From Candidatus Bathyarchaeota archaeon (lineage in GTDB: Archaea > Thermoproteota > Bathyarchaeia > Bathyarchaeales > Bathycorpusculaceae): 64,000 nt of DNA. Positions 1 through 64,000 of the stretch are shown piece by piece (position 1 is the stretch's first letter; each line of letters opens with the position of its first letter). Under the pieces are notes generated by a model, which was not told the origin of the DNA, did not search any database, and was given only the letters and a program-made list of their open reading frames with translations. The stretch lies in assembly GCA_026014485.1 (NCBI GenBank), contig JAOZIE010000023.1, positions 248,001 through 312,000 of the forward strand. The letters run 5' to 3'. The translations under genes and the position numbers were made by a program.

Positions 1-58
1 AAAGCAGATTGCACGAACCGTGCGGAAGATGTCTTTGCGCGTTGAATTCGCTGACTAA
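1..58 (+). CDS. 3' end of an unidentified gene (partial)
   Basis: The window opens inside a reading frame that runs from base 2 to a TAA at 56-58. The visible tail is 18 residues, basic then hydrophobic (ending RVEFAD). The aspS Shine-Dalgarno GGAG follows three bases later, so this gene probably lies in the same operon as aspS. Too little is visible to name it. Confidence 0.5.
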   Translation, partial: KQIARTVRKMSLRVEFAD

Positions 59-73
59 ACGGAGAACTCACCT

Positions 74-1393
74 ATGAATCTGGATTCCCTTGGCGATTGG
101 GTCAGAACCTACTATTCCTCAAACGTTACACCTGACATGGATGGCTCAGAAGTCACCCTTTTCGGCTGGGTGCAGGAAGTCAGGGATTTAGGCGGAATCC
201 GCTTCATAATTCTACAGGACCGAGAAGGAACCCTGCAAGTTACAATACCCAAAAAGCGGGTAGCGCCTGAAGTTTTAGCTAAGTCTGATGTGTTGCAGAA
301 ACGCTTCAGCATCGGCGTAAAAGGCACCGTGAAAAAAACCAACATGACGCCAAGAGGCATCGAAGTTATCCCCAGCGAAATCCGAATCCTCAACATCGCA
401 GCAGAACAGTTACCCATAGACATCACAGGCAAAACCCCTGCTAACATCGAGGTTCGCCTAGATGCACGGGCACTGGACTTATGTATGGAGCAGAACGCGG
501 CTGCGTTTCGGGTTCAGCACCATGCGTTAGCGGCGATTCGGGATTTCCTATTCGGGAAGGGGTTTTTGGAGGTTCACACGCCACGTATTATTGCTTCTGC
601 CACGGAAGGTGGTGCAGAACTTTTCGCCGTGGATTATTTTGGGCAAAAAGCGTTCCTTGCGCAGAGTCCGCAGCTGTACAAGGAGCAGTTGACGATGAGT
701 TCAGAGAAGGTTTTTGAGGTTGGTCCTTTCTTTCGGGCTGAACTGTCGCATACTCGAAGGCACCTAAGTGAATTCGTTTCTGTGGATGTTGAAGAGGCGT
801 TTGCCAGCGCTGAAGATGTGATGCGTCTGCTGGAGCAGGTTATCCAGTACACGTGTAAAGCGGTTTCGGAGAAATGCAGCAAAGAGTTGGCGGCGCTGAA
901 GTATCGGGCAACAGTTCCCGAAATCCCCTTTAAACGGTTCACTTACGATGAGGTTTTGGCGGATTTAAAGTCCGAAGGCGTCGACATTCCATGGGGCGAA
1001 GACATCTCCACGGAAGCTTTTCGGGTTCTGGGCAAAGAACGCGGATACTACTACTTCATAACCGATTGGCCCACCCACTCCAAAGCATTCTACATCAAAC
1101 CCAAAGACGGCAAACCCGAACTCTGCGAGGGCTTCGATTTGATGTGGCGCTGGATTGAGCTGGTTTCGGGTGGCACACGAATTTCTGAGAAAGCACTGCT
1201 GATGGAGCGGATGAAGGAGAAAGGATTGAACCCTGAATCTTTCAAATATCACCTGCAAGCGTTTGATTGGGGAATGCCCCCGCACGCTGGTTGGGCAATC
1301 GGCTTAGAGCGGCTAACAATGGTTCTGACGGGCAAAAAGAACATCCGCGAAGTGGCGCTATACCCCAGAGACCAAATGCGGCTCACACCCTAA
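74..1393 (+). CDS. aspS: aspartyl-tRNA synthetase, archaeal type
   Basis: Class II aminoacyl-tRNA synthetase charging tRNA-Asp in the cytoplasm (439 aa, normal for the short archaeal/eukaryal type without the bacterial insertion). An N-terminal OB-fold anticodon-binding domain (about residues 25-110, with the FGWVQEVRDLGG strand) precedes the catalytic core. Motif 2 lies near 214-236 (FEVGPFFRAE then SHTRRHLSEF) and motif 3 near 406-415 (GWAIGLERLT). The ATG is preceded by GGAG at 61-64. Whether it is discriminating or also charges tRNA-Asn cannot be decided by eye; that depends on a few anticodon-domain residues and on whether the genome has asnS or GatCAB. Confidence 0.95.
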   Translation: MNLDSLGDWVRTYYSSNVTPDMDGSEVTLFGWVQEVRDLGGIRFIILQDREGTLQVTIPKKRVAPEVLAKSDVLQKRFSIGVKGTVKKTNMTPRGIEVIPSEIRILNIAAEQLPIDITGKTPANIEVRLDARALDLCMEQNAAAFRVQHHALAAIRDFLFGKGFLEVHTPRIIASATEGGAELFAVDYFGQKAFLAQSPQLYKEQLTMSSEKVFEVGPFFRAELSHTRRHLSEFVSVDVEEAFASAEDVMRLLEQVIQYTCKAVSEKCSKELAALKYRATVPEIPFKRFTYDEVLADLKSEGVDIPWGEDISTEAFRVLGKERGYYYFITDWPTHSKAFYIKPKDGKPELCEGFDLMWRWIELVSGGTRISEKALLMERMKEKGLNPESFKYHLQAFDWGMPPHAGWAIGLERLTMVLTGKKNIREVALYPRDQMRLTP

Positions 1394-1699
1394 GTTTGCG
1401 CTTTTGTTGTGATTTTTCTTCTATAACCCCTCTCTCTTGGTTTCTGCGGGGTTTGCTTCTGGTTGCTTTTTTGTTTCTGGTTACGTTTTGGGTTCTTCTT
1501 GCGTCCAAAAAAGGGTGAAACGGGCTGGAAATGGCTTGTTTTGGTTGTTTTGTTTTGCTTTTGTGGGTTTTCTGGTGAGTTTATTTTGGGAAAAGGCGTC
1601 TGTGTTTTGTGGTAAGACGTTTTTGGGTGCGGTTTAGAATTAGACTTGCCGTTTGCAAAGCTTGGTGAGGTAAAATATTGTAGAGAGAGTGGAGAGTGT
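1394..1699. other. intergenic, T-rich, no gene seen
   Basis: About 300 bases between the convergent aspS and rpl40e genes. The + strand is strongly T/G-rich with several oligo-T runs just after the aspS stop, which would suit archaeal oligo-T termination. No supported ORF or RNA gene was found. Confidence 0.5.
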
Positions 1700-1861
1700 T
1701 TACTTTACTAGTTCTCTCTTCTTCCACCGCAGGTTTTTGCTGTGGCACTTGCGGCATTTTGTGGAGGTCGCCGCGTTTCTGACGCCGCAGTCCCTGCAGA
1801 TTTTCATGTGCAAGCGAGCTTTCTGCGCTATGGATTTCTTAACTGGGTCTAATATCGGCAT
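1700..1861 (-). CDS. rpl40e: 50S ribosomal protein L40e
   Basis: A 53-residue protein read from ATG at 1861-1859 to TAA at 1702-1700. It begins MPILDPVKKSIAQK and carries the L40e zinc ribbon: CRDCG at about 22-26 and CRKCH at 36-40, followed by a basic tail ending RWKKRELVK. Together with the basic composition this matches the archaeal/eukaryal large-subunit protein L40e, a zinc protein of the ribosome. Its length puts it below common ORF cut-offs, and an unrelated 85-codon ORF covers it on the other strand. It lies 77 bases beyond the sucD stop, in the same direction. Confidence 0.93.
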   Translation of the reverse strand: MPILDPVKKSIAQKARLHMKICRDCGVRNAATSTKCRKCHSKNLRWKKRELVK

Positions 1862-1938
1862 TAATGTAACCTTCTTGTCGGGTTATGACTTTGATGGTTA
1901 TCTTTCAAATATACCTTTTGCCTCAAACCGCCCAAGTT

Positions 1939-2826
1939 TCAGCTAAACTGGTCTTTGCGCAGTCTTTGAGATAGCAGTTTGGCTACGTCGCTGGGTTTTT
2001 CGGCTACTTTTACGCCTGCGTTCTCGAAAGCTTCAATTTTTGTTTTCGCGGTTCCTGTTTTACCCCTGACTATAGCTCCCGCATGTCCCATTCGGCGTCC
2101 AACTGGCGCTGTCCGCCCAGCCACATAGGCGACAACGGGCTTGGGGTAGTTTTCTTTGGCTATGTATTCTGCTGTTAGTTCTTCGAGGTTGCCGCCTATT
2201 TCGCCGACCAACGCCACAGCCTCCGTTTCAGGGTCGTTTCTGAACATTTCCAGGGCGTCAATGAAGTTTAAACCTGTCACGGGGTCACCGCCAACGCCTA
2301 AACAGGTGGATTGCCCAACGCCCGCCCGAGTCAGCGCCGCAGCTATTTCGTAAGTTAATGTTCCACTTCGGGAGACCACACCCACCTTGCCAGCCGTGAA
2401 TTCATGCGACGGAAGAATGCCCAACTTGCACTTGCCAGGCGTAATCACTCCAGGCGTGTTCGGACCCGCTATCTTCGCATCCACTTGTTTAGCGTAACCC
2501 ATCAACTGTACAGCGTCTTTTACGGGAACATGCTCCGTTATAACAACTACCGTTTTGATTCCGCCCTCCAAAGTTTCCAGCGCCGCGTCCACGGCGGCAG
2601 GGGCAGGCACAAAAACAATGGCTGCATTAGCTTTGTGCATCTTGAGCGCTTCTTGAACTGTGTCGTAGACTGGCACGCCGTGCACGGAGACTCCGCCTTT
2701 GCCTGGGCTTGTGCCTGCGACTATGCGGGTTCCGTATTCCAACATCAGCTTGGCGTGGCTGCTTCCCTGTACTCCTGTTATGCCCTGTACAATCGCCCGA
2801 GTTTCTGAGTCAACCAGTATTCCCAT
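1939..2826 (-). CDS. sucD: succinate-CoA ligase (ADP/GDP-forming), alpha subunit
   Basis: Alpha subunit of succinyl-CoA synthetase (295 aa, usual length), converting succinyl-CoA to succinate with substrate-level phosphorylation. The N-terminal CoA-binding Rossmann domain has GITGVQGSSH (about 16-25). The ligase domain carries the phosphohistidine segment GRRMGHAGAIV near 248-258. It starts three bases after the sucC stop with GGAG inside the end of sucC, so the two are translationally coupled. Without a wider TCA-cycle context the acyl group could differ from succinate, but the pair is the ordinary two-gene form, not the fused acetate-CoA ligase. Confidence 0.93.
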   Translation of the reverse strand: MGILVDSETRAIVQGITGVQGSSHAKLMLEYGTRIVAGTSPGKGGVSVHGVPVYDTVQEALKMHKANAAIVFVPAPAAVDAALETLEGGIKTVVVITEHVPVKDAVQLMGYAKQVDAKIAGPNTPGVITPGKCKLGILPSHEFTAGKVGVVSRSGTLTYEIAAALTRAGVGQSTCLGVGGDPVTGLNFIDALEMFRNDPETEAVALVGEIGGNLEELTAEYIAKENYPKPVVAYVAGRTAPVGRRMGHAGAIVRGKTGTAKTKIEAFENAGVKVAEKPSDVAKLLSQRLRKDQFS

Positions 2827-2829
2827 GGC

Positions 2830-3975
2830 TTAGGGCTCCTGTTTGGCGAATTCCACCGCTTTCTGGGCTGCCTGTTCCATGCTGTCGAAAACTGGCATGC
2901 CCGCATCGGCAAGTATCCGTTTTCCCTCTTCCTCGTTAGTGCCTACAAGCCTAACCACCGTGGGCTTTGAGGTCTCCAACTGCTTCCGTGCTTGAATGAT
3001 GCCTCTTGCCACTTCGTCGCAGAGCGTTATGCCTCCCAGAATATTCACGAACAGAACCTGCACTTTGGGGTTAGAGAGGATGATTCTGAGGGCAGCCTTG
3101 ATTCTTTGGGGTGGTGCACCGCCTCCCATGTCCAAGAAGTTGGCTGGCTTTCCCCCGTAGAGGTTTATCATATCCATGGTTGCCATAACCAAGCCTGCAC
3201 CATTACCTGCAACCCCTATGTCTCCGCCGAGTTTAACGTAGTCTAAACCGTTCTTTGCCGCCTCAAACTCCTCAAGGGTAAGGTCTCTTTGTTCCTCAAG
3301 CCGTTTCTGCCTAAACTCCACGTGCCTAAAAAGCGCGTTGTCATCCAAAACCAGCCGCGCGTCCACCGCCACAAATTTTCCATCGGAGGTTTCCACCAGC
3401 GGATTCGATTCAGCTAGTTCCGCATCGTAATCCATGGCTGCCGTGAAGATTTTCTTTATAACTTCAGCTAATTCCAGCATTTTCTCGCCGCGGTAGCCCA
3501 TCTGCTTGGCTATCTGCGTTGCATTGAAGCTTCTGAATCCCAACCGCGTGTCTATTGGGTGCCTGTAGATTTTGCTGGGCTGTTTTTGGGCTACTTCTTC
3601 TATGTCTACACCGCCCACGTCAGAGGCGATTGTGACGTAGCAACGGTTTAGTCTGTCAACGGTTACGCCAAAATACATCTCCCTCTTTATGGAGATTTTT
3701 TCTTCAACTAAAACCGCTTCTACAGGCGCCCCCTTTAATTGAGTCTTCAGCAGAAGCTTTGCTGCTTTTTCCGCTTCCTCAGCGGTGTCCGCGAATAGGA
3801 TGCCGCCTGCTTTTCCCCGTCCCGCAACGAGAACCTGTGCTTTCACCGCTACGGGCACGGCAAGTTCCGCTGCGGCTTGGCGGGCTTGCTCTTTGGTGGT
3901 GGCTAAGACGTGTTTGGGGATGGGAACTCCGTAGCTTGAGAATATGCTTTTTGCTTCGTGCTCGTAGAGTTTCAA
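2830..3975 (-). CDS. sucC: succinate-CoA ligase, beta subunit
   Basis: ATP-grasp beta subunit of succinyl-CoA synthetase (381 aa). The N-terminal ATP-grasp domain starts MKLYEHEAKSIFSSYGVPIP, with the nucleotide-binding KAQVLVAGRGKAGG segment near 45-58. The C-terminal ligase domain has the conserved GGGAPPQRIKAAL and NILGGITLCDEVA segments. It lies 34 bases downstream of the Lrp-type regulator and three bases ahead of sucD, giving a three-gene operon on the minus strand. The partner arrangement supports a heteromeric enzyme in the TCA cycle or in conserving energy from acyl-CoAs. Confidence 0.94.
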   Translation of the reverse strand: MKLYEHEAKSIFSSYGVPIPKHVLATTKEQARQAAAELAVPVAVKAQVLVAGRGKAGGILFADTAEEAEKAAKLLLKTQLKGAPVEAVLVEEKISIKREMYFGVTVDRLNRCYVTIASDVGGVDIEEVAQKQPSKIYRHPIDTRLGFRSFNATQIAKQMGYRGEKMLELAEVIKKIFTAAMDYDAELAESNPLVETSDGKFVAVDARLVLDDNALFRHVEFRQKRLEEQRDLTLEEFEAAKNGLDYVKLGGDIGVAGNGAGLVMATMDMINLYGGKPANFLDMGGGAPPQRIKAALRIILSNPKVQVLFVNILGGITLCDEVARGIIQARKQLETSKPTVVRLVGTNEEEGKRILADAGMPVFDSMEQAAQKAVEFAKQEP

Positions 3976-4009
3976 AACTTTGCTCCCTTTACCAGAAAAA
4001 GGAAAGGGG

Positions 4010-4468
4010 CTACTTTATAACTTCGATGGTGACAAAGCTCCGCGTGTCAGTTATCCCGTCTATTGTGTAAATCTTCTTTAAGGTCTCATCCATGCTTTCC
4101 CGTTCAACCATGATTAAAGCGTCTACGTCTCCTGCGATGCGGAAAGCTCTGGCGATGGAAAGCTCTCTGATTTTCTCGTAAACTTGAAGGCGTTTTACAG
4201 GTGAAACCTTGATGAGTATGAAGGCGGGAGTTGTGGATACTCCCAGAGCGTTAAGTCCCTTCTCGGTGACGTCTATGAAGCCGCGTCCCGTGCGGATGTA
4301 TCCAGAGGCTTTAAGCTTTCTGAGATGTACGTTGAGGGCTTGCCTGCTTACACCAAGCTGCCTTGACAACTCGTCTTGTTTAACTCGGAGGGTGTAGGTA
4401 CTTGTTGCTTGTCCTTTGTCATACAGCTTTTTTAAAAGCTGGATTGAACGTTTCGTGAGGGGTTCCAC
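4010..4468 (-). CDS. Lrp/AsnC-like regulator with winged helix
   Basis: A 152-residue DNA-binding protein. The N-terminal half is a helix-turn-helix (about 28-60, DELSRQLGVSRQALNVHLRKL) with a wing (GRGFIDVTEKG). The C-terminal half (about 80-150) looks like the Lrp/AsnC ligand-binding RAM fold: ILIKVSPVKRLQVYEKI, then DVDALIMVERES, ending RSFVTIEVIK. It is the first gene of the operon with sucC-sucD, so it may be local feedback control of them; that is inference. The upstream region 4469-4560 has an imperfect CTTAA..ACCT / AGGT..CTTAAG inverted repeat that could be its operator. Confidence 0.8.
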   Translation of the reverse strand: MEPLTKRSIQLLKKLYDKGQATSTYTLRVKQDELSRQLGVSRQALNVHLRKLKASGYIRTGRGFIDVTEKGLNALGVSTTPAFILIKVSPVKRLQVYEKIRELSIARAFRIAGDVDALIMVERESMDETLKKIYTIDGITDTRSFVTIEVIK

Positions 4469-4598
4469 ATGTGGTCATCCTATTTCTGCTAGTTTGTTAA
4501 CTTAAACCTTTACACTAGTGAGGTTACTTAAGAATTTGACGCTCAAAAACACCTGCTTGCAGCATCAACCCAGCAAAATCGAGGTGGCGCTCCCAAAT

Positions 4599-5213
4599 CT
4601 ACAGCGTTTTTATTAGCGTATTTAGGTTGAAGACGGTGTTTGAGCAACCGTTTTTAAGTAGCGGAACTGACTGCCCCGTCACATCCATGCTGGATAGCAT
4701 ATCCATGGACATCTTTACTTCTTCCCCGCAAGCAACACCCACCACACCTTCATAATTATGCGTCTTCAAAATCTTTGGCACACAAGAACCGCCTGGCAAA
4801 ATGTACACGTCATACCCCTTCTCTTTGGCGATACGAGTGGCTTTGTTCACATCGCAGTCAGGACTGCAATGTGCGCACACATAAGTGGGGATATTGGCGT
4901 CAAAGACTGCTTTGCATCTGCCATCCATGTACTTGCGGCTGCAGTGAGGAAGCAGCAACGCGCGTTTCTTGGTTTGCAAAAACTTGCCTCTCTGCATCAG
5001 GTTCAAGGCTTGGATGTCGATGAGGTCCTGAATCAGAAGCAATGAATCGTCAAGGTTGAGCCCTGTAGCTTCTTGGATTCTGAATTTGCTGATTATGTCG
5101 TGAAGAGTGTTAAGAAAGACCTTGTGGACGCCCCGATTGTAGCTTGCCAGTGCGATTTCCGTGAAAAACCGATGTGGAGTTTTGGAAATGTCAAAGGTGA
5201 ACTTGTAGGGCAT
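4599..5213 (-). CDS. DUF116 family protein
   Basis: A 204-residue protein with the cysteine pattern typical of DUF116: HCSRKYMDGRC near 90-100, then CAHCSPDCDVNKA near 113-125, PGGSCVPKI near 141-149 and VACGEEV near 160-166. The clustered cysteines suggest a metal or Fe-S site, but the function of the family is not known. It precedes a coiled-coil gene on the same strand, with about 55 bases between them. No signal peptide or membrane segment is seen. Confidence 0.8.
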   Translation of the reverse strand: MPYKFTFDISKTPHRFFTEIALASYNRGVHKVFLNTLHDIISKFRIQEATGLNLDDSLLLIQDLIDIQALNLMQRGKFLQTKKRALLLPHCSRKYMDGRCKAVFDANIPTYVCAHCSPDCDVNKATRIAKEKGYDVYILPGGSCVPKILKTHNYEGVVGVACGEEVKMSMDMLSSMDVTGQSVPLLKNGCSNTVFNLNTLIKTL

Positions 5214-5268
5214 AGACCTGAACTAGCAGTTGCACTCTTAAAAGAATATCCCTACAAAGGCATACTTT

Positions 5269-5628
5269 TCAACTTGCCCCAGATGAAACAGGCGGTTTCT
5301 GCACATTCACCGCGGAAATGGTTACTTTTGAACTCCCAGTCAGTTCCCGAAGCGACTTTGCCTCCTCACGCAATCGGCTAACCTCACTTTCAAGAGTTGC
5401 CGCACGTGCCTCCGCCGTTTTCCGCAGCACCTCGATTTCCCCAATTAAACGTTTACGCTCTGCCTCTAACGCCTGAATTTTTTCCCGCAGCTCTTTTAAC
5501 GTCTGCATGAGTTCTCCCCTTATCCGCTCTATTCGTTCAACTGGGTTTTTAACTTTTACTGCCACGTCTATAGCAGTCTCCTGCTCTGAACCTTTTAATC
5601 TGCAATTTGGCTTTAACTTTTTGCCCAC
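5269..5628 (-). CDS. predicted coiled-coil protein, function unknown
   Basis: A 119-residue protein of which about residues 30-95 form one long heptad-rich, charged helix (ERIERIRGEL, then LREKIQALEAERKRLIGEIE), followed by a short Ser/Val tail. It resembles small archaeal coiled-coil proteins but no family was recognised. The ORF begins at GTG 5628; another GTG at 5565 follows a GGAG and could be the real start. It lies between the tfb and DUF116 genes on the same strand. Confidence 0.55.
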   Translation of the reverse strand: MGKKLKPNCRLKGSEQETAIDVAVKVKNPVERIERIRGELMQTLKELREKIQALEAERKRLIGEIEVLRKTAEARAATLESEVSRLREEAKSLRELTGSSKVTISAVNVQKPPVSSGAS

Positions 5629-5719
5629 AGCAAATAGCCTTCCTCAGCGTAGCAGCAAAAACAGGGTCTAGCAACGGGTTTCTAATAGGAAACAAAAGAA
5701 AAGTAAAAGGCACTTGCCT

Positions 5720-6691
5720 TTAGATGCTGATTTGGAACATTTGCCTTTCGACAAGTTCCTTGTAGCGGTTTCGTATTGTAACTTCGGTTACCTGTGCAAT
5801 CTCTGCGATTTCTCTTTGCGTTTTCCGTTCACCTGTTAAAACAGATGCAATGTAGCTGGCAGCCGCAGCGATGCCTGTTGGACCGCGCCCTGACGTTAAC
5901 TTCAGCTCTTTGGCAGACGCCAAAATCTTGTGGGCGATTTCCTCGACTTTCCCCTGCATGGTCAGTTGGTTGCTGAATTTTGTTATGTACTGGCTGGGTC
6001 TAAGCGGCGGAATCGAATAGTTAAGTTCCTTAATGAGGAAGCGGTAGCTGCGTCCAACCTCTTTCTTGTTAACGTTAGATGCCGTTGCAATTTCATCCAA
6101 CGTCCGAGGCAACCCGCATTGCCTGCAAGCCAAGTAAAGCGCGGCAGAAGTTACCCCCTGAATTGACCGTCCACGGATGAGCCGTTCCTTGACCGCTTTT
6201 CGGTAAATAACCGACGCGGTTTCCAAGATGCTCTTGGGCAAATTCAGATTGTTAGAAATCTTTGTGATTTCAGACAAAGCAAAAGCAAGGTTACGTTCGG
6301 TAGCGTCCGAGACTCGGATACGCCGCTGCCACTTCCGCAGCCTGTAAACCTGTGCTTTCTGCCCGGGAGACAGACTCTTACCGTACACGTCTCGATCATG
6401 CCAATCGATGGTTGTTGACAAGCCTTTATCGTGAATGGTGTACGTTAAAGGAGCACCGACCCTTGTCCGTTTCGAGCGTTGCTCGTCGTCGAATGCTCTC
6501 CATTCTGGTCCCCTGTCAGCGATTTTGGCAGCCACAACGAAACCGCAGTCCATACACACTATTTCAGCACATTCATAATCTCGCATAAGTCTAGTGCTTC
6601 CGCATTCTGGACAGGATTGAACTTTGACGGCTTCGACCCGTTGGGCTGTCGGAGATTCTGTATTCTCATGCAACCCGTTTTTTGTACTCAT
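5720..6691 (-). CDS. tfb: transcription initiation factor IIB
   Basis: Archaeal TFB (323 aa, normal length), which bridges TBP-TATA and RNA polymerase and reads the BRE. An N-terminal zinc ribbon has CPEC and CMDC (about residues 27-49), followed by the B-finger/linker ([20 protein letters not shown]). Two cyclin-like repeats span about 120-215 and 220-320; the second contains the helix-turn-helix [21 protein letters not shown]. It sits six bases after the gar1 stop, an arrangement often seen in archaea, so the two are probably co-transcribed. Confidence 0.97.
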
Positions 6692-6697
6692 TTGTTC

Positions 6698-6946
6698 TTA
6701 GCTCCGTTCCTTTTTCGAGGGAGAAACGTAGAGCTGTCTGTTCGCTAATTTTTCTGCATTTTTTACGGAGGGCCTAATCACTGCGTACGGAGAGGAAACT
6801 GGGCCAATAATGTCAAAGACTCGTCCGATGACCTTTAAATTCTCATCGATGACTGCGGCGCCCATTTTGGGAGGTTTGCCAACTTTTACAACAACGTTTT
6901 GTGATGGCGTCACGCTGAGAACTCTGCCTAATCTTTGCAAACACAT
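6698..6946 (-). CDS. gar1: H/ACA RNP protein Gar1
   Basis: Small beta-barrel protein (82 aa from the chosen start) of the H/ACA guide-RNA pseudouridylation complex, with Cbf5, Nop10 and L7Ae. Recognisable core: LGRVLSV, KVGKPPKMGAAVIDENLKVIG, then VFDIIGPVSSPYAVIRP, ending in a basic tail. An in-frame ATG also occurs at 6967, but the TATA box at 6984-6993 places the transcript start near 6962, so the ATG at 6946-6944 behind GAGAGGGG is preferred. It leads into tfb, and L7Ae, another H/ACA partner, is encoded divergently just upstream. Confidence 0.9.
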   Translation of the reverse strand: MCLQRLGRVLSVTPSQNVVVKVGKPPKMGAAVIDENLKVIGRVFDIIGPVSSPYAVIRPSVKNAEKLANRQLYVSPSKKERS

Positions 6947-6983
6947 TCCCCTCTCGAAAAACACCATTCGTCAACGTGATACG

Positions 6984-6993
6984 CCTTATAAAG
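6984..6993 (-). promoter_or_regulatory. TATA box of gar1-tfb
   Basis: CTTTATAAGG on the minus strand, centred near 6988. This puts the transcript start about 26 bases downstream, near 6962, between the two candidate gar1 start codons. Confidence 0.6.
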
Positions 6994-7051
6994 TTTTCTA
7001 CAAAAACCGAAGTCTGATGGTTCAGTTCAACACATTTACGGTAGAAACGTT

Positions 7052-7061
7052 CTTAAATAAG
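7052..7061 (+). promoter_or_regulatory. TATA box of the rpl7ae-rps28e-rpl24e operon
   Basis: CTTAAATAAG preceded by a purine-rich GAAACGTT segment (possible BRE). The predicted start near 7083 leaves a short leader containing the Shine-Dalgarno GGTGAGG before the rpl7ae ATG at 7106. Confidence 0.55.
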
Positions 7062-7105
7062 AAGTCTGAATTAGACTGTGCCTTAAAATAGGGTGAGGCT
7101 AAGAT

Positions 7106-7486
7106 ATGTCTAAACCATTCTATGTAAAATATGAAGCACCGAAAGAAGTAGTCGATGCAGCCTATGAAGCCCTGACCATAGCTTCAAGATCAGGTATAGT
7201 CAGGAAAGGAACAAACGAAGCAACCAAAGCAGTAGAACGCGCCATAGCTAAACTCGTAGTTATATCTGAGGACGTTGAACCGCCAGAAGTCATTGCACAC
7301 TTACCACTGCTCTGCGACGAAAGAAAAATTCCTTACGTGTTTGTCCCCAGCAAAGAACAAATCGGCAAAGCCATCGGCATTGATGTTCCAGCAGCTTCTG
7401 CATGCATAATCAAAGAAGGCGAAGCTCAGGGTTTAATCAAGGAAATCATCGCCAGACTTGAGCAACTAACGAGAGGCTCGCAGTAA
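7106..7486 (+). CDS. rpl7ae: ribosomal protein L7Ae / kink-turn binding protein
   Basis: L7Ae (126 aa) binds kink-turns in 23S rRNA and in C/D and H/ACA guide RNPs and RNase P. Diagnostic segments: [20 protein letters not shown] near 32-51, [21 protein letters not shown] near 52-72, and [20 protein letters not shown] near 83-102. The last base of its TAA is the first base of the rps28e ATG, so the genes are translationally coupled. It is the lead gene of the conserved archaeal L7Ae-S28e-L24e operon; ndk and infB, often next in other archaea, do not follow here. Confidence 0.97.
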
Positions 7487-7713
7487 TGAGCAAAGAAGAG
7501 AGAGCGCAAGCCCACGAATTAACCCCGGCAGAGGTCATTCAGGTCATAGCCCGCACGGGTGTGACAGGCGAAATCACGCAGGCAAGAGTGCGCATACTCG
7601 AAGGCAGAGACAAAGGACGCATCATAACCCGAAACGTTAAAGGTCCCGTGCGCGCCCAAGATATCCTGATGCTGCGGGAAACTGAACGCGAAGCCAAGAA
7701 AATCAACAGATAA
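7486..7713 (+). CDS. rps28e: 30S ribosomal protein S28e
   Basis: A 75-residue OB-fold ribosomal protein with the S28e core [20 protein letters not shown] and the C-terminal [20 protein letters not shown]. Its ATG overlaps the rpl7ae stop, and rpl24e follows after 14 bases. Length and order match the standard archaeal operon. Confidence 0.96.
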
Positions 7714-7727
7714 AAAAGGGAACCGAT

Positions 7728-7925
7728 ATGCCGAAACCAAGAAAATGTTCTTTCTGCGGATCCGAATTTCCAGCGGGCACTGGCATGATGCATGTTAAAA
7801 ACGACGGCACTATTCTCTGGTTCGACTCAAGCAAATGTAAAAAGAGTTCCCTGCAATTCAAGCGAGACGCACGCAAGCTCAAGTGGACACAGTACTTCGG
7901 TAAAGAAGAAAAAGGCAAAGCCTAA
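7728..7925 (+). CDS. rpl24e: 50S ribosomal protein L24e
   Basis: A 65-residue zinc-binding ribosomal protein. CSFCG near 6-10 and the C-terminal SSKCKKS near 37-43 supply the zinc ligands; GTGMMHVKNDGTILWFDSSK is the family signature. It is the last gene of the rpl7ae operon. A convergent ferritin-like gene ends 50 bases further on. Confidence 0.95.
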   Translation: MPKPRKCSFCGSEFPAGTGMMHVKNDGTILWFDSSKCKKSSLQFKRDARKLKWTQYFGKEEKGKA

Positions 7926-7974
7926 AAGAAATAGGCTTCCGCATTCGACATCCAAACTTTTTTCCTATTTTTGT

Positions 7975-8457
7975 TTATCCGCCTGGTGCGCCGTGGAACG
8001 GTGATTCTTCCCAGAGGAACTTCCACCATTCTTCTTCCGTTATGGTTTCGCCGCGTACAATTAATTCCAGAACCTCTGTTAGCATGGCGTGGTGCCTGCG
8101 TTCATCCATCAAAATGGAGTTCAACAGGAAAGCAACTTTCTTGTTTTCTATGGTTGGCAGTTCCTTTTCGAGGTTTTCAATGATGTCCGCTTCTAGTTTG
8201 ATGTGTTTCTCTACTAACGCGCGTTGTTCATCGAGGTTTTCCTGCGTCATGGCTTGGCTGACGGTTTTCAGAAGCGTAATAGCCGCCGCATAGAGTTCCG
8301 CATGCTTAGTGGAATCCAAAGAAATCCCCTTTAAAACAGCTTTGACGGGCGGGTTGTTTATGTTCTTTAACCCTTTTGTCACTGACTCCACAATTTCGTT
8401 TTCGTTTCGGATTTGCTTTTCCATAAATTCAACTAACTTTTCGTTTGGGGAGCTCAT
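7975..8457 (-). CDS. ferritin-like / rubrerythrin-type four-helix protein
   Basis: A 160-residue, mostly helical protein. Iron-ligand type motifs of the ferritin-like fold are visible: EKQIRNENEIVES near 13-25, DSTKHAEL near 46-53, EKHIKLEADII near 83-93 and DERRHHAML near 117-125, i.e. paired E and ExxH elements. A di-iron oxidase/storage or peroxide-defence role is likely by family. The reading frame stays open to 8535, inside the flavodoxin gene, but the ATG at 8457 has GAGG nine bases upstream and is the likely start. It is the second gene after flavodoxin, so the pair may serve oxidative-stress defence. Confidence 0.7.
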   Translation of the reverse strand: MSSPNEKLVEFMEKQIRNENEIVESVTKGLKNINNPPVKAVLKGISLDSTKHAELYAAAITLLKTVSQAMTQENLDEQRALVEKHIKLEADIIENLEKELPTIENKKVAFLLNSILMDERRHHAMLTEVLELIVRGETITEEEWWKFLWEESPFHGAPGG

Positions 8458-8489
8458 ATTTGCATCCTCACTGATAGAAACGGGGAAAC

Positions 8490-8924
8490 TTAGCGAATAA
8501 GGCTTTCGGCGAGGCGTTTTCCCAGTGCCCTGCATTGGTCAAGCGTTTTTTGGTCAGGCGTATACCTTGATAGCAGGGGTGCATCTGCGATGTTCATTTC
8601 AAACTTGTTCTTCATTATTTCCAAGACGAATTTTGGTGCTTCACCACTCCAGCCGAATGAGCCAAATGCGGCGCCCGGTTTCCCCTTTAAATTGATGTTT
8701 CTGGCGGCTGCTTCCTCAAAGAGCATCTTGATGTCGATGGGTACATCGTGGTGGTATGTTGGTGCTCCCACAAGAATTGCCCCGTAACCGTCTAAATCTT
8801 CCGCCTCAACAAAATAGTTCAGGTCCACTTGAATTTTACCTGCCGCCTTGGCACCTTCAGCCACGGCTTTCGCCATCTTCTCAGTATTCCCCGTTCTACT
8901 GTAATAGAGTATGAGAATCTTCAA
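8490..8924 (-). CDS. flavodoxin
   Basis: A 144-residue FMN protein of the flavodoxin fold. The phosphate-binding loop YYSRTGNTEKMA lies near 7-18, VGAPTYHHDVP near 52-62 supplies the first FMN-contacting loop, and AAFGSFGWSGEAPK near 85-98 the second. It starts at a TTG. It probably carries electrons for the ferritin-like/di-iron protein encoded 32 bases downstream; this pairing is inferred from position only. Confidence 0.88.
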   Translation of the reverse strand: MKILILYYSRTGNTEKMAKAVAEGAKAAGKIQVDLNYFVEAEDLDGYGAILVGAPTYHHDVPIDIKMLFEEAAARNINLKGKPGAAFGSFGWSGEAPKFVLEIMKNKFEMNIADAPLLSRYTPDQKTLDQCRALGKRLAESLIR

Positions 8925-9136
8925 TGGGCCGACCTTCGTCTAAAAAAGATATAGCGATAGAAAATATGAACCTTCCGCGGGAAACCGTAACCGAACCCAA
9001 ACTTGGCATCTGTATTTCGTCTTGGCAAACCCATTTTCCATGGTTGTTTTTCTTTTCCGCAAACCGCGTTTTCACGGGGCAGAAATGCCCTCTTTAGCGA
9101 ACGTCCTTTATACCTGAACTGCCCTTTTTCTTCAGC

Positions 9137-9715
9137 ATGGACTTGGTTCCCTTACTCTCCACGTTCCTGCTGATATTTGTGGCGGAATTAGGTGACAAGA
9201 GCCAGTTAGCTATTATTTCACTTTCATCCAAGTACCGAGCTACCCATGTCTTTGTCGGGTCACTGTTGGGTTTTCTTGTCGTTGACGGCGTAAGCACGGT
9301 CGTAGGCGGACCCTTGCTGGGGCTTCTTCCTATGATGTGGGTTCAGGTTATTTCAGGGTTAGTTTTCATCATTTTCGGCATTATTCCCCTGTTGAAAAAA
9401 GACAAAGAAGAAACTGAGCAAAAGAAACCTGGTGGTTTCCCGCTTTTTGTCTGCTTCTCTTTGATTGCCCTCATGGAGTTAGGTGACAAAACCCAAATTA
9501 TAACCATCACCTTAGCCGCTGAGCACCCGCCCGTTCTGGTGCTTCTTGGGTTAACCCTAGCTTTTGTTGTGCTGACTGGACTTGCGGTGTTGGTTGGCGC
9601 AAAACTTGTTTCGTGGCTTCCGATGAAGTGGCTGAAACTTGGCACTTCTGCATTATTCATAATTCTCGGTTGCCTTTCAATTGTTGGCGCGTTGCTTGGC
9701 ATCAGTCTATGGTAG
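9137..9715 (+). CDS. Gdt1/TMEM165 (UPF0016) family cation transporter
   Basis: A 192-residue integral membrane protein with about six hydrophobic helices in two homologous halves. Each half carries the family motif E-x-G-D-K/R-(T/S): ELGDKSQLAIISLSSKY near 16-32 and ELGDKTQIITITLAAEH near 116-132. Members export Mn2+ or Ca2+ from the cytoplasm. The central loop (about 80-95) is lysine/glutamate-rich and probably cytoplasmic. It is a single gene with no obvious operon partner. Confidence 0.9.
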   Translation: MDLVPLLSTFLLIFVAELGDKSQLAIISLSSKYRATHVFVGSLLGFLVVDGVSTVVGGPLLGLLPMMWVQVISGLVFIIFGIIPLLKKDKEETEQKKPGGFPLFVCFSLIALMELGDKTQIITITLAAEHPPVLVLLGLTLAFVVLTGLAVLVGAKLVSWLPMKWLKLGTSALFIILGCLSIVGALLGISLW

Positions 9716-9800
9716 ACACAACAGAATGCACTGGTTGAGGTTTCTCCGAATGATTCATAAGCGCAAAAACCAACCTAGCTTAGTCGCAAAGTGAACTTAC

Positions 9801-10736
9801 ATGGAAAACTGGGATTTGATTATTATAGGTGCAGGCGCCGCTGGGTTGGCGGCTGGAATTTATGGCGCTCGAAGCGGACTAAAAACGCTTCTTCTGGACG
9901 AGAGAATGGCGGGGGGAACCGCGGCGGAGGCGCCTTTGGTGGAGAATTACCCTGGTTTTCCCCAAATAGTTGGCACTGAGCTTGCGGATAAGATGACTTT
10001 GCACTGTAAAAAAGCAGGCGCCGTCATCCATGATGTTGAACCCGTAGTCAGCATGGACTTGAAGGGGGAAACAAAAAAAGTGAAGACCGCCCGTGCAGAA
10101 TACGAAGCCACCGCAGTTATAATCGCCACGGGCGCCCACTACAACGAAATCGGCGTCAAAGGCGAAAAAGAGTTTCACGGCAGAGGCGTCAGCTACTGCG
10201 GCGTCTGTGATGGCCCCTTCTTCAAAGGGAAACATGTGATTGTTGTGGGCGGCGGTAACTCTGCATGTACAACCACGCTTTATTTGGCGGGCATCGCAGG
10301 GGAAATTACGCTTGTACACCGCCGAGGCTCTTTCCGCGCTGAAGAGGCCCTTGCCAAAGATGTTCTTTCAAAAACCAACGTGAAGGTGCTCTGGAACACG
10401 GCAATCCAAGAAATCAAAGGCGACAAAGTGGTCAAGGCAGTTGTTCTCTCCGATGTGAAAACTAACGAAACCAAAGAGTTGCCTGTGGACGCGGTTTTTG
10501 TCCAAGTCGGTGAATCTCCAAATAGCGCACTGGCGTTGGAGGCAGGTTTGGCACCCGAGGAAGGCGGCAAAAGCATCAAAATCGACATACACCAGCGAAC
10601 TAACATACCTGGCGTTTTTGCGGCAGGCGACGTGACAAACCACCCTGTCAGACAAGTGGGAACCGCCGTTGGTCAAGGTATCACGGCGTCGCTGGAAGCC
10701 TACAGCTACATCAAACGACCGTATTACCGTAAATAG
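9801..10736 (+). CDS. trxB: thioredoxin-disulfide reductase (TrxR/FAD)
   Basis: A 311-residue flavoprotein. The FAD-binding GxGxxG (IIGAGAAGLAAGIYGARSG, near 8-26) starts the protein. The redox CGVC sits near 134-137 in YCGVCDGPFFKGK. The pyridine-nucleotide domain has VVGGGNSACTTTLYLAG near 149-165, and GVFAAGDVTNHPVRQVGTAVG closes the FAD site. It reduces thioredoxin or a related carrier. Cofactor preference is not certain from sequence, since the usual HRR arginines for NADPH are present as HRRGSFR. Confidence 0.93.
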   Translation: MENWDLIIIGAGAAGLAAGIYGARSGLKTLLLDERMAGGTAAEAPLVENYPGFPQIVGTELADKMTLHCKKAGAVIHDVEPVVSMDLKGETKKVKTARAEYEATAVIIATGAHYNEIGVKGEKEFHGRGVSYCGVCDGPFFKGKHVIVVGGGNSACTTTLYLAGIAGEITLVHRRGSFRAEEALAKDVLSKTNVKVLWNTAIQEIKGDKVVKAVVLSDVKTNETKELPVDAVFVQVGESPNSALALEAGLAPEEGGKSIKIDIHQRTNIPGVFAAGDVTNHPVRQVGTAVGQGITASLEAYSYIKRPYYRK

Positions 10737-10952
10737 AGAGAAAACGTTACTTGTCCGAAAAAAAGAGACCCAACACAACAAGGATTGAACCAACGTGCAG
10801 GCGGCGTCGAATTCACAGTTCCCGTCCTATAAAACAAAACTAAACCTCAATCTGCCCGCCGACTGAAATCTAAGCTGCTGCTGGTGTAGCTTTGTTGACC
10901 CAAGAAATCTTACAAAACTGCTTTTACACGCAAGCATCCATCCCTTGATGAG

Positions 10953-10965
10953 AAATATAAATAAG
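10953..10965 (+). promoter_or_regulatory. TATA-like promoter of the hairpin array
   Basis: AAATATAAATAAG on the + strand, preceded by purines (GATGAG), resembles an archaeal BRE/TATA. A start about 26 bases downstream (near 10985) would fall just before the first 117-bp repeat at 11004. The box lies between the arms of an inverted repeat, AGCATCCA (10933-10940) and TGGATGCT (10973-10980), which could be a regulator site. Confidence 0.45.
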
Positions 10966-10984
10966 CACCCTGTGGATGCTATAA

Positions 10985-11351
10985 CATACTCCTATTTCCC
11001 GTCTCTTTTTGGTTTGCTGGGGTTCCTGCGGGGATGGAAATAACGTATGGAAAACAACACAAATCTCTATAGGAATGGTGCCCGTAGGAATCCTTTCAGC
11101 CTTTTTTCTCTTTCGTTGTTTCTTTTTGGTTTGCTGGGGTTCCTGCGGGGATGGAGAATAAATTATGGAAAACAAAACAAATCGCTATTGGAGGCAACCG
11201 TAGGAATCCTTTCAGCCCCTTTTCTCTTTCGTTGTTTCTTTTTGGTTTGCTGGGGTTCCTGCGGGAGATAAGATGTGACGCATACGGAAATGGAAAACCA
11301 TCAAAAGTCTTTATTCTGATGGTTCCGTAGGAATCCTTTCAGCCCTTTTTT
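10985..11351 (+). ncRNA. candidate structured RNA: three tandem hairpins with oligo-T tails
   Basis: In each repeat the left arm GGGTTCCTGCGG(G) pairs with the right arm (C)CCGTAGGAATCC: 11020-11032 with 11081-11093 (13 bp), 11137-11148 with 11198-11209 (12 bp), and 11253-11264 with 11325-11336 (12 bp). Two pairs in each stem are G.U on the + strand and would be A/C mismatches on the minus strand, so the + strand is the likely RNA. Copy 3 adds an inner 8-bp stem, AACCATCA (11296-11303) with TGATGGTT (11317-11324), stacked beside the outer right arm. Oligo-T runs at 11101-11107, about 11218-11223 and 11345-11351 follow each stem and may end transcripts. An upstream TATA-like box supports independent transcription. 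The function is unknown. Confidence 0.55.
11004..11351 (+). repeat. three tandem ~117-bp repeats
   Basis: Three copies start at 11004, 11121 and 11237 with TCTTTTTGGTTTGCTGGGGT and continue with TCCTGCGGG. Each ends with CGTAGGAATCCTTTCAGCC followed by an oligo-T run. The outer parts are nearly identical in all three. The middle 45-60 bases vary: copies 1 and 2 share ATGGAAAAC followed by an A-rich stretch and CTAT, while copy 3 keeps only ATGGAAAAC and has its own internal hairpin. They lie between the 3' ends of trxB and the convergent beta-propeller gene. There is no direct-repeat/unique-spacer pattern of a CRISPR. Confidence 0.9.
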
Positions 11352-11427
11352 GTGTCATTATTTTGCCTTCTTGGTTTGGTTGTTTTTTTAACCCTGAAAA
11401 AAAAGAAAAGGGTGGGAGTTTTTTTGC

Positions 11428-14400
11428 TTAGCTTCGTTTGGTGTAGAAGTATACACCGACAATTACGACAACAATCACAACGACTGCGATTATTGCGTAA
11501 ATGTATTCGATAGCTAAGCCGCCTTCAGGCTCTGCGGTTGGTTCAGTTGTTGGTGCAGTTGTAGGTTCAGTAGTGGCGGGGCTGGTGGGTTCAGTTGTTG
11601 GTTCGGTTGTGCCCGTTGGTTCAGTTGTTGGTTCGGTTGTGCCCGTTGGTTGAGGTGAAGCTGTGGTTTGAGGTGTGCTGTTTGGTGCTGCTACGACGTT
11701 GATGTAGTTATATTCGCTGTTGGCTGCGTTGTATGTTAAGCCGTCTGTGCGTTGTCCAGCGTAGTAAACTACCCAGCCCCATTCACCTGCGGTTGTTGGG
11801 TTATAGTTGACGGTAAAGTACCCAGTTTGGTTGGTAGTTGCCGTCACTATTTGGCTGCTTCCGTCGGGCTCGGTCAAAGATAGTTGTACTTCAGCGTTTG
11901 GCAGTCCTGGATGGTAGTAGCTAGCATATTGGACAAATGCACCGTCTTCCCATACAGGCTCCATTGGGTTGGCTGTTAAGCGTCCGCCTATAGTGATGGT
12001 TTCGTTGTTCCACATCACTTCGCCTTTGTTAGCTGCTGCATAGAGGCTAAAGTCCACTGTAGGGGAGTCATCAAAGCAGTATACCTTGCCAGTAGTAGCG
12101 CCAATGTACATTTTGCCATCCCAAACAGCAGGAGAACAAGGCACGTTACCACCACAAGTGAACACAGACAAAGTACTCAAGTCAGTAGCATTCAAACAGT
12201 AGATGCTGCCGATGTCGCAACCGATGTAGATCTTTGCGCCAGTTTTGTCATCTGCGTATGCGGGTGAGGACTGAATCTGATAGCCCAACCACGCACCCAT
12301 AGTACGATTCCCATTAAGCCGACCACTCTGTGAATAGTCAGGCAGAAGATAATCGCCAGAATCAGGATTCTCAGGATCCATAACAGTTAACTCAAAGAAT
12401 TCTGAAGCGTAGATTTGCCCATTCCAGTAGATCGACGTCCAAAGTGGCTGAGTATTTCCAGAACGCGTTTGATTCCAAATGCTTGCCCCTGTTGTTGCAT
12501 TGAAAGCAAAGTATCGTATTCCACCGCCGTTACCGCCTCCCGGCATGCTCATGTTCATCGCAGCGTAATCTACACCTGGTTTTGTATTACCTCGGAAGAT
12601 TCCGCCGCCGATGTATGCGACTCCGTCGCCTATGACGGGTGTGCCAGTGGCGTAGAACTCATTTGAGGCTTGTGGTTGGACGTCCATGCCCAGATCAAAG
12701 CTCTTCCATTTGAAGCTAAGGTCAGCGGCATTTAGCGCGTAGAGGCAGCCTTCTCCAGAGGCTATGAAGATTGTGTTGTCAGCAAAGGCGGGTGACCCAA
12801 AGATTGGTCCTCCAGTATCGTAGGTGTGCAGTACTTCTCCGTCGTCAGTATCCAGACAGTAAACTTTGCCATCCAAAGAACCACAGTAGATTCTGTTGTT
12901 TACCACTATGGGTGAGGAGCGGGGTTCAGCTTCGCCTGAAGACAGATAATCAGGGAAGAAACCACCAGCCGAGGTCTTCCATAGTTGTTCGCCTGTGTCG
13001 GCATCTAGAGCATAGAAGTAGCCGTCATCAGCACCGGTGAAGACTTTGCCGTTGTATACTGCGGGTGATGCTCTGACGCTGAATCCTGTGGGGAAGTCCC
13101 AGATTTTTTCGCCTGTGTACGCGTTGAGGCAGTATAGGTTTTGGTCTTCTGAGCCGACGTATACTTTGCCATCAGCGACTGCGGGTGAGCTGAACACATC
13201 GCCGCCGGTTTGGTATGCCCATTTGGGTATGGATATGTCTGCGGGGCCTTGCTGACCTACCGCTACTCTTTGGTTCTCAACGTTTCCAATTAAGCCGTAA
13301 TTCCAGTCTGCAGGTTCACCGCCGATGCAGTATAACGTGCCGCCACTGATTCCGTAGAGGTTTCCGTATGCTATTGAGGGTGTAGAGAAGCCTATGTCCG
13401 GTAGGTTCCAGAGTTCTGTTCCGGTGTATGCGTCCCAGCATGATGTTGATGTGCCGGGCATGACTAGTCCGCCTGTTTGTGAACCAGCGGGGCGGTCGCA
13501 TTTGATGCCGTAGACTTTGCCGTCTGCGTATGCCATTGTTGCGTAGTGGATGTTGAAGTATGCAGGCTGTTTCCAGAGTCTTTCGCCTGTTTCTGCATCC
13601 CATGCGCCCACAGTGCCGTAGGGGTCAAGTTCTACAGTGCTTTCGAAAATCATGCCGGCTCCAGCTGCGCCTCTGTAAGCTGAGAATGCTCGGTCACCTT
13701 TATACGCTTGCCAGAGCATTTCGCCTGTTTCGCCATCGAAACAACCGATTTGCCAAGTGTCCGCTGAGACGTAAAGGTTATGGTTGTAATAAATGGCTGC
13801 CTGTTGTGCTATCCCGCCTAATGTGGATGCTTTCCAAACACGTGTTCCAGTGCTGTCTATGGCGTAAACGCTTGCTTCCGTTGTTCCTACGAAGACTTTT
13901 CCATCGCCACAGCAAAGAATTTCACATGAAGCATCAGCTACGTATGTCCATGCTAGTGATGGTTCTGTGGAGGGGTCTGATAGATCATAGCCTACTACTT
14001 GGGCTTGGTGGAGGGTAGTGTCGTATGCAGTTATCATGTATTGTTTCATGCTTGTTGAGTATCGTCCTGAGAAGTATGCGGCGCTTCCAGGATGTGCAAA
14101 TGCATTGGGTATAGTTAGGTTCCATACTGCTTCGCCGGTGTCGATTAGGCGGCACACTATGCCGCTTGTCCCTTGCACTAAGAGGTATGTGTCGTCGAGC
14201 TTGAATATTGGGTTCACGCTGTTTGGTGAAGGTGTTCCGGGAGCGTTAACGTCGTAAAGTAGTGTTCCGTCTAGGGCGTCGTATGCGAGTAGCCTTGTTC
14301 CTGTTATAGCGAAGGCTTTTCCGTTGAAAACGCTTACCATTCCAGACCCTGATGTTCTTGCGCTCCATAATACGTTGGCGCGGTCTGGCCCTGGACCAGC

Positions 14401-14607
14401 GTTGGATCCGGTGGATTCTTCGTCAGCCTGAGCTAGCGGCCATTCGTATTGCATTATGTCGCCGTAGTCTGCTTCAGGTGATAGCGGTGTAGCCGTCTTG
14501 GATGTTGGTATAGCTGCTGAGCTGCAGAGTATCAAAGTTGATGACACTAACATAAGTGCTGTCAAGATAATGACTGCACTTATAGTCTTATGTTTGATTT
14601 TTTGCAT
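11428..14607 (-). CDS. secreted, C-terminally anchored PQQ-type beta-propeller protein
   Basis: A 1059-residue surface protein. The N-terminal hydrophobic segment (about 9-32) is a signal peptide or anchor. Two long stretches of PQQ/pyrrolo-quinoline-like repeats follow (about 75-430 and 455-870), with many copies of patterns such as GKVYVGSEDQNLYCLNAYTGEKIW. A beta-sandwich region (about 880-985) has PNAEVQLSLTEPDGS. Next comes a Thr/Pro/Glu-rich linker (about 990-1030) with repeated TTEPT. The C-terminus is a transmembrane helix and the short basic end YTKRS. Such repeats usually form scaffolds and do not prove PQQ binding. The start has GGAGAAAAAACA before ATG. The divergent TrmB-type regulator makes regulated expression likely. 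Confidence 0.85.
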   Translation of the reverse strand: MQKIKHKTISAVIILTALMLVSSTLILCSSAAIPTSKTATPLSPEADYGDIMQYEWPLAQADEESTGSNAGPGPDRANVLWSARTSGSGMVSVFNGKAFAITGTRLLAYDALDGTLLYDVNAPGTPSPNSVNPIFKLDDTYLLVQGTSGIVCRLIDTGEAVWNLTIPNAFAHPGSAAYFSGRYSTSMKQYMITAYDTTLHQAQVVGYDLSDPSTEPSLAWTYVADASCEILCCGDGKVFVGTTEASVYAIDSTGTRVWKASTLGGIAQQAAIYYNHNLYVSADTWQIGCFDGETGEMLWQAYKGDRAFSAYRGAAGAGMIFESTVELDPYGTVGAWDAETGERLWKQPAYFNIHYATMAYADGKVYGIKCDRPAGSQTGGLVMPGTSTSCWDAYTGTELWNLPDIGFSTPSIAYGNLYGISGGTLYCIGGEPADWNYGLIGNVENQRVAVGQQGPADISIPKWAYQTGGDVFSSPAVADGKVYVGSEDQNLYCLNAYTGEKIWDFPTGFSVRASPAVYNGKVFTGADDGYFYALDADTGEQLWKTSAGGFFPDYLSSGEAEPRSSPIVVNNRIYCGSLDGKVYCLDTDDGEVLHTYDTGGPIFGSPAFADNTIFIASGEGCLYALNAADLSFKWKSFDLGMDVQPQASNEFYATGTPVIGDGVAYIGGGIFRGNTKPGVDYAAMNMSMPGGGNGGGIRYFAFNATTGASIWNQTRSGNTQPLWTSIYWNGQIYASEFFELTVMDPENPDSGDYLLPDYSQSGRLNGNRTMGAWLGYQIQSSPAYADDKTGAKIYIGCDIGSIYCLNATDLSTLSVFTCGGNVPCSPAVWDGKMYIGATTGKVYCFDDSPTVDFSLYAAANKGEVMWNNETITIGGRLTANPMEPVWEDGAFVQYASYYHPGLPNAEVQLSLTEPDGSSQIVTATTNQTGYFTVNYNPTTAGEWGWVVYYAGQRTDGLTYNAANSEYNYINVVAAPNSTPQTTASPQPTGTTEPTTEPTGTTEPTTEPTSPATTEPTTAPTTEPTAEPEGGLAIEYIYAIIAVVVIVVVIVGVYFYTKRS

Positions 14608-14679
14608 TGTTTTTTCTCCTTAAATTGGTGCCCATGAATCTATTTCTAAACATTTAAGCTGTTGTTACTCCTGCGAGTG

Positions 14680-14735
14680 GTAATGGTTGCAAATATTTTG
14701 CGATTGCAAATTTTTCGGTAAAGCTTAAATTCACC
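14680..14735. promoter_or_regulatory. control region between the propeller protein and TrmB genes
   Basis: Within the 162-bp divergent gap are two direct copies of TTGCAAAT followed by T-rich sequence (near 14687 and 14704). The first, with its 3' flank, reads as the near-palindrome GCAAATATTTTGC. A TATA-like AGCTTAAATTC near 14723 faces the regulator. These could be the TrmB-type operator; this is inferred from position and repetition only. Confidence 0.35.
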
Positions 14736-14769
14736 TAGCACCCTAACATGCGGAGATCGTGATTGAGGT

Positions 14770-15609
14770 ATGTCTTCTCAAAACGAGAAAAGTATCCAAA
14801 CCTTGATGCGGCTGGGTCTAACCAACTATCAGGGACGAGTCTTCATGGCACTTGAGGTGCTGGGTACGTCTGTCATAAAAGAAATTTCCTTTTGGTCAGG
14901 GGTTCCGCGTTCAAAAGTGTACGAGGCATTAGACGGTCTAACCAAAATGGGCCTTGTTAACAAGGTGATAACGGCGCCAACAGCCTTTGAAGCAATTCCT
15001 CTTTGCGATGCGTTCTCTCTTTTGCTGGAAAGAAAAATAGAAGATTATCGAGATTTACGTGTAGAGACGTCCAGTATGCTAGATGATTTTAACCAAAAAC
15101 GTCTTAACAGCGAAAACAAGAAAACCTCGAATATCACTTTAATTTCTGACATTGGTTCAATTATTAGATTGACAAAAAGAAATATCGAAAGTACTGAAAC
15201 GAGAATAGATATGGTTGTTTCATGGAAGAAGTTCTTGCAAAGGTCACCGTTGTTATCCGAGGAGGTTTTTAGAGCATATAATAGGGGAGTAAGAATGCGA
15301 TTTGCAATTCAGAGACCAAATAACGAGGCTTCTCTTAAAGCAGGTATCAAGTCGGTTGGATTTCCAGATTCTATTGAGTACAGGTTCTTTCCTTTCACGC
15401 CTCCAGCAATGTGCACCCTGTTCGATAACAAACGTGTGAAGATTCCCACTGGTATAGAAAACGGAGCCAAACCCGTATCTGCCGTATTTACAGATAATGC
15501 CTGTTTTGTGAAAATCGCCAAAGCCTATTTTAATAGAATATGGACAACAAGCAAACCATATGACGAAAAGCCAAGACGTAATGACAAACCCTCACTTAAT
15601 ACAACTTGA
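14770..15609 (+). CDS. TrmB-family transcriptional regulator
   Basis: A 279-residue protein. An N-terminal winged helix of TrmB type spans about 8-75 (LMRLGLTNYQGRVFMALEVL, then SGVPRSKVYEALDGLTKMGL). A coiled-coil linker lies near 85-112, followed by a C-terminal PLD-like sugar/effector-sensing domain (about 118-265; DIGSIIRLTKRNIEST, then RMRFAIQR). TrmB proteins control sugar or surface-protein genes in archaea. It is divergent to the beta-propeller protein, its most likely target. Confidence 0.88.
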   Translation: MSSQNEKSIQTLMRLGLTNYQGRVFMALEVLGTSVIKEISFWSGVPRSKVYEALDGLTKMGLVNKVITAPTAFEAIPLCDAFSLLLERKIEDYRDLRVETSSMLDDFNQKRLNSENKKTSNITLISDIGSIIRLTKRNIESTETRIDMVVSWKKFLQRSPLLSEEVFRAYNRGVRMRFAIQRPNNEASLKAGIKSVGFPDSIEYRFFPFTPPAMCTLFDNKRVKIPTGIENGAKPVSAVFTDNACFVKIAKAYFNRIWTTSKPYDEKPRRNDKPSLNTT

Positions 15610-15742
15610 ACGTAAAGAGAATAATACGGAAAAAATAGCTTCCCTCTAACTCGAATATTATCCCCCTTTGGAAATTTAACCGCGATTCAGTTCTTCTTGC
15701 GGGCAACATTTTCCTGTTAAAAGCTCTAACTGCGACGCATGC

Positions 15743-16026
15743 GCGAAATTCCTAGAATACAAAGAATTACTCTGGAAAAGACCTGCATACAAACACCAAG
15801 AACCAGCCGATTTCCTTCCAACAGAACTAGAAATTGACCAACTGGTAGCCGATTCAGGTAAGAAAATGGGGCCACTGGTGCTTCTGCAAAAAGAAACTGG
15901 GCTCAGCTATGCGAATGCCTAAGTTTAACCTGGCTAAACATCGACTTCAAACGACGTGGAATAACTGTCAAAAACAGAAAACCGAAGTTCACCTTGTTCT
16001 TCTACGACAGGTCAAATTCTAATTAA
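15743..16026 (+). pseudogene. remnant of an archaeal tyrosine recombinase/integrase
   Basis: Two overlapping frames give consecutive pieces of one integrase. Frame 1 (15743 to a TAA near 15922) reads AKFLEYKELLW, then LPTELEIDQLVADSGKK and LLQKETGLSYA. After a frameshift the next frame reads CLSLTWLNIDFKRRGITVKN and ends at TAA 16024-16026. These match the start of the catalytic domain of archaeal phage-type integrases (interdomain linker, then helix with the LKETG...A.E/C...L.W.DIDF pattern). The first catalytic arginine (usually in GxRxxE) is not visible, and the C-terminal R-x-x-R-Y part is absent. It is a decayed mobile-element remnant; no tRNA attachment site was found beside it. Confidence 0.65.
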
Positions 16027-16100
16027 ATGATTGGAACGCTTTGAATACGTGACTGACTTTCAGGGTCAAAACGTCCTGAGAAGGCGCAAGTGACCATCAA

Positions 16101-16110
16101 AAATATATAG
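16101..16110 (+). promoter_or_regulatory. TATA-like box of the MvhD-like/nfn operon
   Basis: AAATATATAG in an A-rich context, with a predicted start near 16131, upstream of the redox operon whose first ATG is at 16234. It supports the ATG at 16234, though the TTG at 16180 also lies downstream. Confidence 0.4.
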
Positions 16111-16233
16111 ATATTTCTGAAACCTAACAGTAAACGTTATATCACCCAAAAGCCCTTTTCATGCTTTCATAAGCATACGTTGACATGCTTACGGTGTGAA
16201 AAAACACTGGGAAACAAGATTGAGGTCCCTGAA

Positions 16234-17463
16234 ATGAGTGAAACGTGTCTCGCTGCCGTGAAAATTAACCAAGACCTGTGTAGTCGATGTTCAGTATGCT
16301 ATTCTATATGTCCTTTTGAAGCTATAACCCGCGATACTGAAACTGGCAAAGTGGAAATTGACAACCAGAAATGCCAGGTTTGCGGTATATGCTACAGTGC
16401 TTGCCCCGTGACCGCTATAGAGATGGCTTACTACGACTACAATAACCTAATGGATTATGTTAACAGTGAACTGAAAAAAGTGAAAGCCGACGCTCTTGTC
16501 GTGATGTGTCGTGGAAACTCGCCTTCCAGCGGGGAAATCTCCGACATCCTCAAGGAACAAGGATTGGAGGTCAAAACCTACATTCCGCTTCGTGTGCCTT
16601 GCGCGGGCAGAATCCCCACAGACTTCATTTTCAACGTGTTAAATGCTGGCGTGAAAAACATCGTATCCGTCCAGTGTGAGGACTCGTTCTGCCGCATGAA
16701 GGAAGGCACCAAGATTGAAACCCGCCGTTTGCTCCTAAGCAAAGCTGTTTTGAAGCAGCTGGGCTTTGAAGAGAACGCGGTTCAAGTGGTAAAGTTTTCC
16801 AGAAAAGCGGTTTACATAACTGAGGAATGTGTGGGCTGCGACAAATGCGTTTTCGTGTGCCCCTACAACGCCATAACCGCGCAGTCTTTTGCCACACCCA
16901 CAATTGACGTGGATAAATGCACTGGCTGCGGCGCCTGCCAGTTGGTATGTCCACATGACGCAATTCAGGTGAAGGGCTTTGAGTTCAACAACGTTTTAGA
17001 CCGCTACGGCTGCGCAATAACCAAACTTAAAGCGCAAAATAACTCTCCCGCCGTGCTGGTTTTCAGTTGTCAATGGTCTGAGTACTCAGGCTTGGACGAC
17101 CCAGAAAGCGTGCTGAAAGGCAAAAACGCGTTGGTTCTGGAGGTTCCCTGCTTCAAGTCGATGGATCCCGTGCATGTTGTGAACGCATTCCGAAAAGGCT
17201 TTGACGGCGTCATGGGCGCGGTGTGCTCAGAGACCGACTGCAAGCTTCAGGAAGGCAGAGATTTAGCTGAACGCCAACTTGGCGTACTGAAGGCTGCCTT
17301 AAAGAAGTTGGGTCTGCTTGACCGCTTCGAGATGGTGGAGCTGTCTCCCAGATGCCAAGGCGATTTCGAATCAAAGTTTGAAGCTTTCTACAAAAAGATT
17401 GCCGCAATGCCTCAGTGCACTGTGGCTGATAAAACGGAGGCGAATCTAAAACGTACAAAATAG
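16234..17463 (+). CDS. polyferredoxin fused to two MvhD-like domains
   Basis: A 409-residue redox protein. Two 4Fe-4S ferredoxin modules lie near the start (CSRCSVCYSICP, CQVCGICYSACP). These are followed by an MvhD/FlpD-like domain (MCRG, PCAGRIP, CEDSFCRMKEG). Then a second two-cluster ferredoxin region (CVGCDKCVFVCP, CTGCGACQLVCP) and a second MvhD-like domain (SCQWSEY, CFKSMDP, CSETDCKLQEG) appear. MvhD domains carry [2Fe-2S] clusters and link hydrogenase or formate dehydrogenase to heterodisulfide reductase. The tandem duplication of ferredoxin+MvhD is obvious by eye. The ATG at 16234 follows GAGG; the frame is open back to a TTG at 16180. It overlaps the nfnA-like gene, so it probably feeds electrons to the NfnAB-like module. 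Confidence 0.85.
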   Translation: MSETCLAAVKINQDLCSRCSVCYSICPFEAITRDTETGKVEIDNQKCQVCGICYSACPVTAIEMAYYDYNNLMDYVNSELKKVKADALVVMCRGNSPSSGEISDILKEQGLEVKTYIPLRVPCAGRIPTDFIFNVLNAGVKNIVSVQCEDSFCRMKEGTKIETRRLLLSKAVLKQLGFEENAVQVVKFSRKAVYITEECVGCDKCVFVCPYNAITAQSFATPTIDVDKCTGCGACQLVCPHDAIQVKGFEFNNVLDRYGCAITKLKAQNNSPAVLVFSCQWSEYSGLDDPESVLKGKNALVLEVPCFKSMDPVHVVNAFRKGFDGVMGAVCSETDCKLQEGRDLAERQLGVLKAALKKLGLLDRFEMVELSPRCQGDFESKFEAFYKKIAAMPQCTVADKTEANLKRTK

Positions 17464-18296
17464 TAACCAAAAAAACGCTTGCACACAAAGAAACCCTGTT
17501 CGAAGTTGAAGCTCCAGATATCGCTGCAAAAGCCCAAGCTGGACAATTCCTCATTGTAGTTCCCCATGAGAAAGGCGAACGCATACCGTTAACTATCTGC
17601 GACTATGACACAAAGAAGGGCACGGTTTCGTTTGCTTTCCACGAAGTCGGCAAAGCCACCAAGGAACTCGGCTGCTACAATGAAGGCGATTCACTGCTGA
17701 ACGTGACTGGTCCCCTGGGGAATCCTTCAGAAATCAAAAAGTACGGTAAGGTTCTGTGTGTGGGTGGAAGCATAATGATTGCACCAATCCTGCTGCAGAT
17801 TAAAGCTATGAAGGAAGCAGGTAACCACGTGACAACGGTTTTGGGCGCAAGGATAAAAGAAGCCATGATTCTGGAGAAAGAAGCCAAAGAAATGAGCGAC
17901 GCACTATACGTTGCCACAGACGATGGTTCCTACGGCTACAAAGGATTAGACTTCCTTAAGGAACTGCTCAAGAAAGAAAAGTTTGACCGCTGCGTCGTTA
18001 TGGGTCCTGTAGTTATGATGCGCGATGTCAGCGAAATCACCAAGCCCTACGGCATCCCCACAATAATCACTTTGACCCCTGTCATGATTGACGGCATGGG
18101 CATGTGTGGTGTCTGCCGTGTAACAGTTGGCGGAAAGATGCTTTTCGGCTGCGTCGACGGTCCCGAATTTGACGGGCACCTGACGGATTTCGAGGAGCTG
18201 ATTCAGCGTCAACGTCAGATGCTTCCTGAAGAGCGTTTAAGTTCACTATTATGGGAAACAAGTGGAGGTTGTAAGTGTGGCAGAAACAAAGCCTAA
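17451..18296 (+). CDS. nfnA: NfnA-like ferredoxin:NAD(P)H oxidoreductase, FAD/[2Fe-2S] subunit
   Basis: A 281-residue flavoprotein of the NfnA/SudB/PyrK group. The beta-barrel FAD domain (YKIVTKKTLAHKETLFEV, then GERIPLTICDYD) is followed by the NAD domain (VGGSIMIAPILLQIKAM). The C-terminal [2Fe-2S] loop is DGMGMCGVCRVTVGG then FGCVDGPEF. No ATG, GTG or TTG precedes residue 85 in this frame, which is open only from 17433. GGAGG at 17436-17440 is followed ten bases later by ACG TAC AAA ATA, where relatives begin M-F/Y-K-I. ACG at 17451 is therefore the likely start. It overlaps the upstream gene by 13 bases and the nfnB-like gene by 20. Confidence 0.85.
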   Translation, partial: TYKIVTKKTLAHKETLFEVEAPDIAAKAQAGQFLIVVPHEKGERIPLTICDYDTKKGTVSFAFHEVGKATKELGCYNEGDSLLNVTGPLGNPSEIKKYGKVLCVGGSIMIAPILLQIKAMKEAGNHVTTVLGARIKEAMILEKEAKEMSDALYVATDDGSYGYKGLDFLKELLKKEKFDRCVVMGPVVMMRDVSEITKPYGIPTIITLTPVMIDGMGMCGVCRVTVGGKMLFGCVDGPEFDGHLTDFEELIQRQRQMLPEERLSSLLWETSGGCKCGRNKA

Positions 18297-19686
18297 ACCA
18301 AAACTCAAGAAACAAGCCATAGAGATGCGTAAACAAGAACCCAAAGTTCGAGCGAAAAACTTTAACGAAGTTGCTTTAGGTTACACCGAAGAAGAGGCCT
18401 TAGAGGAAGCCAGCCGCTGTTTAACTTGTCCAAACCCCCAGTGCGTTACAGGTTGCCCTGTGGAAGTTCCGATTCCGCAGTTCATTAAATGCATCAAAGA
18501 AAAGAAGTACGCTGAAGGCATCGCCACTATAAAGTCAAAGAACGCTTTGCCCGCCGTTTGTGGACGAGTGTGCCCGCAGGAGTCTCAGTGTCAATCTAAA
18601 TGTGTCATCGGAAAGATGGGTGAACCCGTCAGCATCGGACGCCTCGAACGGTTCCTTGCAGATTGGGAACGAGACAACGGTTTCCAGCTTCCGCCCAAAG
18701 CGCAGTCAACAGGCAAGAAAGTAGCAGTTATCGGTGCAGGTCCCGCGGGGCTCACAGTTGCAGCTGACCTTGTAAAGGTCGGTCACGAAGTAACCCAGTT
18801 TGAAGCTCTCCACGTTGGAGGCGGAGTGCTAAGTTACGGTATCCCCGAGTTCCGTTTACCCAAAGCCATCGTCCAAAACGAAGTTAACTACGTTGAAAAG
18901 TTGGGCGTTGACCTTCGGTTGGGCAACTTAATTGGCAGAACCCACACCATCCCCGAACTCATGAAAAACGGCTACGACGCAGTATTCATCGGTAGCGGCG
19001 CAGGCTTGCCCCAGTTCACGGGTTGCCCCGGCGAAAACTTAGGCGGTGTCTACTCAGCTAACGAATTCCTAATACGCGTTAACCTCATGAAAGCCTTCCA
19101 ATTCCCCGATTACGACACGCCAATCCGCATCGGTAAACACGTAGTGGTCATAGGCGGCGGAAACGTAGCCATGGACTGCGCCAGATGCTCCATGCGGCTG
19201 GGCGCTGAAGTGTGCCTTGTTTACAGGCGTTCACGCAACGAGTTGCCAGCAAGACATGAGGAAATCGAGAACGCTGAGGAAGAAGGCTTAGTCTGCAAGT
19301 TCCTTGCGGCGCCACTGGAATTCTACGGCAACGAACGCGGCTGGGTCAAAAGCATGAAATGTATCTGCATGGAACTCACTGAACCCGACGCAAGAGGCAG
19401 ACGCGGAGTAAAGCAGATTCCCAACAGCGAATTCACCATGGACGTCGACACAGTAATCATAGCCATCGGACAGACACCAAACCCCATCATCGGACGCACC
19501 ACAGACGGCTTACAAAGCGACCCCCGACGCGGCACCATCTGCGTTGACGAAGTCGGCAAAACCAGCTTAGACGGCGTTTACGCAGGCGGAGACGTCGCTA
19601 CAGGCGCAGCCACCGTCATCAGCGCCATGGGTGCAGGTAAACGCGCAGCCAAAGCAATGCACGAATACCTCACCAACAAGAAGTAG
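18277..19686 (+). CDS. nfnB: NfnB-like glutamate-synthase-type NADPH oxidoreductase
   Basis: A 469-residue protein of the GltD/NfnB/SudA family. The N-terminal helical Fe-S domain has CLTCPNPQCVTGCPVEVPIP near 49-68 and CGRVCPQESQCQSKC near 89-103. An FAD site (VIGAGPAGLTVAADLVKVG, near 148-166) and an NADPH site (VVIGGGNVAMDCARCSMRLG, near 288-307) follow, with GVYAGGDVATGAATVISAMG near the end. With the NfnA-like subunit it should form a ferredoxin/NADPH electron-bifurcating or transhydrogenase-type flavoprotein. GTG at 18277 is chosen because GGAGG lies eight bases upstream. No large glutamate synthase subunit is nearby, which favours the Nfn role. Confidence 0.9.
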   Translation: MAETKPKPKLKKQAIEMRKQEPKVRAKNFNEVALGYTEEEALEEASRCLTCPNPQCVTGCPVEVPIPQFIKCIKEKKYAEGIATIKSKNALPAVCGRVCPQESQCQSKCVIGKMGEPVSIGRLERFLADWERDNGFQLPPKAQSTGKKVAVIGAGPAGLTVAADLVKVGHEVTQFEALHVGGGVLSYGIPEFRLPKAIVQNEVNYVEKLGVDLRLGNLIGRTHTIPELMKNGYDAVFIGSGAGLPQFTGCPGENLGGVYSANEFLIRVNLMKAFQFPDYDTPIRIGKHVVVIGGGNVAMDCARCSMRLGAEVCLVYRRSRNELPARHEEIENAEEEGLVCKFLAAPLEFYGNERGWVKSMKCICMELTEPDARGRRGVKQIPNSEFTMDVDTVIIAIGQTPNPIIGRTTDGLQSDPRRGTICVDEVGKTSLDGVYAGGDVATGAATVISAMGAGKRAAKAMHEYLTNKK

Positions 19687-19785
19687 CCAGATAGCCAACT
19701 GTCTGAGCCTACCCTCTATCCTTTTCTTCTTTGTCTTTTGAATTTTCTTTGGTTTCCTGTTGCCTTGTTGCTTGTCGTTTTGTGC

Positions 19786-20805
19786 TTAGCTGTGGCGCGG
19801 TTGTAGCCATGTTCCGATTTTTCTGGCTGCTGCGAAGCTTGCCCAAGCAAGCGTGCCCACCAGTTTTTCGTCCTGCGGAAAGTGCTGTCTAAACTCTAAA
19901 ACTGCCTTGTCGTCTACCCTGTAGGGTGCCAACGCGGTTAAGAGGGCAAGGCGCGCGGCTGCTTCCTTGGGCTCGTCGAATCTGGCTATGGCGTCTTCGC
20001 ACCATGCCAAGCTGAGTTCGGTTGTTTTCCCCGTCCACTGGCTGAGTTCCTCGCTTATGTAGGCGCGTACTTCAACTGGCAAGGCAAGTTCGCCTGCTTC
20101 TTCGGCAGCTGAAGCAAAACATGCGTATGCTTGGGCGACGTTGGCTGAGGTTCTTGCCCAGCGTAGGTCATTTGGCAGGTCCGTCTTGGGTAGAAGCGTC
20201 AGAGATTCCCCGATGCATTTGGAGCGGTTGACTGCGTCGGTAAACATCCGAACTGCCACCCGTTTCAGGGGGCTTTTAAGCCAGCTTCGGCTAGACGGCA
20301 GCGGCGTGGCACCCAAAAGCACGTTCGCCAAGCGGTTAATGTAGTGGTAGAACACGGCGGTTCCGATGATTTCGGGTGCTTCCTGCTTGGAAAAAGGCGT
20401 CCAGCGGAGCAGCTCCGACCCTGGAGAGGTTGTGGACAGTGCCCATCGTATTGCCGTGAAGGTTTTCTCGTCGGTGACTTCCTCGTAGCTTGCTTTGCCT
20501 ATGGCGTTTGCGACTTTGCTTTCTCCAGCCGCGCTGAGCATTATGGTGTGGGCGTCCACGCAGTACGGGCACTGGTTAAGCTGCGAAACCGCCGCTGCCA
20601 CCGCTTCTTTTATGCCTCGGGGAACGTTGCCGACCAGTTCAGTTTCTCGGCAAACCATCCACGCACCCGCCAGCAACTTTGGCAGGGGCGAATGAATCAG
20701 AAAGGGCTCTGCGACTCTGCCGAAGTCCCGCTTGACTTGGGCATACACCTCAGCTATGGGTCCTTCTGCTGCAGCTGGCTTAACTGGGTGTATGTACTTT
20801 ATCAC
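19786..20805 (-). CDS. carboxymuconolactone decarboxylase/AhpD-like protein
   Basis: A 339-residue mostly helical protein. The AhpD core lies near residues 70-100 from the chosen start, with CPYCVDAHTIML, the CxxC plus histidine of alkylhydroperoxidase-like CMD domains. The C-terminal third (about 240-330) is a helical extension not typical of small AhpD. The family includes peroxidases and proteins of unknown role. The ORF continues upstream to a TTG at 20841; GTG at 20805 follows GAGG and begins VIKYIHPV, where relatives start. It is convergent with the Nfn operon. Confidence 0.75.
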   Translation of the reverse strand: MIKYIHPVKPAAAEGPIAEVYAQVKRDFGRVAEPFLIHSPLPKLLAGAWMVCRETELVGNVPRGIKEAVAAAVSQLNQCPYCVDAHTIMLSAAGESKVANAIGKASYEEVTDEKTFTAIRWALSTTSPGSELLRWTPFSKQEAPEIIGTAVFYHYINRLANVLLGATPLPSSRSWLKSPLKRVAVRMFTDAVNRSKCIGESLTLLPKTDLPNDLRWARTSANVAQAYACFASAAEEAGELALPVEVRAYISEELSQWTGKTTELSLAWCEDAIARFDEPKEAAARLALLTALAPYRVDDKAVLEFRQHFPQDEKLVGTLAWASFAAARKIGTWLQPRHS

Positions 20806-21040
20806 TTTGGTATTCCTCTTCCTTCGGCTGGAATCTTTCAAAAGATGCTTATGGCTTTGACATCCGTATTATGTTGCTAGTTTGGCGCGTTTTTTTATAA
20901 GCTTTGCTAGTTTCGAAACGTTTCCCTAATTCACCCGCGGTTTTCAAAAACATTATAACCTTTGAGCCAGTAGAACAGGGAAGAGGTGCCCTAAAATAGA
21001 CTCCACAGGTAAGTCTTGGTTTAAAAACTGGCCCGCTGAC

Positions 21041-22639
21041 GTGCCCAAATCCCTTAGTTACCCTGAAGTTCCCCTCTTTGAGGTTCTCAACAGAACTGCA
21101 GCAGCGCACCCAAAAAAGGCAGCAATCGCCTACGCTGACGCTGAAATAACCTACGCGGAGCTGAACTCGCTTTCTGACCAGTTCGCTTCTGCACTGTCCC
21201 GCTTAGGCGTCAAGAAGGGTGACCGCGTCGCAATTTACCTGCCCAATATCCCCCAGTTCATAATCGCTTACTATGGCATCCTCAAGGCAGGCGCAGTTTT
21301 AACCGCCATCAGCCCCCTGCATAGAGAACGCGAAGTCCAACATCAACTGGCTGACTCCGAAGCCGAAACCCTTGTGGTCTTGGACATGCTCCTTCCCGTT
21401 GCGGAAGCCGCTTGGGCGAAAACCAAGCTGAAACGCGCAGTAGTCACCAGCCCAACCGAATTCGCCAAAAACCCTGTCCCTATGCAAATCCAACCGCAAA
21501 AGCCCCACATCATCCCGTTTGGGGCATTCCTAAAGTCTGGCACTGAACTGCCAAAAATCCAAATTGACCCCGCAAAGGATTTGGCTGCTTTGCAGTACAC
21601 GGGCGGCACCACAGGCACGGCAAAAGCAGCGATGCTGACCCACAAAAACTTTGTCGCCAATGCCTCTGCATTTGCCAGTTGGATAAAAGGCGCCGAATCC
21701 GACATCTTTTTGGCGGCGCTTCCGCTGTTTCACATTTACGGCATGACCACCAGCCTCAACGTCCCCGTCGCTTTAGCTTCGACGATGGTTTTGCTTCCGA
21801 AATTTGACCCTGCTAAAGTGCTGGAGACGATTCAGCGGCACAAAGTCACCGTTTACTGTGGCTCCCCCACCATGTACTCCATCCTTTTGGCTAACCCTGA
21901 ACTGGGCAAATACGACTTAACCAGCATCCGCGTCTGCATTTCGGGTGCCTCGCCGCTTCCGCCGCAGGTGCAAAAGAAATTCATGGAAATCACAGGCGGC
22001 TTACTCGCCGAAGGCTACGGCTTAACTGAAGCTTCCCCCGTTACACACTGCAACCCCGTCGACAAAACCATGCAAACCGTACGTGTAGGCTCCATTGGGT
22101 TGCCTCTGCCCGACACTGACGCCCGAATTGTCGACGCTGAAACAGGAACAAAAACGCTTGCTGTCGGAGAAATCGGTGAACTTGCCGTGGCTGGTCCACA
22201 AGTTATGAAGGGCTACTGGAACCGACCCGACGAAACCGCGCTGGTTCTCCGCGACGGCTGGCTGCTTACAGGCGACTTAGCCCGCATGGACAACGAAGGC
22301 TACTTCTACATTACCGACCGCAAAAAAGACCTCATCAAATACAAAGACTACAGCGTATACCCGCGCGAACTCGAAGACGTACTCTATGAGCACCCCGCTG
22401 TGAAGCTATGCGCCGTCATAGGCAAACCCGACCAGATGGCAGGCGAACTCCCCAAGGCTTTCGTGGTGCTCAAAGACGGCGCGGAGGCATCAGAGCAGGA
22501 ACTGGTTTCCTTCGTCAACGGTAAAGTGGCGCCGTACAAGGCAATCCGCGAGTTAGCGTTCCGAAGAGAGCTTCCTTTGAGCAGTGCAGGAAAAGTCCTA
22601 AGGCGCAGCCTGCGGGATGAAGAGTTGAAGGCGAAGTAG
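21041..22639 (+). CDS. acyl-CoA synthetase (AMP-forming), long/medium-chain type
   Basis: A 532-residue ANL-superfamily enzyme that activates a carboxylic acid through an acyl-adenylate to its CoA thioester. The P-loop YTGGTTGTAKAAMLTHKN lies near 182-199, the adenine-binding EGYGLTEASP near 317-326 and TGDLARMDNEGYFYITDRKK near 410-429. The hinge and catalytic lysine segment SSAGKVLRRSLRDEEL closes the protein. The substrate cannot be read from sequence; aliphatic or aromatic acids are likely in an anaerobe. It starts at GTG and stands alone. Confidence 0.9.
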   Translation: MPKSLSYPEVPLFEVLNRTAAAHPKKAAIAYADAEITYAELNSLSDQFASALSRLGVKKGDRVAIYLPNIPQFIIAYYGILKAGAVLTAISPLHREREVQHQLADSEAETLVVLDMLLPVAEAAWAKTKLKRAVVTSPTEFAKNPVPMQIQPQKPHIIPFGAFLKSGTELPKIQIDPAKDLAALQYTGGTTGTAKAAMLTHKNFVANASAFASWIKGAESDIFLAALPLFHIYGMTTSLNVPVALASTMVLLPKFDPAKVLETIQRHKVTVYCGSPTMYSILLANPELGKYDLTSIRVCISGASPLPPQVQKKFMEITGGLLAEGYGLTEASPVTHCNPVDKTMQTVRVGSIGLPLPDTDARIVDAETGTKTLAVGEIGELAVAGPQVMKGYWNRPDETALVLRDGWLLTGDLARMDNEGYFYITDRKKDLIKYKDYSVYPRELEDVLYEHPAVKLCAVIGKPDQMAGELPKAFVVLKDGAEASEQELVSFVNGKVAPYKAIRELAFRRELPLSSAGKVLRRSLRDEELKAK

Positions 22640-22684
22640 TCACAATCTATATGAATTTACTTTTTCTACTTTTAACGCATAGAA

Positions 22685-24973
22685 GTGCTCAGTTTGCGGG
22701 TTAAAGTCAACGTTAAAGGCATCGTGCAGGGCGTGGGCTTTCGTCCCTTCGTGTACCGCATCGCCGTCAGCCACGGCTTAAACGGGTACGTGCGAAACCT
22801 CGGAGACGCAGGCGTAGACATCCTTCTTGAAGGTACAGCAGATGCCGTAGACGGCTTTTTACGTGACCTGCAAGCAAAGAAGCCTCCGCAAGCCCGAATC
22901 CACGAAGTCACCAAAACCCCGTTGAGCGGGGAAAATGAGTACGCCGCCTTCACCATCATCCGCAGTTCCGAGGCGTTGGAGCATTCGGGTTCGGTGATTC
23001 CACCTGATAGTGCCATCTGCAGCGATTGCCTCCGCGAACTCCGCGACCCCGCTGACCCACGCTTCGACTACTTCTTCATTACATGCGTCAACTGTGGACC
23101 ACGCTTCACTATCATTAAGCGGTTGCCCTACGACCGCGAGAACACCACCATGCACGAGTTCCCCCTCTGCGGCTTCTGCCAAAGGGAGTATGAGGACCCG
23201 CTGAACCGAAGGTTCCATGCGCAAACTGTGGCTTGCCCCGCCTGCGGACCCAAAGCATACCTAACCACCAAAAACGGCGAACCCGTCGAGGCGGCGGACC
23301 CAGTGCGAGAAGCAGGACACTTGCTGTCAGAGGGCAACGTAGTTGCTGTAAAGGGGTACGGGGGCTTCCATATCGCGGCATCTGCCGTCAGGGAGGCTCC
23401 GCTGGCTCGGCTTCGACTGTCGAAGCATCGGCGCGCCAAGCCGTTTGCGTTGATGGCGCAAAGCTTAGCGGCGATACAAGAGTTTGCCGAAGTGAATTCG
23501 AAGGAGCAGGAGCTACTGACCTCACCCGCACGTCCTATTGTTCTGCTCAACAAAAGCCCCTCCTACAGCCTTTCGGAGCTAATCGCGCCTGACCTACACA
23601 ACGTCGGCGTTATGCTGCCCTACTCCGCCATGCACTACATGCTCTTTGACCGCGTTGCCGATGCCGCTTTTGTGATGACCAGCGCAAACCCCGCAAGTCA
23701 GCCCATCGTCAAAGACAACGCCGAAGCCATCCGCACGCTGGGGGGCACGGTGGATTACTTTTTGTTTCACAACCGCCAAATCGCGTATCGATGTGATGAC
23801 TCGGTGACCCGTGTCCACGGTAGCCGCAACGCTTTCCTTCGTCGTTCACGCGGCTACGCACCCGCACCCGTGATGCTCAAGGGGAAGGCGAAGCGATGTG
23901 TTGTCGGGTTAGGCGGCGAACTCAATAACGTCAGTTGCGTCCTCAACGGCGAAAAAGCTTTTTTGAGCCAACACATCGGCGACGTAGAAAACCTCGAAAC
24001 CCGCCGTTTCCTGCAAGACGCCACAGCACACCTTATCCGACTAACCAACAGCCACGTTGACGCGGTCGCTTGTGACTTGCACCCCAAATTCACCACCACC
24101 CACTTGGCGCGGGAACTTGCCCAACAAAACGGCTGGAGACTTGTCCAAGTGCAGCACCACCACGCGCACGTTGCCGCCTTAATGGCTGAACACAACGTAG
24201 ACGAAATTGTCGGTGTTGCCTGTGACGGCTATGGCTATGGAGCCGACGGAGGAGCGTGGGGCGGCGAGGTTCTTCTCTGCAGCCGTGGCATTGAGGGTTT
24301 TAGGCGGTTGGGGCACTTGGAGTCGCAGCCTCTGCTGGGCGGAGACGTTGCCACGCGATATCCTCTGCGTATAGCCGCGGGAATTTTGAGCAAGAAAATG
24401 GATGTGGCACCTTGGCTTCTGGAAAACGCGCAGCGTCTACCCCACGGCGAAACCGAAGCAGAACTCATCCTCAGCCAACTCCAGAAACCCCAAAATATTC
24501 CTCAAACCACCAGTTTAGGTAGAGTCCTAGACGCGGCAGCCGCTGTTTTAGGCATCTGCTATGAACGTACCTACGAGGGCGAAGCAGCTATGAAGCTTGA
24601 ATCCGCCGCGTTCCACGGCAAAGACGCGCTGCGCATGGAGCCTGTCATCCGAGGCGACGAGTTGGATACCGCGCAGCTTTTGTTGTCGATTTACGACAGT
24701 CGGGGCGTAGTTTCTTTGGCTGACTTGGCGTATTCTGTTCACGCCTATCTGGCAAGGGGTTTAGCTGTTTTAGCTGCTGAAAAGGCTGCGGAGAGCGGTG
24801 TCGGAGCTGTCGGATTTACAGGCGGCTCAGCCGTCAACGCCATCCTTGCCCAGCTCATGCGGGATGCTGTGGAGGCGCGGGGGCTGCGTTTTCTGGTGCA
24901 TGAGACCGTTCCTTCGGGTGATGGTGGGGTTGCGTTTGGGCAGGCTTTTGTTGGCGGATTCTTGGATTCTTAA
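22685..24973 (+). CDS. hypF: carbamoyltransferase HypF
   Basis: A 762-residue maturation protein for [NiFe]-hydrogenases that makes the carbamoyl group later turned into cyanide on HypE. Domains in order: acylphosphatase (GIVQGVGFRPFVYRIA, near 11-26), two zinc fingers (CSDCL then CVNCG, and CGFCQ then CPACG, near 110-190), YrdC-like (about 200-385), and a Kae1-like carbamoyltransferase domain (HHHAHVAALMAEH, then GVACDGYGYGADGGAWGGE). The full domain set and length are normal. It starts at GTG and is followed 50 bases later by hypC. No hydrogenase structural genes are in the window. Confidence 0.96.
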   Translation: MLSLRVKVNVKGIVQGVGFRPFVYRIAVSHGLNGYVRNLGDAGVDILLEGTADAVDGFLRDLQAKKPPQARIHEVTKTPLSGENEYAAFTIIRSSEALEHSGSVIPPDSAICSDCLRELRDPADPRFDYFFITCVNCGPRFTIIKRLPYDRENTTMHEFPLCGFCQREYEDPLNRRFHAQTVACPACGPKAYLTTKNGEPVEAADPVREAGHLLSEGNVVAVKGYGGFHIAASAVREAPLARLRLSKHRRAKPFALMAQSLAAIQEFAEVNSKEQELLTSPARPIVLLNKSPSYSLSELIAPDLHNVGVMLPYSAMHYMLFDRVADAAFVMTSANPASQPIVKDNAEAIRTLGGTVDYFLFHNRQIAYRCDDSVTRVHGSRNAFLRRSRGYAPAPVMLKGKAKRCVVGLGGELNNVSCVLNGEKAFLSQHIGDVENLETRRFLQDATAHLIRLTNSHVDAVACDLHPKFTTTHLARELAQQNGWRLVQVQHHHAHVAALMAEHNVDEIVGVACDGYGYGADGGAWGGEVLLCSRGIEGFRRLGHLESQPLLGGDVATRYPLRIAAGILSKKMDVAPWLLENAQRLPHGETEAELILSQLQKPQNIPQTTSLGRVLDAAAAVLGICYERTYEGEAAMKLESAAFHGKDALRMEPVIRGDELDTAQLLLSIYDSRGVVSLADLAYSVHAYLARGLAVLAAEKAAESGVGAVGFTGGSAVNAILAQLMRDAVEARGLRFLVHETVPSGDGGVAFGQAFVGGFLDS

Positions 24974-25023
24974 CCAATCTGTTTTTATCGCCGTTACGCC
25001 TCCCATTATATTGTTGACCCATA

Positions 25024-25248
25024 ATGTGTTTAGCAATTCCAGCACGCGTCATGAGCATAGAAGGCGATAAGGCTCAGGTGGATTTTGGCGAAAAAGTCCT
25101 CCGCGAAGTCAACGTGACGCTTGTAGACGCAAAAGTAGGCGAATACGTTCTTGTACACGCAGGCTACGCCATCCAGACGATGGATCAGAAAGAAGCCTTG
25201 GAAACCCTCAGCCTCTGGAACGAAGTTCTCGACGCAGGAAACGAATAG
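25024..25248 (+). CDS. hypC: hydrogenase maturation chaperone HypC
   Basis: A 74-residue protein with the family N-terminus MCLAIPARV, whose Cys2 binds the Fe(CN)2CO precursor with HypD. The OB-type core reads VDFGEKVLREVNVTLVDA and GEYVLVHAGYAI. It lies between hypF and hypD. Its end carries the GGAGG that serves hypD. Confidence 0.96.
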   Translation: MCLAIPARVMSIEGDKAQVDFGEKVLREVNVTLVDAKVGEYVLVHAGYAIQTMDQKEALETLSLWNEVLDAGNE

Positions 25249-25260
25249 GAGGCTTGACTT

Positions 25261-26355
25261 ACGGCTACCGCGCAGAGCTACCGTGACCCCCAGCTTGCAA
25301 AGCGCGTATCAGAAAAAATCAAGGCGTTAACCCCCAAAACTGGCACCGTAAAAATCTGCCACGTCTGCGGCACCCACGAATGGACTATAAGTCACTTTGG
25401 CATACGTAGCCTTTTGCCATCCAACATCGAGGTCATTGCAGGTCCAGGCTGCCCCGTCTGCATTTTACCTGCCTCTGAAGTGGACGCCGCCATTCAACTG
25501 GCAAAGAAAGGCGTTGTCGTGACGTGTTTTGGGGATGTTCTGCGGGTTCCTGGTTCGCATGGTTCGCTTTTAGACGCTAAAGCTGAGGGCGCCGATATCC
25601 GCATAGTCTACAGCACCAGCGACGCCGTCAAGATGGCGCAGGAGGAGCCACAGAAGGAATTCATGTTTTTCGCTGTCGGCTTTGAGACCACTGCCCCTTC
25701 TACAGCCATAGAAGTTGAACATAACCCCGCGGGTAACCTGAGTTTCTTGGTTTCGCATCGCGTTGTTCCACCCGCCATGGAGTTGCTCGCCAAAATGGAT
25801 GACTTGGAGCTAAACGGCTTTATCGCGCCTGGGCACGTGAGCACCATAATCGGTGTTGAGCCTTACGCGGTTTTCCCCGAGAAGTATGGGTTGCCTACGG
25901 TGGTTGCGGGGTTTGAGCCGCTGGATATACTTTTTGCTGTGTATATGATTGTGAAGCAGCTAAGCGAAGGCAAGCCCCGTTTAGAGAACGAGTACTCACG
26001 CGGTGTACGTTGGGAGGGTAACGTGAAGGCACAGCGGCTAATCAGCGACGTCTTCGACTTGGTGGATGGCAAGTGGCGCGGTTTAGGCACCATTCCCCAG
26101 TCAACGTTGGCGCTGAAAGAAACATACAAGAGCTACGACGCACTAACAAAGTATGGCGTGACGCTGGAGGACGGCGTCGATTCGCAGCCTGGCTGCCGAT
26201 GTCACCTCGTGGTTATAGGCAAAATAAAACCTGATGCCTGCCCCCTGTTCCTGAAGGCGTGCACTCCACAGAACCCCGTGGGCGCCTGCATGGTCAGCAT
26301 GGAAGGCACATGCCGAGTCTGGGCGAAGACAGCAAGCATCCCACCTGCGCGCTGA
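25261..26355 (+). CDS. hypD: hydrogenase maturation protein HypD
   Basis: A 364-residue Fe-S protein that assembles the Fe(CN)2CO unit with HypC. The essential N-terminal CHVCGTHEW is at about residues 39-47, followed by GPGCPVCILP, the C-terminal cluster loop GCRCHLVVIGKIKP and CMVSMEGTCRVWAK. The first ATG/GTG/TTG in frame (TTG 25414) lies after CHVCGTHE and would delete it. The frame opens at 25258 after a TGA. ACG at 25261 stands eight bases after GGAGG (25248-25252) and gives T/M-A-T-A-Q-S-YRDP, matching where relatives begin. ACG is therefore the likely start codon. Confidence 0.9.
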   Translation, partial: TATAQSYRDPQLAKRVSEKIKALTPKTGTVKICHVCGTHEWTISHFGIRSLLPSNIEVIAGPGCPVCILPASEVDAAIQLAKKGVVVTCFGDVLRVPGSHGSLLDAKAEGADIRIVYSTSDAVKMAQEEPQKEFMFFAVGFETTAPSTAIEVEHNPAGNLSFLVSHRVVPPAMELLAKMDDLELNGFIAPGHVSTIIGVEPYAVFPEKYGLPTVVAGFEPLDILFAVYMIVKQLSEGKPRLENEYSRGVRWEGNVKAQRLISDVFDLVDGKWRGLGTIPQSTLALKETYKSYDALTKYGVTLEDGVDSQPGCRCHLVVIGKIKPDACPLFLKACTPQNPVGACMVSMEGTCRVWAKTASIPPAR

Positions 26356-26453
26356 CGAAGCTTCCTTTTTAGGCTTGAAAACCTTCGCCTTAAAAGCTAA
26401 GGGTTAAAAGGGAAGTCATCGAATGTTCAACAGAAACGGAGGAAAACGCAGCC

Positions 26454-27092
26454 TTGGCGGGTGATGTCCAGCTTTCTGAAGAGCAGTCCACGTTCTTGAA
26501 AACTACACTCGGAGAGTTAGCCAAGAAGGCTGGACTGCGGAAAGCACCCGAATTCTACATCTCCAAGCGCGAAAGATTAGCAAGCGTGAACGTTTTCCAG
26601 AAGCGGATAAGCATCGGAGAGCATATGCTGAAACTTTGGAAGCAGGGAAAATTCAGCGACAACGACATCAAAGCCACGATAGCCCACGAAATCGGTCACC
26701 TGATGGATTTCATGTACGACTCGGGGTCCCCAAGTTTCCGAAATCTGCTTTTTGAAAGCTTATGGGTCAGCTTCGGCGTGGTTCCCATAGTGCTTTACAT
26801 TCTGTCGCCCTCGCTGACGTGGCTGGCGATTTCAGCGTTGATGGCTTTAGGCTGGGGTTTTTCTCTTCCATGGATAATCAGAGGTGTAGAAGTCCGCATC
26901 GAACTAGAAGCTGACCGAAAAGCAGCCCTATACCTCGTGGAGCCACAGCAACTGGCGACGGCGCTGGAGAAAATAAGCTCGTTTGGGATGCCCCCTGACA
27001 CGATAGGCTTTAAAGCAAAACTGTCTTTTTTGGCTGGCACCTTGACGCATCCGACATTCAAGGAAAGGGTGCGCTACCTGCAGAACCTGTAG
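26454..27092 (+). CDS. M48-like zinc metalloprotease, membrane-associated
   Basis: A 212-residue protein with the zinc-protease helix AHEIGHLMDF (HExxH, about 80-89) and a downstream third-ligand segment EVRIELEADRKAALYL (about 144-159). Two hydrophobic helices (about 105-140) sit between them, as in HtpX/M48 enzymes. It is shorter than HtpX (about 290 aa) and lacks the N-terminal membrane pair, so the active site probably lies at the cytoplasmic face. It starts at TTG 26454, eleven bases after GGAGG. Role in protein quality control is inferred from family. Confidence 0.75.
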   Translation: MAGDVQLSEEQSTFLKTTLGELAKKAGLRKAPEFYISKRERLASVNVFQKRISIGEHMLKLWKQGKFSDNDIKATIAHEIGHLMDFMYDSGSPSFRNLLFESLWVSFGVVPIVLYILSPSLTWLAISALMALGWGFSLPWIIRGVEVRIELEADRKAALYLVEPQQLATALEKISSFGMPPDTIGFKAKLSFLAGTLTHPTFKERVRYLQNL

Positions 27093-27202
27093 CCTCGCCA
27101 GAAAAGAACGGCTTCCGATGCGGTTGCATTCAGGCTTTTTGGCTGGACAACCGTAAGCTCTTTATGTTCTAAGTTATGTTCTGTTCAGAGAGAAAACTCT
27201 GC

Positions 27203-27279
27203 GCCTCGGTAGCCTAGCCCGGTGGGGCGTTACCTTGGTAAGGTAATGGTCGGGGGTCCAAATCCCCCCCGAGGCTCCA
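27203..27279 (+). tRNA. tRNA-Thr (GGT)
   Basis: A 77-base tRNA with encoded CCA. The acceptor GCCTCGG (27203-27209) pairs with CCGAGGC (27269-27275), followed by discriminator T and CCA. The anticodon stem TTACC/GGTAA flanks the loop TTGGTAA, anticodon GGT. The T arm is GGGGG-TCCAAAT-CCCCC. The U73 discriminator agrees with archaeal threonine tRNA. No intron. Confidence 0.93.
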
Positions 27280-27325
27280 TTTCTCCCAAAAACGGGTGCG
27301 GCAAGTTTTGGTTTCTTTGTTTGTT

Positions 27326-28099
27326 TTAATGTAGAGACTCAACGGGTATTATGTAGGGGATTTTTTGGTCGAAATTCACCATAACTTCGACTCCGTACAC
27401 GTCTCGTATGCTTTCACAGCTTAAAACTGAACGCGCATCACCCACCGCGTATACCTTTCCATCTTTCATCATTACGATTTTGTCACAGAACCTGCATGCA
27501 AGATTCAGGTCGTGGATTGCGACTGCGGCAGCAAGTTTTTCTTTTGTAACCAACTTTCGGGTTAACTCCATAACTTCCAGTTGATGTTTTATGTCCAAGT
27601 TGCTTGTGGGCTCATCCAGCAGAAGGACTTTGGCTTCTTGAGCTATGGATCTTGCAATTAGGACTCTTTGTTGTTCTCCGCCGCTGAGTTCGTAGAAATC
27701 ACGCATTGCTAAGTCTTCGATGTTCAGCAGCTTTAGTGCTTTCCAAACTTTTTCGTTGTCTTTTTCGCCGCTTTGCCAGCTGATGTGTGGTCTTCTGCCC
27801 ATCAAAACAATTTCGAAAACAGGAAGCGCGTTAGGGCTGTCCACAGAGTTCTGGGGGACATATCCTACGTGTTTGGCGACTTCCATTCTGCTCATTTTCT
27901 TTACTTCTTTGCTGTCCAGCATGATTTTGCCTTGTTTGGGCTGTAGTATCTTGTTTATGCACTTGAGCAGTGTGGTTTTTCCAGAACCGTTAGGGCCTAT
28001 CATGCCCAGAGTTTCTGATTCTTGAAGTATTACTGAAACTCCGTCAAGTGATGGGGTGCTACGGTAACTGAAAGTTACGTCTTCTACTGTTATGTTCAT
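27326..28099 (-). CDS. ABC transporter ATPase, iron-siderophore/corrinoid type
   Basis: A 257-residue FecE/BtuD-type ATPase. Walker A is GPNGSGKTTLL near 36-46, the Q-loop is YVPQNS, the signature is LSGGEQQRVLIARSIAQ near 137-153, and Walker B LLLDEPTSNLD near 158-168. It energises uptake through the permease encoded at 30550-31647. It is transcribed away from the binding protein, permease and methyltransferase genes, sharing the 28100-28223 control region. Confidence 0.9.
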   Translation of the reverse strand: MNITVEDVTFSYRSTPSLDGVSVILQESETLGMIGPNGSGKTTLLKCINKILQPKQGKIMLDSKEVKKMSRMEVAKHVGYVPQNSVDSPNALPVFEIVLMGRRPHISWQSGEKDNEKVWKALKLLNIEDLAMRDFYELSGGEQQRVLIARSIAQEAKVLLLDEPTSNLDIKHQLEVMELTRKLVTKEKLAAAVAIHDLNLACRFCDKIVMMKDGKVYAVGDARSVLSCESIRDVYGVEVMVNFDQKIPYIIPVESLH

Positions 28100-28148
28100 T
28101 TTTGTCGCCTTCTTGCGAATTAACCTGAACGGTTAACGTGGTATAATA

Positions 28149-28176
28149 GTGTTACTTTTAAGGAAAAAGTTAACAC
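28149..28176. promoter_or_regulatory. palindromic operator candidate in the iron/corrinoid ABC divergent promoter
   Basis: A 28-bp inverted repeat, GTGTTACTTTT / AAAAAGTTAACAC, centred between a minus-strand TATA-like element (CTATTATACC, about 28140-28149) and a plus-strand one (TTTTATAAAA, about 28195-28204). A related half-site, AAAAAGTAGCAC, overlaps the plus-strand start region (28202-28213). The placement would let one regulator act on both transcripts, as DtxR/MntR- or Fur-like proteins do; no regulator gene is adjacent. Confidence 0.5.
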
Positions 28177-28223
28177 AAGATATAAGTATTACACTTTTAT
28201 AAAAAAGTAGCACCGTGGTTGAA

Positions 28224-29678
28224 ATGAAAAGAAACATGATTATCGGAATCATCCTCATAGTAATCTTGGCTTCCTCCATTCTTGTAGGTTACAGCCAAAA
28301 CTGGTTCCAGTCACCACAAGCAACTCCTGAGCCGACTGCAACTGCGACTCCTGAACCGACCTCCACTCCTGAGCCTACTGCTTCTCCTGAGCCTGAGGTT
28401 CCTTCGATGGATTTGCTGCTGGAGATTTATGGGAATGCCAACATGGATGCTTCTGTAGACCAAGATGACGTTGATTATCTCGCAAAAATAATTGATGGTA
28501 GTGTTGAGGCTACTCAGTTTGCAGATGCAAATAATGATGGGCAAATTACTGATGCAGATGCTGAACAGGTTACTGCTCTTATTAATGGTGATGCTTCATA
28601 CATTGTTCTGCTTGACGGCAACGGCGAACTCCTAACTGTTTCTCTTCCAGCAACCCGCATAGTAGTTGAATACATCCAAAACGCCGAAATTATCCGTGTT
28701 CTAGAGCTTGAAGACCAAGTTGTAGGCTTTGACTACTGTGTTGAAATGTTGCGGTCAATCTATTTCCCTGATAACCCAGACATTGTGTCTGTGGGGCAAA
28801 TGTACAATCCCGACTATGAAGCTGTCCTCAGCTTAGACCCTGATGTATTGCTGACTTTCTCAAGTGCTACGGCTGAAAAAGCAGAAAAGCTGCCTGGCGT
28901 TGATGTTGTGTTCTTAGGTCTATACTACCCGAACGTGACTAACCCTGAATCTTCAAGTTTTATGCAAGGCGTGCTTAAAGCAGGATACATTTTTGACAGG
29001 GTACCTCAAGCGACAAAGTATGTGAATTGGCTGCTTGATTTGACCCAGTCAATTCGTGATGCAACAAGCGATCTTTCGGATAGCCAAAGAAAAACCGTTT
29101 TCATCACTAACTACCCCTACTCATCTTCTGCTACTGTCAAAGCATACGCTACAATAGATACTCTGGGGCAGGTCTGCATTTTATCGGGCGGCTCAAACAT
29201 TGCGCAGTCACTTCCCACGTACCTTAATGCTTCTTCGGTGAGCGTTGACGCTGAATGGATACTTGAACAAGACCCTGATTACTTATTCCTGCACACCGTG
29301 CGGTACACTTTCAGCGGTTTAATGTATGCTGACCCTGCACAAGGACTTGACGTTGATGACCCCACAAGCATTACTGACTGCTTAGACGCGTACATGGCTC
29401 AAGAAATCTTCGCTGACCTTTCTGCAGTCCAGAACGGGCACCTCTACATTATGGCAGGCGACTTCCGCAACAATGCGATGGGCGGCGTCTTAGGAGCAGT
29501 GTACATGGCGAAAATCCTGTACCCCGACTTGATAACTTTTGACCCTGAAGCTGTCCATCAACAGTACATAACAGAGTTCATGCGGTTAAACTACGACCTA
29601 TCTACATCGGGCGTCTTCTTGTACCCCACAATAACCGTTGACGGCAATGTCGTAGGGATACCTGAAGGCTCTACCTGA
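28224..29678 (+). CDS. dockerin-like domain fused to iron/corrinoid-binding protein
   Basis: A 484-residue surface protein. An N-terminal hydrophobic anchor (about 4-24) is followed by a Pro/Thr/Glu linker with repeated TPEPT. A dockerin-type pair of calcium loops follows (about 70-135): GNANMDASVDQDDVDYL and FADANNDGQITDADAEQV. The rest is a TroA/FecB-like substrate-binding fold (VVEYIQNAEIIRVLEL, then YEAVLSLDPDVLLTF; C-terminal VYMAKILYPDL). ATG at 28224 is preferred; a GTG lies at 28215. The TATA at about 28200 predicts a start right at the ATG, i.e. a leaderless transcript. It delivers ligand to the FecCD-type permease downstream. Confidence 0.88.
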   Translation: MKRNMIIGIILIVILASSILVGYSQNWFQSPQATPEPTATATPEPTSTPEPTASPEPEVPSMDLLLEIYGNANMDASVDQDDVDYLAKIIDGSVEATQFADANNDGQITDADAEQVTALINGDASYIVLLDGNGELLTVSLPATRIVVEYIQNAEIIRVLELEDQVVGFDYCVEMLRSIYFPDNPDIVSVGQMYNPDYEAVLSLDPDVLLTFSSATAEKAEKLPGVDVVFLGLYYPNVTNPESSSFMQGVLKAGYIFDRVPQATKYVNWLLDLTQSIRDATSDLSDSQRKTVFITNYPYSSSATVKAYATIDTLGQVCILSGGSNIAQSLPTYLNASSVSVDAEWILEQDPDYLFLHTVRYTFSGLMYADPAQGLDVDDPTSITDCLDAYMAQEIFADLSAVQNGHLYIMAGDFRNNAMGGVLGAVYMAKILYPDLITFDPEAVHQQYITEFMRLNYDLSTSGVFLYPTITVDGNVVGIPEGST

Positions 29679-29764
29679 TTCTCCCTTTCTGATGGGAGTT
29701 TCCCCTCTTTCCTTTTTTGAAGAATTGAAAAAACAAGCTATGCTGCAAATGAGGTGTACCCAAG

Positions 29765-30571
29765 ATGGTCGAGCAACTGGTTAATTGGGCTGAACTGCGC
29801 AAATCCACACTGATAAATACCCGCAGAATTGAATCCTGCACCCCCTGCTATTGGGATAAATGTGCAAGCGGCTTTAACCAAAACGTGCCCTATATGGGCG
29901 ACTTAACAAAGAATCAGCTACATAGACTCAAGTTAAAGCCTGCAGATACGGTGCTTGATGTTGGTGCGGGTACTGGACGGATAACAATACCTGTAGCTAA
30001 ACGCGTTAAGCAGGTCACGGCGTTAGAACCTTCCAAAAACATGCTCGACCTTTTGAAAGAAAACGCTGAAAAAGAAAACGTAACCAACATAACATACCTC
30101 AATAGGCCTCTGGAAGCTCTATCCGTAGACAGCGTCGGCGTCCACGATGTCGTTATCGCTTCCTTTTCTCTTTTTATGGTTGACATAGAAAAGGAACTGG
30201 CAAAGATGGATACTCTCGCAAAGAAACGGGTCTACTTGTTTTTGTCTGCCTCCCAGTGGATGGATCAAGAACTTCAAAACATCGTGTATGGCGATTCAAT
30301 TCCTGCCAGTCCAGACTACATCTATATTTACAATATTCTTCATGATTTGGGCATACTTGCCAATGTTGAAATCTGGAATTATAATGCCGTGCGCAGCTAC
30401 AACGATTTAGCTGATGCGGTGACAAAATTCACGGAGACATATCGTATACCTCCTGAAAAAGAGGGGGAACTTAGAGAACATCTGCGTCGCATCTTGGTGA
30501 AAGACCAGGGAAAACTTTGGTTAAATCGTAAAAGGAAGACAGCAACGATATGGTGGACGAAGCACAAGTAG
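29765..30571 (+). CDS. class I SAM-dependent methyltransferase in an iron/corrinoid uptake operon
   Basis: A 268-residue enzyme. Its Rossmann core has motif I VLDVGAGTGRITIPVA near 62-77, the acidic end of strand 2 VTALEPSKNML, and VVIASFSLFMV for motif IV. An N-terminal CTPCYWDKC segment (about 20-28) holds three cysteines that might bind metal. GAGGTG precedes the ATG. It overlaps the permease start by 22 bases, so it is part of the transport operon. A substrate such as a chelator or a tetrapyrrole is plausible but not shown. Confidence 0.8.
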   Translation: MVEQLVNWAELRKSTLINTRRIESCTPCYWDKCASGFNQNVPYMGDLTKNQLHRLKLKPADTVLDVGAGTGRITIPVAKRVKQVTALEPSKNMLDLLKENAEKENVTNITYLNRPLEALSVDSVGVHDVVIASFSLFMVDIEKELAKMDTLAKKRVYLFLSASQWMDQELQNIVYGDSIPASPDYIYIYNILHDLGILANVEIWNYNAVRSYNDLADAVTKFTETYRIPPEKEGELREHLRRILVKDQGKLWLNRKRKTATIWWTKHK

Positions 30572-31647
30572 CTCCCGGCAACAAAAAGCCCGCTTTCAAT
30601 GTTGAAGAAGAAAAGCAAAAGTATCGAAAACTACTTTTCAGAAGGCTCCTCTTTTTAGTTTTATGTGTAGTTCTGCTTTTTGTTGTTGCAGGAATTTCTT
30701 TGGCTCTTGGCTCAGCGTCATTGTCTTTTTTTGAGGCGTACAGTGCAGTATTTGGTAAGTTCTTCCCCAACTGGTTCTCAGTTACTCCTCTGGCAGATAC
30801 TGTTGTCTGGCACCTGCGATTGCCCCGAATGCTTCTGGCTATTCTGGTTGGCGCAACATTGGCGATGTCGGGTTCCACCACTCAGGCGCTTTTGAGAAAC
30901 CCCCTTGCAACTCCTTACACTTTAGGTGTTTCTGCAAGTGCTGGCTTAGGCGCCGCCATAGGTATAATCTTTGGCAGCGGTCTAACTGGCGGTCCCCTTT
31001 TGATTATAACCAACGCGTTTCTTTTCTCCTTAGTTCCTGTTACCGTAATTTTGTTGTTGGTGAAGCGTAAGGGGGCATCACCTGAAACTATAATTCTGGC
31101 TGGAATAGCCGTTATGTACATTTTTCAAGCTTGCACCACGCTGTTGCAGTATTTTGCTGAATCCAACGCCGTTGCCGCCACGGTCTACTGGTTAGTCGGC
31201 GATTTGTCCAGAGCAGCTTGGTGGCAGCTTCCCTACGTCTTAGGTGCCCTAGTTATCTGTCTCATCATTAACGTCCGCTTATCTTGGGACCTTAACCTCA
31301 TGAAGATGGGTGATGACACCGCAAAAAGCTTAGGGGTTGAAGTGGACCGCGTCAGGAAAATCCTTTTGCTAACTGCCTGTCTCTCCACCGCAACCGTTGT
31401 AAGTTTTACAGGCGCCATAGGCTTTGTTTGTCTTGTTGCTCCCCACATTTGCCGCGCGTTTATAGGCAGTGACGAACGGTTCTTGTTAATCTCCTCCACT
31501 CTCTTTGGTGCAGTTCTCCTGTTATTCGCTGACATTGTGGCTAGACGTATCATTGCTCCAATTGTGCTGCCCGTAGGCGCCATAACTGCGTTTCTGGGTG
31601 GACCCCTGCTGCTTTACCTGCTGATAAGAAAGAAAAAAAGCCGTTGA
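30550..31647 (+). CDS. ABC transporter permease, FecCD family
   Basis: A 365-residue permease with about ten membrane helices and a cytoplasmic N-terminus. Family markers: LRLPRMLLAILVGATLAMSG near 93-112, QALLRNPLATPYTLGVSASAG near 115-135, and the ATPase-coupling loop region AIGFVCLVAPHICR near 286-299. It works with the dockerin-like binding protein upstream and the ATPase encoded divergently, importing iron-siderophore, haem or corrinoid. Ligand not determinable from sequence. Confidence 0.93.
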   Translation: MVDEAQVAPGNKKPAFNVEEEKQKYRKLLFRRLLFLVLCVVLLFVVAGISLALGSASLSFFEAYSAVFGKFFPNWFSVTPLADTVVWHLRLPRMLLAILVGATLAMSGSTTQALLRNPLATPYTLGVSASAGLGAAIGIIFGSGLTGGPLLIITNAFLFSLVPVTVILLLVKRKGASPETIILAGIAVMYIFQACTTLLQYFAESNAVAATVYWLVGDLSRAAWWQLPYVLGALVICLIINVRLSWDLNLMKMGDDTAKSLGVEVDRVRKILLLTACLSTATVVSFTGAIGFVCLVAPHICRAFIGSDERFLLISSTLFGAVLLLFADIVARRIIAPIVLPVGAITAFLGGPLLLYLLIRKKKSR

Positions 31648-31768
31648 CCCTTCGTAGAGGATGCCAAAAGGTGTTTCTATGTTTTCCTTTAAGAGTTACC
31701 CTCGTTGAACTACGCCTGAACACAATTCAAAGTACACAAAAAACGTGATTCATCTGCTGATTGTTTAA

Positions 31769-31778
31769 TTTTATATAC
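31769..31778 (+). promoter_or_regulatory. TATA box upstream of the 31808 gene
   Basis: TTTTATATAC about 35 bases before the ATG, with AGAGGA directly ahead of the start codon. It probably drives both the coiled-coil membrane protein gene and rpiA. Confidence 0.5.
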
Positions 31779-31807
31779 ATCGTAATCTATCTGAGTACAG
31801 AGGATAA

Positions 31808-32560
31808 ATGGCTTTCGACGAATCCACCACCATCATAATTGCTGCTTTAGTGGCTACTATAGTTATTCTTGCATGCGCATTTGTCCTCTATATCATGCGA
31901 AAACGCACCGCCAGACCCGAGCCGCCAGCCGCTGCGACTTCTGCAAGCCAACCTGACTTTAACCCGCTGTTGTCGCCGTCGCTGGCAAGTTCCAAGTTTC
32001 GCGTGACTAAAAGCGTCCAGTCAAATGATGCCGTCCGAGCTAAGGACGAACTCCGTATCCTCGATTTGGAACGTGAAATCGTCGGGGACGCCATAAGACA
32101 CCTCTATGAAGCCCAAGCGGAGGGCAAAATCACCGAGCTGGAACGGGAAAGACTTGCAGCCAGCTACAAATCCCGTATGATGGCAATTAAAGATTCTATG
32201 ACCAAAGATGAAGGCATAGTTGCCCTTCATGAACTGGAAAGCATGCAGGAAGATTTGATGAAGCTTTTCAGCGAACGCTTCGGAGAGCTAACAGGTAAAG
32301 TTGAGGAACTTCGCACTCGAATTGAAGTCAGACCTGTAAAAGAAATTAAAGTTCCTGTGCCTAAACCTCGTGTAGTTGCAATCCCCGACCAGATGGAAGA
32401 GGACACTGAAGACGAGAAGCCTGAAGCCAAAGAGAAACCTCGAAGACCCAAGAAATCCTCGGAGAAACAGAAAACCGAAGCGGAACAGCGTATAGATGCT
32501 ATACGAAACCAAATAGATGAAGTTATGAACAAACTTGGACAGATGGAGATGGACACCTAA
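31808..32560 (+). CDS. membrane-anchored coiled-coil protein, function unknown
   Basis: A 250-residue protein with one N-terminal membrane helix (about 9-30) followed by RKR, so the body is cytoplasmic. After a low-complexity Ala/Pro/Ser stretch (about 35-65) it is almost entirely charged helix, including a helix-loop-helix near 78-120 (LEREIVGDAIRHLYEAQAEG, then LERERLAASYKSRM). The C-terminus is Lys/Glu-rich and ends in another helix. No family recognised. It is one base from rpiA, suggesting co-transcription. Confidence 0.65.
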   Translation: MAFDESTTIIIAALVATIVILACAFVLYIMRKRTARPEPPAAATSASQPDFNPLLSPSLASSKFRVTKSVQSNDAVRAKDELRILDLEREIVGDAIRHLYEAQAEGKITELERERLAASYKSRMMAIKDSMTKDEGIVALHELESMQEDLMKLFSERFGELTGKVEELRTRIEVRPVKEIKVPVPKPRVVAIPDQMEEDTEDEKPEAKEKPRRPKKSSEKQKTEAEQRIDAIRNQIDEVMNKLGQMEMDT

Positions 32561-32561
32561 A

Positions 32562-33263
32562 ATGCAGCCCTCCTCTGACGCCGCAAAACGTAACGCTGCA
32601 TACGCCGCAGCTGACCACGTTAAAGACGGTATGGTTGTGGGGCTTGGAAGCGGAACCACCGCCGCATACGCTATTCTTGCTTTGGGCGAACGTAGAAAAC
32701 ACCAGAACCTCCAGATTTTCGGCGTGCCCAGCAGCTATCAAGCCTTCCAGCTTGCCGTAGTAAACGGCATACCCATAACCACGTTGGAAGAGCACCCGAC
32801 AGTTGACGTGAACATCGACGGCGCAGACCAAATCGAACCCCAACTGAACCTTATCAAAGGCATGGGTGCAGCGCTTGTCAGAGAAAAAATCGTTGCTGCA
32901 TCAGCAACAACCAACATCTTCATAGCTGACGAAACAAAGAAAGTGACCGCGCTCGGCGAAGGCAACCAACCCGTTCCAATAGAAGTTGTTCCCTTCAGCA
33001 TAGCTCTGGTGCGGCATCGCATCCAAAAACTCGGCGGAGTTGCCCTGCTACGCGAAACCAAAGGCAAACTGGGTCCAGTGATTTCCGACAACGGAAACGT
33101 CATCATGGACGCCACCTTCGGCGAAATCAATGACCCCACCGTGCTAAACCACCAGCTGAAAATGATTCCTGGCGTGGTGGAGACTGGTCTTTTCATCGGT
33201 TTAACCGACATCGTTTACTTGGGAACAGATACAGCCGTTCAAAAGTTCGAAGCCAAACGATGA
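32562..33263 (+). CDS. rpiA: ribose-5-phosphate isomerase A
   Basis: A 233-residue enzyme interconverting ribulose-5-P and ribose-5-P. Family segments: MVVGLGSGTTAAYAI near 24-38, DVNIDGADQIEP near 82-93 (catalytic Asp pair), GMGAALVREKIVAA near 99-112 (catalytic Glu and Lys), and DETKKV near 123-128. The ATG at 32562 follows the previous stop directly; an upstream GTG-type extension would overlap that gene and is not needed. Normal length. Confidence 0.95.
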   Translation: MQPSSDAAKRNAAYAAADHVKDGMVVGLGSGTTAAYAILALGERRKHQNLQIFGVPSSYQAFQLAVVNGIPITTLEEHPTVDVNIDGADQIEPQLNLIKGMGAALVREKIVAASATTNIFIADETKKVTALGEGNQPVPIEVVPFSIALVRHRIQKLGGVALLRETKGKLGPVISDNGNVIMDATFGEINDPTVLNHQLKMIPGVVETGLFIGLTDIVYLGTDTAVQKFEAKR

Positions 33264-33379
33264 CTAGTTCTTCCTTCTGCGTTTTTATGTGGCAACCTTT
33301 TCAGTGAAGCCCCTGTAGAGATGAATGCAAAGTTTCTTAAACTAAACTCTACGCTAATAGAAGGTCAGGGGGAAATTTA

Positions 33380-33631
33380 ATGGGAGAAACAAAAAGCCTA
33401 CTCGGAAGTATGCTTAATCCGAAACTAGTCGGCTACTTCCTTATTTTGTGGGGGCTAACCTTCTTGTTTGGGGGCCTAGCAGACGGCGCCTACTACATTG
33501 CCAACTACAACACCGGCTTTGGCGAAAGCACCTTGGAAACAGTCTTCTACCTGCTCCGCGACACCATCATGGTAGTCGCCGCCATAGTTCTGTGGGTCAT
33601 AAGCGCTAAACTATTAGCCAAAAACAATTAA
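33380..33631 (+). CDS. small two-helix membrane protein
   Basis: An 83-residue protein with two membrane helices (about 18-38 and 58-78) joined by a loop rich in Gly/Asn/Tyr. GGGGGAAA stands before the ATG, a good Shine-Dalgarno. No family recognised; short and conserved-looking composition argue for a real gene. Confidence 0.6.
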   Translation: MGETKSLLGSMLNPKLVGYFLILWGLTFLFGGLADGAYYIANYNTGFGESTLETVFYLLRDTIMVVAAIVLWVISAKLLAKNN

Positions 33632-33779
33632 CCATCAAACCGCAACACACGCCCCCCTCCCTTTTTTCTTACAATAACCCAAAGAAAATCAACAATCACC
33701 CGTGGGCATGAAAAAGATTTATCTCAAACCATGCAGACTAACCTAACCGCTGGCTACAAACCACAACGCAAAACAAGTG

Positions 33780-33887
33780 GCCGGGGTAGCCTAGCCTGGC
33801 TAGGGCGCCAGACTCATAATCTGGAGAACAAAGTGGCCAAGCGCCCATGTCCAGAAGTCGCGGGCTCGAATCCCGCCCCCGGCACCA
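33780..33887 (+). tRNA. elongator tRNA-Met (CAT) with a 30-nt non-canonical intron
   Basis: The acceptor GCCGGGG (33780-33786) pairs with CCCCGGC (33877-33883), followed by A and encoded CCA. The anticodon arm CCAGA-CTCATAA-TCTGG gives CAT and is uninterrupted. Thirty extra bases (33827-33856) fall after TCTGGAG, i.e. between positions 45 and 46 in the variable loop. The junctions form a bulge-helix-bulge: exon CTGG pairs with intron CCAG, bulges AGA and AAG flank it, and intron ACA pairs with TGT. Splicing gives the variable loop AGGTC and a normal T arm, GCGGG-CTCGAAT-CCCGC. Confidence 0.9.
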
Positions 33888-34100
33888 CTTGCACTTTTGG
33901 TTCTTAGCTGACTATACTTCTGTTTCAACATGTTTTTGGACTGAAAATCCGTCAATAGTGACCTCCCCCTCTATCTTTTCTGCATCAACTTGCTATTTGG
34001 CAGCTAATGGGCTCCAAATATGTTGGTGTTGGGCCTGGTGGTTTGTTGGGTGCGTCTTTATGAGGTAGAACCTGCATATCACTTTAAAGGATGAATCTTC

Positions 34101-34928
34101 ATGTCGCCCGATTTTGACTGGGAACCTGTTCTTCTGCAATGCAAAACAAACGTCGCCGTTAAGGTTCAGCCTCTGCTTAAAACCCTCAAGGAGCCGCAGC
34201 CTGACCTCGGTAGGGGCGCTGGCGGGGACCAAATGAAAACGGTGGATTTAGCTGCAGAAAAAGCCATAGTTGAAGTGCTCCTGCAGCACGGCATCTCGTT
34301 TACGCTGGTGAGCGAGGAATCAGGCATAAAAGCGTATGGCAGCCAAGCCACAGACTGGTACGTCACCGTTGACCCCATCGACGGCACAACCAACCTGGTC
34401 CGCGGGTTACCCTTCTACTGTTCCTCCATAGCCGTTTCAGGCAAGCCTCTGCTTTCCGACGTTTACGCCGGCATAGTGACGGACCTGTTCCACAACGTCA
34501 CCTACATGGCTGTAAGAGGCAGAGGGGCAAGCCGAAACGGCGAAAAAATCGCAACGTCCTCTGTCGGTTCGCTGACGGAGGCAGTTATCGGATTAGACCT
34601 AAACACCTACAAAGCCAAAACGGTGGCTGCTCAGTTGTCGGAGTTGATTCAAAAAACCAAGCATATTCGGCATTTCGGCGCTAACGCGCTGGAGCTTTGC
34701 TTTGTAGCTGAGGGTTTAACCGACGCTTTCGTGGATATTCGGGGAAAACTGCGAACCACCGACGTAGCTGCTGGCTTTCTTATACTCAAAGAGGCAGGCG
34801 GCGTACTTTCGACTCCTGACGGGGAAGCCGTGGAGGCGGACTTGGATCCGCGGCAGACGGTTACGTTTGTGGCGTCAGGAAACCCCCAGATTCACAAGGC
34901 TATCCTGCATCTTATACAGGCAACGTAA
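34101..34928 (+). CDS. inositol monophosphatase / archaeal fructose-1,6-bisphosphatase family
   Basis: A 275-residue Mg2+-dependent, Li+-sensitive-type phosphatase. Metal-site motifs: EESG near 73-76, DPIDGTTNLVRGLPFY near 92-107 and the C-terminal LRTTDVAAGFLILKEAGG near 214-231. A third element, GAGGDQMKTVDLAAEKAI, starts the fold. Archaeal members often act on both inositol-1-P and fructose-1,6-bisphosphate, so the physiological substrate is open. It is followed nine bases later by a phosphoesterase gene. Confidence 0.9.
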   Translation: MSPDFDWEPVLLQCKTNVAVKVQPLLKTLKEPQPDLGRGAGGDQMKTVDLAAEKAIVEVLLQHGISFTLVSEESGIKAYGSQATDWYVTVDPIDGTTNLVRGLPFYCSSIAVSGKPLLSDVYAGIVTDLFHNVTYMAVRGRGASRNGEKIATSSVGSLTEAVIGLDLNTYKAKTVAAQLSELIQKTKHIRHFGANALELCFVAEGLTDAFVDIRGKLRTTDVAAGFLILKEAGGVLSTPDGEAVEADLDPRQTVTFVASGNPQIHKAILHLIQAT

Positions 34929-34937
34929 GGACCCGCA

Positions 34938-35786
34938 ATGTTTACTCTCCTGAGTCCCCACCCCGCCGCCCTCATAAAAACCGACAAAAAAGCCACCTTG
35001 GTAATTGCTGACCCCCATCTGGGCTGGGAGATGTCGCTTCAGGAAAAAGGCATACATGTACCCAGCCAAACTAAAAAGCTACTCAAGAAACTTGTAGATT
35101 TACTTGACAAACACAAGCCTGACGCCTTGATAATCTTGGGCGACGTGAAATACACCGTGGTCACCTCGGGACCTGGCGAATGGCGGGACATCCCCGAATT
35201 CTTTGTCGAACTCAAAAGGCACGTTGCAGACATCAGCATAGTGCGCGGTAATCACGACGCGAACTTGGATCCGATGCTTCCTGAAAACGTGGCGATGCAC
35301 CCCGCGACAGGCTTAGCAGTGGGCGATGTGGGTTTGTTTCACGGGCACAAATGGCCCTCACCTGCACTTCTGGGCTGCAAGACGCTGTTTATGGGGCATC
35401 TGCATCCTGTGGTGGTTTTCCGTGACCCTGCGGGCTTTAAGATAACAAGGCAAGCGTGGATGCGCGTTGACTGTGACGCTCAAGCCTTGGGCAAAACCCT
35501 TCTTAAAAAGCACGGCGTAAAAATCGAAGGCACGGTCGAGGAAACGCTGCAGAAGTACTTCAAGGTGAAACCGAGGGCAACCCAACTATACATCATGCCC
35601 AGCTTCAACGACTTTTTAGGCGGCAGACCCGTAAACGAAACCCGCCCTCAAAAAGCACTGGGCGCCGAAGCCTTAATTGGCCCAGTTTTGCGCTCCGCCG
35701 CGGTTGACGTGGAGAATTCGGAACTGTACCTTTTAGACGGCACCTACTTGGGGACCCTCAGGCAACTCAAGCAACTGGATTCGTAA
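34938..35786 (+). CDS. calcineurin-like metallophosphoesterase
   Basis: A 282-residue cytoplasmic enzyme. Metal ligands are visible as DPHLGWE near 24-30, LGDVKYT near 61-67, GNHDANLD near 94-101 and HGHKW / MGHLHPV near 131-155. It belongs to the archaeal group whose members act on phosphodiesters or nucleic-acid ends; the substrate is unknown. It probably forms an operon with the inositol-phosphatase gene before it. Confidence 0.85.
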   Translation: MFTLLSPHPAALIKTDKKATLVIADPHLGWEMSLQEKGIHVPSQTKKLLKKLVDLLDKHKPDALIILGDVKYTVVTSGPGEWRDIPEFFVELKRHVADISIVRGNHDANLDPMLPENVAMHPATGLAVGDVGLFHGHKWPSPALLGCKTLFMGHLHPVVVFRDPAGFKITRQAWMRVDCDAQALGKTLLKKHGVKIEGTVEETLQKYFKVKPRATQLYIMPSFNDFLGGRPVNETRPQKALGAEALIGPVLRSAAVDVENSELYLLDGTYLGTLRQLKQLDS

Positions 35787-35823
35787 CTGTTTAGCAGCAA
35801 GCTTCTTGAAATAGCGCGTCTTT

Positions 35824-37065
35824 TTAGGAAAAATTGTACCCGTTGCCTTTCACTTTCAGCTTCTGCTCCACTGGTATGGTTACTGCGAAGGTGGTTCCTT
35901 TGCCCAGCGTGCTTTCCACAGAGATTTTTCCTCCATGTGCTTCCACGATGCGTTTGCAGATTGCTAACCCAAAGCCCATGCCCTGTGCCTTTGTGGTGAA
36001 AAGAGGCATGAACAGCTTGGATTTGGTCTGTTCAGACATGCCTATACCCGTGTCGGTGAAGGTGAATTCGATGTTTTCGCCTATTTGTCGGCTTCTTACT
36101 TCAAGGGTTCCTTTTTCGGGCATGGCGTCAATTGCGTTTTTTATGAGGTTGATGAATACTCTCTCCATTTTGTTGGAGTCAACCCAGATTGTAGGTTGGT
36201 CTTGGGTGCGGTCTCGAATTTTGATGTGGTCTGGAATCTGAACCATCAACAGGATGTAGTCTAGAAGCGATTTGGGTGTTGCTTCTTCAATTTCTAAACT
36301 AATCTCTTTGGAGTATTCAAGCAGGTTGTCTATGATTTTGTTGGCATGGTTAATTGAACTGTTAATCACCTTGAACATCTCTTTGGTTTTTGCATCCATC
36401 GAGACGCCCTGTTTCCTATCCACGTAGTATACCGCATTTTTGATTGCAGTCAAAGGGTTACGCAAGTCGTGCCCAACCATGCCCGCCAATTCGCCGATAG
36501 CTGCAAACCTTTCCGCTTTCACAAGTCGGTCATTAACCTCTGACAGCTCCCGTGTTCGAGCCGCAACTGTATATTCGAGTCCTCGCGAGTATTCTTCCAG
36601 TTTCTCCTCAACTTGCTTTTGTTCAGTGATGTTATCAAAGACCACTGAGAAGTAGCCTTTTTTGGGGCAGTACGCTGAAATAAGTAACCATATGTCTAAC
36701 GGTTTGAAGTATACCTCAAACTGTTCTTTCTTGCCTGTAAGGGCAACCCGACCGTAAATGTCAAGAAGTTCCGGGTGGACCTCTTTGATGCCTTTGATTG
36801 CTTCCGTGACGGTTTTTCCTACAACATCGGCTTTTTTTAATCCTGTAAGTCTCTCAAAAGAATCATTGACCATTATGTACTTGAAGTCTACAGGCTCGTT
36901 TTTTTCGTCTGTTATTATTTTGCAGTAAGCAAAGCCGTTAAACATGTTCTCGAACAAGGCTTTGCACGGTAAGTCCTCTCCGAAAATACACTGCTGAATC
37001 TTGCATTCCCCCGAACAATTGGCTTGTTTTTCAGAGTCTACTTCCACAAATGACCCGCTCTGCAT
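35824..37065 (-). CDS. PAS sensor histidine kinase
   Basis: A 413-residue soluble two-component kinase. The N-terminus has four closely spaced cysteines (C17, C21, C26, C34), which might form a metal or redox site. A PAS domain spans about 38-155. The HisKA box [18 protein letters not shown] has the phospho-accepting His near 190. HATPase motifs follow: [14 protein letters not shown] (N-box), DTGIGMS (G1), and [16 protein letters not shown] (G2). No membrane segment, so it senses an internal signal. No response regulator lies beside it. Confidence 0.9.
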
Positions 37066-37246
37066 GTACGTAACTGGAACATTGTATGCCGTCGTAATAT
37101 AAAGCAGTTATGCATTCTGGCTACTAGTATTCTGGCTGCGGAACGACGTGCCATAGAATTGTTTAATACATAAAAAACGCGGTTTTTGGGGGATAAACCT
37201 TATTGGAGCGAAAAGCGCACATATTTCTGTGTGGTGATTTGTGAAT

Positions 37247-37846
37247 ATGTCTTCAGACAGTGACGATTACCCTGAATGGACCCGACGTCGCCGTAGCCCA
37301 TTTGGCAAAGACCCTTTTTTCGGCGACATCGACCGCGTATTCCACGAAATGGAAAAAATGATGGATGACGAGTTGAAAAGTTTCACCGAAAAAGTCCCCA
37401 AGGACTACGTTAAAGAGCGTAAGCTTCCCGACGGGAGCACTGTCAAAGAATTCGGGCCCTTCGTCTACGGGTACAGCATGAAAATCGGTCCAGATGGTAA
37501 ACCTGAAATCCAAGAGTTCGGTAATATCAAAAAATCCCTCAAGGGTGCCCCTCAAGTTAAAGAAGAGCGTGAACCCCTTGTGGATGTGATGGAGACCAGT
37601 AGTGAAATCCGCGTCGTTGTGGAGTTGCCAGGCGTGGAGAAAAGCGATATAAAACTTCACGGAACAGAAGACTCGCTGGAAATCAGCGTGGACACCCCCC
37701 ACTACAAGTACGGCAAAGAAGCGACGTTGCCCGCAAAAGTGAAGGTGAAAGAAGCCACATCCACCTACAAAAACGGGGTGTTAGAAGTTGTGCTTCCAAA
37801 GGTAGAGTCTTCCAAACCCAAAGGTGAACCCATAAACATAGGCTAA
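37247..37846 (+). CDS. Hsp20/alpha-crystallin family small heat-shock protein
   Basis: A 199-residue chaperone. The N-terminal half (about 1-110) is acidic/basic, helical and longer than in most sHsps, with FFGDIDRVFHEMEKMMDDEL. The alpha-crystallin domain starts near 118: VDVMETSSEIRVVVELPGVE, then LEISVDTPHYKYGKEATL, and the GVLEVVLPKV strand. A C-terminal I-x-I-like motif is not clear. ATG at 37247 follows GGTGAT; a GTG two codons upstream also exists. Confidence 0.85.
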   Translation: MSSDSDDYPEWTRRRRSPFGKDPFFGDIDRVFHEMEKMMDDELKSFTEKVPKDYVKERKLPDGSTVKEFGPFVYGYSMKIGPDGKPEIQEFGNIKKSLKGAPQVKEEREPLVDVMETSSEIRVVVELPGVEKSDIKLHGTEDSLEISVDTPHYKYGKEATLPAKVKVKEATSTYKNGVLEVVLPKVESSKPKGEPINIG

Positions 37847-37893
37847 ACTCCCAGTTCCCCTCTTTCCCTGTTAACCTCAAGTATGTGCAACGC

Positions 37894-38319
37894 ATGACTG
37901 AAAGCGGAGAAACGGAAAACTCAGAAATCGACACACTAAACGCTATATGCAAAAAAGCCAAAGCAGAAGACAAACTGTCAGGCAAAAACCTCACAGACCT
38001 ATATGACCTGTTTGGGCAGCGTTTCACTAAAGCTTTGGAAGCGCTCAAGGAGAACCGCGTCAAAAAATACATTTTTAAACCCAGCAACCGCGTAGTCTGG
38101 ATAGTGGTTGGACGCGAAAGAGACTACCTTCTGATGCCTGAAGCGGAATTCTGCACCTGCGACGACTTCTACTTCAAGGTTTTAGACAGGAAAGCCCACA
38201 TCTGCTACCACCTTATCGCACAAAAAATTGCCCGCAACTTAGGCTGGTTCAGCGTCATCAACGAAACCGACGAACTCTACATGAGCCTCATGAACGAATG
38301 GAAAAAACCTTCAACTTAA
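37894..38319 (+). CDS. SWIM zinc-finger protein
   Basis: A 141-residue protein whose C-terminal half has the SWIM pattern CxCxnCxH: FCTCDDFYFKVLDRKAHICYH near 86-106. SWIM domains bind nucleic acid or protein and occur in archaeal single-domain proteins, sometimes linked to recombination (as in eukaryotic Shu partners). The N-terminal half is helical (about 10-60) and ends in KKYIFKPSNRVVWIVVGRERDYL. No partner gene is beside it. Confidence 0.8.
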   Translation: MTESGETENSEIDTLNAICKKAKAEDKLSGKNLTDLYDLFGQRFTKALEALKENRVKKYIFKPSNRVVWIVVGRERDYLLMPEAEFCTCDDFYFKVLDRKAHICYHLIAQKIARNLGWFSVINETDELYMSLMNEWKKPST

Positions 38320-38353
38320 AACGCGTCCGAATCGGCCTGTCCCGCTGATTTAT

Positions 38354-39412
38354 CTAAGTTTTTCCTATTACTCTGACGGCTTGGGGTTTGAAGGACAGCC
38401 AAACCTTCTGGCCCGCTTCAAGATTTGCCTCAACAAACGCGCTTTTAGTCATAACTGCCTGAAGCTGAAGCCCCGCCTCAAAAGCCACCGTGACAAAGGG
38501 ACCCAGATCCGTGCAGTCCAGAACGGTTCCCTCCAGCATGTTCAGGGCGCCGTTTTCTACGCGGGAAAAGTGGACGCCTATGTCTTCAGGTCTTATGGCA
38601 ACCACAAACTTCTCCGCAGCTGGCTTTGTTGCGGTTTTCAGCGTCGTTTCTCCTGCGCGGATTAGAGTGAAGTCATTGTGGCATTCAATCAGTTGGGCTG
38701 GGAATATGTTTTCGTACCCCAGAAAACCCGCCACGAACTCGGTTTGCGGCTTCGCGAAAACCTCTTTTGTCTGCCCCACCTGCACGATTTCGCCGGACTT
38801 TATGATTGCCATACGGTCGCCGAGACTGAAGCCCTCACTCTGATTGTGCGTCACATGAACCACCGTTTTTCCGTCCTTGCGAATCTGCTTGAACAATTCT
38901 TTGAGTTCCCTTGACGACTCCGGGTCCAGCCCAGTTAAAGGTTCATCCAGCAGGATGGTTGACGGCTTAGTCACCAGAACCCTTGCGAGAACGGCTTTCT
39001 GTTTTTCTCCGCCGCTGAGGGTTGCTGGTCGACGTTTCTCTAAGGGTGTAAGCCCCGTGGACTCCAGAATTTCGTTAACCGCTTTGCTTCTTTGGGCTTG
39101 GGGGACTCCACGCATTTTCAGCCCGAACTCCACGTTTTGCCGCACGTTCATGTGGGGAAACAGCAGGCAATTCTGGGAGACATATCCTATGCCTCTTTTT
39201 TCAGGAGAATACCCCGTGATGTCCACGTCGTCTAGCAGGATTCTGCCTTGGTCTGGTTTTTGGAAACCCATTATGGTTTCAAGAAGCAGGGTTTTGCCTG
39301 CGCCTGTTGGACCCAGAAGAATGAAGTATTCGCCGCTGTCGATGGTTACGTTTATGTTGTTTAGCTTGAATCCACGCCAAGTTTTGGAGATACCCTCGAT
39401 GTTTAGTCCCAG
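38354..39412 (-). CDS. wtpC: tungstate/molybdate-type ABC transporter ATPase
   Basis: A 352-residue ATPase. The frame includes Walker A (LGPTGAGKTLLLE), Q-loop (YVSQNCLLFPHMN), signature (LSGGEKQKAVLARVL), Walker B (ILLDEPLTGLD) and a C-terminal TOBE/MOP-like domain (about 235-350). An ATG start at 39271 would delete Walker A. Upstream, the frame is open only from a TGA at 39421-39419, and the codons are AAT AAG CTG GGA CTA AAC ATC. GGAGG at about 39422-39426 is nine bases before CTG, and relatives begin there (M-x-L-x-I-x-x-I-S-K). CTG at 39412 is therefore the likely start. Third transporter gene, right after the permease. Confidence 0.85.
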   Translation of the reverse strand: MGLNIEGISKTWRGFKLNNINVTIDSGEYFILLGPTGAGKTLLLETIMGFQKPDQGRILLDDVDITGYSPEKRGIGYVSQNCLLFPHMNVRQNVEFGLKMRGVPQAQRSKAVNEILESTGLTPLEKRRPATLSGGEKQKAVLARVLVTKPSTILLDEPLTGLDPESSRELKELFKQIRKDGKTVVHVTHNQSEGFSLGDRMAIIKSGEIVQVGQTKEVFAKPQTEFVAGFLGYENIFPAQLIECHNDFTLIRAGETTLKTATKPAAEKFVVAIRPEDIGVHFSRVENGALNMLEGTVLDCTDLGPFVTVAFEAGLQLQAVMTKSAFVEANLEAGQKVWLSFKPQAVRVIGKT

Positions 39413-39427
39413 CTTATTTCACCTCCA

Positions 39428-40222
39428 TTACCTTATCGGGTTTTTTGATTTGAACACGGTCACCCTGAACACCAGAAGAATGGCGATGGCCAGCAGTATC
39501 AGGACCCCGTTTATTGGAAGCGCCGCTTTTAAGCCGTTAATAACAAAGACATCGTAGAGGTAAATCGGCGCTGTTTTGGGGAAGTACGCAAGGATAGCTA
39601 CGGCTCCGAATTCGCTAACCGCCCTAGCCCACGTCAGCAGGCACCCCGTTAAGATGCCCCGCGAAGCCAACGGCAAAGTAACATGCCTAAACACCTGAAA
39701 CCGCGTAGCACCCAAGCTTCTTCCAGTTTTTTCTACGCTTGGGCTTATCGACGTGAAGGCTTCTTGGGCGCTTCTAATCATGAACGGTGCACTAACAAAC
39801 GCCATGGCCGCCACTATGCCCCACATTGTGTCCACGAATCCGATGCCGATATTGGCGAACGCCGCGCCGATGGGGTAGCTTGGAGCCAAAACGGCGAATA
39901 GGGCGATGCCTGCGGTGTTGTGGGGAAGCAAAATGGGTATGTCAATTAGGGAATCTAACGCTTTTTTTCCCCAAAACTCTGACCGCGTAAACAGATACGC
40001 AAAAGGAACGCCTAACACAAGCATAAGCGCCGTTGCTATGAAGGCGCAGTAGAAGCTTGTCCATATGGCGCTTAGAGTCCGCTCGTCGGTTAAGGCGCCG
40101 GGGATGCCTGACGCTGAACCTGCCACAGAGGCAATAACGGGCACCATCAGGAACAGAATCATAACTACGCTAAGAACAAGTGAAACCGTGATGAACGGTG
40201 ACTTCGTTTTTATCCAAGCCAA
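39428..40222 (-). CDS. wtpB: tungstate/molybdate ABC transporter permease
   Basis: A 264-residue permease with six membrane helices. The ATPase-contact EAA loop is visible as LPLASRGILTGCLLTWARAVSEFG (about 188-211, G-C-L-L-x-W-A-R). ALDSLIDIPILLPHNTAGIAL is typical of ModB/WtpB/CysT permeases. It starts at TTG and ends seven bases before the wtpC Shine-Dalgarno region. Middle gene of the binding protein-permease-ATPase set. Confidence 0.88.
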   Translation of the reverse strand: MAWIKTKSPFITVSLVLSVVMILFLMVPVIASVAGSASGIPGALTDERTLSAIWTSFYCAFIATALMLVLGVPFAYLFTRSEFWGKKALDSLIDIPILLPHNTAGIALFAVLAPSYPIGAAFANIGIGFVDTMWGIVAAMAFVSAPFMIRSAQEAFTSISPSVEKTGRSLGATRFQVFRHVTLPLASRGILTGCLLTWARAVSEFGAVAILAYFPKTAPIYLYDVFVINGLKAALPINGVLILLAIAILLVFRVTVFKSKNPIR

Positions 40223-40276
40223 CTTTAACTCGATTCCTCAAGTTACCTGAAGCTTAATGTGAAGTAATAAAAAAGG

Positions 40277-41362
40277 TTAGGGTTCTGCAGTGACAAGCGA
40301 CTGCAGGTTTGCGGGAACGTTCTGGATGTTGTCGGTGTATGCTGGACTGTAAACTGGGTGGTAGCAGTCATCAAAGTCGGTTTTGCCTTGTCCCGCCAAA
40401 AGGAACTCTACAAATTTCTCTGCTAATTCAGGGTTAGGCGCATTTGCGGGTATGGTTAAGCCGTAGTAGATGGTTTCGCCTGTTCGGTCCAGATTCACCG
40501 TTGCGAAGCGTTGGTGGTCATACACGACTTGGACGCGTTCATAGTTACTTTGGTACTGTGCTGAGCCCAAGTTGATTTCGTCTGGAAGCGAAACGTAGCC
40601 AAAGCCGTATTGCCGCGCGTTGCTAAGATAAATCAACGAGTAATCTAAGTATCCTGACTCCAACAGCGCTATCAAGTCTATCTCGCTTGACCTCAAGGTA
40701 AGCTTGTCACCTTTGGGTTGCTGCGTGTCAGGAACAGTAATCGTGTAGTTCCCATCGTTTGCGATAGAGTTAATCGGCGGATCCATGTTTGCTGTGATTA
40801 AGTCATGAAACAATGTTGGTTCATCATAGTAGTCTTGGGCAAGTTGAATAGTTGTTAGGGCGCGGTATCCAAGTGCCGCCAGTTGAGGATTAGCAAACCC
40901 AAGTTTAACTTCAGGCCGCGATAAAATTGAGTACCAGTTGTCCGCGTTTATTTCGTCGGCGTATCTGCTGGTGTTGGTGTAAGCAAGCACCATCGTGTTG
41001 GTGGCGAACCTGATGTAGTAGCTGCCGTAGCTTTGATCGGTGCCCGCCATCTTCGTGGGGTACATCATGGTTGGAATTAACGAGTAATCAGCAGCAAGAG
41101 CAACATCAATCAGCTGGTTCAACTCGGTAATGTGTCTAATGACCTGTATGGTCCCGTGCCCTTGAACCTGCAAATCAATGTCAGGGTAAGCTTTCTCAAA
41201 ATCCTCTTCCACCACCGCAAGCGGATACTCTAAGCTGGTGGCACAGTAGACCTTGAGAACTTGCTGTTGCGTGTTAAACATATTATTAAAAACAAAAAAA
41301 TATGTGGAGGCGAGCAGGACCACCGCGATGATCACTGCCGCCGCCGCGTAGGTTTTTTTCAT
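40277..41362 (-). CDS. wtpA: tungstate/molybdate-binding protein WtpA-like
   Basis: A 361-residue lipobox-less, N-terminally anchored binding protein (hydrophobic segment about 5-26). The WtpA/ModA fold begins LKVYCATSLEYPLAVVEEDF near 36-55, continues with GHGTIQVIRHI, and has the oxyanion-site helices FATNTMVLAYTN and FANPQLAALGYRALTTIQLA. It is 30 bases after the 701-residue surface protein gene and 54 before wtpB. Tungstate preference over molybdate is likely by family (WtpA) but not proven from sequence. Confidence 0.85.
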   Translation of the reverse strand: MKKTYAAAAVIIAVVLLASTYFFVFNNMFNTQQQVLKVYCATSLEYPLAVVEEDFEKAYPDIDLQVQGHGTIQVIRHITELNQLIDVALAADYSLIPTMMYPTKMAGTDQSYGSYYIRFATNTMVLAYTNTSRYADEINADNWYSILSRPEVKLGFANPQLAALGYRALTTIQLAQDYYDEPTLFHDLITANMDPPINSIANDGNYTITVPDTQQPKGDKLTLRSSEIDLIALLESGYLDYSLIYLSNARQYGFGYVSLPDEINLGSAQYQSNYERVQVVYDHQRFATVNLDRTGETIYYGLTIPANAPNPELAEKFVEFLLAGQGKTDFDDCYHPVYSPAYTDNIQNVPANLQSLVTAEP

Positions 41363-41392
41363 GTTATTTCAGTGTCCTATCGGTTTCAGCGT

Positions 41393-43498
41393 TTAGATTA
41401 TTTCTATTGCAACGACCATCTTTGCGCTCATGCTGCCTGTAGTGTAGTAGCCGTCAGGTCCAACAAGAATTGACCTCAAAGGTCCTGGGTCAACTGCTAA
41501 GCTTGCACCATCCAGTTGATAACCAAGGATCATTGTAAGACTGCTTGCTGTTACCTGATTTCCGCTTGAATCGTATGCGACTGCGCCTTCTCCGGAAAGT
41601 GCTCCGTAAGTATAAGTTGTTGCGTAACCGTCTGAGGCGGTGACTTTGATTGTGTTACTTGAGGTCAGGCCAAATGGTTGCAGAAGCGTAAGCATTGACA
41701 CACCAGTATATGCTCCATAGTTTGATAGCTTACCTGAACTTGACCGTGTACCGCCATTTGCAGTGATGCTTTCTATGCTGGCTAAGTCATTGGCGAATAA
41801 TGTTACGCTAGTTCCGTTTGCCGCTGTAACTGTCAGTGTTATGTTGCGGTTCATGGGTATGATCTGAATTTCAGTAATGCACTTGAGGCGTTCTTTTCCT
41901 CCGCCTAAGTCGTCTCCTGTGAGGCGTAGTGGTCCGCTGTCAGCGTCGATTGCTTCTCCGTTAACTAGGTTTGCGATAAAGATGTCCTTGTTTTCTTTAA
42001 CGCGGCTGTCGTTTAGCGCTAAGACTGTTCCGTCTGAAGCGATAACTTTTGCTACATAGCCGTCGCTGATTGCTGCATCGGTTATTGCGCCGTTGGTTGT
42101 TGCCCAATATACGAGTCTGTAGAGTGTGGTTCCTGTCCAAACGTTGTCTTTGCTGTCGGTGTAGCTTGAGCTGACTTGACTAACCTCTGCTTCAAATTCG
42201 GTGCTGGACATGGTTACTTGTTCTGTTCCAGTTATGAGCAAGTCGTATTGACTTGGTGCAGCTGAGGGTGATGGTGTCGCTGTGGGTGCGGCGGTTGGAT
42301 TTGAAGTGGGGTTAGCGGTTGCTGTAGGGCTCGGTGTTGCTGTTGGTGCCACAGTTGGAGCGGGCGTGGTGGTTACTGTCGGAGTTGTAGGGGCTGCGGG
42401 AGAAGACGAGGGGGAAGGCGAAGCCGAGGATGACGCTGATGGGTTGAGCACTATTTGGATCTCTACGATGTTTTTGACTTTCTGCTGTCCAGTTACATCC
42501 GAGCCAACTATGGTAAGTGGCCAGTATGGTTCTGAGAGTACTGCACCGTTTAATGTACCTGCAACGATGATGTTGTCGTTTAACCACACGCTGGTGTCCT
42601 CAAGGGTCGCGGAGTATCCGTCGCCAGATATAATTTTAACTGAGTAGCCTTGGTCTAAGGTGTCGTTGCTGATTCCGCCGTTATAGTTATACCATGAAAC
42701 CCATCGCCAGAGTGCTGTACCTGCCCAAACGTTGCCGTTGTCGTCGGTCCATTCTAATGTGAAGTGGTTGTAATCTGCAGTCCAATCTTGACGGTCCATG
42801 CTGTACGGCTCAGTGTCGCCTGTGGAGTCAACCGTTACGGTCCAGTCTCTCACGTTGTTAGTGACTTCTATTTTGGATACCATCTTTGTCCAGAAGTGTC
42901 CCTCGGTGAGTAGACCTTCAGGTCCTAAGACGCCGATTCTGAGGGGTCCTTGCTCAGAAGGCAAAACGGCGCCGTCCATCAAGTAGTTTGCTGTCATAGT
43001 CATTGGTTGAGTGGCTTCTTTTTCACTGCCCGTTACGGGGTCGTAGGTTGTGAAGCCGTTTCCGTTGGCTTGGTCGTAGGTGTAGACCATTGAGTATCCA
43101 TCGGAAGCGGTGATGGTGAGTGTCTGGGTGCTGGTTATCCCGCCTACTAAGTCGCATAGTGTCAAAATGGGGACGCCGGTGTATGAGCCTACGGCTGCGA
43201 TGTATCCGCCGCTGCTTTTGTATCCAGCGTTTTCGGTGTACGCGTCAAGGGCTGCTATGTCGTCTGCATGCAAGACAACTTGGTCTCCGTTTGCGCCGAT
43301 GACAGTCAACGTCATCTCGGGCAATGTGACTGCTGGGCTTGAGCTAGGATTAGCGCTTGGGCTGGGACTCGGCGAGGTGGCTGGCTGCGAAAACAAGCTT
43401 GGAGCTTGCCAAGCGGCGACTGCGGCTACAACGATTATGACGATAACGATTGCTGCGAGTAGTTTCGTGATTCCTTTTGTTTGAGAACTCATTCTCAT
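41393..43498 (-). CDS. surface protein with four molybdopterin-oxidoreductase-fold domains
   Basis: A 701-residue exported protein: membrane anchor (about 9-30), Pro/Ser linker (about 35-55), then four domains of the sulfite-oxidase/oxidoreductase-molybdopterin-binding-like fold. Domains 1 and 4 (about 58-208 and 550-700) are alike (YTGVPILTLCDLVGG vs YTGVSMLTLLQPFGL; TASDGYSMVYTYD vs TASDGYATTYTYG; GPLRIGVLGPEG vs GPLRSILVGPDG). Domains 2 and 3 (about 212-345, 415-545) form a second pair (VWAGTALWRWVSW vs VWTGTTLYRLVYW). A Thr/Pro/Ala linker lies at 347-412. Enzyme residues such as the cofactor cysteine are not apparent. It starts with GGAGAGAAAA before ATG and leads the wtpABC-like operon. 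Confidence 0.8.
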   Translation of the reverse strand: MRMSSQTKGITKLLAAIVIVIIVVAAVAAWQAPSLFSQPATSPSPSPSANPSSSPAVTLPEMTLTVIGANGDQVVLHADDIAALDAYTENAGYKSSGGYIAAVGSYTGVPILTLCDLVGGITSTQTLTITASDGYSMVYTYDQANGNGFTTYDPVTGSEKEATQPMTMTANYLMDGAVLPSEQGPLRIGVLGPEGLLTEGHFWTKMVSKIEVTNNVRDWTVTVDSTGDTEPYSMDRQDWTADYNHFTLEWTDDNGNVWAGTALWRWVSWYNYNGGISNDTLDQGYSVKIISGDGYSATLEDTSVWLNDNIIVAGTLNGAVLSEPYWPLTIVGSDVTGQQKVKNIVEIQIVLNPSASSSASPSPSSSPAAPTTPTVTTTPAPTVAPTATPSPTATANPTSNPTAAPTATPSPSAAPSQYDLLITGTEQVTMSSTEFEAEVSQVSSSYTDSKDNVWTGTTLYRLVYWATTNGAITDAAISDGYVAKVIASDGTVLALNDSRVKENKDIFIANLVNGEAIDADSGPLRLTGDDLGGGKERLKCITEIQIIPMNRNITLTVTAANGTSVTLFANDLASIESITANGGTRSSSGKLSNYGAYTGVSMLTLLQPFGLTSSNTIKVTASDGYATTYTYGALSGEGAVAYDSSGNQVTASSLTMILGYQLDGASLAVDPGPLRSILVGPDGYYTTGSMSAKMVVAIEII

Positions 43499-43664
43499 TT
43501 TTCTCTCCTTACGTGCGCAAAATCAGCGTTGTGCATATAAAAACATTTCGAAACTGCGGCTAAAATTCCATCAACAACTACAGTGTAAAAAGAATAAACC
43601 GAAAAAGCAGCTTCAGCTTTTCTGCCAACATTACAACTTCTCTCATGGTAATTATGCGGATAAC

Positions 43665-44795
43665 TCAGGAGACTTTAGAAAGGGGCGTAGCTGTTGCCCC
43701 GCGGGTTTTTCTCCAAAAAACTGTTGCTGCCGTACAAAGAGTTAGCAAGATGACTGCGGCGATTACGCTGGGAAACTCTGGGATTTCGGTGTTTTCGTTT
43801 ACTGCGGCGGCGTTCCAGAAGTTAGTGCTTAACGTAAACTGGTTGTCCTCGTCGGTCATGAAGGTGTTTGCATAAAGGAGAAAGGTCTTCACATCAATTA
43901 CGTTGTGAACGGTGTCAAACGTCAGAATCCTTAGGCTTGCTGAACCTAACTCGTTGTCTTTTTCTTGGCGGTTAAACACTAGTTCGTGCCTGTCTCCGAC
44001 CTGTGTTCGGATTCCAGAATGCACCAAAGGATAAACGTGTCCGCTCAGCGTCAAGAAAACACTTTCGTGAGTGGCTAAGACGGTGCGCCTTAAATTCATC
44101 GCCCAAGATTCGTATCCGCTTGTTCGGTTAACGTAGAAGTGCGTTGCTACAATAGCATGGGATTCTGGGTGGGTATCCAAAAGGTTATTGGTCCACGTTA
44201 GAGCTGCATCGTCAGCGTTGAATGCAAGGTTTACAATCAGGAAATCCATGTCTGAAGCGGTAAAGTGGACCGCAGTACTTATTCCGTCACCGTAGCTGCC
44301 TATCCAGTAAGGCTTTGCCTGCAAGGCTGCGGGGTTAAACGCTGCATACTGGTTGCCAATCCAGCAGGTCTGGTTGTAATCGTGGTTTCCTGCATCCCAA
44401 CAGTAGGGTATACCTGCGTCCAAGAATCTGCTTATCGAACTGTTTGCGTCAACCCATTGTGTCTGGTTACCCTCAGTTTCCACAATGTCCCCCGTGTGAA
44501 TTACCATTTGAACATTGTATTTGTCTACGTTGTTGACTATCCAGCGGCAGAGGCTGTCAAAGTATGTGGGGTACCTCTCTGCAAGATACTGGGTGTCTGT
44601 TATCCAGATTATCGAGAAGTTTTCGCCTGTTCCCACTGCAGGAGCCACCGTTAAGGCAGAGTCCGAAAGCGCTGTTGCCTCAGGCAGAACTTTGGCTGAG
44701 ACGCAGCAGGGTTGGCAACTGCTTTGAATGGGTGTCATTAGCACGGCGACAAACACAAGCGCCACCGCAACCTTAAATACAGAACGCGTTTTCAT
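43665..44795 (-). CDS. secreted metallophosphoesterase with PEF-type C-terminal sorting signal
   Basis: A 376-residue exported calcineurin-like phosphoesterase. A signal peptide (about 5-25) is followed by a catalytic domain with ITDTQYLAE near 68-76, HTGDIVET near 100-107, DAGNHDYN near 133-140 and a late SGHVYPLVHSG. The C-terminus reads EIPEFPSVIAAVILLTLCTA then WRKTRG: a PEF motif, hydrophobic helix and basic end, as in archaeosortase substrates. ATG at 44795 is chosen; the frame extends three codons further. It is the gene upstream of the 701-residue surface protein, with 166 bases between. Confidence 0.85.
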   Translation of the reverse strand: MKTRSVFKVAVALVFVAVLMTPIQSSCQPCCVSAKVLPEATALSDSALTVAPAVGTGENFSIIWITDTQYLAERYPTYFDSLCRWIVNNVDKYNVQMVIHTGDIVETEGNQTQWVDANSSISRFLDAGIPYCWDAGNHDYNQTCWIGNQYAAFNPAALQAKPYWIGSYGDGISTAVHFTASDMDFLIVNLAFNADDAALTWTNNLLDTHPESHAIVATHFYVNRTSGYESWAMNLRRTVLATHESVFLTLSGHVYPLVHSGIRTQVGDRHELVFNRQEKDNELGSASLRILTFDTVHNVIDVKTFLLYANTFMTDEDNQFTLSTNFWNAAAVNENTEIPEFPSVIAAVILLTLCTAATVFWRKTRGATATPLSKVS

Positions 44796-44958
44796 GGTTA
44801 ACATTCCTTGCGATTCAAGCTTGCCTGCTTTTACTATGCTGCGAAAGCTTATTTAACGGCAACGTTGTGTCTATTAAAACATATCGGTTCACTGTTCCTC
44901 AAATATCGGTAACCGTGCAACCGCCATTTTACAAGAGGAAGAAGAGGGAAAGCAGAAC

Positions 44959-45879
44959 ATGAAGACGAAAAATGCCGTATTTGCTGCCATCTTAGTTGTT
45001 GTTTTGGTTGTTGCTGCGTTTGCCGTATACTTCACCCAAGTTCACCCTGCCGAAAATTCTTCGTTGCCCGCTGGTGAACCACCACAGTGGCAAATCAACC
45101 TCACAGGCAACGTGGATCAAGAGAAAACTTTAACAATCAACGACCTCACTCAGATGCCCCTCACAAACGTCACTACCGTTATTAACGGCGAAAACGCAAC
45201 GTACGTTGGGGTTCCATTCTACGACTTCTGCAACCTGACGGGTATGCAGTGGGATGTGGGACCCATCGAAGTCATCAGCGCAGATGGCACAATCGGAACT
45301 ATGAACATTTTTCAGGCATACAACAGCAGCGCGTACCCCTACTACTACACAAACAACGTCATCACCTTGGTTTTCGTGAAGAATGGGCAGTGGATGACCG
45401 AAGAAACTGGGGGACCCGTGAAGCTGGTTGCCCCATACTTCTCCGCGGAGTACCAAGTTGACAGCGTCGCCGAAATCCGCTTCAAGCCCTGGCTGATGTA
45501 CATAACAGGGGAAGTGGAGAACCCGCTGGTTATAACCCGCGCCAACCTCACCAGCTACCCCTCAACCACAGTGTATGCCGAATTCGCGCCCAGCGTGAAA
45601 CGGTGGGCAAACTGGACTGGACTGCCCATCCTGGATGTTCTGGAACTCGCCAACATGACCGCACGAGCCGAAAAAATCACCGTGGTCGCGGTGGATGGCT
45701 ACGTGAAAAACTACACGCTTACTCAGGTTGCCGACGGAAACATGCTCATCGGATACGCGGAAAACGACCAGCCGCTGCCGCATACTGACGGCGGACCCTA
45801 CAGGCTGTTTGCTCCCACAGACCAGTACAAGTGGGCGCAGTTCTGGGTGAAATTTGTCTCCGAAATTATAGTCTCATAA
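44959..45879 (+). CDS. surface protein with two molybdopterin-oxidoreductase-fold domains
   Basis: A 306-residue exported protein with an N-terminal membrane segment (about 7-25). Two domains resemble those of the 701-residue protein nearby: domain 1 (about 38-170) has TYVGVPFYDFCNLTGM and GGPVKLVAPYFSAEYQVDSV, and domain 2 (about 175-306) has RWANWTGLPILDVLELANM, VVAVDGYVKNYTL and GGPYRLFAPTDQYKWAQFWV. This order and these motifs match the oxidoreductase molybdopterin-binding fold, again without an obvious cofactor cysteine. It is divergent to the phosphoesterase and followed by a 40-residue membrane protein gene. Confidence 0.75.
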   Translation: MKTKNAVFAAILVVVLVVAAFAVYFTQVHPAENSSLPAGEPPQWQINLTGNVDQEKTLTINDLTQMPLTNVTTVINGENATYVGVPFYDFCNLTGMQWDVGPIEVISADGTIGTMNIFQAYNSSAYPYYYTNNVITLVFVKNGQWMTEETGGPVKLVAPYFSAEYQVDSVAEIRFKPWLMYITGEVENPLVITRANLTSYPSTTVYAEFAPSVKRWANWTGLPILDVLELANMTARAEKITVVAVDGYVKNYTLTQVADGNMLIGYAENDQPLPHTDGGPYRLFAPTDQYKWAQFWVKFVSEIIVS

Positions 45880-45919
45880 CAGGAGCAAAAGACGCTGGAT
45901 GCCTGTGTGTATGTCTAAG

Positions 45920-45927
45920 TTTAAATA
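45920..45927 (+). promoter_or_regulatory. TATA box of the 40-residue membrane protein
   Basis: TTTAAATA preceded by CTAAG, about 45 bases before the ATG at 45969; the predicted start leaves a leader with AGAGGAACC. Confidence 0.45.
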
Positions 45928-45968
45928 CCTAAATGCAACATCAAATATGCAGCAAAGAGGAACCTGAC

Positions 45969-46091
45969 ATGGACTTAGGTGCATATTTCCAAATACTCAT
46001 CGGCTCATTAATGACAGCGACCTTCATCACGCTCCTGTTGATAATTCTCAACGGTTACTTTGGCAAAGACGAAGAATCCGAGAAAGAGTAA
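45969..46091 (+). CDS. 40-residue single-helix membrane protein
   Basis: ATG at 45969, TAA at 46089-46091. One membrane helix (about 6-28, rich in Leu/Ile with Thr) follows MDLGAYFQ, and an acidic tail ends KDEESEKE. GAGG stands eleven bases before ATG and a TATA box 45 bases before. The architecture suggests a small membrane-protein subunit; no family recognised. Confidence 0.6.
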   Translation: MDLGAYFQILIGSLMTATFITLLLIILNGYFGKDEESEKE

Positions 46092-46156
46092 CAATCTCTC
46101 TTTTCCTATCTTCTCTGCGGAAACCCAAAAGAAACTTGATACGCGGTTTTTGGAGT

Positions 46157-46870
46157 TTAGTCTCGTTGCAAGAGGCTTATTGTTTGCGTCACCAACGGAA
46201 CGTAGTTTTGTTTAAGTTCGTAGGTCACGTTTAAGCCGTTTCTTGTTTCCTGAATTAATCCCGTGTCGCGGAGCCTGTGCATCTGCCACGTTAAGCCCTG
46301 TGATGAGATTTTTAGGTTCACGGCTAACTCGTGGTGTGAAACGTGTTTTCCATGTAGCAACGCCTGCAATATGCTTTTGACTGTGCCCAGTCTCACTGCG
46401 GCTATAGTTTCCATTTCGGCTTTCGAAAACTTGCCTGCGGCGAAGAACCGTTTGTATCTTCCTTTGCGAAAGCTAGTAATCAATCCGCTTCTCTTCAGTT
46501 GCGCAAGATGGAACTGAACCACGCCGATGGATAATCCGAGCCCTCCGCATATTGCTCGGAACTGGACGCCTGGGTTAGACCTGATGAAACCGTAGATTTC
46601 CATTCTTGTGTTGTTTTCTGGGAGTGGTGCCTTCTCCGAAACGATTGTTTGGGAGCTGAAGGTAGCTGTCCAGAAAGCGGAGACTTCAAAGTGCGGCACA
46701 GGCGAATTCAAAAGTAAAGACAGGACTTTGCCATTTAATTTTTGGTTAACTGCGTCTTGGACGTTTTGAGTCCACGCGTCTATTTCACTTTGACTCTGAA
46801 CCATCACTGCCAACGAAAAAACCATTATGAAAACTAGGCATAACGCCATCAGACCTCGGTTCAGCTTCAC
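46157..46870 (-). CDS. membrane-anchored regulator with two winged-helix domains
   Basis: A 237-residue protein. The first 25 residues are a membrane helix (LMALCLVFIMVFSLAVMV). A short extracytoplasmic or linker stretch follows, then two winged-helix domains: about 90-150 (YGFIRSNPGVQFRAICGGLG, then VVQFHLAQLKRSGLI) and 165-230 (LGTVKSILQALLHGKHVSHH, then GLTWQMHRLRDTGLI). GTG at 46870 with GGAG seven bases upstream is preferred; the frame continues to a TTG at 46927. It lies 106 bases after the tube-adaptor-like gene in the same direction and could control or sense that locus. Confidence 0.75.
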   Translation of the reverse strand: MKLNRGLMALCLVFIMVFSLAVMVQSQSEIDAWTQNVQDAVNQKLNGKVLSLLLNSPVPHFEVSAFWTATFSSQTIVSEKAPLPENNTRMEIYGFIRSNPGVQFRAICGGLGLSIGVVQFHLAQLKRSGLITSFRKGRYKRFFAAGKFSKAEMETIAAVRLGTVKSILQALLHGKHVSHHELAVNLKISSQGLTWQMHRLRDTGLIQETRNGLNVTYELKQNYVPLVTQTISLLQRD

Positions 46871-46976
46871 GGTGAATCTCCCACCTCTACTGTCCAATAA
46901 ACCGTTTTTATTTTTATCTGTAAACAAATGTACTACTACAGTTTGCAGCAGGAAAAATTCGGTTTAAGACAACTGG

Positions 46977-47741
46977 CTACTTGAGTTTTTTCAGTTTTGC
47001 AGTAGCCGATTTCTTTTTCACGGATACTTTCAAAGCTCCTGCTTGACTTGTTGCCGCTTTTACTACTGTTTTAGTCACAGTTTTAGTCGTCGAAGTCTTC
47101 GGGGTTTGGTCTGCAACTTGGCTGAGAACCGTGTTGCCGACAGACTGCCTGTAGAGTTCCGCAAGCGCCGTGTTTAGGTTTTTGTGGTTTTTGCAGATGT
47201 TGTAGCTTATCGAGTTGCCCTTAAGCTCTGAGAGCGGCAGCACCCTCATGCATAGGTCTATGTTTGCGCGGATAGGGTTCAGATTCAAGTCGAAGGCTTC
47301 CTCAGTGACTTTCATGCTGACTATCCTTGTAGGGAGCAGCCGTTGAGTTCCCCAGAAGAACAGAACGATTTTGGATTCCGCTTTCGCGTTTGGGTCAGCA
47401 GTGGGGGACATCATGGACTCCAACGTAGCAAGTGCGGGGTGTAAACCTGCTTTGGATACGCTCACGTTTTCTTCAGGTCGCTCCAGTTGGTCTGCAGCGT
47501 CAAGTTCAAGCGTTAAATAGATGAGTTCAACGGGCGGCGCTGCTGTGGGCGGCGCGCTGGATTCTGCAACGGGGGTTCCGTCTGGGTTAAGGTAGGCGAG
47601 GGTGCGAACCAGCTTTTCTGGGTTATACTGGAAAACAAAAGCTGTCGCGTTTTCCGTTACGGTCTGAGCGGAGGCTTCAACGGCTATCAACGCAGCTTTG
47701 AGGGCTTTGACTCTTGCCGGGGACGACCTTGACATGCGCAT
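46977..47741 (-). CDS. contractile-injection/phage-tail tube-associated protein (CIS tube/Afp7-like)
   Basis: A 254-residue protein. The N-terminal domain (about 25-185) resembles the tube-cap/adaptor proteins of contractile injection systems: AFVFQYNPEKLVRTL near 32-46, LIYLTLELDAADQLE near 72-86, KIVLFFWGTQRLLPTRIVSM near 126-145, and EEAFDLNLNPIRANIDLCMRV near 150-170. The C-terminal tail is Lys/Thr-rich, low complexity (about 215-254), where relatives carry LysM. It starts seven bases after the tube protein. No sheath, baseplate, spike, ATPase or terminator gene is adjacent, so it forms only an orphan pair. Confidence 0.7.
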   Translation of the reverse strand: MRMSRSSPARVKALKAALIAVEASAQTVTENATAFVFQYNPEKLVRTLAYLNPDGTPVAESSAPPTAAPPVELIYLTLELDAADQLERPEENVSVSKAGLHPALATLESMMSPTADPNAKAESKIVLFFWGTQRLLPTRIVSMKVTEEAFDLNLNPIRANIDLCMRVLPLSELKGNSISYNICKNHKNLNTALAELYRQSVGNTVLSQVADQTPKTSTTKTVTKTVVKAATSQAGALKVSVKKKSATAKLKKLK

Positions 47742-47748
47742 TCCCCGT

Positions 47749-48267
47749 CTAACTGGATTTAGATGGCTCTGCAGGTTCCGTTACGGCTGTGTCTCTTTCC
47801 CAGCCTTCGTTCTCCAACTTCAACACCTGAATGGCAACAGCGTTTCCGTTTGCGTCCAGCTCAGGCAATGCTTGAAACTCTGAAACCCAGCACCGATACA
47901 AAACGTAGACAAAAGCACGTTGTCCTGCTTCGTTGTAGAATTCGATGGTTATGTCTTTGCGGAAGTCCTTCAGAGAAACCTCAGTACCTGACCCAGAGCC
48001 GAAGTCCCAGACTTTGTTTGCCCACCGCTCGAATTCAGGGTCGTGGGTTACGCCCCGCTCCAGCACAACGGGGTCATAGCGGGTTCTGCCGGGTGATTTT
48101 CTTTCAGTGCTGGGGTCGCCGCCTTCCCTATGCGTGACCACTTCTGTGACTCGCCTTAATGGGCTGATTTTTGAGACTCCTGCAACGTATTTGCCGTCCC
48201 ACTTGATTCGGAACTTGAAGTTCTTGTAAGGGTCAAATCTGTTGGGGTTCACTGTGAATTGAGGCAT
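47749..48267 (-). CDS. phage-tail/injection-system tube protein (gp19-like)
   Basis: A 172-residue protein of the T4 gp19-like tube family: NPNRFDPYKNFKFRIKWDGK near 6-25, VAGVSKISPLRRVTEVVTHR near 27-46, GGDPSTERKSPGRTRYDPVV near 47-66, VLERGVTHDPEFERWAN, DITIEFYNEAGQRAFVYVLY near 104-123 and VSEFQALPELDANGNAVAIQ near 127-146. The pattern (strand pairs, D-x-E-x-W, FYN..G) is that of inner tube subunits, which stack into hexameric tubes. ATG at 48267 with GGTGAT is preferred over the extended frame to 48336. It leads the pair with the adaptor-like gene. Confidence 0.78.
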   Translation of the reverse strand: MPQFTVNPNRFDPYKNFKFRIKWDGKYVAGVSKISPLRRVTEVVTHREGGDPSTERKSPGRTRYDPVVLERGVTHDPEFERWANKVWDFGSGSGTEVSLKDFRKDITIEFYNEAGQRAFVYVLYRCWVSEFQALPELDANGNAVAIQVLKLENEGWERDTAVTEPAEPSKSS

Positions 48268-48489
48268 TAAATCACCTGTTATTTCCCTATCAAGCTGACT
48301 GCGTTTATTATTCTTGCGGTTACCTGCCCTCCACATTTGCTACAAATTTTTTCTTGGGCAACAGAAGTGCATGGTTTGCTTGGTTTAATTCCGCGTTGCT
48401 CACCCGGACAGGCGGGTTGTAGCAGTATGCTGCTCCGAAAGCTTAATTTCGAAAGGCTGAGTTAAATTGTCCAATGCAGAGGCGATTGA

Positions 48490-48630
48490 GTGAACAAAGA
48501 AACTGAAGACCTGCCTCGTTGCGAAAAATGCGGAGAGCTCATAGACAACTGCAAATGTGCTTGTCCATACTGCGGTGAAACTTCTGGCTGCGACTGCTGC
48601 ACAGGCTACGGCAAAGCAACAGGCGGATAA
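48490..48630 (+). CDS. 46-residue cysteine-rich zinc-ribbon-like microprotein
   Basis: GTG at 48490, TAA at 48628-48630. Ten residues in it are rare-type: CEKCG near 11-15, CKCACPYCG near 22-30 and CDCC near 35-38. This pattern fits two zinc knuckles. It lies between the divergent tube gene and the 2-oxoacid oxidoreductase operon. GGCGATTGA stands before the GTG. No family recognised; short length makes it uncertain. Confidence 0.5.
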   Translation: MNKETEDLPRCEKCGELIDNCKCACPYCGETSGCDCCTGYGKATGG

Positions 48631-48678
48631 ACGACAAAGCTCTCGTTCGCTTCTTCTTATGTTTGGGTGAACAGCGAA

Positions 48679-50610
48679 ATGGTAATTAAAAGTGTAAACT
48701 GGATGGCGGGCGGTCCACAGGGAAGCGGCGTTGACACTGCAGCAAACATTTTTGGGCGCGCATGCGGCTACGGCGGACTCTGGGTGTTTGGCAGACGCGA
48801 ATACCACAGCAACATCAAAGGCTTGCACAGCTACTTCCACCTACGCATGTCCAAAGACGAAATTCTGGCTAACATAAACGATGTTGATTTACTTGCGGCT
48901 TTCGACGCGGAAACCGTGGTGCGCCACCTAACCGAAGTAGTTCCCAACGGCGGAATCATCGTTGACGCAAAAGAGATGGACACAAAAGTTTTGGGTATCC
49001 CGACTTTGCCGCCTGAATTCAAGGTTGAGATACGCAAGTTCATGGAGGAAAACGGCGTCGGCGAAACAGTCAGCGACTGGCTCGACTTCGCCAAAAAGAG
49101 CAACGTACAGGTTTTTCCCGTGCCCTACACAAAGCTGCTTAACGAAATCGGGCAGAAACTTGGCATCGAAAAAATCAGCAAAATCACCCGCATGATAAAC
49201 GTCTTAACTATAGGCGTCTCTTTTGCACTCTTCAAGTTTGACCGAGAACTCGCTGAGAAAGCGGTCAGGGTAACTTTTGCTGAAAAAGGAAAAATCGCCG
49301 AAATGAACGTGACCGCCCTAAACTACGCATACAGCTACGCCGAAGAAACCTTCCAAGACCCCTTCAAGCATAGGCTGGAGAAACTTCCCCTCAGCGAGGA
49401 ACGGGTTTTCCTAACTGGAAACCAAGCAGTTGCAATGGGCAAAGTGCTGGGCGGATGCCGAGTCCAAACCTACTATCCCATCACGCCCGCCGCGGATGAA
49501 AGCGAGTATCTGGAAGCCCATGAGATACTGAAAACCAGCGGGGAAGACGAATCCGTTCTTGTCATACAAACCGAAGACGAAATAGCAGCGATAAACTCCG
49601 CTTCAGGCGCATGCTTGGCAGGTGCGCGGGCAGCCACTTCCACGTCGGGTCCAGGTTTCTCGCTTATGGTTGAGGGACTCAGCTGGGCAGGCAACAACGA
49701 GGTCCCCGTGGTCGTGACCTACTATCAGCGGGGTGCCCCAGCCACGGGCTTGCCGACGCGGCAAGGGCAAGGGGACCTGCGGTTTGTGATGCATGCGGGG
49801 CACGGAGAGTTTCCACGTGTGGTTTTGGCGTCAGGCGACATCAAAGAGTGCTTCTACGACGCCGCCAAAGTGTTCAACTACGCCGAGAAATACCAAGTGC
49901 CCGCTATACACCTGCTCGACAAAGCCATGGCGAACTGCAGCCAAACGTTCCCCGTTTTCGACTACGGCAAATTCAAGATTGACCGCGGCCAAATCCTCGC
50001 CGAAAACGACCTTGACGGCAAAGAGTACCGCCGATTCCAGTTCACCGAGACAGGTGTCTCGCCGAGGGTGTTTCTGGGAACCAAGAATACGTTGAACTGG
50101 TATACGGGCGATGAGCACAACGAGACGGGTCACATAAGTGAGGAGCCGCTTAATCGACGGTTAATGATGGAGAAACGTATGAAGAAACTGGATTTAATCA
50201 AGAAGGAAACGCCTATGGAAGACAAATTTGCCTTGTTCGGAGACCTAAACTCCGAGAACATCGTGGTCAGCTGGGGGTCACCCAAAGGCGCTATACGTGA
50301 AGCCCTCAACATGCTTAAAGAGGAAGGCTTGTCTGCGGGGTTCCTGCAGGCACGCATGCTTGTCCCGTTCCCCGCTGAAGACATCCGAAAGGTGCTGCAG
50401 GGCAAGAAACGCGTCATAGACATTGAACACAACTACTGCGGGCAACTGGGCGAGGTAGTGAAGGAGCAGACAGGCATCGCACCAAACTTCCACATCCTCA
50501 AATACACGGGCCGACCCATGACCGCCACCGAAGTTCACAGCGCCCTCAAACATATCTTAACCGACAAAGCAGCCGAGAACGAACGGCAGGTGTTGATGTT
50601 TGGCTCGTAA
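48679..50610 (+). CDS. 2-oxoacid:ferredoxin oxidoreductase, fused gamma-alpha subunit
   Basis: A 643-residue subunit of the two-subunit archaeal enzyme. The N-terminal gamma domain (about 1-190; AGGPQGSGVDTAANIFGRAC) joins the alpha domain, whose YYPITPAADESEYLE (the YPITP motif contacting substrate) lies near 262-276. EDEIAAINSASGACLAGARA (cofactor-binding partner loop) follows. Closing domain ends with QTGIAPNFHILKYTGRPMTA. It oxidises 2-oxoacids (often broad, e.g. 2-oxoglutarate, pyruvate) with CoA to acyl-CoA, CO2 and reduced ferredoxin. ATG at 48679 follows GGGTGA; a GTG lies four codons upstream. It overlaps the beta gene by eleven bases. Confidence 0.92.
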   Translation: MVIKSVNWMAGGPQGSGVDTAANIFGRACGYGGLWVFGRREYHSNIKGLHSYFHLRMSKDEILANINDVDLLAAFDAETVVRHLTEVVPNGGIIVDAKEMDTKVLGIPTLPPEFKVEIRKFMEENGVGETVSDWLDFAKKSNVQVFPVPYTKLLNEIGQKLGIEKISKITRMINVLTIGVSFALFKFDRELAEKAVRVTFAEKGKIAEMNVTALNYAYSYAEETFQDPFKHRLEKLPLSEERVFLTGNQAVAMGKVLGGCRVQTYYPITPAADESEYLEAHEILKTSGEDESVLVIQTEDEIAAINSASGACLAGARAATSTSGPGFSLMVEGLSWAGNNEVPVVVTYYQRGAPATGLPTRQGQGDLRFVMHAGHGEFPRVVLASGDIKECFYDAAKVFNYAEKYQVPAIHLLDKAMANCSQTFPVFDYGKFKIDRGQILAENDLDGKEYRRFQFTETGVSPRVFLGTKNTLNWYTGDEHNETGHISEEPLNRRLMMEKRMKKLDLIKKETPMEDKFALFGDLNSENIVVSWGSPKGAIREALNMLKEEGLSAGFLQARMLVPFPAEDIRKVLQGKKRVIDIEHNYCGQLGEVVKEQTGIAPNFHILKYTGRPMTATEVHSALKHILTDKAAENERQVLMFGS

Positions 50611-51565
50611 ACCCTCCGACTTCAAAGTAGCCGACGTGTACGCGGACTGGTGCCCCGGCTGCGGCGACTTTGGCATCATGAACGGGTTACAGATGGCTTT
50701 CGCTGACCTCGGTTTGGAGCCTCATCAGATTGTGCTGGTTTCAGGAATTGGCTGTTCAGGTAAAGAGCCGCATAACGTCAAATGCTATGGCGTTCACACG
50801 CTTCACGGCAGAACCTTGCCGTTTGCGATGGGCATCAAGGCTGCTAACCCGAACTTGGAGGTTGTGGCGATAGGCGGCGACGGCGACGGCTTGGGCATCG
50901 GCGCGGGGCACTTCGTCAATGCAGGACGCCGCGACCTGGACATGACATACATTATCCACAACAACGGCGTGTACGGCTTAACTAAGGGGCAGGCGTCACC
51001 TACGCTGCGTCGGGATGTACAAACCAAAGCCCTGCCCAGACCTAACATAAACGACCCTGTAAACCCCATTGGGTTGGCGTTGATTTCGGGGTTCACGTTC
51101 GCGGCGCGGTCGTACGCCCACGATGTTAGGCACCTGCGGGACACCATCAAGCAGGGTGTACAGCATAAAGGCATGGCGTTCATAGAGTGCCTGCAGCCTT
51201 GCCCCTCATACAACAACATAACCACAAAGGCTTGGTACTCTGGAGAAGACCGTAAAGACGCCCAAGGCAAACCGCAGAGCCGCCTCTACAAGCTGGATGA
51301 AGCTGGCTTTGACCCCGTCGTGAAGGATTGGAGCGAGGACTTCAAGAGGAAGGTTGCCGCGTTGGAGAAGGCTCAGGAGTGGGGCGACCGCATACCCATA
51401 GGCGTCTTCTACAAAAACGAGTTGGAACCGACATTCCAAGAACGCTACAGCAAACGGATACCCTTCTACATCAGCAAACCGCCCGCAAAGCAGAAGTTAT
51501 GCGACGACAACGGCTACAGCCACGTTGACCTAACCCAGTTCCTTGAAGAACTAAAAACAAGTTGA
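50600..51565 (+). CDS. 2-oxoacid:ferredoxin oxidoreductase, beta subunit
   Basis: A 321-residue thiamine-diphosphate/[4Fe-4S] subunit. WCPGCGDFGIMNGLQMA near 17-33 has the first two cluster cysteines, SGIGCSGKEPH holds the third, and CLQPCPSYNNIT the later one. The ThDP motif GGDGDGLGIGAGHFVNAGRR is near 93-112, followed by the substrate-side NNGVYGLTKGQASPT. Together with the gamma-alpha fusion it forms the compact archaeal oxidoreductase. Starts at TTG, overlapping the preceding gene. Confidence 0.93.
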   Translation: MARKPSDFKVADVYADWCPGCGDFGIMNGLQMAFADLGLEPHQIVLVSGIGCSGKEPHNVKCYGVHTLHGRTLPFAMGIKAANPNLEVVAIGGDGDGLGIGAGHFVNAGRRDLDMTYIIHNNGVYGLTKGQASPTLRRDVQTKALPRPNINDPVNPIGLALISGFTFAARSYAHDVRHLRDTIKQGVQHKGMAFIECLQPCPSYNNITTKAWYSGEDRKDAQGKPQSRLYKLDEAGFDPVVKDWSEDFKRKVAALEKAQEWGDRIPIGVFYKNELEPTFQERYSKRIPFYISKPPAKQKLCDDNGYSHVDLTQFLEELKTS

Positions 51566-51622
51566 GAAACAGGATTATTAGCACAAAATACAATAGAATG
51601 TTCGTGTAAAGTAGCATTTGCC

Positions 51623-51922
51623 ATGAAGTCCCTAAAAGAAATCAAAACCCAGTTGGAGACGCTTAAACCCGAACTTAAGGAGCGTTTTGGAGTTGACTCC
51701 ATAGGTGTATTTGGTTCTTACTCTCGGGGCGAGCAAACAAAGAGAAGCGACATAGATGTTCTAGTCGTTTTTTCCCAAAATGCTCATGTGGGTTTCTTTA
51801 AGTTTTTGGAACTTGAAGAGTTCTTGACAGAGCAGCTTCGTGTGAAAGTTGACCTCGTCACCAAAGGTGCGTTGAAGCCTGTCCTGAAAGACCAGATTCT
51901 TCGAGAGACGGTTTATGCGTGA
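51623..51922 (+). CDS. mntA: MNT-type minimal nucleotidyltransferase (antitoxin)
   Basis: A 99-residue nucleotidyltransferase. GSYSRGEQTKRSDIDVLVVF near 31-50 gives the GSxxRGxxxxxSDxD catalytic pattern. In MNT-HEPN pairs this enzyme transfers AMP to the HEPN toxin and silences it. Its frame overlaps the next gene by eight bases, the usual coupled arrangement. Confidence 0.88.
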   Translation: MKSLKEIKTQLETLKPELKERFGVDSIGVFGSYSRGEQTKRSDIDVLVVFSQNAHVGFFKFLELEEFLTEQLRVKVDLVTKGALKPVLKDQILRETVYA

Positions 51923-52256
51923 AGCACAGGTTTACCTCGTCGATATTCTTGAAGCAATCCAAAGAATAGAAGAATACTTAACAGGTCTAACGTTTGGCAC
52001 TTTTTCGAAAGACAAGAAAACCATTGATGCAGTTATACGGAATTTCGCAGTTATCGGAGAAGCCGCAAAACATGTGCCGCTCAGTTTGAAACAAGAGCAT
52101 CCTGAAATTTCTTGGAAGCGAATGGCTGGCATGCGCGACAAAGTCATCCATGAATACTTCGGAGTGGACGTTCAAATACTCTGGAACGCGTCGAAGATTG
52201 ACCTGTCCGTATTAAAACCGCAAATGGAAGATTTGCTCAAAGAACTGACCGAGTAA
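51915..52256 (+). CDS. hepT: HEPN (DUF86/HepT) ribonuclease toxin
   Basis: A 113-residue helical protein. The HEPN catalytic motif R-x4-6-H appears as RDKVIHEYFGVD near 75-86, with the modifiable Tyr directly after HE. VIGEAAKHVPLSL near 40-52 is another family element. It pairs with the MNT gene just upstream; together a toxin-antitoxin module that may act in stability or phage defence. Confidence 0.88.
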   Translation: MREAQVYLVDILEAIQRIEEYLTGLTFGTFSKDKKTIDAVIRNFAVIGEAAKHVPLSLKQEHPEISWKRMAGMRDKVIHEYFGVDVQILWNASKIDLSVLKPQMEDLLKELTE

Positions 52257-52325
52257 CCCTTCTTTTTTAAGGCCCTCACAGAAAAGTGGCTTGCAAAAGA
52301 TAAAAAGCGACTGAGTGGAATTTTG

Positions 52326-52607
52326 TCAAAGGGAACTGGTTTCTTCTTTTTCGTTTTTTTGTTTTTCAACCAGTTCGGCTTCAGCGAATTTTCTGCTTAT
52401 CCGAGTGATACGTAGTCTCACGTGGTCGCCGACTTTGGCTTGTGCAACGAAAACTACTAAGCCCTCTATACGGGCGATGCCTTCGCCGCGTTGGCTGGTT
52501 TCAGTTATGTCCACTTCGTATTCTTCGCCGACTTTAACGGGTTTAGGCGGAAACCTTCGTGGACCTAAAAAACCGCCCTCTTGCCTTCTACTAGAATCAT
52601 CTTCCAT
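52326..52607 (-). CDS. TRAM domain RNA-binding protein
   Basis: A 93-residue protein. The TRAM beta-barrel spans about 25-80: GEEYEVDITETSQRGEGIAR, then VVFVAQAKVGDHVRLRITRI, then KFAEAELVE. The charged C-terminal end (about 82-93) is Lys/Glu-rich. Small TRAM proteins are abundant RNA chaperones in archaea. ATG at 52607 has GAGGTGAT upstream; the frame continues a few codons to a TTG. It runs parallel to the OB-fold gene at 52676. Confidence 0.9.
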   Translation of the reverse strand: MEDDSSRRQEGGFLGPRRFPPKPVKVGEEYEVDITETSQRGEGIARIEGLVVFVAQAKVGDHVRLRITRISRKFAEAELVEKQKNEKEETSSL

Positions 52608-52675
52608 AACTTTATCACCTCGCCTCAACAAACACTACTTTGAAATGAAGGAAACCGCTTCTTGAAAAGCGGAGT

Positions 52676-52966
52676 TTACAGAACTGTGAGTTTGCCGAAT
52701 TTTCCGATGTTTAGTTGGATTTCGCTTTTGAAGCTGGTTACGTAACCGTTTTCTATTTTGATGTTGTCGCCCACGTTAACCAAGTCTATCTGTTCATTCC
52801 ACAAAGTCAGCTTCATGGTGCCTGTTTCATCTTGGACGATTGCGTCTGCGACGTTTAAGGTTTCACCGCTGTATCTGGATTGGACTTGGCGTGGGTTGCC
52901 TTTTTCGACTACGCTGGCTTCAATGTCAACTCGTTTCATTCCGGTTTGTAGTTCATTAATTTTCAC
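52676..52966 (-). CDS. RPA/SSB-like OB-fold protein
   Basis: A 96-residue single OB-fold: MKRVDIEASVVEKGNPRQVQ near 10-29, then VADAIVQDETGTMKLTLWNE near 40-59, and IKIENGYVTSFKSEIQLNIG near 70-89. This is the one-domain ssDNA-binding or RPA-associated type common in crenarchaea-related archaea. It may act with the TRAM protein gene downstream only by position; no functional link is implied. Confidence 0.85.
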   Translation of the reverse strand: MKINELQTGMKRVDIEASVVEKGNPRQVQSRYSGETLNVADAIVQDETGTMKLTLWNEQIDLVNVGDNIKIENGYVTSFKSEIQLNIGKFGKLTVL

Positions 52967-53158
52967 GTTATTTTCTCCTCAGTGTCTGATCCATGAGAAC
53001 TTTGCCGTTCTGCTTGCAGACTTTTACTTGCAGAAAAGCTCGCCAACCATATAAATCTTGCTAACTGCCTTTTTGGGTGTTTTAGCGAACAAAAAGAAAA
53101 GAAAGTTAGGTTCTGCTTTCTGTCCTTCCACGTTGCAGGTTGATGTCTGCTGCCTTGT

Positions 53159-54373
53159 TTAGATTATGCCGATTGCGGTTAGTAGGCTTAAGAGTACGTA
53201 GGTGACGACTACGCTTGTTGCGGATGCAAATATGCTTTTCATCCAGTTGAATTCTGTCATGGCGCGGATAATCGCTGCACCAATCGCTGCAATCCACGCG
53301 TAAACTGCGATTGCGATGAAGGTGGCTATTGAACTGTAAGTTGCTATTTGCGTGGCAATCACGGAATTGTAGATGGCTTGGGACGCCACTGAAAACATCG
53401 TCACGTACTGCGCGGGGTAACTCAGTTGGTAGCCGAAAGCGAACTCAAACGGATAGTATATTTGGGCAGGTAACGTTGCTGTGGCTGCAAGAATGACTAG
53501 TGTTTCCACAGCCATTGTGATTAGCGAAAAAGCCACCGCGACAAACAGTGGTCTCCATGTGATTGTGCCTTTAAACAGCTTTATTATCAGGAAGAAAACG
53601 ATTGCGAGCCCTAGCCATTGAATGATGAACGAGAAAATTGCTGAAAAGGATGCGCTTGCCGCGAAGCCGGATACGCCGAATATTTCAATTGGGTTCTGGT
53701 ACATGCCTCTGAAGAAGAGTCCGCCTATCCGTAAAGTGACGTTAGAGGCATCTGGGAAGGTCATGTCCATTTTTATGCCTGTTATGTTGGTCCAGAGGGG
53801 GTTGCCGCTGCTTTGCCAGTTTCCAGAGCCTACGGGAATGGTGTAGTTGTTCCATTCAGATGTTGATGCGTTGGCAAAAGTTGAGGTTAAATCCGTCTGG
53901 AAATAGCTTGATGAATCTAACGAAAACAGCTGTATGGTGGCGCTTGAAGGCGCAACAGCTGGTTCAACAAATTTAATCTGCAAGTACAAGTCTGGGAAGC
54001 CATCTGGTCCACAGTTCACGGAGCCGTTCAGGTCGTTTATGGTCATAGCTATACTGCTGCTGTTGTCGATGGCGAACTGGAGGCTGCTGTTTCCGTAGAA
54101 CGTGGTGTTGAAAATATCCTTTAAGTTGCTGCTGACTGTGACTCCCGGAGCCGTCCACAGCAGAGAACTATCTGTCCACGTTGTCAGTTGCCCGATGGGT
54201 GGTGCAGTTCCCTCATAGTACGTTTTTGAGTACTGCGCAAAGAATAGGCTTGTCTGCGCCGCAACAAAGATTACTAGAATCAACAGTGGACCCCAGTACT
54301 TGGGGTTCTGGATGATTTTTTTGAACACTTTGTGTGGTGCATAAAGCACTTCAAGAACATCAGTGACGAACAA
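53159..54373 (-). CDS. Yip1-family membrane protein with lumenal domain
   Basis: A 404-residue integral membrane protein. The N-terminal VLEVLYAPHKVFKKIIQNPK (about 6-25) is the amphipathic start of Yip1 proteins. The first membrane helix (about 29-47) precedes a large extracytoplasmic beta-rich region (about 50-230; repeated Ser/Thr/Asn-rich strands, NNYTIPVGSGNW). Four more membrane helices follow (about 240-400). Start is TTG 54373 with GGAG upstream. The function of prokaryotic Yip1 proteins is unknown. Confidence 0.75.
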   Translation of the reverse strand: MFVTDVLEVLYAPHKVFKKIIQNPKYWGPLLILVIFVAAQTSLFFAQYSKTYYEGTAPPIGQLTTWTDSSLLWTAPGVTVSSNLKDIFNTTFYGNSSLQFAIDNSSSIAMTINDLNGSVNCGPDGFPDLYLQIKFVEPAVAPSSATIQLFSLDSSSYFQTDLTSTFANASTSEWNNYTIPVGSGNWQSSGNPLWTNITGIKMDMTFPDASNVTLRIGGLFFRGMYQNPIEIFGVSGFAASASFSAIFSFIIQWLGLAIVFFLIIKLFKGTITWRPLFVAVAFSLITMAVETLVILAATATLPAQIYYPFEFAFGYQLSYPAQYVTMFSVASQAIYNSVIATQIATYSSIATFIAIAVYAWIAAIGAAIIRAMTEFNWMKSIFASATSVVVTYVLLSLLTAIGII

Positions 54374-54423
54374 CTGCTTAGGCTCCGCTTACCATTTTCA
54401 CAGAGGGATTTAATAAGTGTTTG

Positions 54424-55932
54424 TTACATTCCCTGCTTCAGTCGGCGGTACGTCGTGTAATCCACGTACTGGGCAAACGGGTTTTCAGCTAACTGTTTCA
54501 CGTTGATTTTCTGCCGTTTTCTCTTTTCCAGAAGCTGACTGGTGGTCCTGAGCAGGTATGCGTCGCTTCCCGCCCCTGAGCCGTAACTGGCAACCAAGAT
54601 GCGTTCGTCAGGTTTGGCTATGTCCAGCACTGCAGCTAAACCCACGGGTGAGCATCCGCTGTAGGTGTTGCCGAACTTTTTGACTTGAAGCGAACAAATG
54701 TACTGTTCCTCTTTGAACCCGAGGTCTCTTGCCACCTTAACTGGAAAAGCAGGGTTAGGCTGGTGTGGAACAAAATAGTCTAAGTCTTGGGGTTCCAGCT
54801 TGAACTTCCCCATAAGTTTCGTGACGGACTTCTTTACATGTTTAAAGTAAGCGGGGTCGCCTGTGAATCTGCCGCCGTGCATGGGAAACTGTTCGCCGTC
54901 TCTACGCCAGAAATCAGGCGTGTCCGACGTGACTGAGTGCCACCCCTCGATTTCCGCGATGACATCGTGTTTGCCGAAAACGAAGGCTGCGCCGCCGTAC
55001 CCGACAAATAGGTCTAATTCGCCGCCTGGGCAGCCTCGGGGTGCTGCTTGGCTGTTGTCTGCTCCGATGACCATGGTGTTTCTGATGCCCGAAGCTGGAT
55101 AATTCACCAGTGCCGCGGCATCTTTGAACATGCTTGTGGCGGCTTTGCAGGCGAACTCTGTGTCCACTGCGTCTACACTTTGCACATCGCCGTCTTCCTC
55201 TCCAAGTTGGAGAACTTGAGCAACTTTTGAGGCTATTGGTTTGACGGCGTACGGGTTGGACTCAGAGCCGACGTAGACTTTGCCTACGTGTGAACTGTCG
55301 ATGCCTGAGTGGATAAGCGCGGTTTTTCCAGCTTCCACCGCCGCCGTAACTGAATCTTCATCAGTGAAGGGGACAGCGCGTTCAATGCCGCCTTCCTTTA
55401 TCCTGAACCGCGACGTGTAGACGCCGTAGCCCACGATTCCAGGTAACTCGTACTCCTTGTTCTGCGCGGCAACCTTGTACTCCTGATGTGGGTAGTATTC
55501 GTCTGCCAAAGTAAACGCTAACGATATCGTAGGAACTACGTCAGTTCTGTTAACGCTGTAGCGTCTTCGGAATCTAGGCACAACCTCCCTGCCTTCGAGG
55601 GTTGCCAAGTCCACGTTTTCGTCTTTTTTGATGATTTGGTCGGTGAGTCTGCCTGGCACACGGATTTTTCCGCCGTGGAAAGACACGATGCCGTAAACGT
55701 AGCTTCCCAACTTCGTGAATTTGTTGGTGGGTTCCGTAACCAGCGTGCAGAGCTCTAGTGTGCCTTTTTCGTAGAAGAGGTCCACAGCGGACATTTTCAG
55801 GTAGCTTTTGCGTCCGCAGTCGCTACAGTAGTCACGTACCTCAAAGTATTCTTTGCCGCAGATTTGGCAACGGCTGGCTTTCAGCCTGTCACCGAGGTAG
55901 GAGACTCTGCGTTCAATTGGTTCACTGCTCAT
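54424..55932 (-). CDS. DUF35 zinc-ribbon/OB domain fused to HMG-CoA synthase
   Basis: A 502-residue fusion. Residues about 1-130 form a DUF35 protein: the rubredoxin-like zinc ribbon CQICG and CSDCG (about 18-39) followed by an OB fold (ELCTLVTEPTNKF, then VSFHGGKIRVPGRL). Residues 165-502 are archaeal 3-hydroxy-3-methylglutaryl-CoA synthase: GIVGYGVYTSRFRI, EFACKAATSMF with the catalytic Cys, and YFVPHQPNPAFPVKVARDLG. The enzyme condenses acetyl-CoA with acetoacetyl-CoA for the mevalonate pathway. It directly follows the thiolase gene, with one base between. In most archaea DUF35 is a separate small gene beside these two. Confidence 0.88.
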   Translation of the reverse strand: MSSEPIERRVSYLGDRLKASRCQICGKEYFEVRDYCSDCGRKSYLKMSAVDLFYEKGTLELCTLVTEPTNKFTKLGSYVYGIVSFHGGKIRVPGRLTDQIIKKDENVDLATLEGREVVPRFRRRYSVNRTDVVPTISLAFTLADEYYPHQEYKVAAQNKEYELPGIVGYGVYTSRFRIKEGGIERAVPFTDEDSVTAAVEAGKTALIHSGIDSSHVGKVYVGSESNPYAVKPIASKVAQVLQLGEEDGDVQSVDAVDTEFACKAATSMFKDAAALVNYPASGIRNTMVIGADNSQAAPRGCPGGELDLFVGYGGAAFVFGKHDVIAEIEGWHSVTSDTPDFWRRDGEQFPMHGGRFTGDPAYFKHVKKSVTKLMGKFKLEPQDLDYFVPHQPNPAFPVKVARDLGFKEEQYICSLQVKKFGNTYSGCSPVGLAAVLDIAKPDERILVASYGSGAGSDAYLLRTTSQLLEKRKRQKINVKQLAENPFAQYVDYTTYRRLKQGM

Positions 55933-55933
55933 T

Positions 55934-57130
55934 TCAGTTCCTCCCTAAAATACAGACGTAGCTTTTGGTGCCAAACCCCTCAAACTCGTTAGATAAACCA
56001 TACTGAGGTGTTGAGTCGGCTGCTGCCTGTCGGGGTCCTGCTTCGCCTCTTAGCTGCTTGAAGATTTCAAACAGTTGCGCTCCGCCTGTGGCTCCGAGGG
56101 GGTTACCGTCCGCTTTTAACCCGCCGTTCAAGTTAATGAACAGTTTTCTGCCGTCTACTTCTAAGTAGCCCTGGTAGTCTTGATAGCTGTCGTAGATGTT
56201 TTTCCATGCGGTGCCCTCTTCACAGAAGCCTAAATCCTCCAGAGAAACCATATCCATCATCGTGGATTGGTCATTCAACTCCAGAACCTGAATATCCTTC
56301 TGATTTACCCCCGCCCTTCTGATGGCGTTTGCCATGGCGATTTTTGTAGCCATAAAATGGGTCAGGTCCTCTCGGGCAGGATAATTAAGGAAATCTGTTG
56401 CTGAAGCGGTACCTAAAACGTAAACGGGCTGGTCAGTTAGCTTCTTGGCTTTTTCTGCACTGGTCACAATCAACGCCGATGCCCCATCTGAGATGGGCGC
56501 AAAATCATAAAGCCCCAGTGCCTTCCGCGCTGCCTTCCGCGCGTTCAAAACCTGCTCCAACGTTATTTTCCGCTGGTACTGGGCGTACTCGTTTTTGGTG
56601 GCGTTCGCGTGGTTTTTGACCGCTATCTGCGCCAACGCAACGTTAAGCTTCTCAAGTTTTTCGCCTGTGATTCCGTATTTTTTGGCGTACGCCCGAAGCA
56701 TAAGTTCATGGTTCGATTCAGGGGTGCATCCTGCGTAGTAGCTCCAGGGGTCTTCGAGAAGCATGAGGTCGTCACGGATTTTGTCCCATCGGTCAGTCAT
56801 TTTCTCGATGCCGCCGACAAGAACCGTGCTGTAGATGCCTGCGCGGATTGCGTGGCATGCGGTCAACAGGGCGGCGCTGACGGAGCGGGTGATTTCCATG
56901 GGCACATGTAGTTCTGTGAGTTCTGAGAGAAAGCCTTCTTCTAAGCCGAGTTTGTTGGTTATCGGCAAAAAGCAGTCTGACATGTAGCAAGCTTCTAGGT
57001 CTTTGCGTTCTATACCGCATCCTCTGGAGGCGGCAAGCCACGCTTCCTCAATCAGTTTCTCTGGTTCTTTGCCATAGTGTTCCCCAAACTTGGTTCGCCC
57101 CACAGCAACTATCGCAGGAGAATTCTGCAT
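55934..57130 (-). CDS. acetyl-CoA C-acetyltransferase (thiolase), archaeal type
   Basis: A 398-residue thiolase of the SCP-x-like archaeal class. AIVAVGRTKFGEHYGKEPEK opens the protein; ALLTACHAIRAGIYSTVLVG near 88-107 carries the nucleophilic Cys (ACH), the NEF/NDQ-type segment LELNDQSTMMD follows, and LNGGLKADGNPLGATGGAQL is the C-terminal catalytic His/Cys region in a diverged form. It makes acetoacetyl-CoA and channels it to HMG-CoA synthase via the DUF35 bridge. ATG at 57130 is preferred; the ORF runs ten codons upstream. Confidence 0.9.
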   Translation of the reverse strand: MQNSPAIVAVGRTKFGEHYGKEPEKLIEEAWLAASRGCGIERKDLEACYMSDCFLPITNKLGLEEGFLSELTELHVPMEITRSVSAALLTACHAIRAGIYSTVLVGGIEKMTDRWDKIRDDLMLLEDPWSYYAGCTPESNHELMLRAYAKKYGITGEKLEKLNVALAQIAVKNHANATKNEYAQYQRKITLEQVLNARKAARKALGLYDFAPISDGASALIVTSAEKAKKLTDQPVYVLGTASATDFLNYPAREDLTHFMATKIAMANAIRRAGVNQKDIQVLELNDQSTMMDMVSLEDLGFCEEGTAWKNIYDSYQDYQGYLEVDGRKLFINLNGGLKADGNPLGATGGAQLFEIFKQLRGEAGPRQAAADSTPQYGLSNEFEGFGTKSYVCILGRN

Positions 57131-57235
57131 AATATCCTCTTCTGAGCAGAATAAATCCATTATAAAAACGCTTTTAAGTGTTTGCCAAATCCGTTTGGTT
57201 TTGCTCCTTCACGCAACTTCTTTTGCGGGTTGATT

Positions 57236-58618
57236 TCAGATTTCCGATATGGCAATCTTCTTTTTTAGACTTTCAACCAAGTCAGTTAACGGCTGGCTTA
57301 ACTCCACGGGGTACGGCAACGCGCCTGTTATCCTTTTATGTTTTTCAGGAAGCTTCCTCAGGTTCACAGCCGCAGACTCCCGAATCTGGCTAAGCGACGG
57401 AAGCTCACCGCTCATTTTGCCTTCATGCATGACTTCGACAAGCAGCGGTTCCCCCTCGGGCTTTTCATCTGCCAACGTTATCAGGTCTTTCACGTAAAAG
57501 CCCTCCTCGTCTATGAAACGGTGAACCTGCTTTCTCCCCGGCAGGGTGGCTTTACCTTCGCTCAGCTTCATGATAGGCGCGAACCCGCAGTTTCCGTTTT
57601 TGACTTCGCAGAGTTTGTAGACTATGTCTAAGTAGGGGTAGTCTGCGGCGGTTCCCATTTTTGTGCCCACACCGAACGCGTCGATTTTGGCGTTTTCGGC
57701 TTTCAACTCCTCAATTTTGTACTCGTCTAAATCTCCGCTTGCGAAGATGTTAACGTAACCTAAACCCAAAGAGTCCAGCAGCACCCGCACTTTCTTGCTG
57801 GTCTCCGCTAAGTCTCCGCTGTCTAACCGCACTCCTCCAAGCTTAAAGCCGCGTTTCTCCAGTTCCTTAGCGACAGCAGCGGCTTTCTTTGCACCTGCCA
57901 AGTCGTTGTAGGTGTCTATGAGCAGTGTTGATTTAGTTGGGAACGTTTTGGCGAAGGCTCGAAAAGCATCAATTTCATGTTCAAATGACATTACAAAGGA
58001 ATGCGCCATGGTTCCGAATATCGGTATGTTATATGCCATTCCCGCTAGCACGTTGGAGGTTCCTTGGCATCCTGCGATGTAGCTGCTGCGCGCCGCCTTC
58101 ATGCCTGCGTCAACTCCCGGTTCCCTGCGCAAGCCGAACTCAACCACCGTTTTGCCGTCGGCCGCTTGCACCACTCTGGCGGCTTTGGAGGCAATCATGG
58201 TTTGCAGGTTTACAGTGTTTAGCAGAAAAGTCTCCACCAACTGCGCCTCAATTATGGGGGCAGTCACCCGAATTAGTGGTTCCTGGGGGAAAACTACGGT
58301 GCCCTCGGGAACCGCGTGGACTTCACCTGTGAACTTGAAGTTTTTTAGGTACCTGAGGAACGGCTCTTCGAATCCTTGCCGCCGCAGGTAAGCGATGTGC
58401 TGGTCAGTGAACTTTATGCTCTGCAGATACTGTAGCACCTGCTCTAGACCCGCAAACAGAAAGAAACTGCGGCTGGCTGGTAGTCTGCGGATGAACAGGT
58501 CGAAGGTGGCGGGTTCCAGCTTTTCGTTGTCAAAGTAGCTGGCACACATGGCTAATTCGTAAAGGTCTGTGAACAGGCTCATGTTTGCTTCGTTTTGGCA
58601 GCCTAAAAAGTCCTTCAT
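57236..58618 (-). CDS. pncB: nicotinate phosphoribosyltransferase
   Basis: A 460-residue enzyme making nicotinate mononucleotide from nicotinate and PRPP in NAD salvage. Markers: LFTDLYELAMCASYF near 16-30, EFGLRREPGVDAGMKAARSS near 157-176, GTMAHSFVMSFEHEIDAFRA near 205-224 (phosphorylated His in TMAHS), GVRLDSGDLAETSKKVR near 268-284, and VFG-type GVGTKMG near 317-323. Normal length. Confidence 0.94.
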   Translation of the reverse strand: MKDFLGCQNEANMSLFTDLYELAMCASYFDNEKLEPATFDLFIRRLPASRSFFLFAGLEQVLQYLQSIKFTDQHIAYLRRQGFEEPFLRYLKNFKFTGEVHAVPEGTVVFPQEPLIRVTAPIIEAQLVETFLLNTVNLQTMIASKAARVVQAADGKTVVEFGLRREPGVDAGMKAARSSYIAGCQGTSNVLAGMAYNIPIFGTMAHSFVMSFEHEIDAFRAFAKTFPTKSTLLIDTYNDLAGAKKAAAVAKELEKRGFKLGGVRLDSGDLAETSKKVRVLLDSLGLGYVNIFASGDLDEYKIEELKAENAKIDAFGVGTKMGTAADYPYLDIVYKLCEVKNGNCGFAPIMKLSEGKATLPGRKQVHRFIDEEGFYVKDLITLADEKPEGEPLLVEVMHEGKMSGELPSLSQIRESAAVNLRKLPEKHKRITGALPYPVELSQPLTDLVESLKKKIAISEI

Positions 58619-58823
58619 ACCCTAAGGCTAGGGAAAAGAGGATTTTAACTTTTCCAACCTGCAGCCGTGCCAGAAGTTTTTTCGTTTGTTTGCCTTGTTT
58701 CGATTGTGCATGTCGGCGGCGTTTTTGTGGGGTGCTTGCCCCCTTTAGCTCGTTTATTTCTTTTAATCGAAACGGGTGTTGCGGGTTTTTCATGGAGGCT
58801 TCTTAGCTGGGGTGAGGAATTCC

Positions 58824-58830
58824 TTATAAG
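58824..58830 (+). promoter_or_regulatory. TATA box upstream of the acyltransferase gene
   Basis: TTATAAG in ATTCCTTATAAGCAATCG, about 88 bases before the ATG at 58916. The rest of 58619-58915 holds no supported gene. Confidence 0.4.
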
Positions 58831-58915
58831 CAATCGTTAAACTAGGGGTTAAGAATTGACCGTGGAGATAAGTCAAGAATCCACTGAACCTTAACAACAG
58901 TCGGATTGAAGGAAG

Positions 58916-60007
58916 ATGGCGGACACAAACCCAGATGCAGATCCTTCAACTGCAACCGTGCAAAAGAAAGCAGGAATCCCCGTGGATCTTATTCGTTCCG
59001 TGGGGATATTCTTGGTTATTCTTCTCCATGTGTCTATCCAGCCAGTGCCTGTGCCTTCCAATATATCGGCGACTACCGCTTGGTGGGCGTTTGACTTCTA
59101 CAATTCCATAGCCCGTCCCTGTGTTCCGCTTTTTGTCATGTTGAGCGGTTACCTGCTTCTTCAACCGTCCAAGGTTAATGAGCCCCTGAAAGTGTTTTTT
59201 AAGAAGCGGTGGAAACGCATCGGGTTACCCTTCCTTTTCTGGGGCATAGTTTACTTTGTGTGGACCATAGCGTTTGACGGCGTCACGTTGTCCTTTGACT
59301 CTGCGATTCAAAGCCTACTGCAGGGACCCTACATCACGTTCTGGTACCTCTACATGCTGGTGGGGCTTTACCTTCTTACTCCGCTTCTGCGGGTTTTCAT
59401 GGCATACGCTGGCGACCACATCCTAGAGTTTGTTCTCGCAATCTGGTTCATAGGAACAGGGATAGTGCCTTTGGCTGGTCTCATGGGGCTCAACCTGAAC
59501 GGGAACGTCTTTATTCTTCCAGGATGGATAGGCTACTTCCTCTTCGGCGGATACCTGCCCCGATTAAAGACCAAGATACGCTCATGGAAACTCTACGGGT
59601 TAATGGCTTTAGGCCTCGCATGGACCATGATAGGCAGCGCGTACATGGTTATTGACCCTGGACCCCAGCTTTACTTCTTCTTTGACTACTTAACTGCCAA
59701 CGTGATAATCGTGTCTGTCTCACTGTTTATCCTGCTAAGTTCCATCTCTGTGCAGTCCCTTGAGAGCCGCCCCAGCTGGGCAAAGCGGCTGGTTCGTTTG
59801 GTGGGGCAGAATTCGCTGCCGATTTACTTGTTCCACATGCTTCTCTTGGAGGCTTTCCAGAATGGGCTGTTCGGGTTCAACTTAACCATCATGACGTTTA
59901 ATCCTGTGATTATGACGCCTCTGCTAGCCGTTATCATTCTCTTTCTAAGCGTCGGGTTTGTCGCTCTCCTCAAAAAAGTGCCCTACCTAAAACGGTTCAT
60001 CGGCTAA
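58916..60007 (+). CDS. acyltransferase-3 family membrane protein (OafA/WecH-type)
   Basis: A 363-residue integral membrane O-acyltransferase with about ten helices. The catalytic LHVSIQ near residue 38-43 supplies the His of the family, with VDLIRSVGIFLVILLH at the first helix and RPCVPLFVMLSGYLLL near 63-78. Substrates in relatives are surface polysaccharides or lipids. It is convergent with an SGNH hydrolase gene, and such pairs often act on the same O-acyl groups; here that is a guess. Confidence 0.85.
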   Translation: MADTNPDADPSTATVQKKAGIPVDLIRSVGIFLVILLHVSIQPVPVPSNISATTAWWAFDFYNSIARPCVPLFVMLSGYLLLQPSKVNEPLKVFFKKRWKRIGLPFLFWGIVYFVWTIAFDGVTLSFDSAIQSLLQGPYITFWYLYMLVGLYLLTPLLRVFMAYAGDHILEFVLAIWFIGTGIVPLAGLMGLNLNGNVFILPGWIGYFLFGGYLPRLKTKIRSWKLYGLMALGLAWTMIGSAYMVIDPGPQLYFFFDYLTANVIIVSVSLFILLSSISVQSLESRPSWAKRLVRLVGQNSLPIYLFHMLLLEAFQNGLFGFNLTIMTFNPVIMTPLLAVIILFLSVGFVALLKKVPYLKRFIG

Positions 60008-60054
60008 AAGCACCGCACAATTTGTTGTGGTTGCACAGTTTCACTTTTACCCTT

Positions 60055-60741
60055 TTATGGGGATGCTCTGTGCGCGAAGACGGCTTGGTATACGGCGTCG
60101 GCTATGATTTTGGCGCCTTGCCAGTCTGGGTGCACTCCGTCCCAAAAGTAATCTGGGTGATCTATAAGCAGCGGGTAAATATCTATGGTGGGCAGGTTTA
60201 GTTCCTGCGCGACTTGGTCAATTCTGGGCATGATGCCCTGAACCAGGTTTTCCGAGTAGGGTCCAAAGTTGTCGTTGAAGATGGGTGGGGGCTTTAGGAT
60301 CCAAATTTCGGGGTTGAATTTCTCAAATCTGCTTATTATCGTTTTGTAGTCGTCTACGAATCGGCTGATATTCCCGAAGTACTTGGGGTTAGCATCGTTT
60401 GTCCCCAGCATAATGATGACTATTTCTGGTTCAAACGCGAGTGCCCTTTGAAACGCAAGGCTGTTTAGGTATGGCTTGTCAGAGGTTGAAAGGGCGGTGG
60501 TTCCTCCTGCGCCGCAGTTAGCCACAAAATAGTTATCGCCCAGTAGTGCTCTGAGGTCTTGGGGGTATTCTGTGCCTTCGGTTATGCTGTCGCCTACACA
60601 TGCCACGCACACGATGTGCGTAGGTTCAAAGGTATTAAGGTGATTTACTGGGGTCAGAACAATAGAAACTAGGAAAGCAGTGGATAATATAGCAACCAGA
60701 ACCGTCGCCGATAATACCTGCCTTTTTTCAGTACGCAACAT
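60055..60741 (-). CDS. SGNH/GDSL hydrolase, membrane-anchored
   Basis: A 228-residue esterase with one N-terminal membrane helix (about 10-30). Block I CVGDSITEG near 44-52 has the catalytic Ser, NCGAGGTTAL gives block II, MLGTNDANPK near 112-121 gives block III and DGVHPDWQGAKIIAD near 205-219 carries Asp and His. Substrate unknown. ATG at 60741 follows GAGGG; the frame starts four codons earlier at GTG. Confidence 0.88.
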   Translation of the reverse strand: MLRTEKRQVLSATVLVAILSTAFLVSIVLTPVNHLNTFEPTHIVCVACVGDSITEGTEYPQDLRALLGDNYFVANCGAGGTTALSTSDKPYLNSLAFQRALAFEPEIVIIMLGTNDANPKYFGNISRFVDDYKTIISRFEKFNPEIWILKPPPIFNDNFGPYSENLVQGIMPRIDQVAQELNLPTIDIYPLLIDHPDYFWDGVHPDWQGAKIIADAVYQAVFAHRASP

Positions 60742-60835
60742 TAAGTCCCTCACCCGCCCAATGATTGTTCTACCAAAGCCGCAAGTGCTCTCTTTTCCTT
60801 AGATGCATCCGCTTTTAGTTAAGGTGACTAGAATC

Positions 60836-60865
60836 AATAAAAGCTCTATAATTTAGCTTTTTATT
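60836..60865. terminator. AT-rich hairpin with oligo-T on the + side
   Basis: AATAAAAGCT (60836-60845) pairs with AGCTTTTTATT (60855-60865), with one bulge, followed by a T run. On either strand it could act as a bidirectional terminator, serving the restriction-enzyme gene that ends at 61022. The rest of 60754-61021 is AT-rich with no gene seen. Confidence 0.4.
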
Positions 60866-61021
60866 TTTTTTACGAAAAGCAACTGGATTTTACTGCACGC
60901 CGATTCAGGGCATTTTAAACAATTCACTCTTAACCCTTGTTACTCAAGTACTGCAAGACGGCCAATGATGCTGAAATCGCCTGCTAGACTGTATACGGGC
61001 GGTCTCTTTGGCCCGAAAATT

Positions 61022-61702
61022 TTATGTTATCTTTTTTAAATCCTTAACAAATTTATCGAATGTTTTAACTTTATTACTTTCTTCTAATTGGGTTCCACAC
61101 ATAACATAACTCCCGTCGGTATCAACTTCTACTATTGCTCTTCCTTTTTTAACGGGGTTTCTTTTCATCAATGTGTTATCCTCGTCTGGAGTAACGAAAT
61201 AGACTTTTATATGCTCTGTAACTGGCTGCCTATACAACTTGTTTTTCCAATATCCTGTTTGTGCTATTCTTTCTCGCAATGTTACCTTACTCGATATTAC
61301 TGCAAGAACCCTGTATGTATTAGGTTGGTAAATGACTATGTCAACATCAGGAAGATGAGACCCGAATTCTCCATAATCAACCAGCAGATTTCTTTTCACC
61401 GTGCTCAATTCATGAGAAAGATTCTCACCACTACTTCGCTCAAGTAAGTTGCCTGAAACCATTTTTAATCCTATGACCTCTACTTCTTTCTTAAGCATGT
61501 ATAAAACAAGCTTTTCGAGGTTCTTTCCTTTCCATGCCCTCCATGATTGTTCATGATCTTTACCCGCTGTAGGTTTAGCAAGCCAGTCTTTGTAGTGTAT
61601 TATCTTAGCTTCCTCAAAGAGTTCAGAAACATGCTTGTAGACATCCATACCGAAGGTTTTTCTTTTCTCTTCATATAGCTCTATTAAGTCGTCAATTTTC
61701 AT
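61022..61702 (-). CDS. BsaWI-like type II restriction endonuclease
   Basis: A 226-residue enzyme resembling the BsaWI family (WCCGGW-type cutters). DHEQSWRAWKGKNLEKLVLY near 50-69 is the signature N-terminal helix. The PD-(D/E)xK core is visible as LPDVDIVIY near 118-126 with AVISSKVTLRERIAQTGYWK near 134-153, in which Asp, Ser-Ser-Lys and Glu would bind Mg2+. Specificity for a CCGG core is inferred from family. It is followed (upstream on the + coordinate) by a methyltransferase gene in the same direction, 18 bases apart. Base composition is much more AT-rich than the rest. Confidence 0.75.
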   Translation of the reverse strand: MKIDDLIELYEEKRKTFGMDVYKHVSELFEEAKIIHYKDWLAKPTAGKDHEQSWRAWKGKNLEKLVLYMLKKEVEVIGLKMVSGNLLERSSGENLSHELSTVKRNLLVDYGEFGSHLPDVDIVIYQPNTYRVLAVISSKVTLRERIAQTGYWKNKLYRQPVTEHIKVYFVTPDEDNTLMKRNPVKKGRAIVEVDTDGSYVMCGTQLEESNKVKTFDKFVKDLKKIT

Positions 61703-61720
61703 TCCGACAATTTCCTCCCC

Positions 61721-63016
61721 CTAATTTGGTTTTTTTCTTTCTCTCGTGTAATATGTCCAACTAATCTCTCTTGGTTCTTCTGTTTTTTCCCCAGAAACTG
61801 GTTTTCTTAAAATGAACAGGTATTTGAAACCCCGTAAGTAAAAATTGAATCGTCGCGCACGATTTGCCCAAATGCCTGTGTTCGATGATTGATTACGACG
61901 AGCAACACAGACTATGTCGACTGTATCAAAATATTTCGTCAATCTGGAATAAAGTAGAAAACCCACCGGAGTAGCCTTTTTCTTCACCCATTGGTCTCCA
62001 ATAAGCCATCCGAGCACTTTTCCAGGTTTTAATATTCGATATGCTTCTGTTATAACTTCTTCAAGTTCACTATAGAATTCTTCGGTTTCACTTGATATTA
62101 ATCCTATGTTTGCGGGGTGCTCGTTATACTTTATGTTATCTCCATATGGTGAATCGATAAAAACAAGGTCAACACTGTTATCAAATAAAGGAATTTGTCT
62201 CGCATCATTCTGTAATATGTCGTTTCTAAACTCTGGTGGCTTTACGTCATAACAAATAGCTTTTCTGCCTTCTTCATTACACACATCTAGAGTGGTGCCA
62301 CTGCCACACATCGGGTCAACAACCAAATCACCCGGTTCGGTATATCGCCACACAAGATTCCAAATTAGTTCAGCAGGCGTAACACCTGCATATTTGTTGT
62401 TTCCTTTTTTGTTTTTTCCATAGTTTTGTCTCGGGAAGTCCCAAAATGTAGTTGCTTGAAGCTCGGGAATTTCTTCTATATCCTTAATCTTTTGAACTTT
62501 ACCAAGTAGTTCCCAATTTCGTGGTTCCAAAATACTCGGTTGAATCTTTCCCGTACCTGTTAGAATTTCTTTGCGCCATTCCTTCACTTCCGTGTTAAGG
62601 GGTCTGTAAAAGTCAAGAAGTTTAGTCATTCCTTTTGGAAATAGTACTGATAATCTTCCAATACCCATCTGCTTAAGTAATTTGCCGCCACTCGCTAACG
62701 GCAGAATATCTCCCAAGGATTCAACAGTTACTTGATATGGGTAATTGCCTCCCCACGCCTTGGGTTCGATATTCCTTCTGGCATCTGCTGTCGCCCTAAA
62801 AACTCCGAAAAGAAAATCATTATCTATGTTAAGAAGAAATAAAATATCTCCTTTTTTGACTCTCATTGCTACGGCTCCATATTGCCTGCTTGTGCCAAAT
62901 AGCATTCGAGTTAAGCATTCCTCTTGTGACTTATTAGTACACGCAAAAATGAATCCGTGTATTTCTCTTTCCTTTATGGCTGTTTCTGTTTTAATGATTA
63001 ACGTTGTATCTTCCAT
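61721..63016 (-). CDS. DNA methyltransferase with N-terminal DCD/EVE-like domain
   Basis: A 431-residue protein. Residues about 18-105 (GFIFACTNKSQEECLTRMLF, then KKGDILFLLNIDNDFLFGVF) resemble a DCD/EVE-like PUA-type fold seen in plant stress proteins and in modified-base readers. The methyltransferase follows: VVDPMCGSGTTLDVC near 235-249 (SAM motif I) and FIDSPYGDNIKYNEH near 289-303 (catalytic motif IV, DSPY), in X-I-IV order. It should protect host sites from the BsaWI-like enzyme. Target base (m4C or m6A) is not clear; the D/S-P-P/x-Y motif favours an amino-group methylase. Confidence 0.8.
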   Translation of the reverse strand: MEDTTLIIKTETAIKEREIHGFIFACTNKSQEECLTRMLFGTSRQYGAVAMRVKKGDILFLLNIDNDFLFGVFRATADARRNIEPKAWGGNYPYQVTVESLGDILPLASGGKLLKQMGIGRLSVLFPKGMTKLLDFYRPLNTEVKEWRKEILTGTGKIQPSILEPRNWELLGKVQKIKDIEEIPELQATTFWDFPRQNYGKNKKGNNKYAGVTPAELIWNLVWRYTEPGDLVVDPMCGSGTTLDVCNEEGRKAICYDVKPPEFRNDILQNDARQIPLFDNSVDLVFIDSPYGDNIKYNEHPANIGLISSETEEFYSELEEVITEAYRILKPGKVLGWLIGDQWVKKKATPVGFLLYSRLTKYFDTVDIVCVARRNQSSNTGIWANRARRFNFYLRGFKYLFILRKPVSGEKTEEPREISWTYYTRERKKPN

Positions 63017-63175
63017 TAGATTGCCTCAAGAGGATTAAGATTGTTCCTACCTTAACCCGCTTAATATATAATCGCCGTGTATATTACTTTTTTATACCCC
63101 GTGGATTGGCATGAGCTGCCAAATGGGTAGGGCATTTTTAAGCATAATCTGCCGTTCAATATGCCTCACATCCAT

Positions 63176-63673
63176 TTAAGAAATTGAATTCACCCACCAG
63201 AAGTTGTTGGCTTCTTTATTTCCGAGGATAATGCCGTAATATGTGCTTCTGGGTTTAGTTGTTTCGATAATGGCTTTGCCTTTGAGTAGCCATGTGTGTT
63301 GTCTCCAAATGCCGTCAGTGCTCAAAGCCCAGCCTGTTGCAATTCTGAGCGTTTTTGGTTGTTTATTCCATAATTGTGCACAGTTGCTATGGCATTTGCA
63401 CGGTGCCATTGGTTTGAAAATAACTTTGCCTTGAATGAGTTGCCCTTTGGTTACGAGATCTTCGAGATCTGGTTCGGGTTGAAGTGCTACCCAATCACCG
63501 CCAAGGGACAACAATATGTCTTGTAGCGGCTTTAGTTCAGGCATCTTTTCAAGGGTTTTTTCAGTTTTGATCCTTGCCCACTCTGCCCATTCGAGGTCAT
63601 TTATCGCTCGGTTTTTGTGAGTATACGTGTGAGTGTGGCTGTTCTTTTTTTCGTTTGCCCCATTTTTGGTCAT
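63176..63673 (-). CDS. protein of unknown function with CxCH motif
   Basis: A 165-residue protein. The N-terminus is Asn/Lys/His-rich (HTHTYTHK). The middle (about 60-90) has LGGDWVALQPEPDLEDLVTK. CKCHSNCAQLWN near 99-110 could bind metal. The C-terminal ATGWALSTDGIWRQHTWLL segment, followed by ETTKPRSTYYGIIL, looks like a conserved domain seen in many bacterial and phage proteins, but I cannot name the family. It lies 160 bases before the methyltransferase gene on the same strand, in the AT-rich island. Confidence 0.6.
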   Translation of the reverse strand: MTKNGANEKKNSHTHTYTHKNRAINDLEWAEWARIKTEKTLEKMPELKPLQDILLSLGGDWVALQPEPDLEDLVTKGQLIQGKVIFKPMAPCKCHSNCAQLWNKQPKTLRIATGWALSTDGIWRQHTWLLKGKAIIETTKPRSTYYGIILGNKEANNFWWVNSIS

Positions 63674-63823
63674 CCTTAACAACTTCGCTGTCGCATATTT
63701 TATTAGTTATCCAATTTTAAAATTGGCTCCTTTTGGCTGCATACGCCAAAATCTGCCAAATAGTTATGGCTTGCATTTGTAAGGTTCCTTGTAAATTGTT
63801 GAATTTATTAATTGCTAACTTTC

Positions 63824-64000
63824 GTGAGGCTTCTTAGGTGTGTGGAGTTCTGGGTTTTGGCAGGTGCGATTCAGATGCCGTTTGTAGGGGGTGAGTGCCA
63901 GAGAATTAAAGCTAACGTTTTATGGGGCTATTCCGAAAAAGTGCCCGATGCAACTGGTAATTCAGGTTCATATTTGGTGCCTATTAGCGAATCATCGCAG
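63824..64000 (+). CDS. possible gene start, truncated at the window edge
   Basis: A frame open from 63812 to the end of the window. Candidate starts are GTG 63824, GTG 63842, TTG 63857 and ATG 63875. The downstream part reads MPFVGGECQRIKANVLWGYS, then KVPDATGNSGSYLVPISESS, which has protein-like composition. No family can be assigned. Confidence 0.35.
   Translation, partial: MRLLRCVEFWVLAGAIQMPFVGGECQRIKANVLWGYSEKVPDATGNSGSYLVPISESSQ

Follow-up and report, generated by a model that had tools for sequence, protein, structure and literature searches.

A candidate bulge-helix-bulge element beyond the 3' ends of surface-protein genes in Bathyarchaeia

The window, which is the whole stretch of 64,000 nucleotides that was analysed, contains three tandem hairpin units at the 3' end of a surface-protein gene, and these are one local array of an element that is dispersed at other loci. 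The conserved base of its hairpin is not a terminator stem; when read on the minus strand, the strand of the surface-protein gene, it has the geometry, the handedness, and the leading A's of an archaeal bulge-helix-bulge (BHB) motif. As the best explanation overall, we favour with modest confidence a Bathyarchaeia-specific BHB element that lies beyond the 3' ends of surface-protein genes and acts on the gene strand. The features concerned are listed in Table 1.

Table 1 Features of the window discussed in the text, with predicted features marked as such.
Feature	Position	Strand	Basis
Thioredoxin-reductase-like gene (trxB in the earlier note), convergent with the surface gene	9801..10736	+	ORF
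BHB element copy 1 (farthest from the surface gene)	11013..11107	-	
Predicted excised RNA of copy 1, 81 nt	11014..11094	-	inferred from BHB geometry
BHB element copy 2, outer helix GG:CC	11130..11223	-	
Predicted excised RNA of copy 2, 80 nt	11131..11210	-	inferred from BHB geometry
BHB element copy 3 (nearest the surface gene), extra inner stem, outer helix GG:CC	11246..11350	-	
Predicted excised RNA of copy 3, 91 nt	11247..11337	-	inferred from BHB geometry
T-rich tract TTTTCTTTTTTTT (minus strand), lying past the stop codon of the surface gene and ahead of the elements	11397..11409	-	sequence
Surface-protein gene, 1059 aa	11428..14607	-	
tRNA-Met with a 30-nt intron (yardstick, outside the element)	33780..33887	+	Rfam, ARAGORN allowing introns

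The three units have start-to-start spacings of 117 and 116, with near-identical arms and differing middles. The earlier note had described them as three tandem hairpins, and all three were present with the reported arms, GGGTTCCTGCGG and CCGTAGGAATCC, whose 12-bp pairing does include two G.U pairs when written as + strand RNA. The T runs after every unit, the TATA-like AAATATAAATAAG, the inverted repeat AGCATCCA/TGGATGCT, and an additional inner stem in copy 3 (AACCATCA...TGATGGTT) were likewise found in the sequence. Absent from that description was the GCTG/CAGC that lies beyond a 3-nt bulge in every unit. Folding of the single units on the + strand gave z-scores of -1.87, 0.18, and -1.30; these energies are unremarkable, so the reality of the structure has to be shown from homologues. 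The surface-protein gene next to the array encodes a signal peptide, a PQQ/BamB-type beta-propeller, a TEPT linker (Thr/Pro/Glu-rich), and a C-terminal transmembrane anchor. A TrmB-type regulator gene (window 14770-15609, + strand) is divergent from it.

A DNA search of the source genome indicated nine copies of the element, the three in the window and six at further places, and each of the six single copies was located just behind, and convergent with, a surface-protein gene. A covariance model built from the nine copies recovered the same nine and nothing else above noise in this genome, and picked up about 60 further copies elsewhere in the family. With a second model, built from 67 copies, the element was found in 41 of the 189 genomes of the class, at up to about 40 copies per genome. 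Apart from one weak match, all the element-bearing genomes of the class belonged to two families of one order, and no element was found in the other groups of the phylum sample, in which 397 genomes were searched. When 84,980 species, each represented by one genome, were searched with a strict pattern, the only matches were to MAGs designated Candidatus Bathyarchaeota or Crenarchaeota archaeon, and no viral contig was matched. Within the groups searched, the element was found only in Bathyarchaeia, almost wholly in one order. The curated models of Rfam 15 gave no match to it, the only hits being sub-threshold chance matches. A further match in the window, at 52303-52388 (R1; 22.2 bits), was taken as chance, since its sequence differs and no surface gene lies behind it.

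A covariance-model search of Bathyarchaeia-like genomes had been suggested in the earlier note, and in the homologues found the stem is kept by compensating changes. In the 67-copy alignment, 85.4% of the pairing cells were paired, against 76% in shuffles. Double-change cells numbered 138 against a shuffle mean of 55.6, with none of the 500 shuffles as high, and double changes occurred at all 12 pairs of the main stem; slid partners were only 27-55% paired. Because the homologues covary, with double changes above those of the shuffles, the structure is not due to chance. Such strong conservation of the structure over divergent sequence argues for function.

By definition, the archaeal BHB motif is a 4-nt helix flanked by two 3-nt bulges (PMC7714728). 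In the RNA of a solved complex with the splicing endonuclease (EndA), GGUC-AAA and GACC-AUA, each bulge comes after the 3' end of the central strand (PMC12397907; strands as printed, our own reading). The base of the element consists of a 3-nt bulge, 4 bp (GCUG:CAGC), and a 3-nt bulge in all 67 aligned copies (anchored columns). The GCTG:CAGC is almost invariant and lies between the single-stranded triplets TTT and NyT, and although elements vary in length between about 84 and 132 nt, the base stays at exactly 3, 4, and 3 positions. Read on the minus strand, the two sides are GCUG-ARN and CAGC-AAA, and each of the two bulges begins with A in 65 of 67 copies. Only on this strand does a bulge come after the 3' end of each central-helix strand; on the + strand the order is reversed, bulge before helix strand, and the handedness is wrong for a BHB.

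An unguided scan for the strict canonical BHB found the motif on the gene strand in 50 of 107 copies and on the other strand in 2 of 107, with 0 of 321 in shuffles and 3 of 185 in other 3' flanks as controls. When the scan was relaxed but A-first bulges were demanded, 81 of 107 copies matched on the gene strand versus 1 of 107 on the other (shuffles, 11 of 428). A loose-helix scan that dropped the A-first condition matched 96 of 107 copies on the gene strand, but also 129 of 428 shuffles. Most copies of the family appear to have two or more Watson-Crick pairs in both flanking helices (hBHBh'), and the motif was drawn in most of the minus-strand folds tried.

In copy 1 of the window, GCTG:CAGC lies between the bulges AAA and AAA on the minus strand, and its outer helix is one Watson-Crick pair plus A.C, compared with GG:CC in copies 2 and 3. 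On the minus strand, the window copies have an outer helix of 1-2 Watson-Crick pairs and an inner helix with two A.C mismatches, and are for this reason relaxed versions of the BHB. A wider set of motifs is tolerated by the heterodimeric (alpha-beta)2 enzymes, which occur chiefly in the TACK group (PMC7714728).

The window also offers a yardstick in its tRNA-Met, the intron of which has the bulges CTGG-AGA...CCAG-AAG (CUGG-AGA and CCAG-AAG in the RNA), with the same handedness as the element on the minus strand. By derivation, a cut after the second base of each bulge would restore a normal variable loop, AGGUC. This intron stands at an unusual place, the variable loop, with a relaxed BHB, and the tRNA was missed by ARAGORN at default settings. 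As for the enzymes, two PF01974 matches (EndA) were obtained in each of the six genomes tested, for example at C7:48603 and C11:133569 in G000, and RtcB (PF01139) was present in three of three. Genomes without the element also carry EndA, because tRNA splicing requires it. Judged from these sequence features, the element is probably a BHB substrate of the splicing endonuclease.

The earlier note had read the array differently, as + strand small RNAs with a promoter at 10953-10965, in which every unit would terminate at the oligo-T that follows it and the loops would select the targets. The TATA-like box and the T runs of the window agree with this, as do the two G.U pairs that each window unit has on the + strand and the resemblance of the + loop to a Shine-Dalgarno (SD) sequence plus ATG. 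At the other loci inspected, no + promoter is conserved and no + neighbour is constant. The upstream genes there show no preferred orientation, and in some cases the gene stops no more than 25 bp short of the element, which would hardly accommodate a conserved + promoter; the trxB-like gene is not a constant neighbour where neighbours were compared at other loci, and the TATA box and inverted repeat were not seen there by inspection. Also by inspection, many relatives have only a weak T tail behind the stem or none at all, which speaks against self-terminating units. The bulges lie on the wrong side for a BHB on the + strand, to which the strict scan gave only its 2 of 107 matches.

The wobble pairs point the same way. 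Although the window copies themselves lean to the + strand, 109 copies had 62 G.U pairs on the gene (minus) strand versus 37 on the + strand (p 0.015, the copies being related to one another), which lends weak support to the gene strand. Among the first 67 copies the numbers were about equal (43 on the gene strand and 33 on the + strand). A structure acting only as DNA was favoured while G.U and A.C were near equal in those 67 copies, and the larger set shifted this view. What stands of the earlier interpretation is a structured, covarying family with variable loops and compensating changes, and what does not is its strand, its promoter, and its self-termination. It was partly right, in seeing a structured RNA family, but probably had the wrong strand and the wrong kind of RNA; the + strand small-RNA model as such appears very unlikely.

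The gene that does accompany the element is the convergent surface-protein gene, its constant neighbour. Most copies lie about 50 bp beyond the stop codon of, and convergent to, a gene for a PQQ-propeller surface protein with a C-terminal membrane anchor. In a complete genome (G005), a PQQ domain is found where expected, on the opposite strand, for 31 of the 39 copies, and at least two of the remaining eight also follow genes for anchored surface proteins; the picture was similar in other genomes. At three propeller loci checked, the element was absent. A few elements without a surface gene lie near genes resembling HTH regulators, as judged by sequence (L036, L037, L031, and L056). Propeller surface genes form large families in both G005 and another genome with about 40 copies (G006), with C-terminal anchors that are near-identical (TTTYIAI...LRRRK) and several of the genes in tandem (L093).

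Of 83 loci, 80 have a T-tract that separates the stop codon from the element. It is probably the terminator of the gene, as is probable for the tract in the window, and the element would then be reached only by read-through, or its RNA be derived from the trailing transcript. Given this tract, the element may lie past the normal end of the mRNA. The same arrangement would also suit a bidirectional 3'-end element, namely a palindrome at which transcription between convergent genes is ended or blocked and which shields the surface gene from antisense transcription with no splicing. Such a palindrome would always be placed at the 3' end of the surface gene, with the T-tract between gene and element and often with T runs on the + side, and wobble pairs would be tolerated on both strands, all of which is seen. 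Such an element would not account for the handedness and invariance of the 3/4/3 base, nor for the conserved loop motif or the SD match, and the other neighbour is often not convergent. Hairpins are not known to be required for archaeal termination. On this evidence we regard a purely terminating or shielding role as unlikely.

Another explanation is a mobile or self-spreading DNA hairpin of the REP or MITE kind, or a BHB intron that spreads, the copies being homogenised in each genome and tolerated where they stand behind surface genes. Copies within a genome are about 80-93% identical over the element, their flanks do not align, and they are dispersed, sometimes in arrays, as in the window and at a locus of G005 (L206); moreover, contig ends fall at elements. 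For free insertion, a constant position and orientation behind one class of gene, across genera and two families, would be unexpected, and the conservation of structure over divergent sequence noted above argues for function here too. We therefore judge mere spreading to be quite improbable.

The arrays and contig ends may be described further. At L206 (1455-2234; G005:C1:1407954-1408733), three elements with spacings of 323 and 359 bp precede one surface gene, and the element scores fall toward that gene; at L212 (1194-1868), two elements spaced 565 bp apart do so. Arrays are recurrent, yet neither of these two has the 117-bp unit of the window. In G006 (C17, C26, C23, and C25), G042 (C122), and G002 (C145), contigs break off about 10-45 bp from an element, on the side of the surface gene, and the last 141 bp of G006 C17 and C26, from the element on, are identical. 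These ends suggest repeated or rearranging sequence at the junction.

REP/BIME and integron attC hairpins are, like the element, dispersed imperfect hairpins between genes. Sites of the attC type follow genes in a fixed orientation and have extrahelical bases. By inspection of the alignment, the element lacks the R''/R' core (RYYYAAC / GTTRRRY) and has the conserved ends GGGTTTGCTG and CAGCCCC, and an attC identity was rejected. Its dispersed loci and the BHB geometry of its base are further differences.

If the element is a BHB substrate, its use can be envisaged as follows. Transcription of the surface gene would run past the T-tract into the elements, where EndA would cut both 3-nt bulges after the second base of each. 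A hairpin RNA of 80-115 nt would be released, and RtcB would probably close it to a circle. With the cuts so placed, which is also how the ends of the predicted RNAs in Table 1 were set, the predicted junctions in the window are CCCCAGCAA|AGGATTCCTACGG for the circle and GGCTGAA|ACCAAAAAG for the exons. The excised RNA would present a pyrimidine-rich single-stranded part complementary to SD/start sequences (AGGAGA...AUGAAAAC), and would most likely pair with the ribosome-binding sites of the surface-protein mRNA family and lower their translation.

The loop was compared with the starts of the surface genes, with start codons assigned automatically. For most family members the unpaired stretch is complementary to AGGAGA-N-AATGAAAAC, an SD sequence followed by a start, and the window copies retain mainly the ATGGAAAAC part. 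The surface genes of family f6 use sites of the GAAGG/AAGG type and the f6 loops carry GAAGGTGAAAAAATGAAAA; loop and SD sequence thus change together between families. Loop-to-start energies at the surface-gene starts were lower than for shuffled loops, and f6 loops fitted f6 starts (-16.25) better than other starts. Against other SD-bearing genes, the excess of loop/SD matching was significant in only one genome, G030 (p 0.002), with values of 0.06-0.20 in the others. A matching of each loop to the start of its own gene was rejected, as the energies (cognate -16.29 vs non-cognate -17.62) showed no own-gene preference. The antisense role at the SD sequence is the weakest step of the scheme, and even granting a BHB substrate we put it forward only tentatively, as somewhat short of an even chance.

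Coding functions of the units did not hold either. A protein-coding reading (the FAGIPAG...VGILSAFL frame) is broken by copies of different length, and a small ORF from the SD-like ATG in the loop loses its ATG in many copies that keep the stem. An apical motif, GCTACTATC, is strongly conserved in f6 (the G030 elements, e.g. L136-L142), and it comes back in GCTACTGC-like form in many f1 elements.

Archaeal tRNA introns, which the splicing endonuclease cuts and RtcB ligates, share with the element the 3-nt bulge, 4-bp helix, and 3-nt bulge, with the bulges 3' of the central strands and A first. The element differs in lying outside any tRNA or structural RNA, in many dispersed copies behind protein genes, and in having a conserved, covarying intron body with an SD-complementary loop. 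Beyond tRNA and rRNA, two archaeal mRNA contexts of BHB splicing are named, cbf5 and HVO_1309 (PMC7714728). The HVO_1309 intron, in the 5' UTR in Haloferax, is cut by EndA and was observed as a circle (PMC7714728). These also place a BHB in an mRNA-type transcript; they are single-gene cases in a coding region or 5' UTR, with cleavage seen for HVO_1309, whereas the element occurs at up to about 40 copies per genome in 3' flanks, with cleavage predicted only. The processing stems of pre-16S and pre-23S rRNA likewise undergo BHB excision and then give circular RNA (PMC7714728), but their product is much longer than that of the element, and no rRNA is located at the element.

Taken together, up to about 40 candidate BHB sites per genome stand behind one gene family, across two families of an uncultured archaeal class. 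In its most far-reaching form, the proposal is that this lineage uses the tRNA-splicing machinery for regulation: dozens of surface genes would release circular antisense RNA from their 3' flanks, which would pair with the SD/start regions of the family and set the surface proteins made. We hold this to be doubtful. If the sites are cut, they would constitute a natural series of EndA substrates and a new source of circular RNA, and possibly a family-wide control of surface proteins.

Follow-up and report, generated by a model that had tools for sequence, protein, structure and literature searches.

A candidate surface-anchored SUOX-fold partner of a variant WtpABC importer in Bathyarchaeia and some bacteria

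Described systems closest to the locus

According to a first report, WtpABC is the commonest molybdenum/tungsten (Mo/W) importer of archaea (PMC6147048). A second one gives Asp160 and Glu218 as the metal ligands of P. furiosus WtpA, describes WtpA alone as a very tight binder, and reports that the protein loses its tungstate selectivity when Asp160 is changed to Asn or Ala (PMC10221389). The third relevant system is PruR, a periplasmic protein described in a review as lacking the Mo-ligating Cys of the SUOX enzymes and as binding reduced pterins by means of Tyr104 and Trp160 (PMC13259868). PruR consists of one domain of about 170 aa, and its gene shares a two-gene operon with that of a DcpA or DTB regulator.

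We analysed a stretch of 64,000 nucleotides of a Candidatus Bathyarchaeota genome, hereafter called the window. It contains a system resembling WtpABC of the P. furiosus type: its WtpA scores 299.1 bits against TIGR03730 (cut-off 242.75), and WtpB and WtpC are the best matches of the next two genes. The variant system differs from that type by a WtpA belonging to a separate clade, by a HG[ST]xQ motif, by an altered NPNxDPC motif and by a putative extra surface subunit, whose gene ends 30 bases before wtpA and is followed by wtpA, the wtpB-like and the wtpC-like genes. The sequence-only reading had given the same 30-base gap and the same wtpA assignment. The features are the following:

38354..39412, minus strand: WtpC-like ATPase (best match below cut-off)
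39428..40222, minus strand: WtpB-like permease (best match NF040839, 245 bits, below the cut-off of 340)
40277..41362, minus strand: variant WtpA (TIGR03730, alignment, tree)
41393..43498, minus strand: SUOX-fold surface protein, 701 aa, A-B-B-A (reading frame, Pfam, iterated profile)
41399..41836, minus strand: A4 domain, residues 555-700 (iterated profile)
41861..42235, minus strand: B2 domain, residues 422-546 (Pfam and iterated profile)
42236..42442, minus strand: Pro/Ser/Thr-rich linker, residues 353-421 (by eye)
42452..42763, minus strand: B1 domain, residues 246-349, divergent SUOX-like (iterated profile; weak fold matches)
42863..43309, minus strand: A1 domain, residues 64-212 (iterated profile, alignment, fold)
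43406..43465, minus strand: N-terminal hydrophobic anchor or signal, about residues 12-31 (by eye)
43533..43546, minus strand: TATA-like stretch 5' of the surface-protein gene (by eye)
43665..44804, minus strand: secreted metallophosphoesterase, PF00149, purple-acid-phosphatase-like model (Pfam, model)
44959..45879, plus strand: divergent two-domain PF00174 surface protein (reading frame, Pfam)

Domains, fold and active site of the surface protein

At its N-terminus the 701-aa protein has a hydrophobic segment, then a short Pro/Ser/Thr stretch; an A-B pair and a B-A pair follow, joined by a longer Pro/Ser/Thr linker. Both A and both B domains were recovered by a profile seeded with A1 and iterated through the relatives, and the whole protein reaches 49.2 bits with PF00174 (cut-off 24), B2 being the best-scoring stretch, which places it in the SUOX/Oxidored_molyb superfamily. 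These results bear out the A-B-B-A arrangement of molybdopterin-binding-like domains that had been proposed from the letters. Searching PDB sequences with the whole protein returned matches confined to the Pro/Ser/Thr-rich stretches, and no twin-arginine motif was seen by eye in the N-terminus. An Rfam search gave no match at the gathering threshold; sigma-70 and terminator scans, whose models are ill-suited to archaea, did not exceed the level of shuffled sequences.

The A-B half (residues 58-352) was modelled with 14 related sequences (mean pLDDT 88.9, pTM 0.62). Using this model, Foldseek retrieved sulfite dehydrogenases, SoxCD, PruR and YedY at E-values from 5e-6 to 1e-4. Superposition of the A domain by VIA-align gave Z 15.7 with SoxCD (rmsd 2.3, 135 residues aligned), Z 15.3 with chicken sulfite oxidase (rmsd 2.5, 136 aligned) and Z 14.8 with PruR entry 7kom (rmsd 2.5, 127 aligned); the three PruR structures (PDB 7KOM, 7RKB, 7KOS) range from Z 13.6 to 14.8, and the SUOX enzymes (SoxCD 2XTS, SorAB 2BLF, chicken sulfite oxidase 1SOX, YedY 1XDY) share the fold over about 135 residues at rmsd 2.3-2.7. 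In this model the A domain is of the SUOX/MPT type. The B domain is homologous to the SUOX family but divergent, with matches at Z of about 6 or less, except for a model entry, 9a64, at Z 10.6. The initial guess of a molybdopterin fold therefore holds for A, on both Foldseek and VIA-align; for B the homology stands and the fold matches are weak. An unrelated fold, named in advance as the outcome that would count against the idea, is not what structure prediction and the MPT-fold search returned, since the A-B model matches the SUOX/MPT family.

In two bacterial loci (L065, 9716-12573, and L064, 9692-13063) the B-type domains carry CxxCH, CxxxxCH or SCH with a later His, possibly a heme or metal site. 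Heme binding by the B domains of the window, considered because of the CxxCH-like motifs of L065, was discarded, all these motifs being missing from them.

The active site was examined by alignment with three canonical PF00174 proteins, two from the window's own genome and one from another genome (G075), all of which have a Cys in the metal-ligand motif. Relative to these controls, the column of the Mo-ligating Cys is mostly Ser/Thr in the A domains and no A-type domain keeps the Cys, as the sequence-only reading had suspected for the cofactor-ligating cysteine; an enzyme of the SUOX-type Moco class was accordingly rejected. The A domains also differ in the loop that surrounds the metal site, and they carry an extra stretch around TYDPxTG which is found neither in the controls nor in PruR. 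What is retained is Asp-x-Tyr and GPLR, with Trp-x-Lys in most first A domains; the latter motif is shared with SoxC and SorA. In A1 the corresponding elements are S/T where the Cys is lost, D132-G-Y134, GPLR and E-G-H201-F-W203-T-K205, while A4 lacks the histidine of GHxW. Asp-x-Tyr and Trp-x-Lys are also present in Cys-bearing relatives, so these motifs are not diagnostic of a free-pterin binder.

What the surface protein shares with PruR is export, the SUOX fold and the absence of the Mo-ligating Cys. The alignment included two plasmid-encoded PruR sequences, from Klebsiella and Rhizobium. Tyr104 of the PruR pocket (Asn/Asp102-x-Tyr104) is matched by Asp132-x-Tyr134; the Cys-bearing controls share this motif, and it was dropped as a PruR-specific argument. 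In the same alignment, Trp160 of the pocket (RSAW) falls on Lys205 of A1, Trp203 being two columns off, so that the A-domain pocket appears to differ from that of PruR. The surface protein moreover has four domains where PruR has one, and it adjoins wtpABC and a phosphoesterase instead of a DcpA or DTB regulator. With neither the pocket Trp nor the partner genes matched, PruR proper was rejected; as aligned, the A domain belongs to the SUOX family but is devoid of the Cys ligand.

The variant WtpA and the distribution of A domains

The WtpA of the window has NPQLAALGYR in place of NPNxDPCGYR, a HGTIQVIRH motif and an insertion of 8 residues. In a tree of 26 WtpA rows (33 genomes had matches; those split or truncated at contig ends were excluded), the ten WtpA whose gene follows an A domain all group in one clade, with support 100/100. 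This clade spans Bathyarchaeia and three bacterial groups, the bacterial rows coming from the A-domain search and being biased in that respect, the archaeal ones not. HG[ST]xQ is present in the same ten proteins and in none of the 16 other rows, which have different residues before GS. DPCGYR is replaced in the clade by DA[CLA]GYR, or by AA[LM]GYR in the genus of the window. The window WtpA thus has Ala at the Asp of NPNxDPCGYR; judging from the motif and from aligned archaeal structures, this column would correspond to Asp160, the alignment displaying no P. furiosus row. For the Glu218 site there are two candidate columns, and the window WtpA has Glu at one of them where other clade members have Ser.

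The start of wtpC is unusual. There is no ATG, GTG or TTG before the Walker A motif, and the first listed ATG (39271) lies downstream of it. Since the frame is open upstream and a ribosome-site-like GGAGGTGA precedes a CTG codon near 39412, this CTG is probably the start.

Among 256 genomes of the class, the A-domain profile matches 15 at E <= 1e-12 and WtpA is present in 33; with the whole protein, 14 of 120 relatives match at E <= 1e-6, some through the linker only. Both genes occur in seven Bathyarchaeia-class genomes, and in all seven, four of which belong to one genus, an A domain lies directly before a WtpA gene on the same strand, with gaps of 30, 25, 29, 36 and 8 bases or overlaps of 4 and 11 bases. 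The 30 WtpA loci read in the class, some with short flanks, include these seven with an A domain. Scanning GTDB contigs with the A-domain family gave 8 loci. An A domain followed by WtpA was found in L062 (the record of genome G006), L063 (Bathyarchaeota), L064 (Peptococcaceae), L065 (Thermoleophilia) and L068 (Anaerolineales), the bacterial cases having been found by searching for the A domain; in L064 and L068 the partner directly before wtpA is a single-domain protein, and L064 has SLH anchors. L066 and L067 are of a Mob/Sel type, and L069 is an A-type subtype adjoining ribosomal genes. A neighbourhood restricted to the window, which would have told against the original proposal, was rejected, since other genera and three groups of bacteria have the pair as well. 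A chance estimate was made for the adjacency and two Fisher tests were run, but as none of them takes relatedness into account they carry no weight here.

One fragmentary genome, G016, contains a canonical WtpA frame that continues into an A domain, inside which the frame is broken (L045, G016:C18, 5000-7036); beyond the break lie segments of A and B type, and after these a WtpA of the clade. This is a possible WtpA-A fusion.

The histidine of [ED]-G-H-x-W-x-K is present in at least one A domain of 10 of the 10 wtp-linked loci, four of which are from the same genus and not independent, and is missing from all 14 of the other loci inspected. The Trp of this motif is not kept in all A domains, and the second A domains of the same wtp-linked proteins lack its His. 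Over these ten loci the GHxW His of the A domain co-occurs with the HG[ST]xQ His motif of WtpA.

Away from wtp genes, A-type genes are found in several Mo/W contexts. In G069 and G070 an A-type gene and a phosphoesterase adjoin MobA, MobB, FdhD and subunits of formylmethanofuran dehydrogenase (Fwd/Fmd); in G060 the neighbours are MobA, FdhD, SelD and a selenium-associated LysR regulator (LysR_Sec); in G062 and L067 they are SelD-like and LysR-type genes, named by eye from their likeness to G060; in G089 a ModE-type regulator is near. The link of the A-domain family with Mo/W metabolism is strongly supported. Mo/W genes were not nearby for A-type genes at contigs C7 and C11 of the window's own genome, at G001:C10:27 kb, at G177:C96 and at several ribosomal-operon loci.

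Two side observations concern these relatives. A single-domain A-type subtype lies beside ribosomal-protein genes in L012, L052, L053 and L069, in Bathyarchaeia and a Thermoplasmata genome, and L107 is assigned to it by sequence alone. Small Rieske-type ferredoxin genes are near A-type genes in L046 (Rieske-like profile) and L047 (by eye).

In each of the four wtp loci of the window's genus, the syntenic block includes the phosphoesterase and the divergent two-domain PF00174 gene. The phosphoesterase has no PDB sequence match, and its model is weak (overall pLDDT 66). Its nine best homologues (E <= 2.5e-98; the next is at 9.9e-66) are all in loci with A-type genes, and it was not seen in L063, L064 and L065. 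Apart from these, two adjoining genes of contractile-injection or phage tail-tube type, by eye, are present within the genus at 46977-48336 of the window (minus strand) and at L044, 13843-15140.

The genome of the window encodes three AOR-type (aldehyde ferredoxin oxidoreductase) proteins and has one weak PF00384 match. On its contig C11 (L144, 1354-2439) a TupA-like tungstate-binding gene has NF041772 as best match, below cut-off. The genome also has one WtpA, so that a second tungstate route may exist.

Possible roles of the surface protein

The fold, the lost Cys, the kept pterin side, the rebuilt WtpA and the Mo/W-cofactor gene neighbours lead us to favour, with moderate confidence, a surface-anchored accessory ligand-binding subunit of the variant WtpABC importer, capturing Mo/W that is probably pterin-bound. 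The sequence-only proposal of a protein that captures tungstate, molybdate or a pterin complex is thus supported in part. Our inferences on the ligand, on its transfer to WtpA and on what the phosphatase does are as follows. The A domains, whose SUOX pocket retains its pterin side (Asp-x-Tyr, GPLR, Trp-x-Lys) but not the Mo-ligating Cys, may capture Mo/W outside the cell, most likely still on a pterin or on a pterin-containing piece of the cofactor. Phosphate groups could be removed by the phosphatase encoded nearby; the metal, or its complex, would then be passed to the variant WtpA and imported by WtpBC. A pterin ligand is plausible by analogy, because PruR is a Cys-less SUOX-fold protein which binds pterins outside the cytoplasm (PMC13259868). 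A more specific version, salvage of the intact or partly trimmed Mo/W cofactor, is speculative and rather unlikely: the SUOX-fold protein and the phosphatase would work with the variant WtpABC, the metal-pterin being captured at the surface and the metal or whole complex imported through a WtpA with a new His and altered carboxylates. The strict pairing with an oxyanion-type binding protein and the restriction of the His to wtp-linked A domains could also be explained if the A domains, through His201 and Lys205, bound molybdate or tungstate themselves and so increased its amount near WtpA, with no pterin involved. We know of no SUOX-fold protein with a bare oxyanion as ligand, and WtpA alone already binds very tightly (PMC10221389), so that such a concentrator of oxyanions appears doubtful.

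The PruR precedent, together with the ModE-like or LysR_Sec regulators near some loci, would be in keeping with a sensor of pterin or oxyanion signalling to a membrane partner, the wtp genes being merely co-controlled; yet no DcpA- or DTB-type gene adjoins the protein in the wtp loci listed and its recurrent physical partner is WtpA, which makes a sensor improbable. Much the same weight is given to an adhesive or structural protein that reuses the fold, as the sequence-only reading had envisaged, and owes its place in the operon to shared regulation only. Its repeat domains and Pro/Ser/Thr linkers, the SLH anchors in L064 and the existence of A-type genes away from Mo/W genes would suit such a scaffold, whereas the single-domain partners before wtpA in L064 and L068 are too small for it, His motifs are paired between A domains and WtpA, and most non-wtp relatives are in a Mo/W context; it is less likely because A domains track Mo/W genes in several unrelated contexts. 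Finally, the SUOX fold and the retained pterin-side motifs could belong to a secreted molybdo- or tungstoenzyme working without a Cys ligand. This is very improbable, as the Cys is missing from all A-type domains, the metal-site loop is changed and no twin-arginine signal for export of a loaded cofactor was seen by eye.

In the titles and abstract openings of the papers that our searches listed, we found no description of a pairing of WtpA with a SUOX surface protein, none of an importer salvaging metal-pterin or cofactor, and no earlier one of a dedicated WtpABC surface subunit. The locus suggests that the uptake of metal or metal cofactor involves, in archaea and several bacteria, an additional component not described so far. 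Should metal-pterins prove to be bound by the A domains, cofactor set free by neighbouring cells could be reused. Ala at the putative Asp160 would offer a natural test of what determines tungstate selectivity; the genome concerned has three AOR genes and a separate TupA-like gene.
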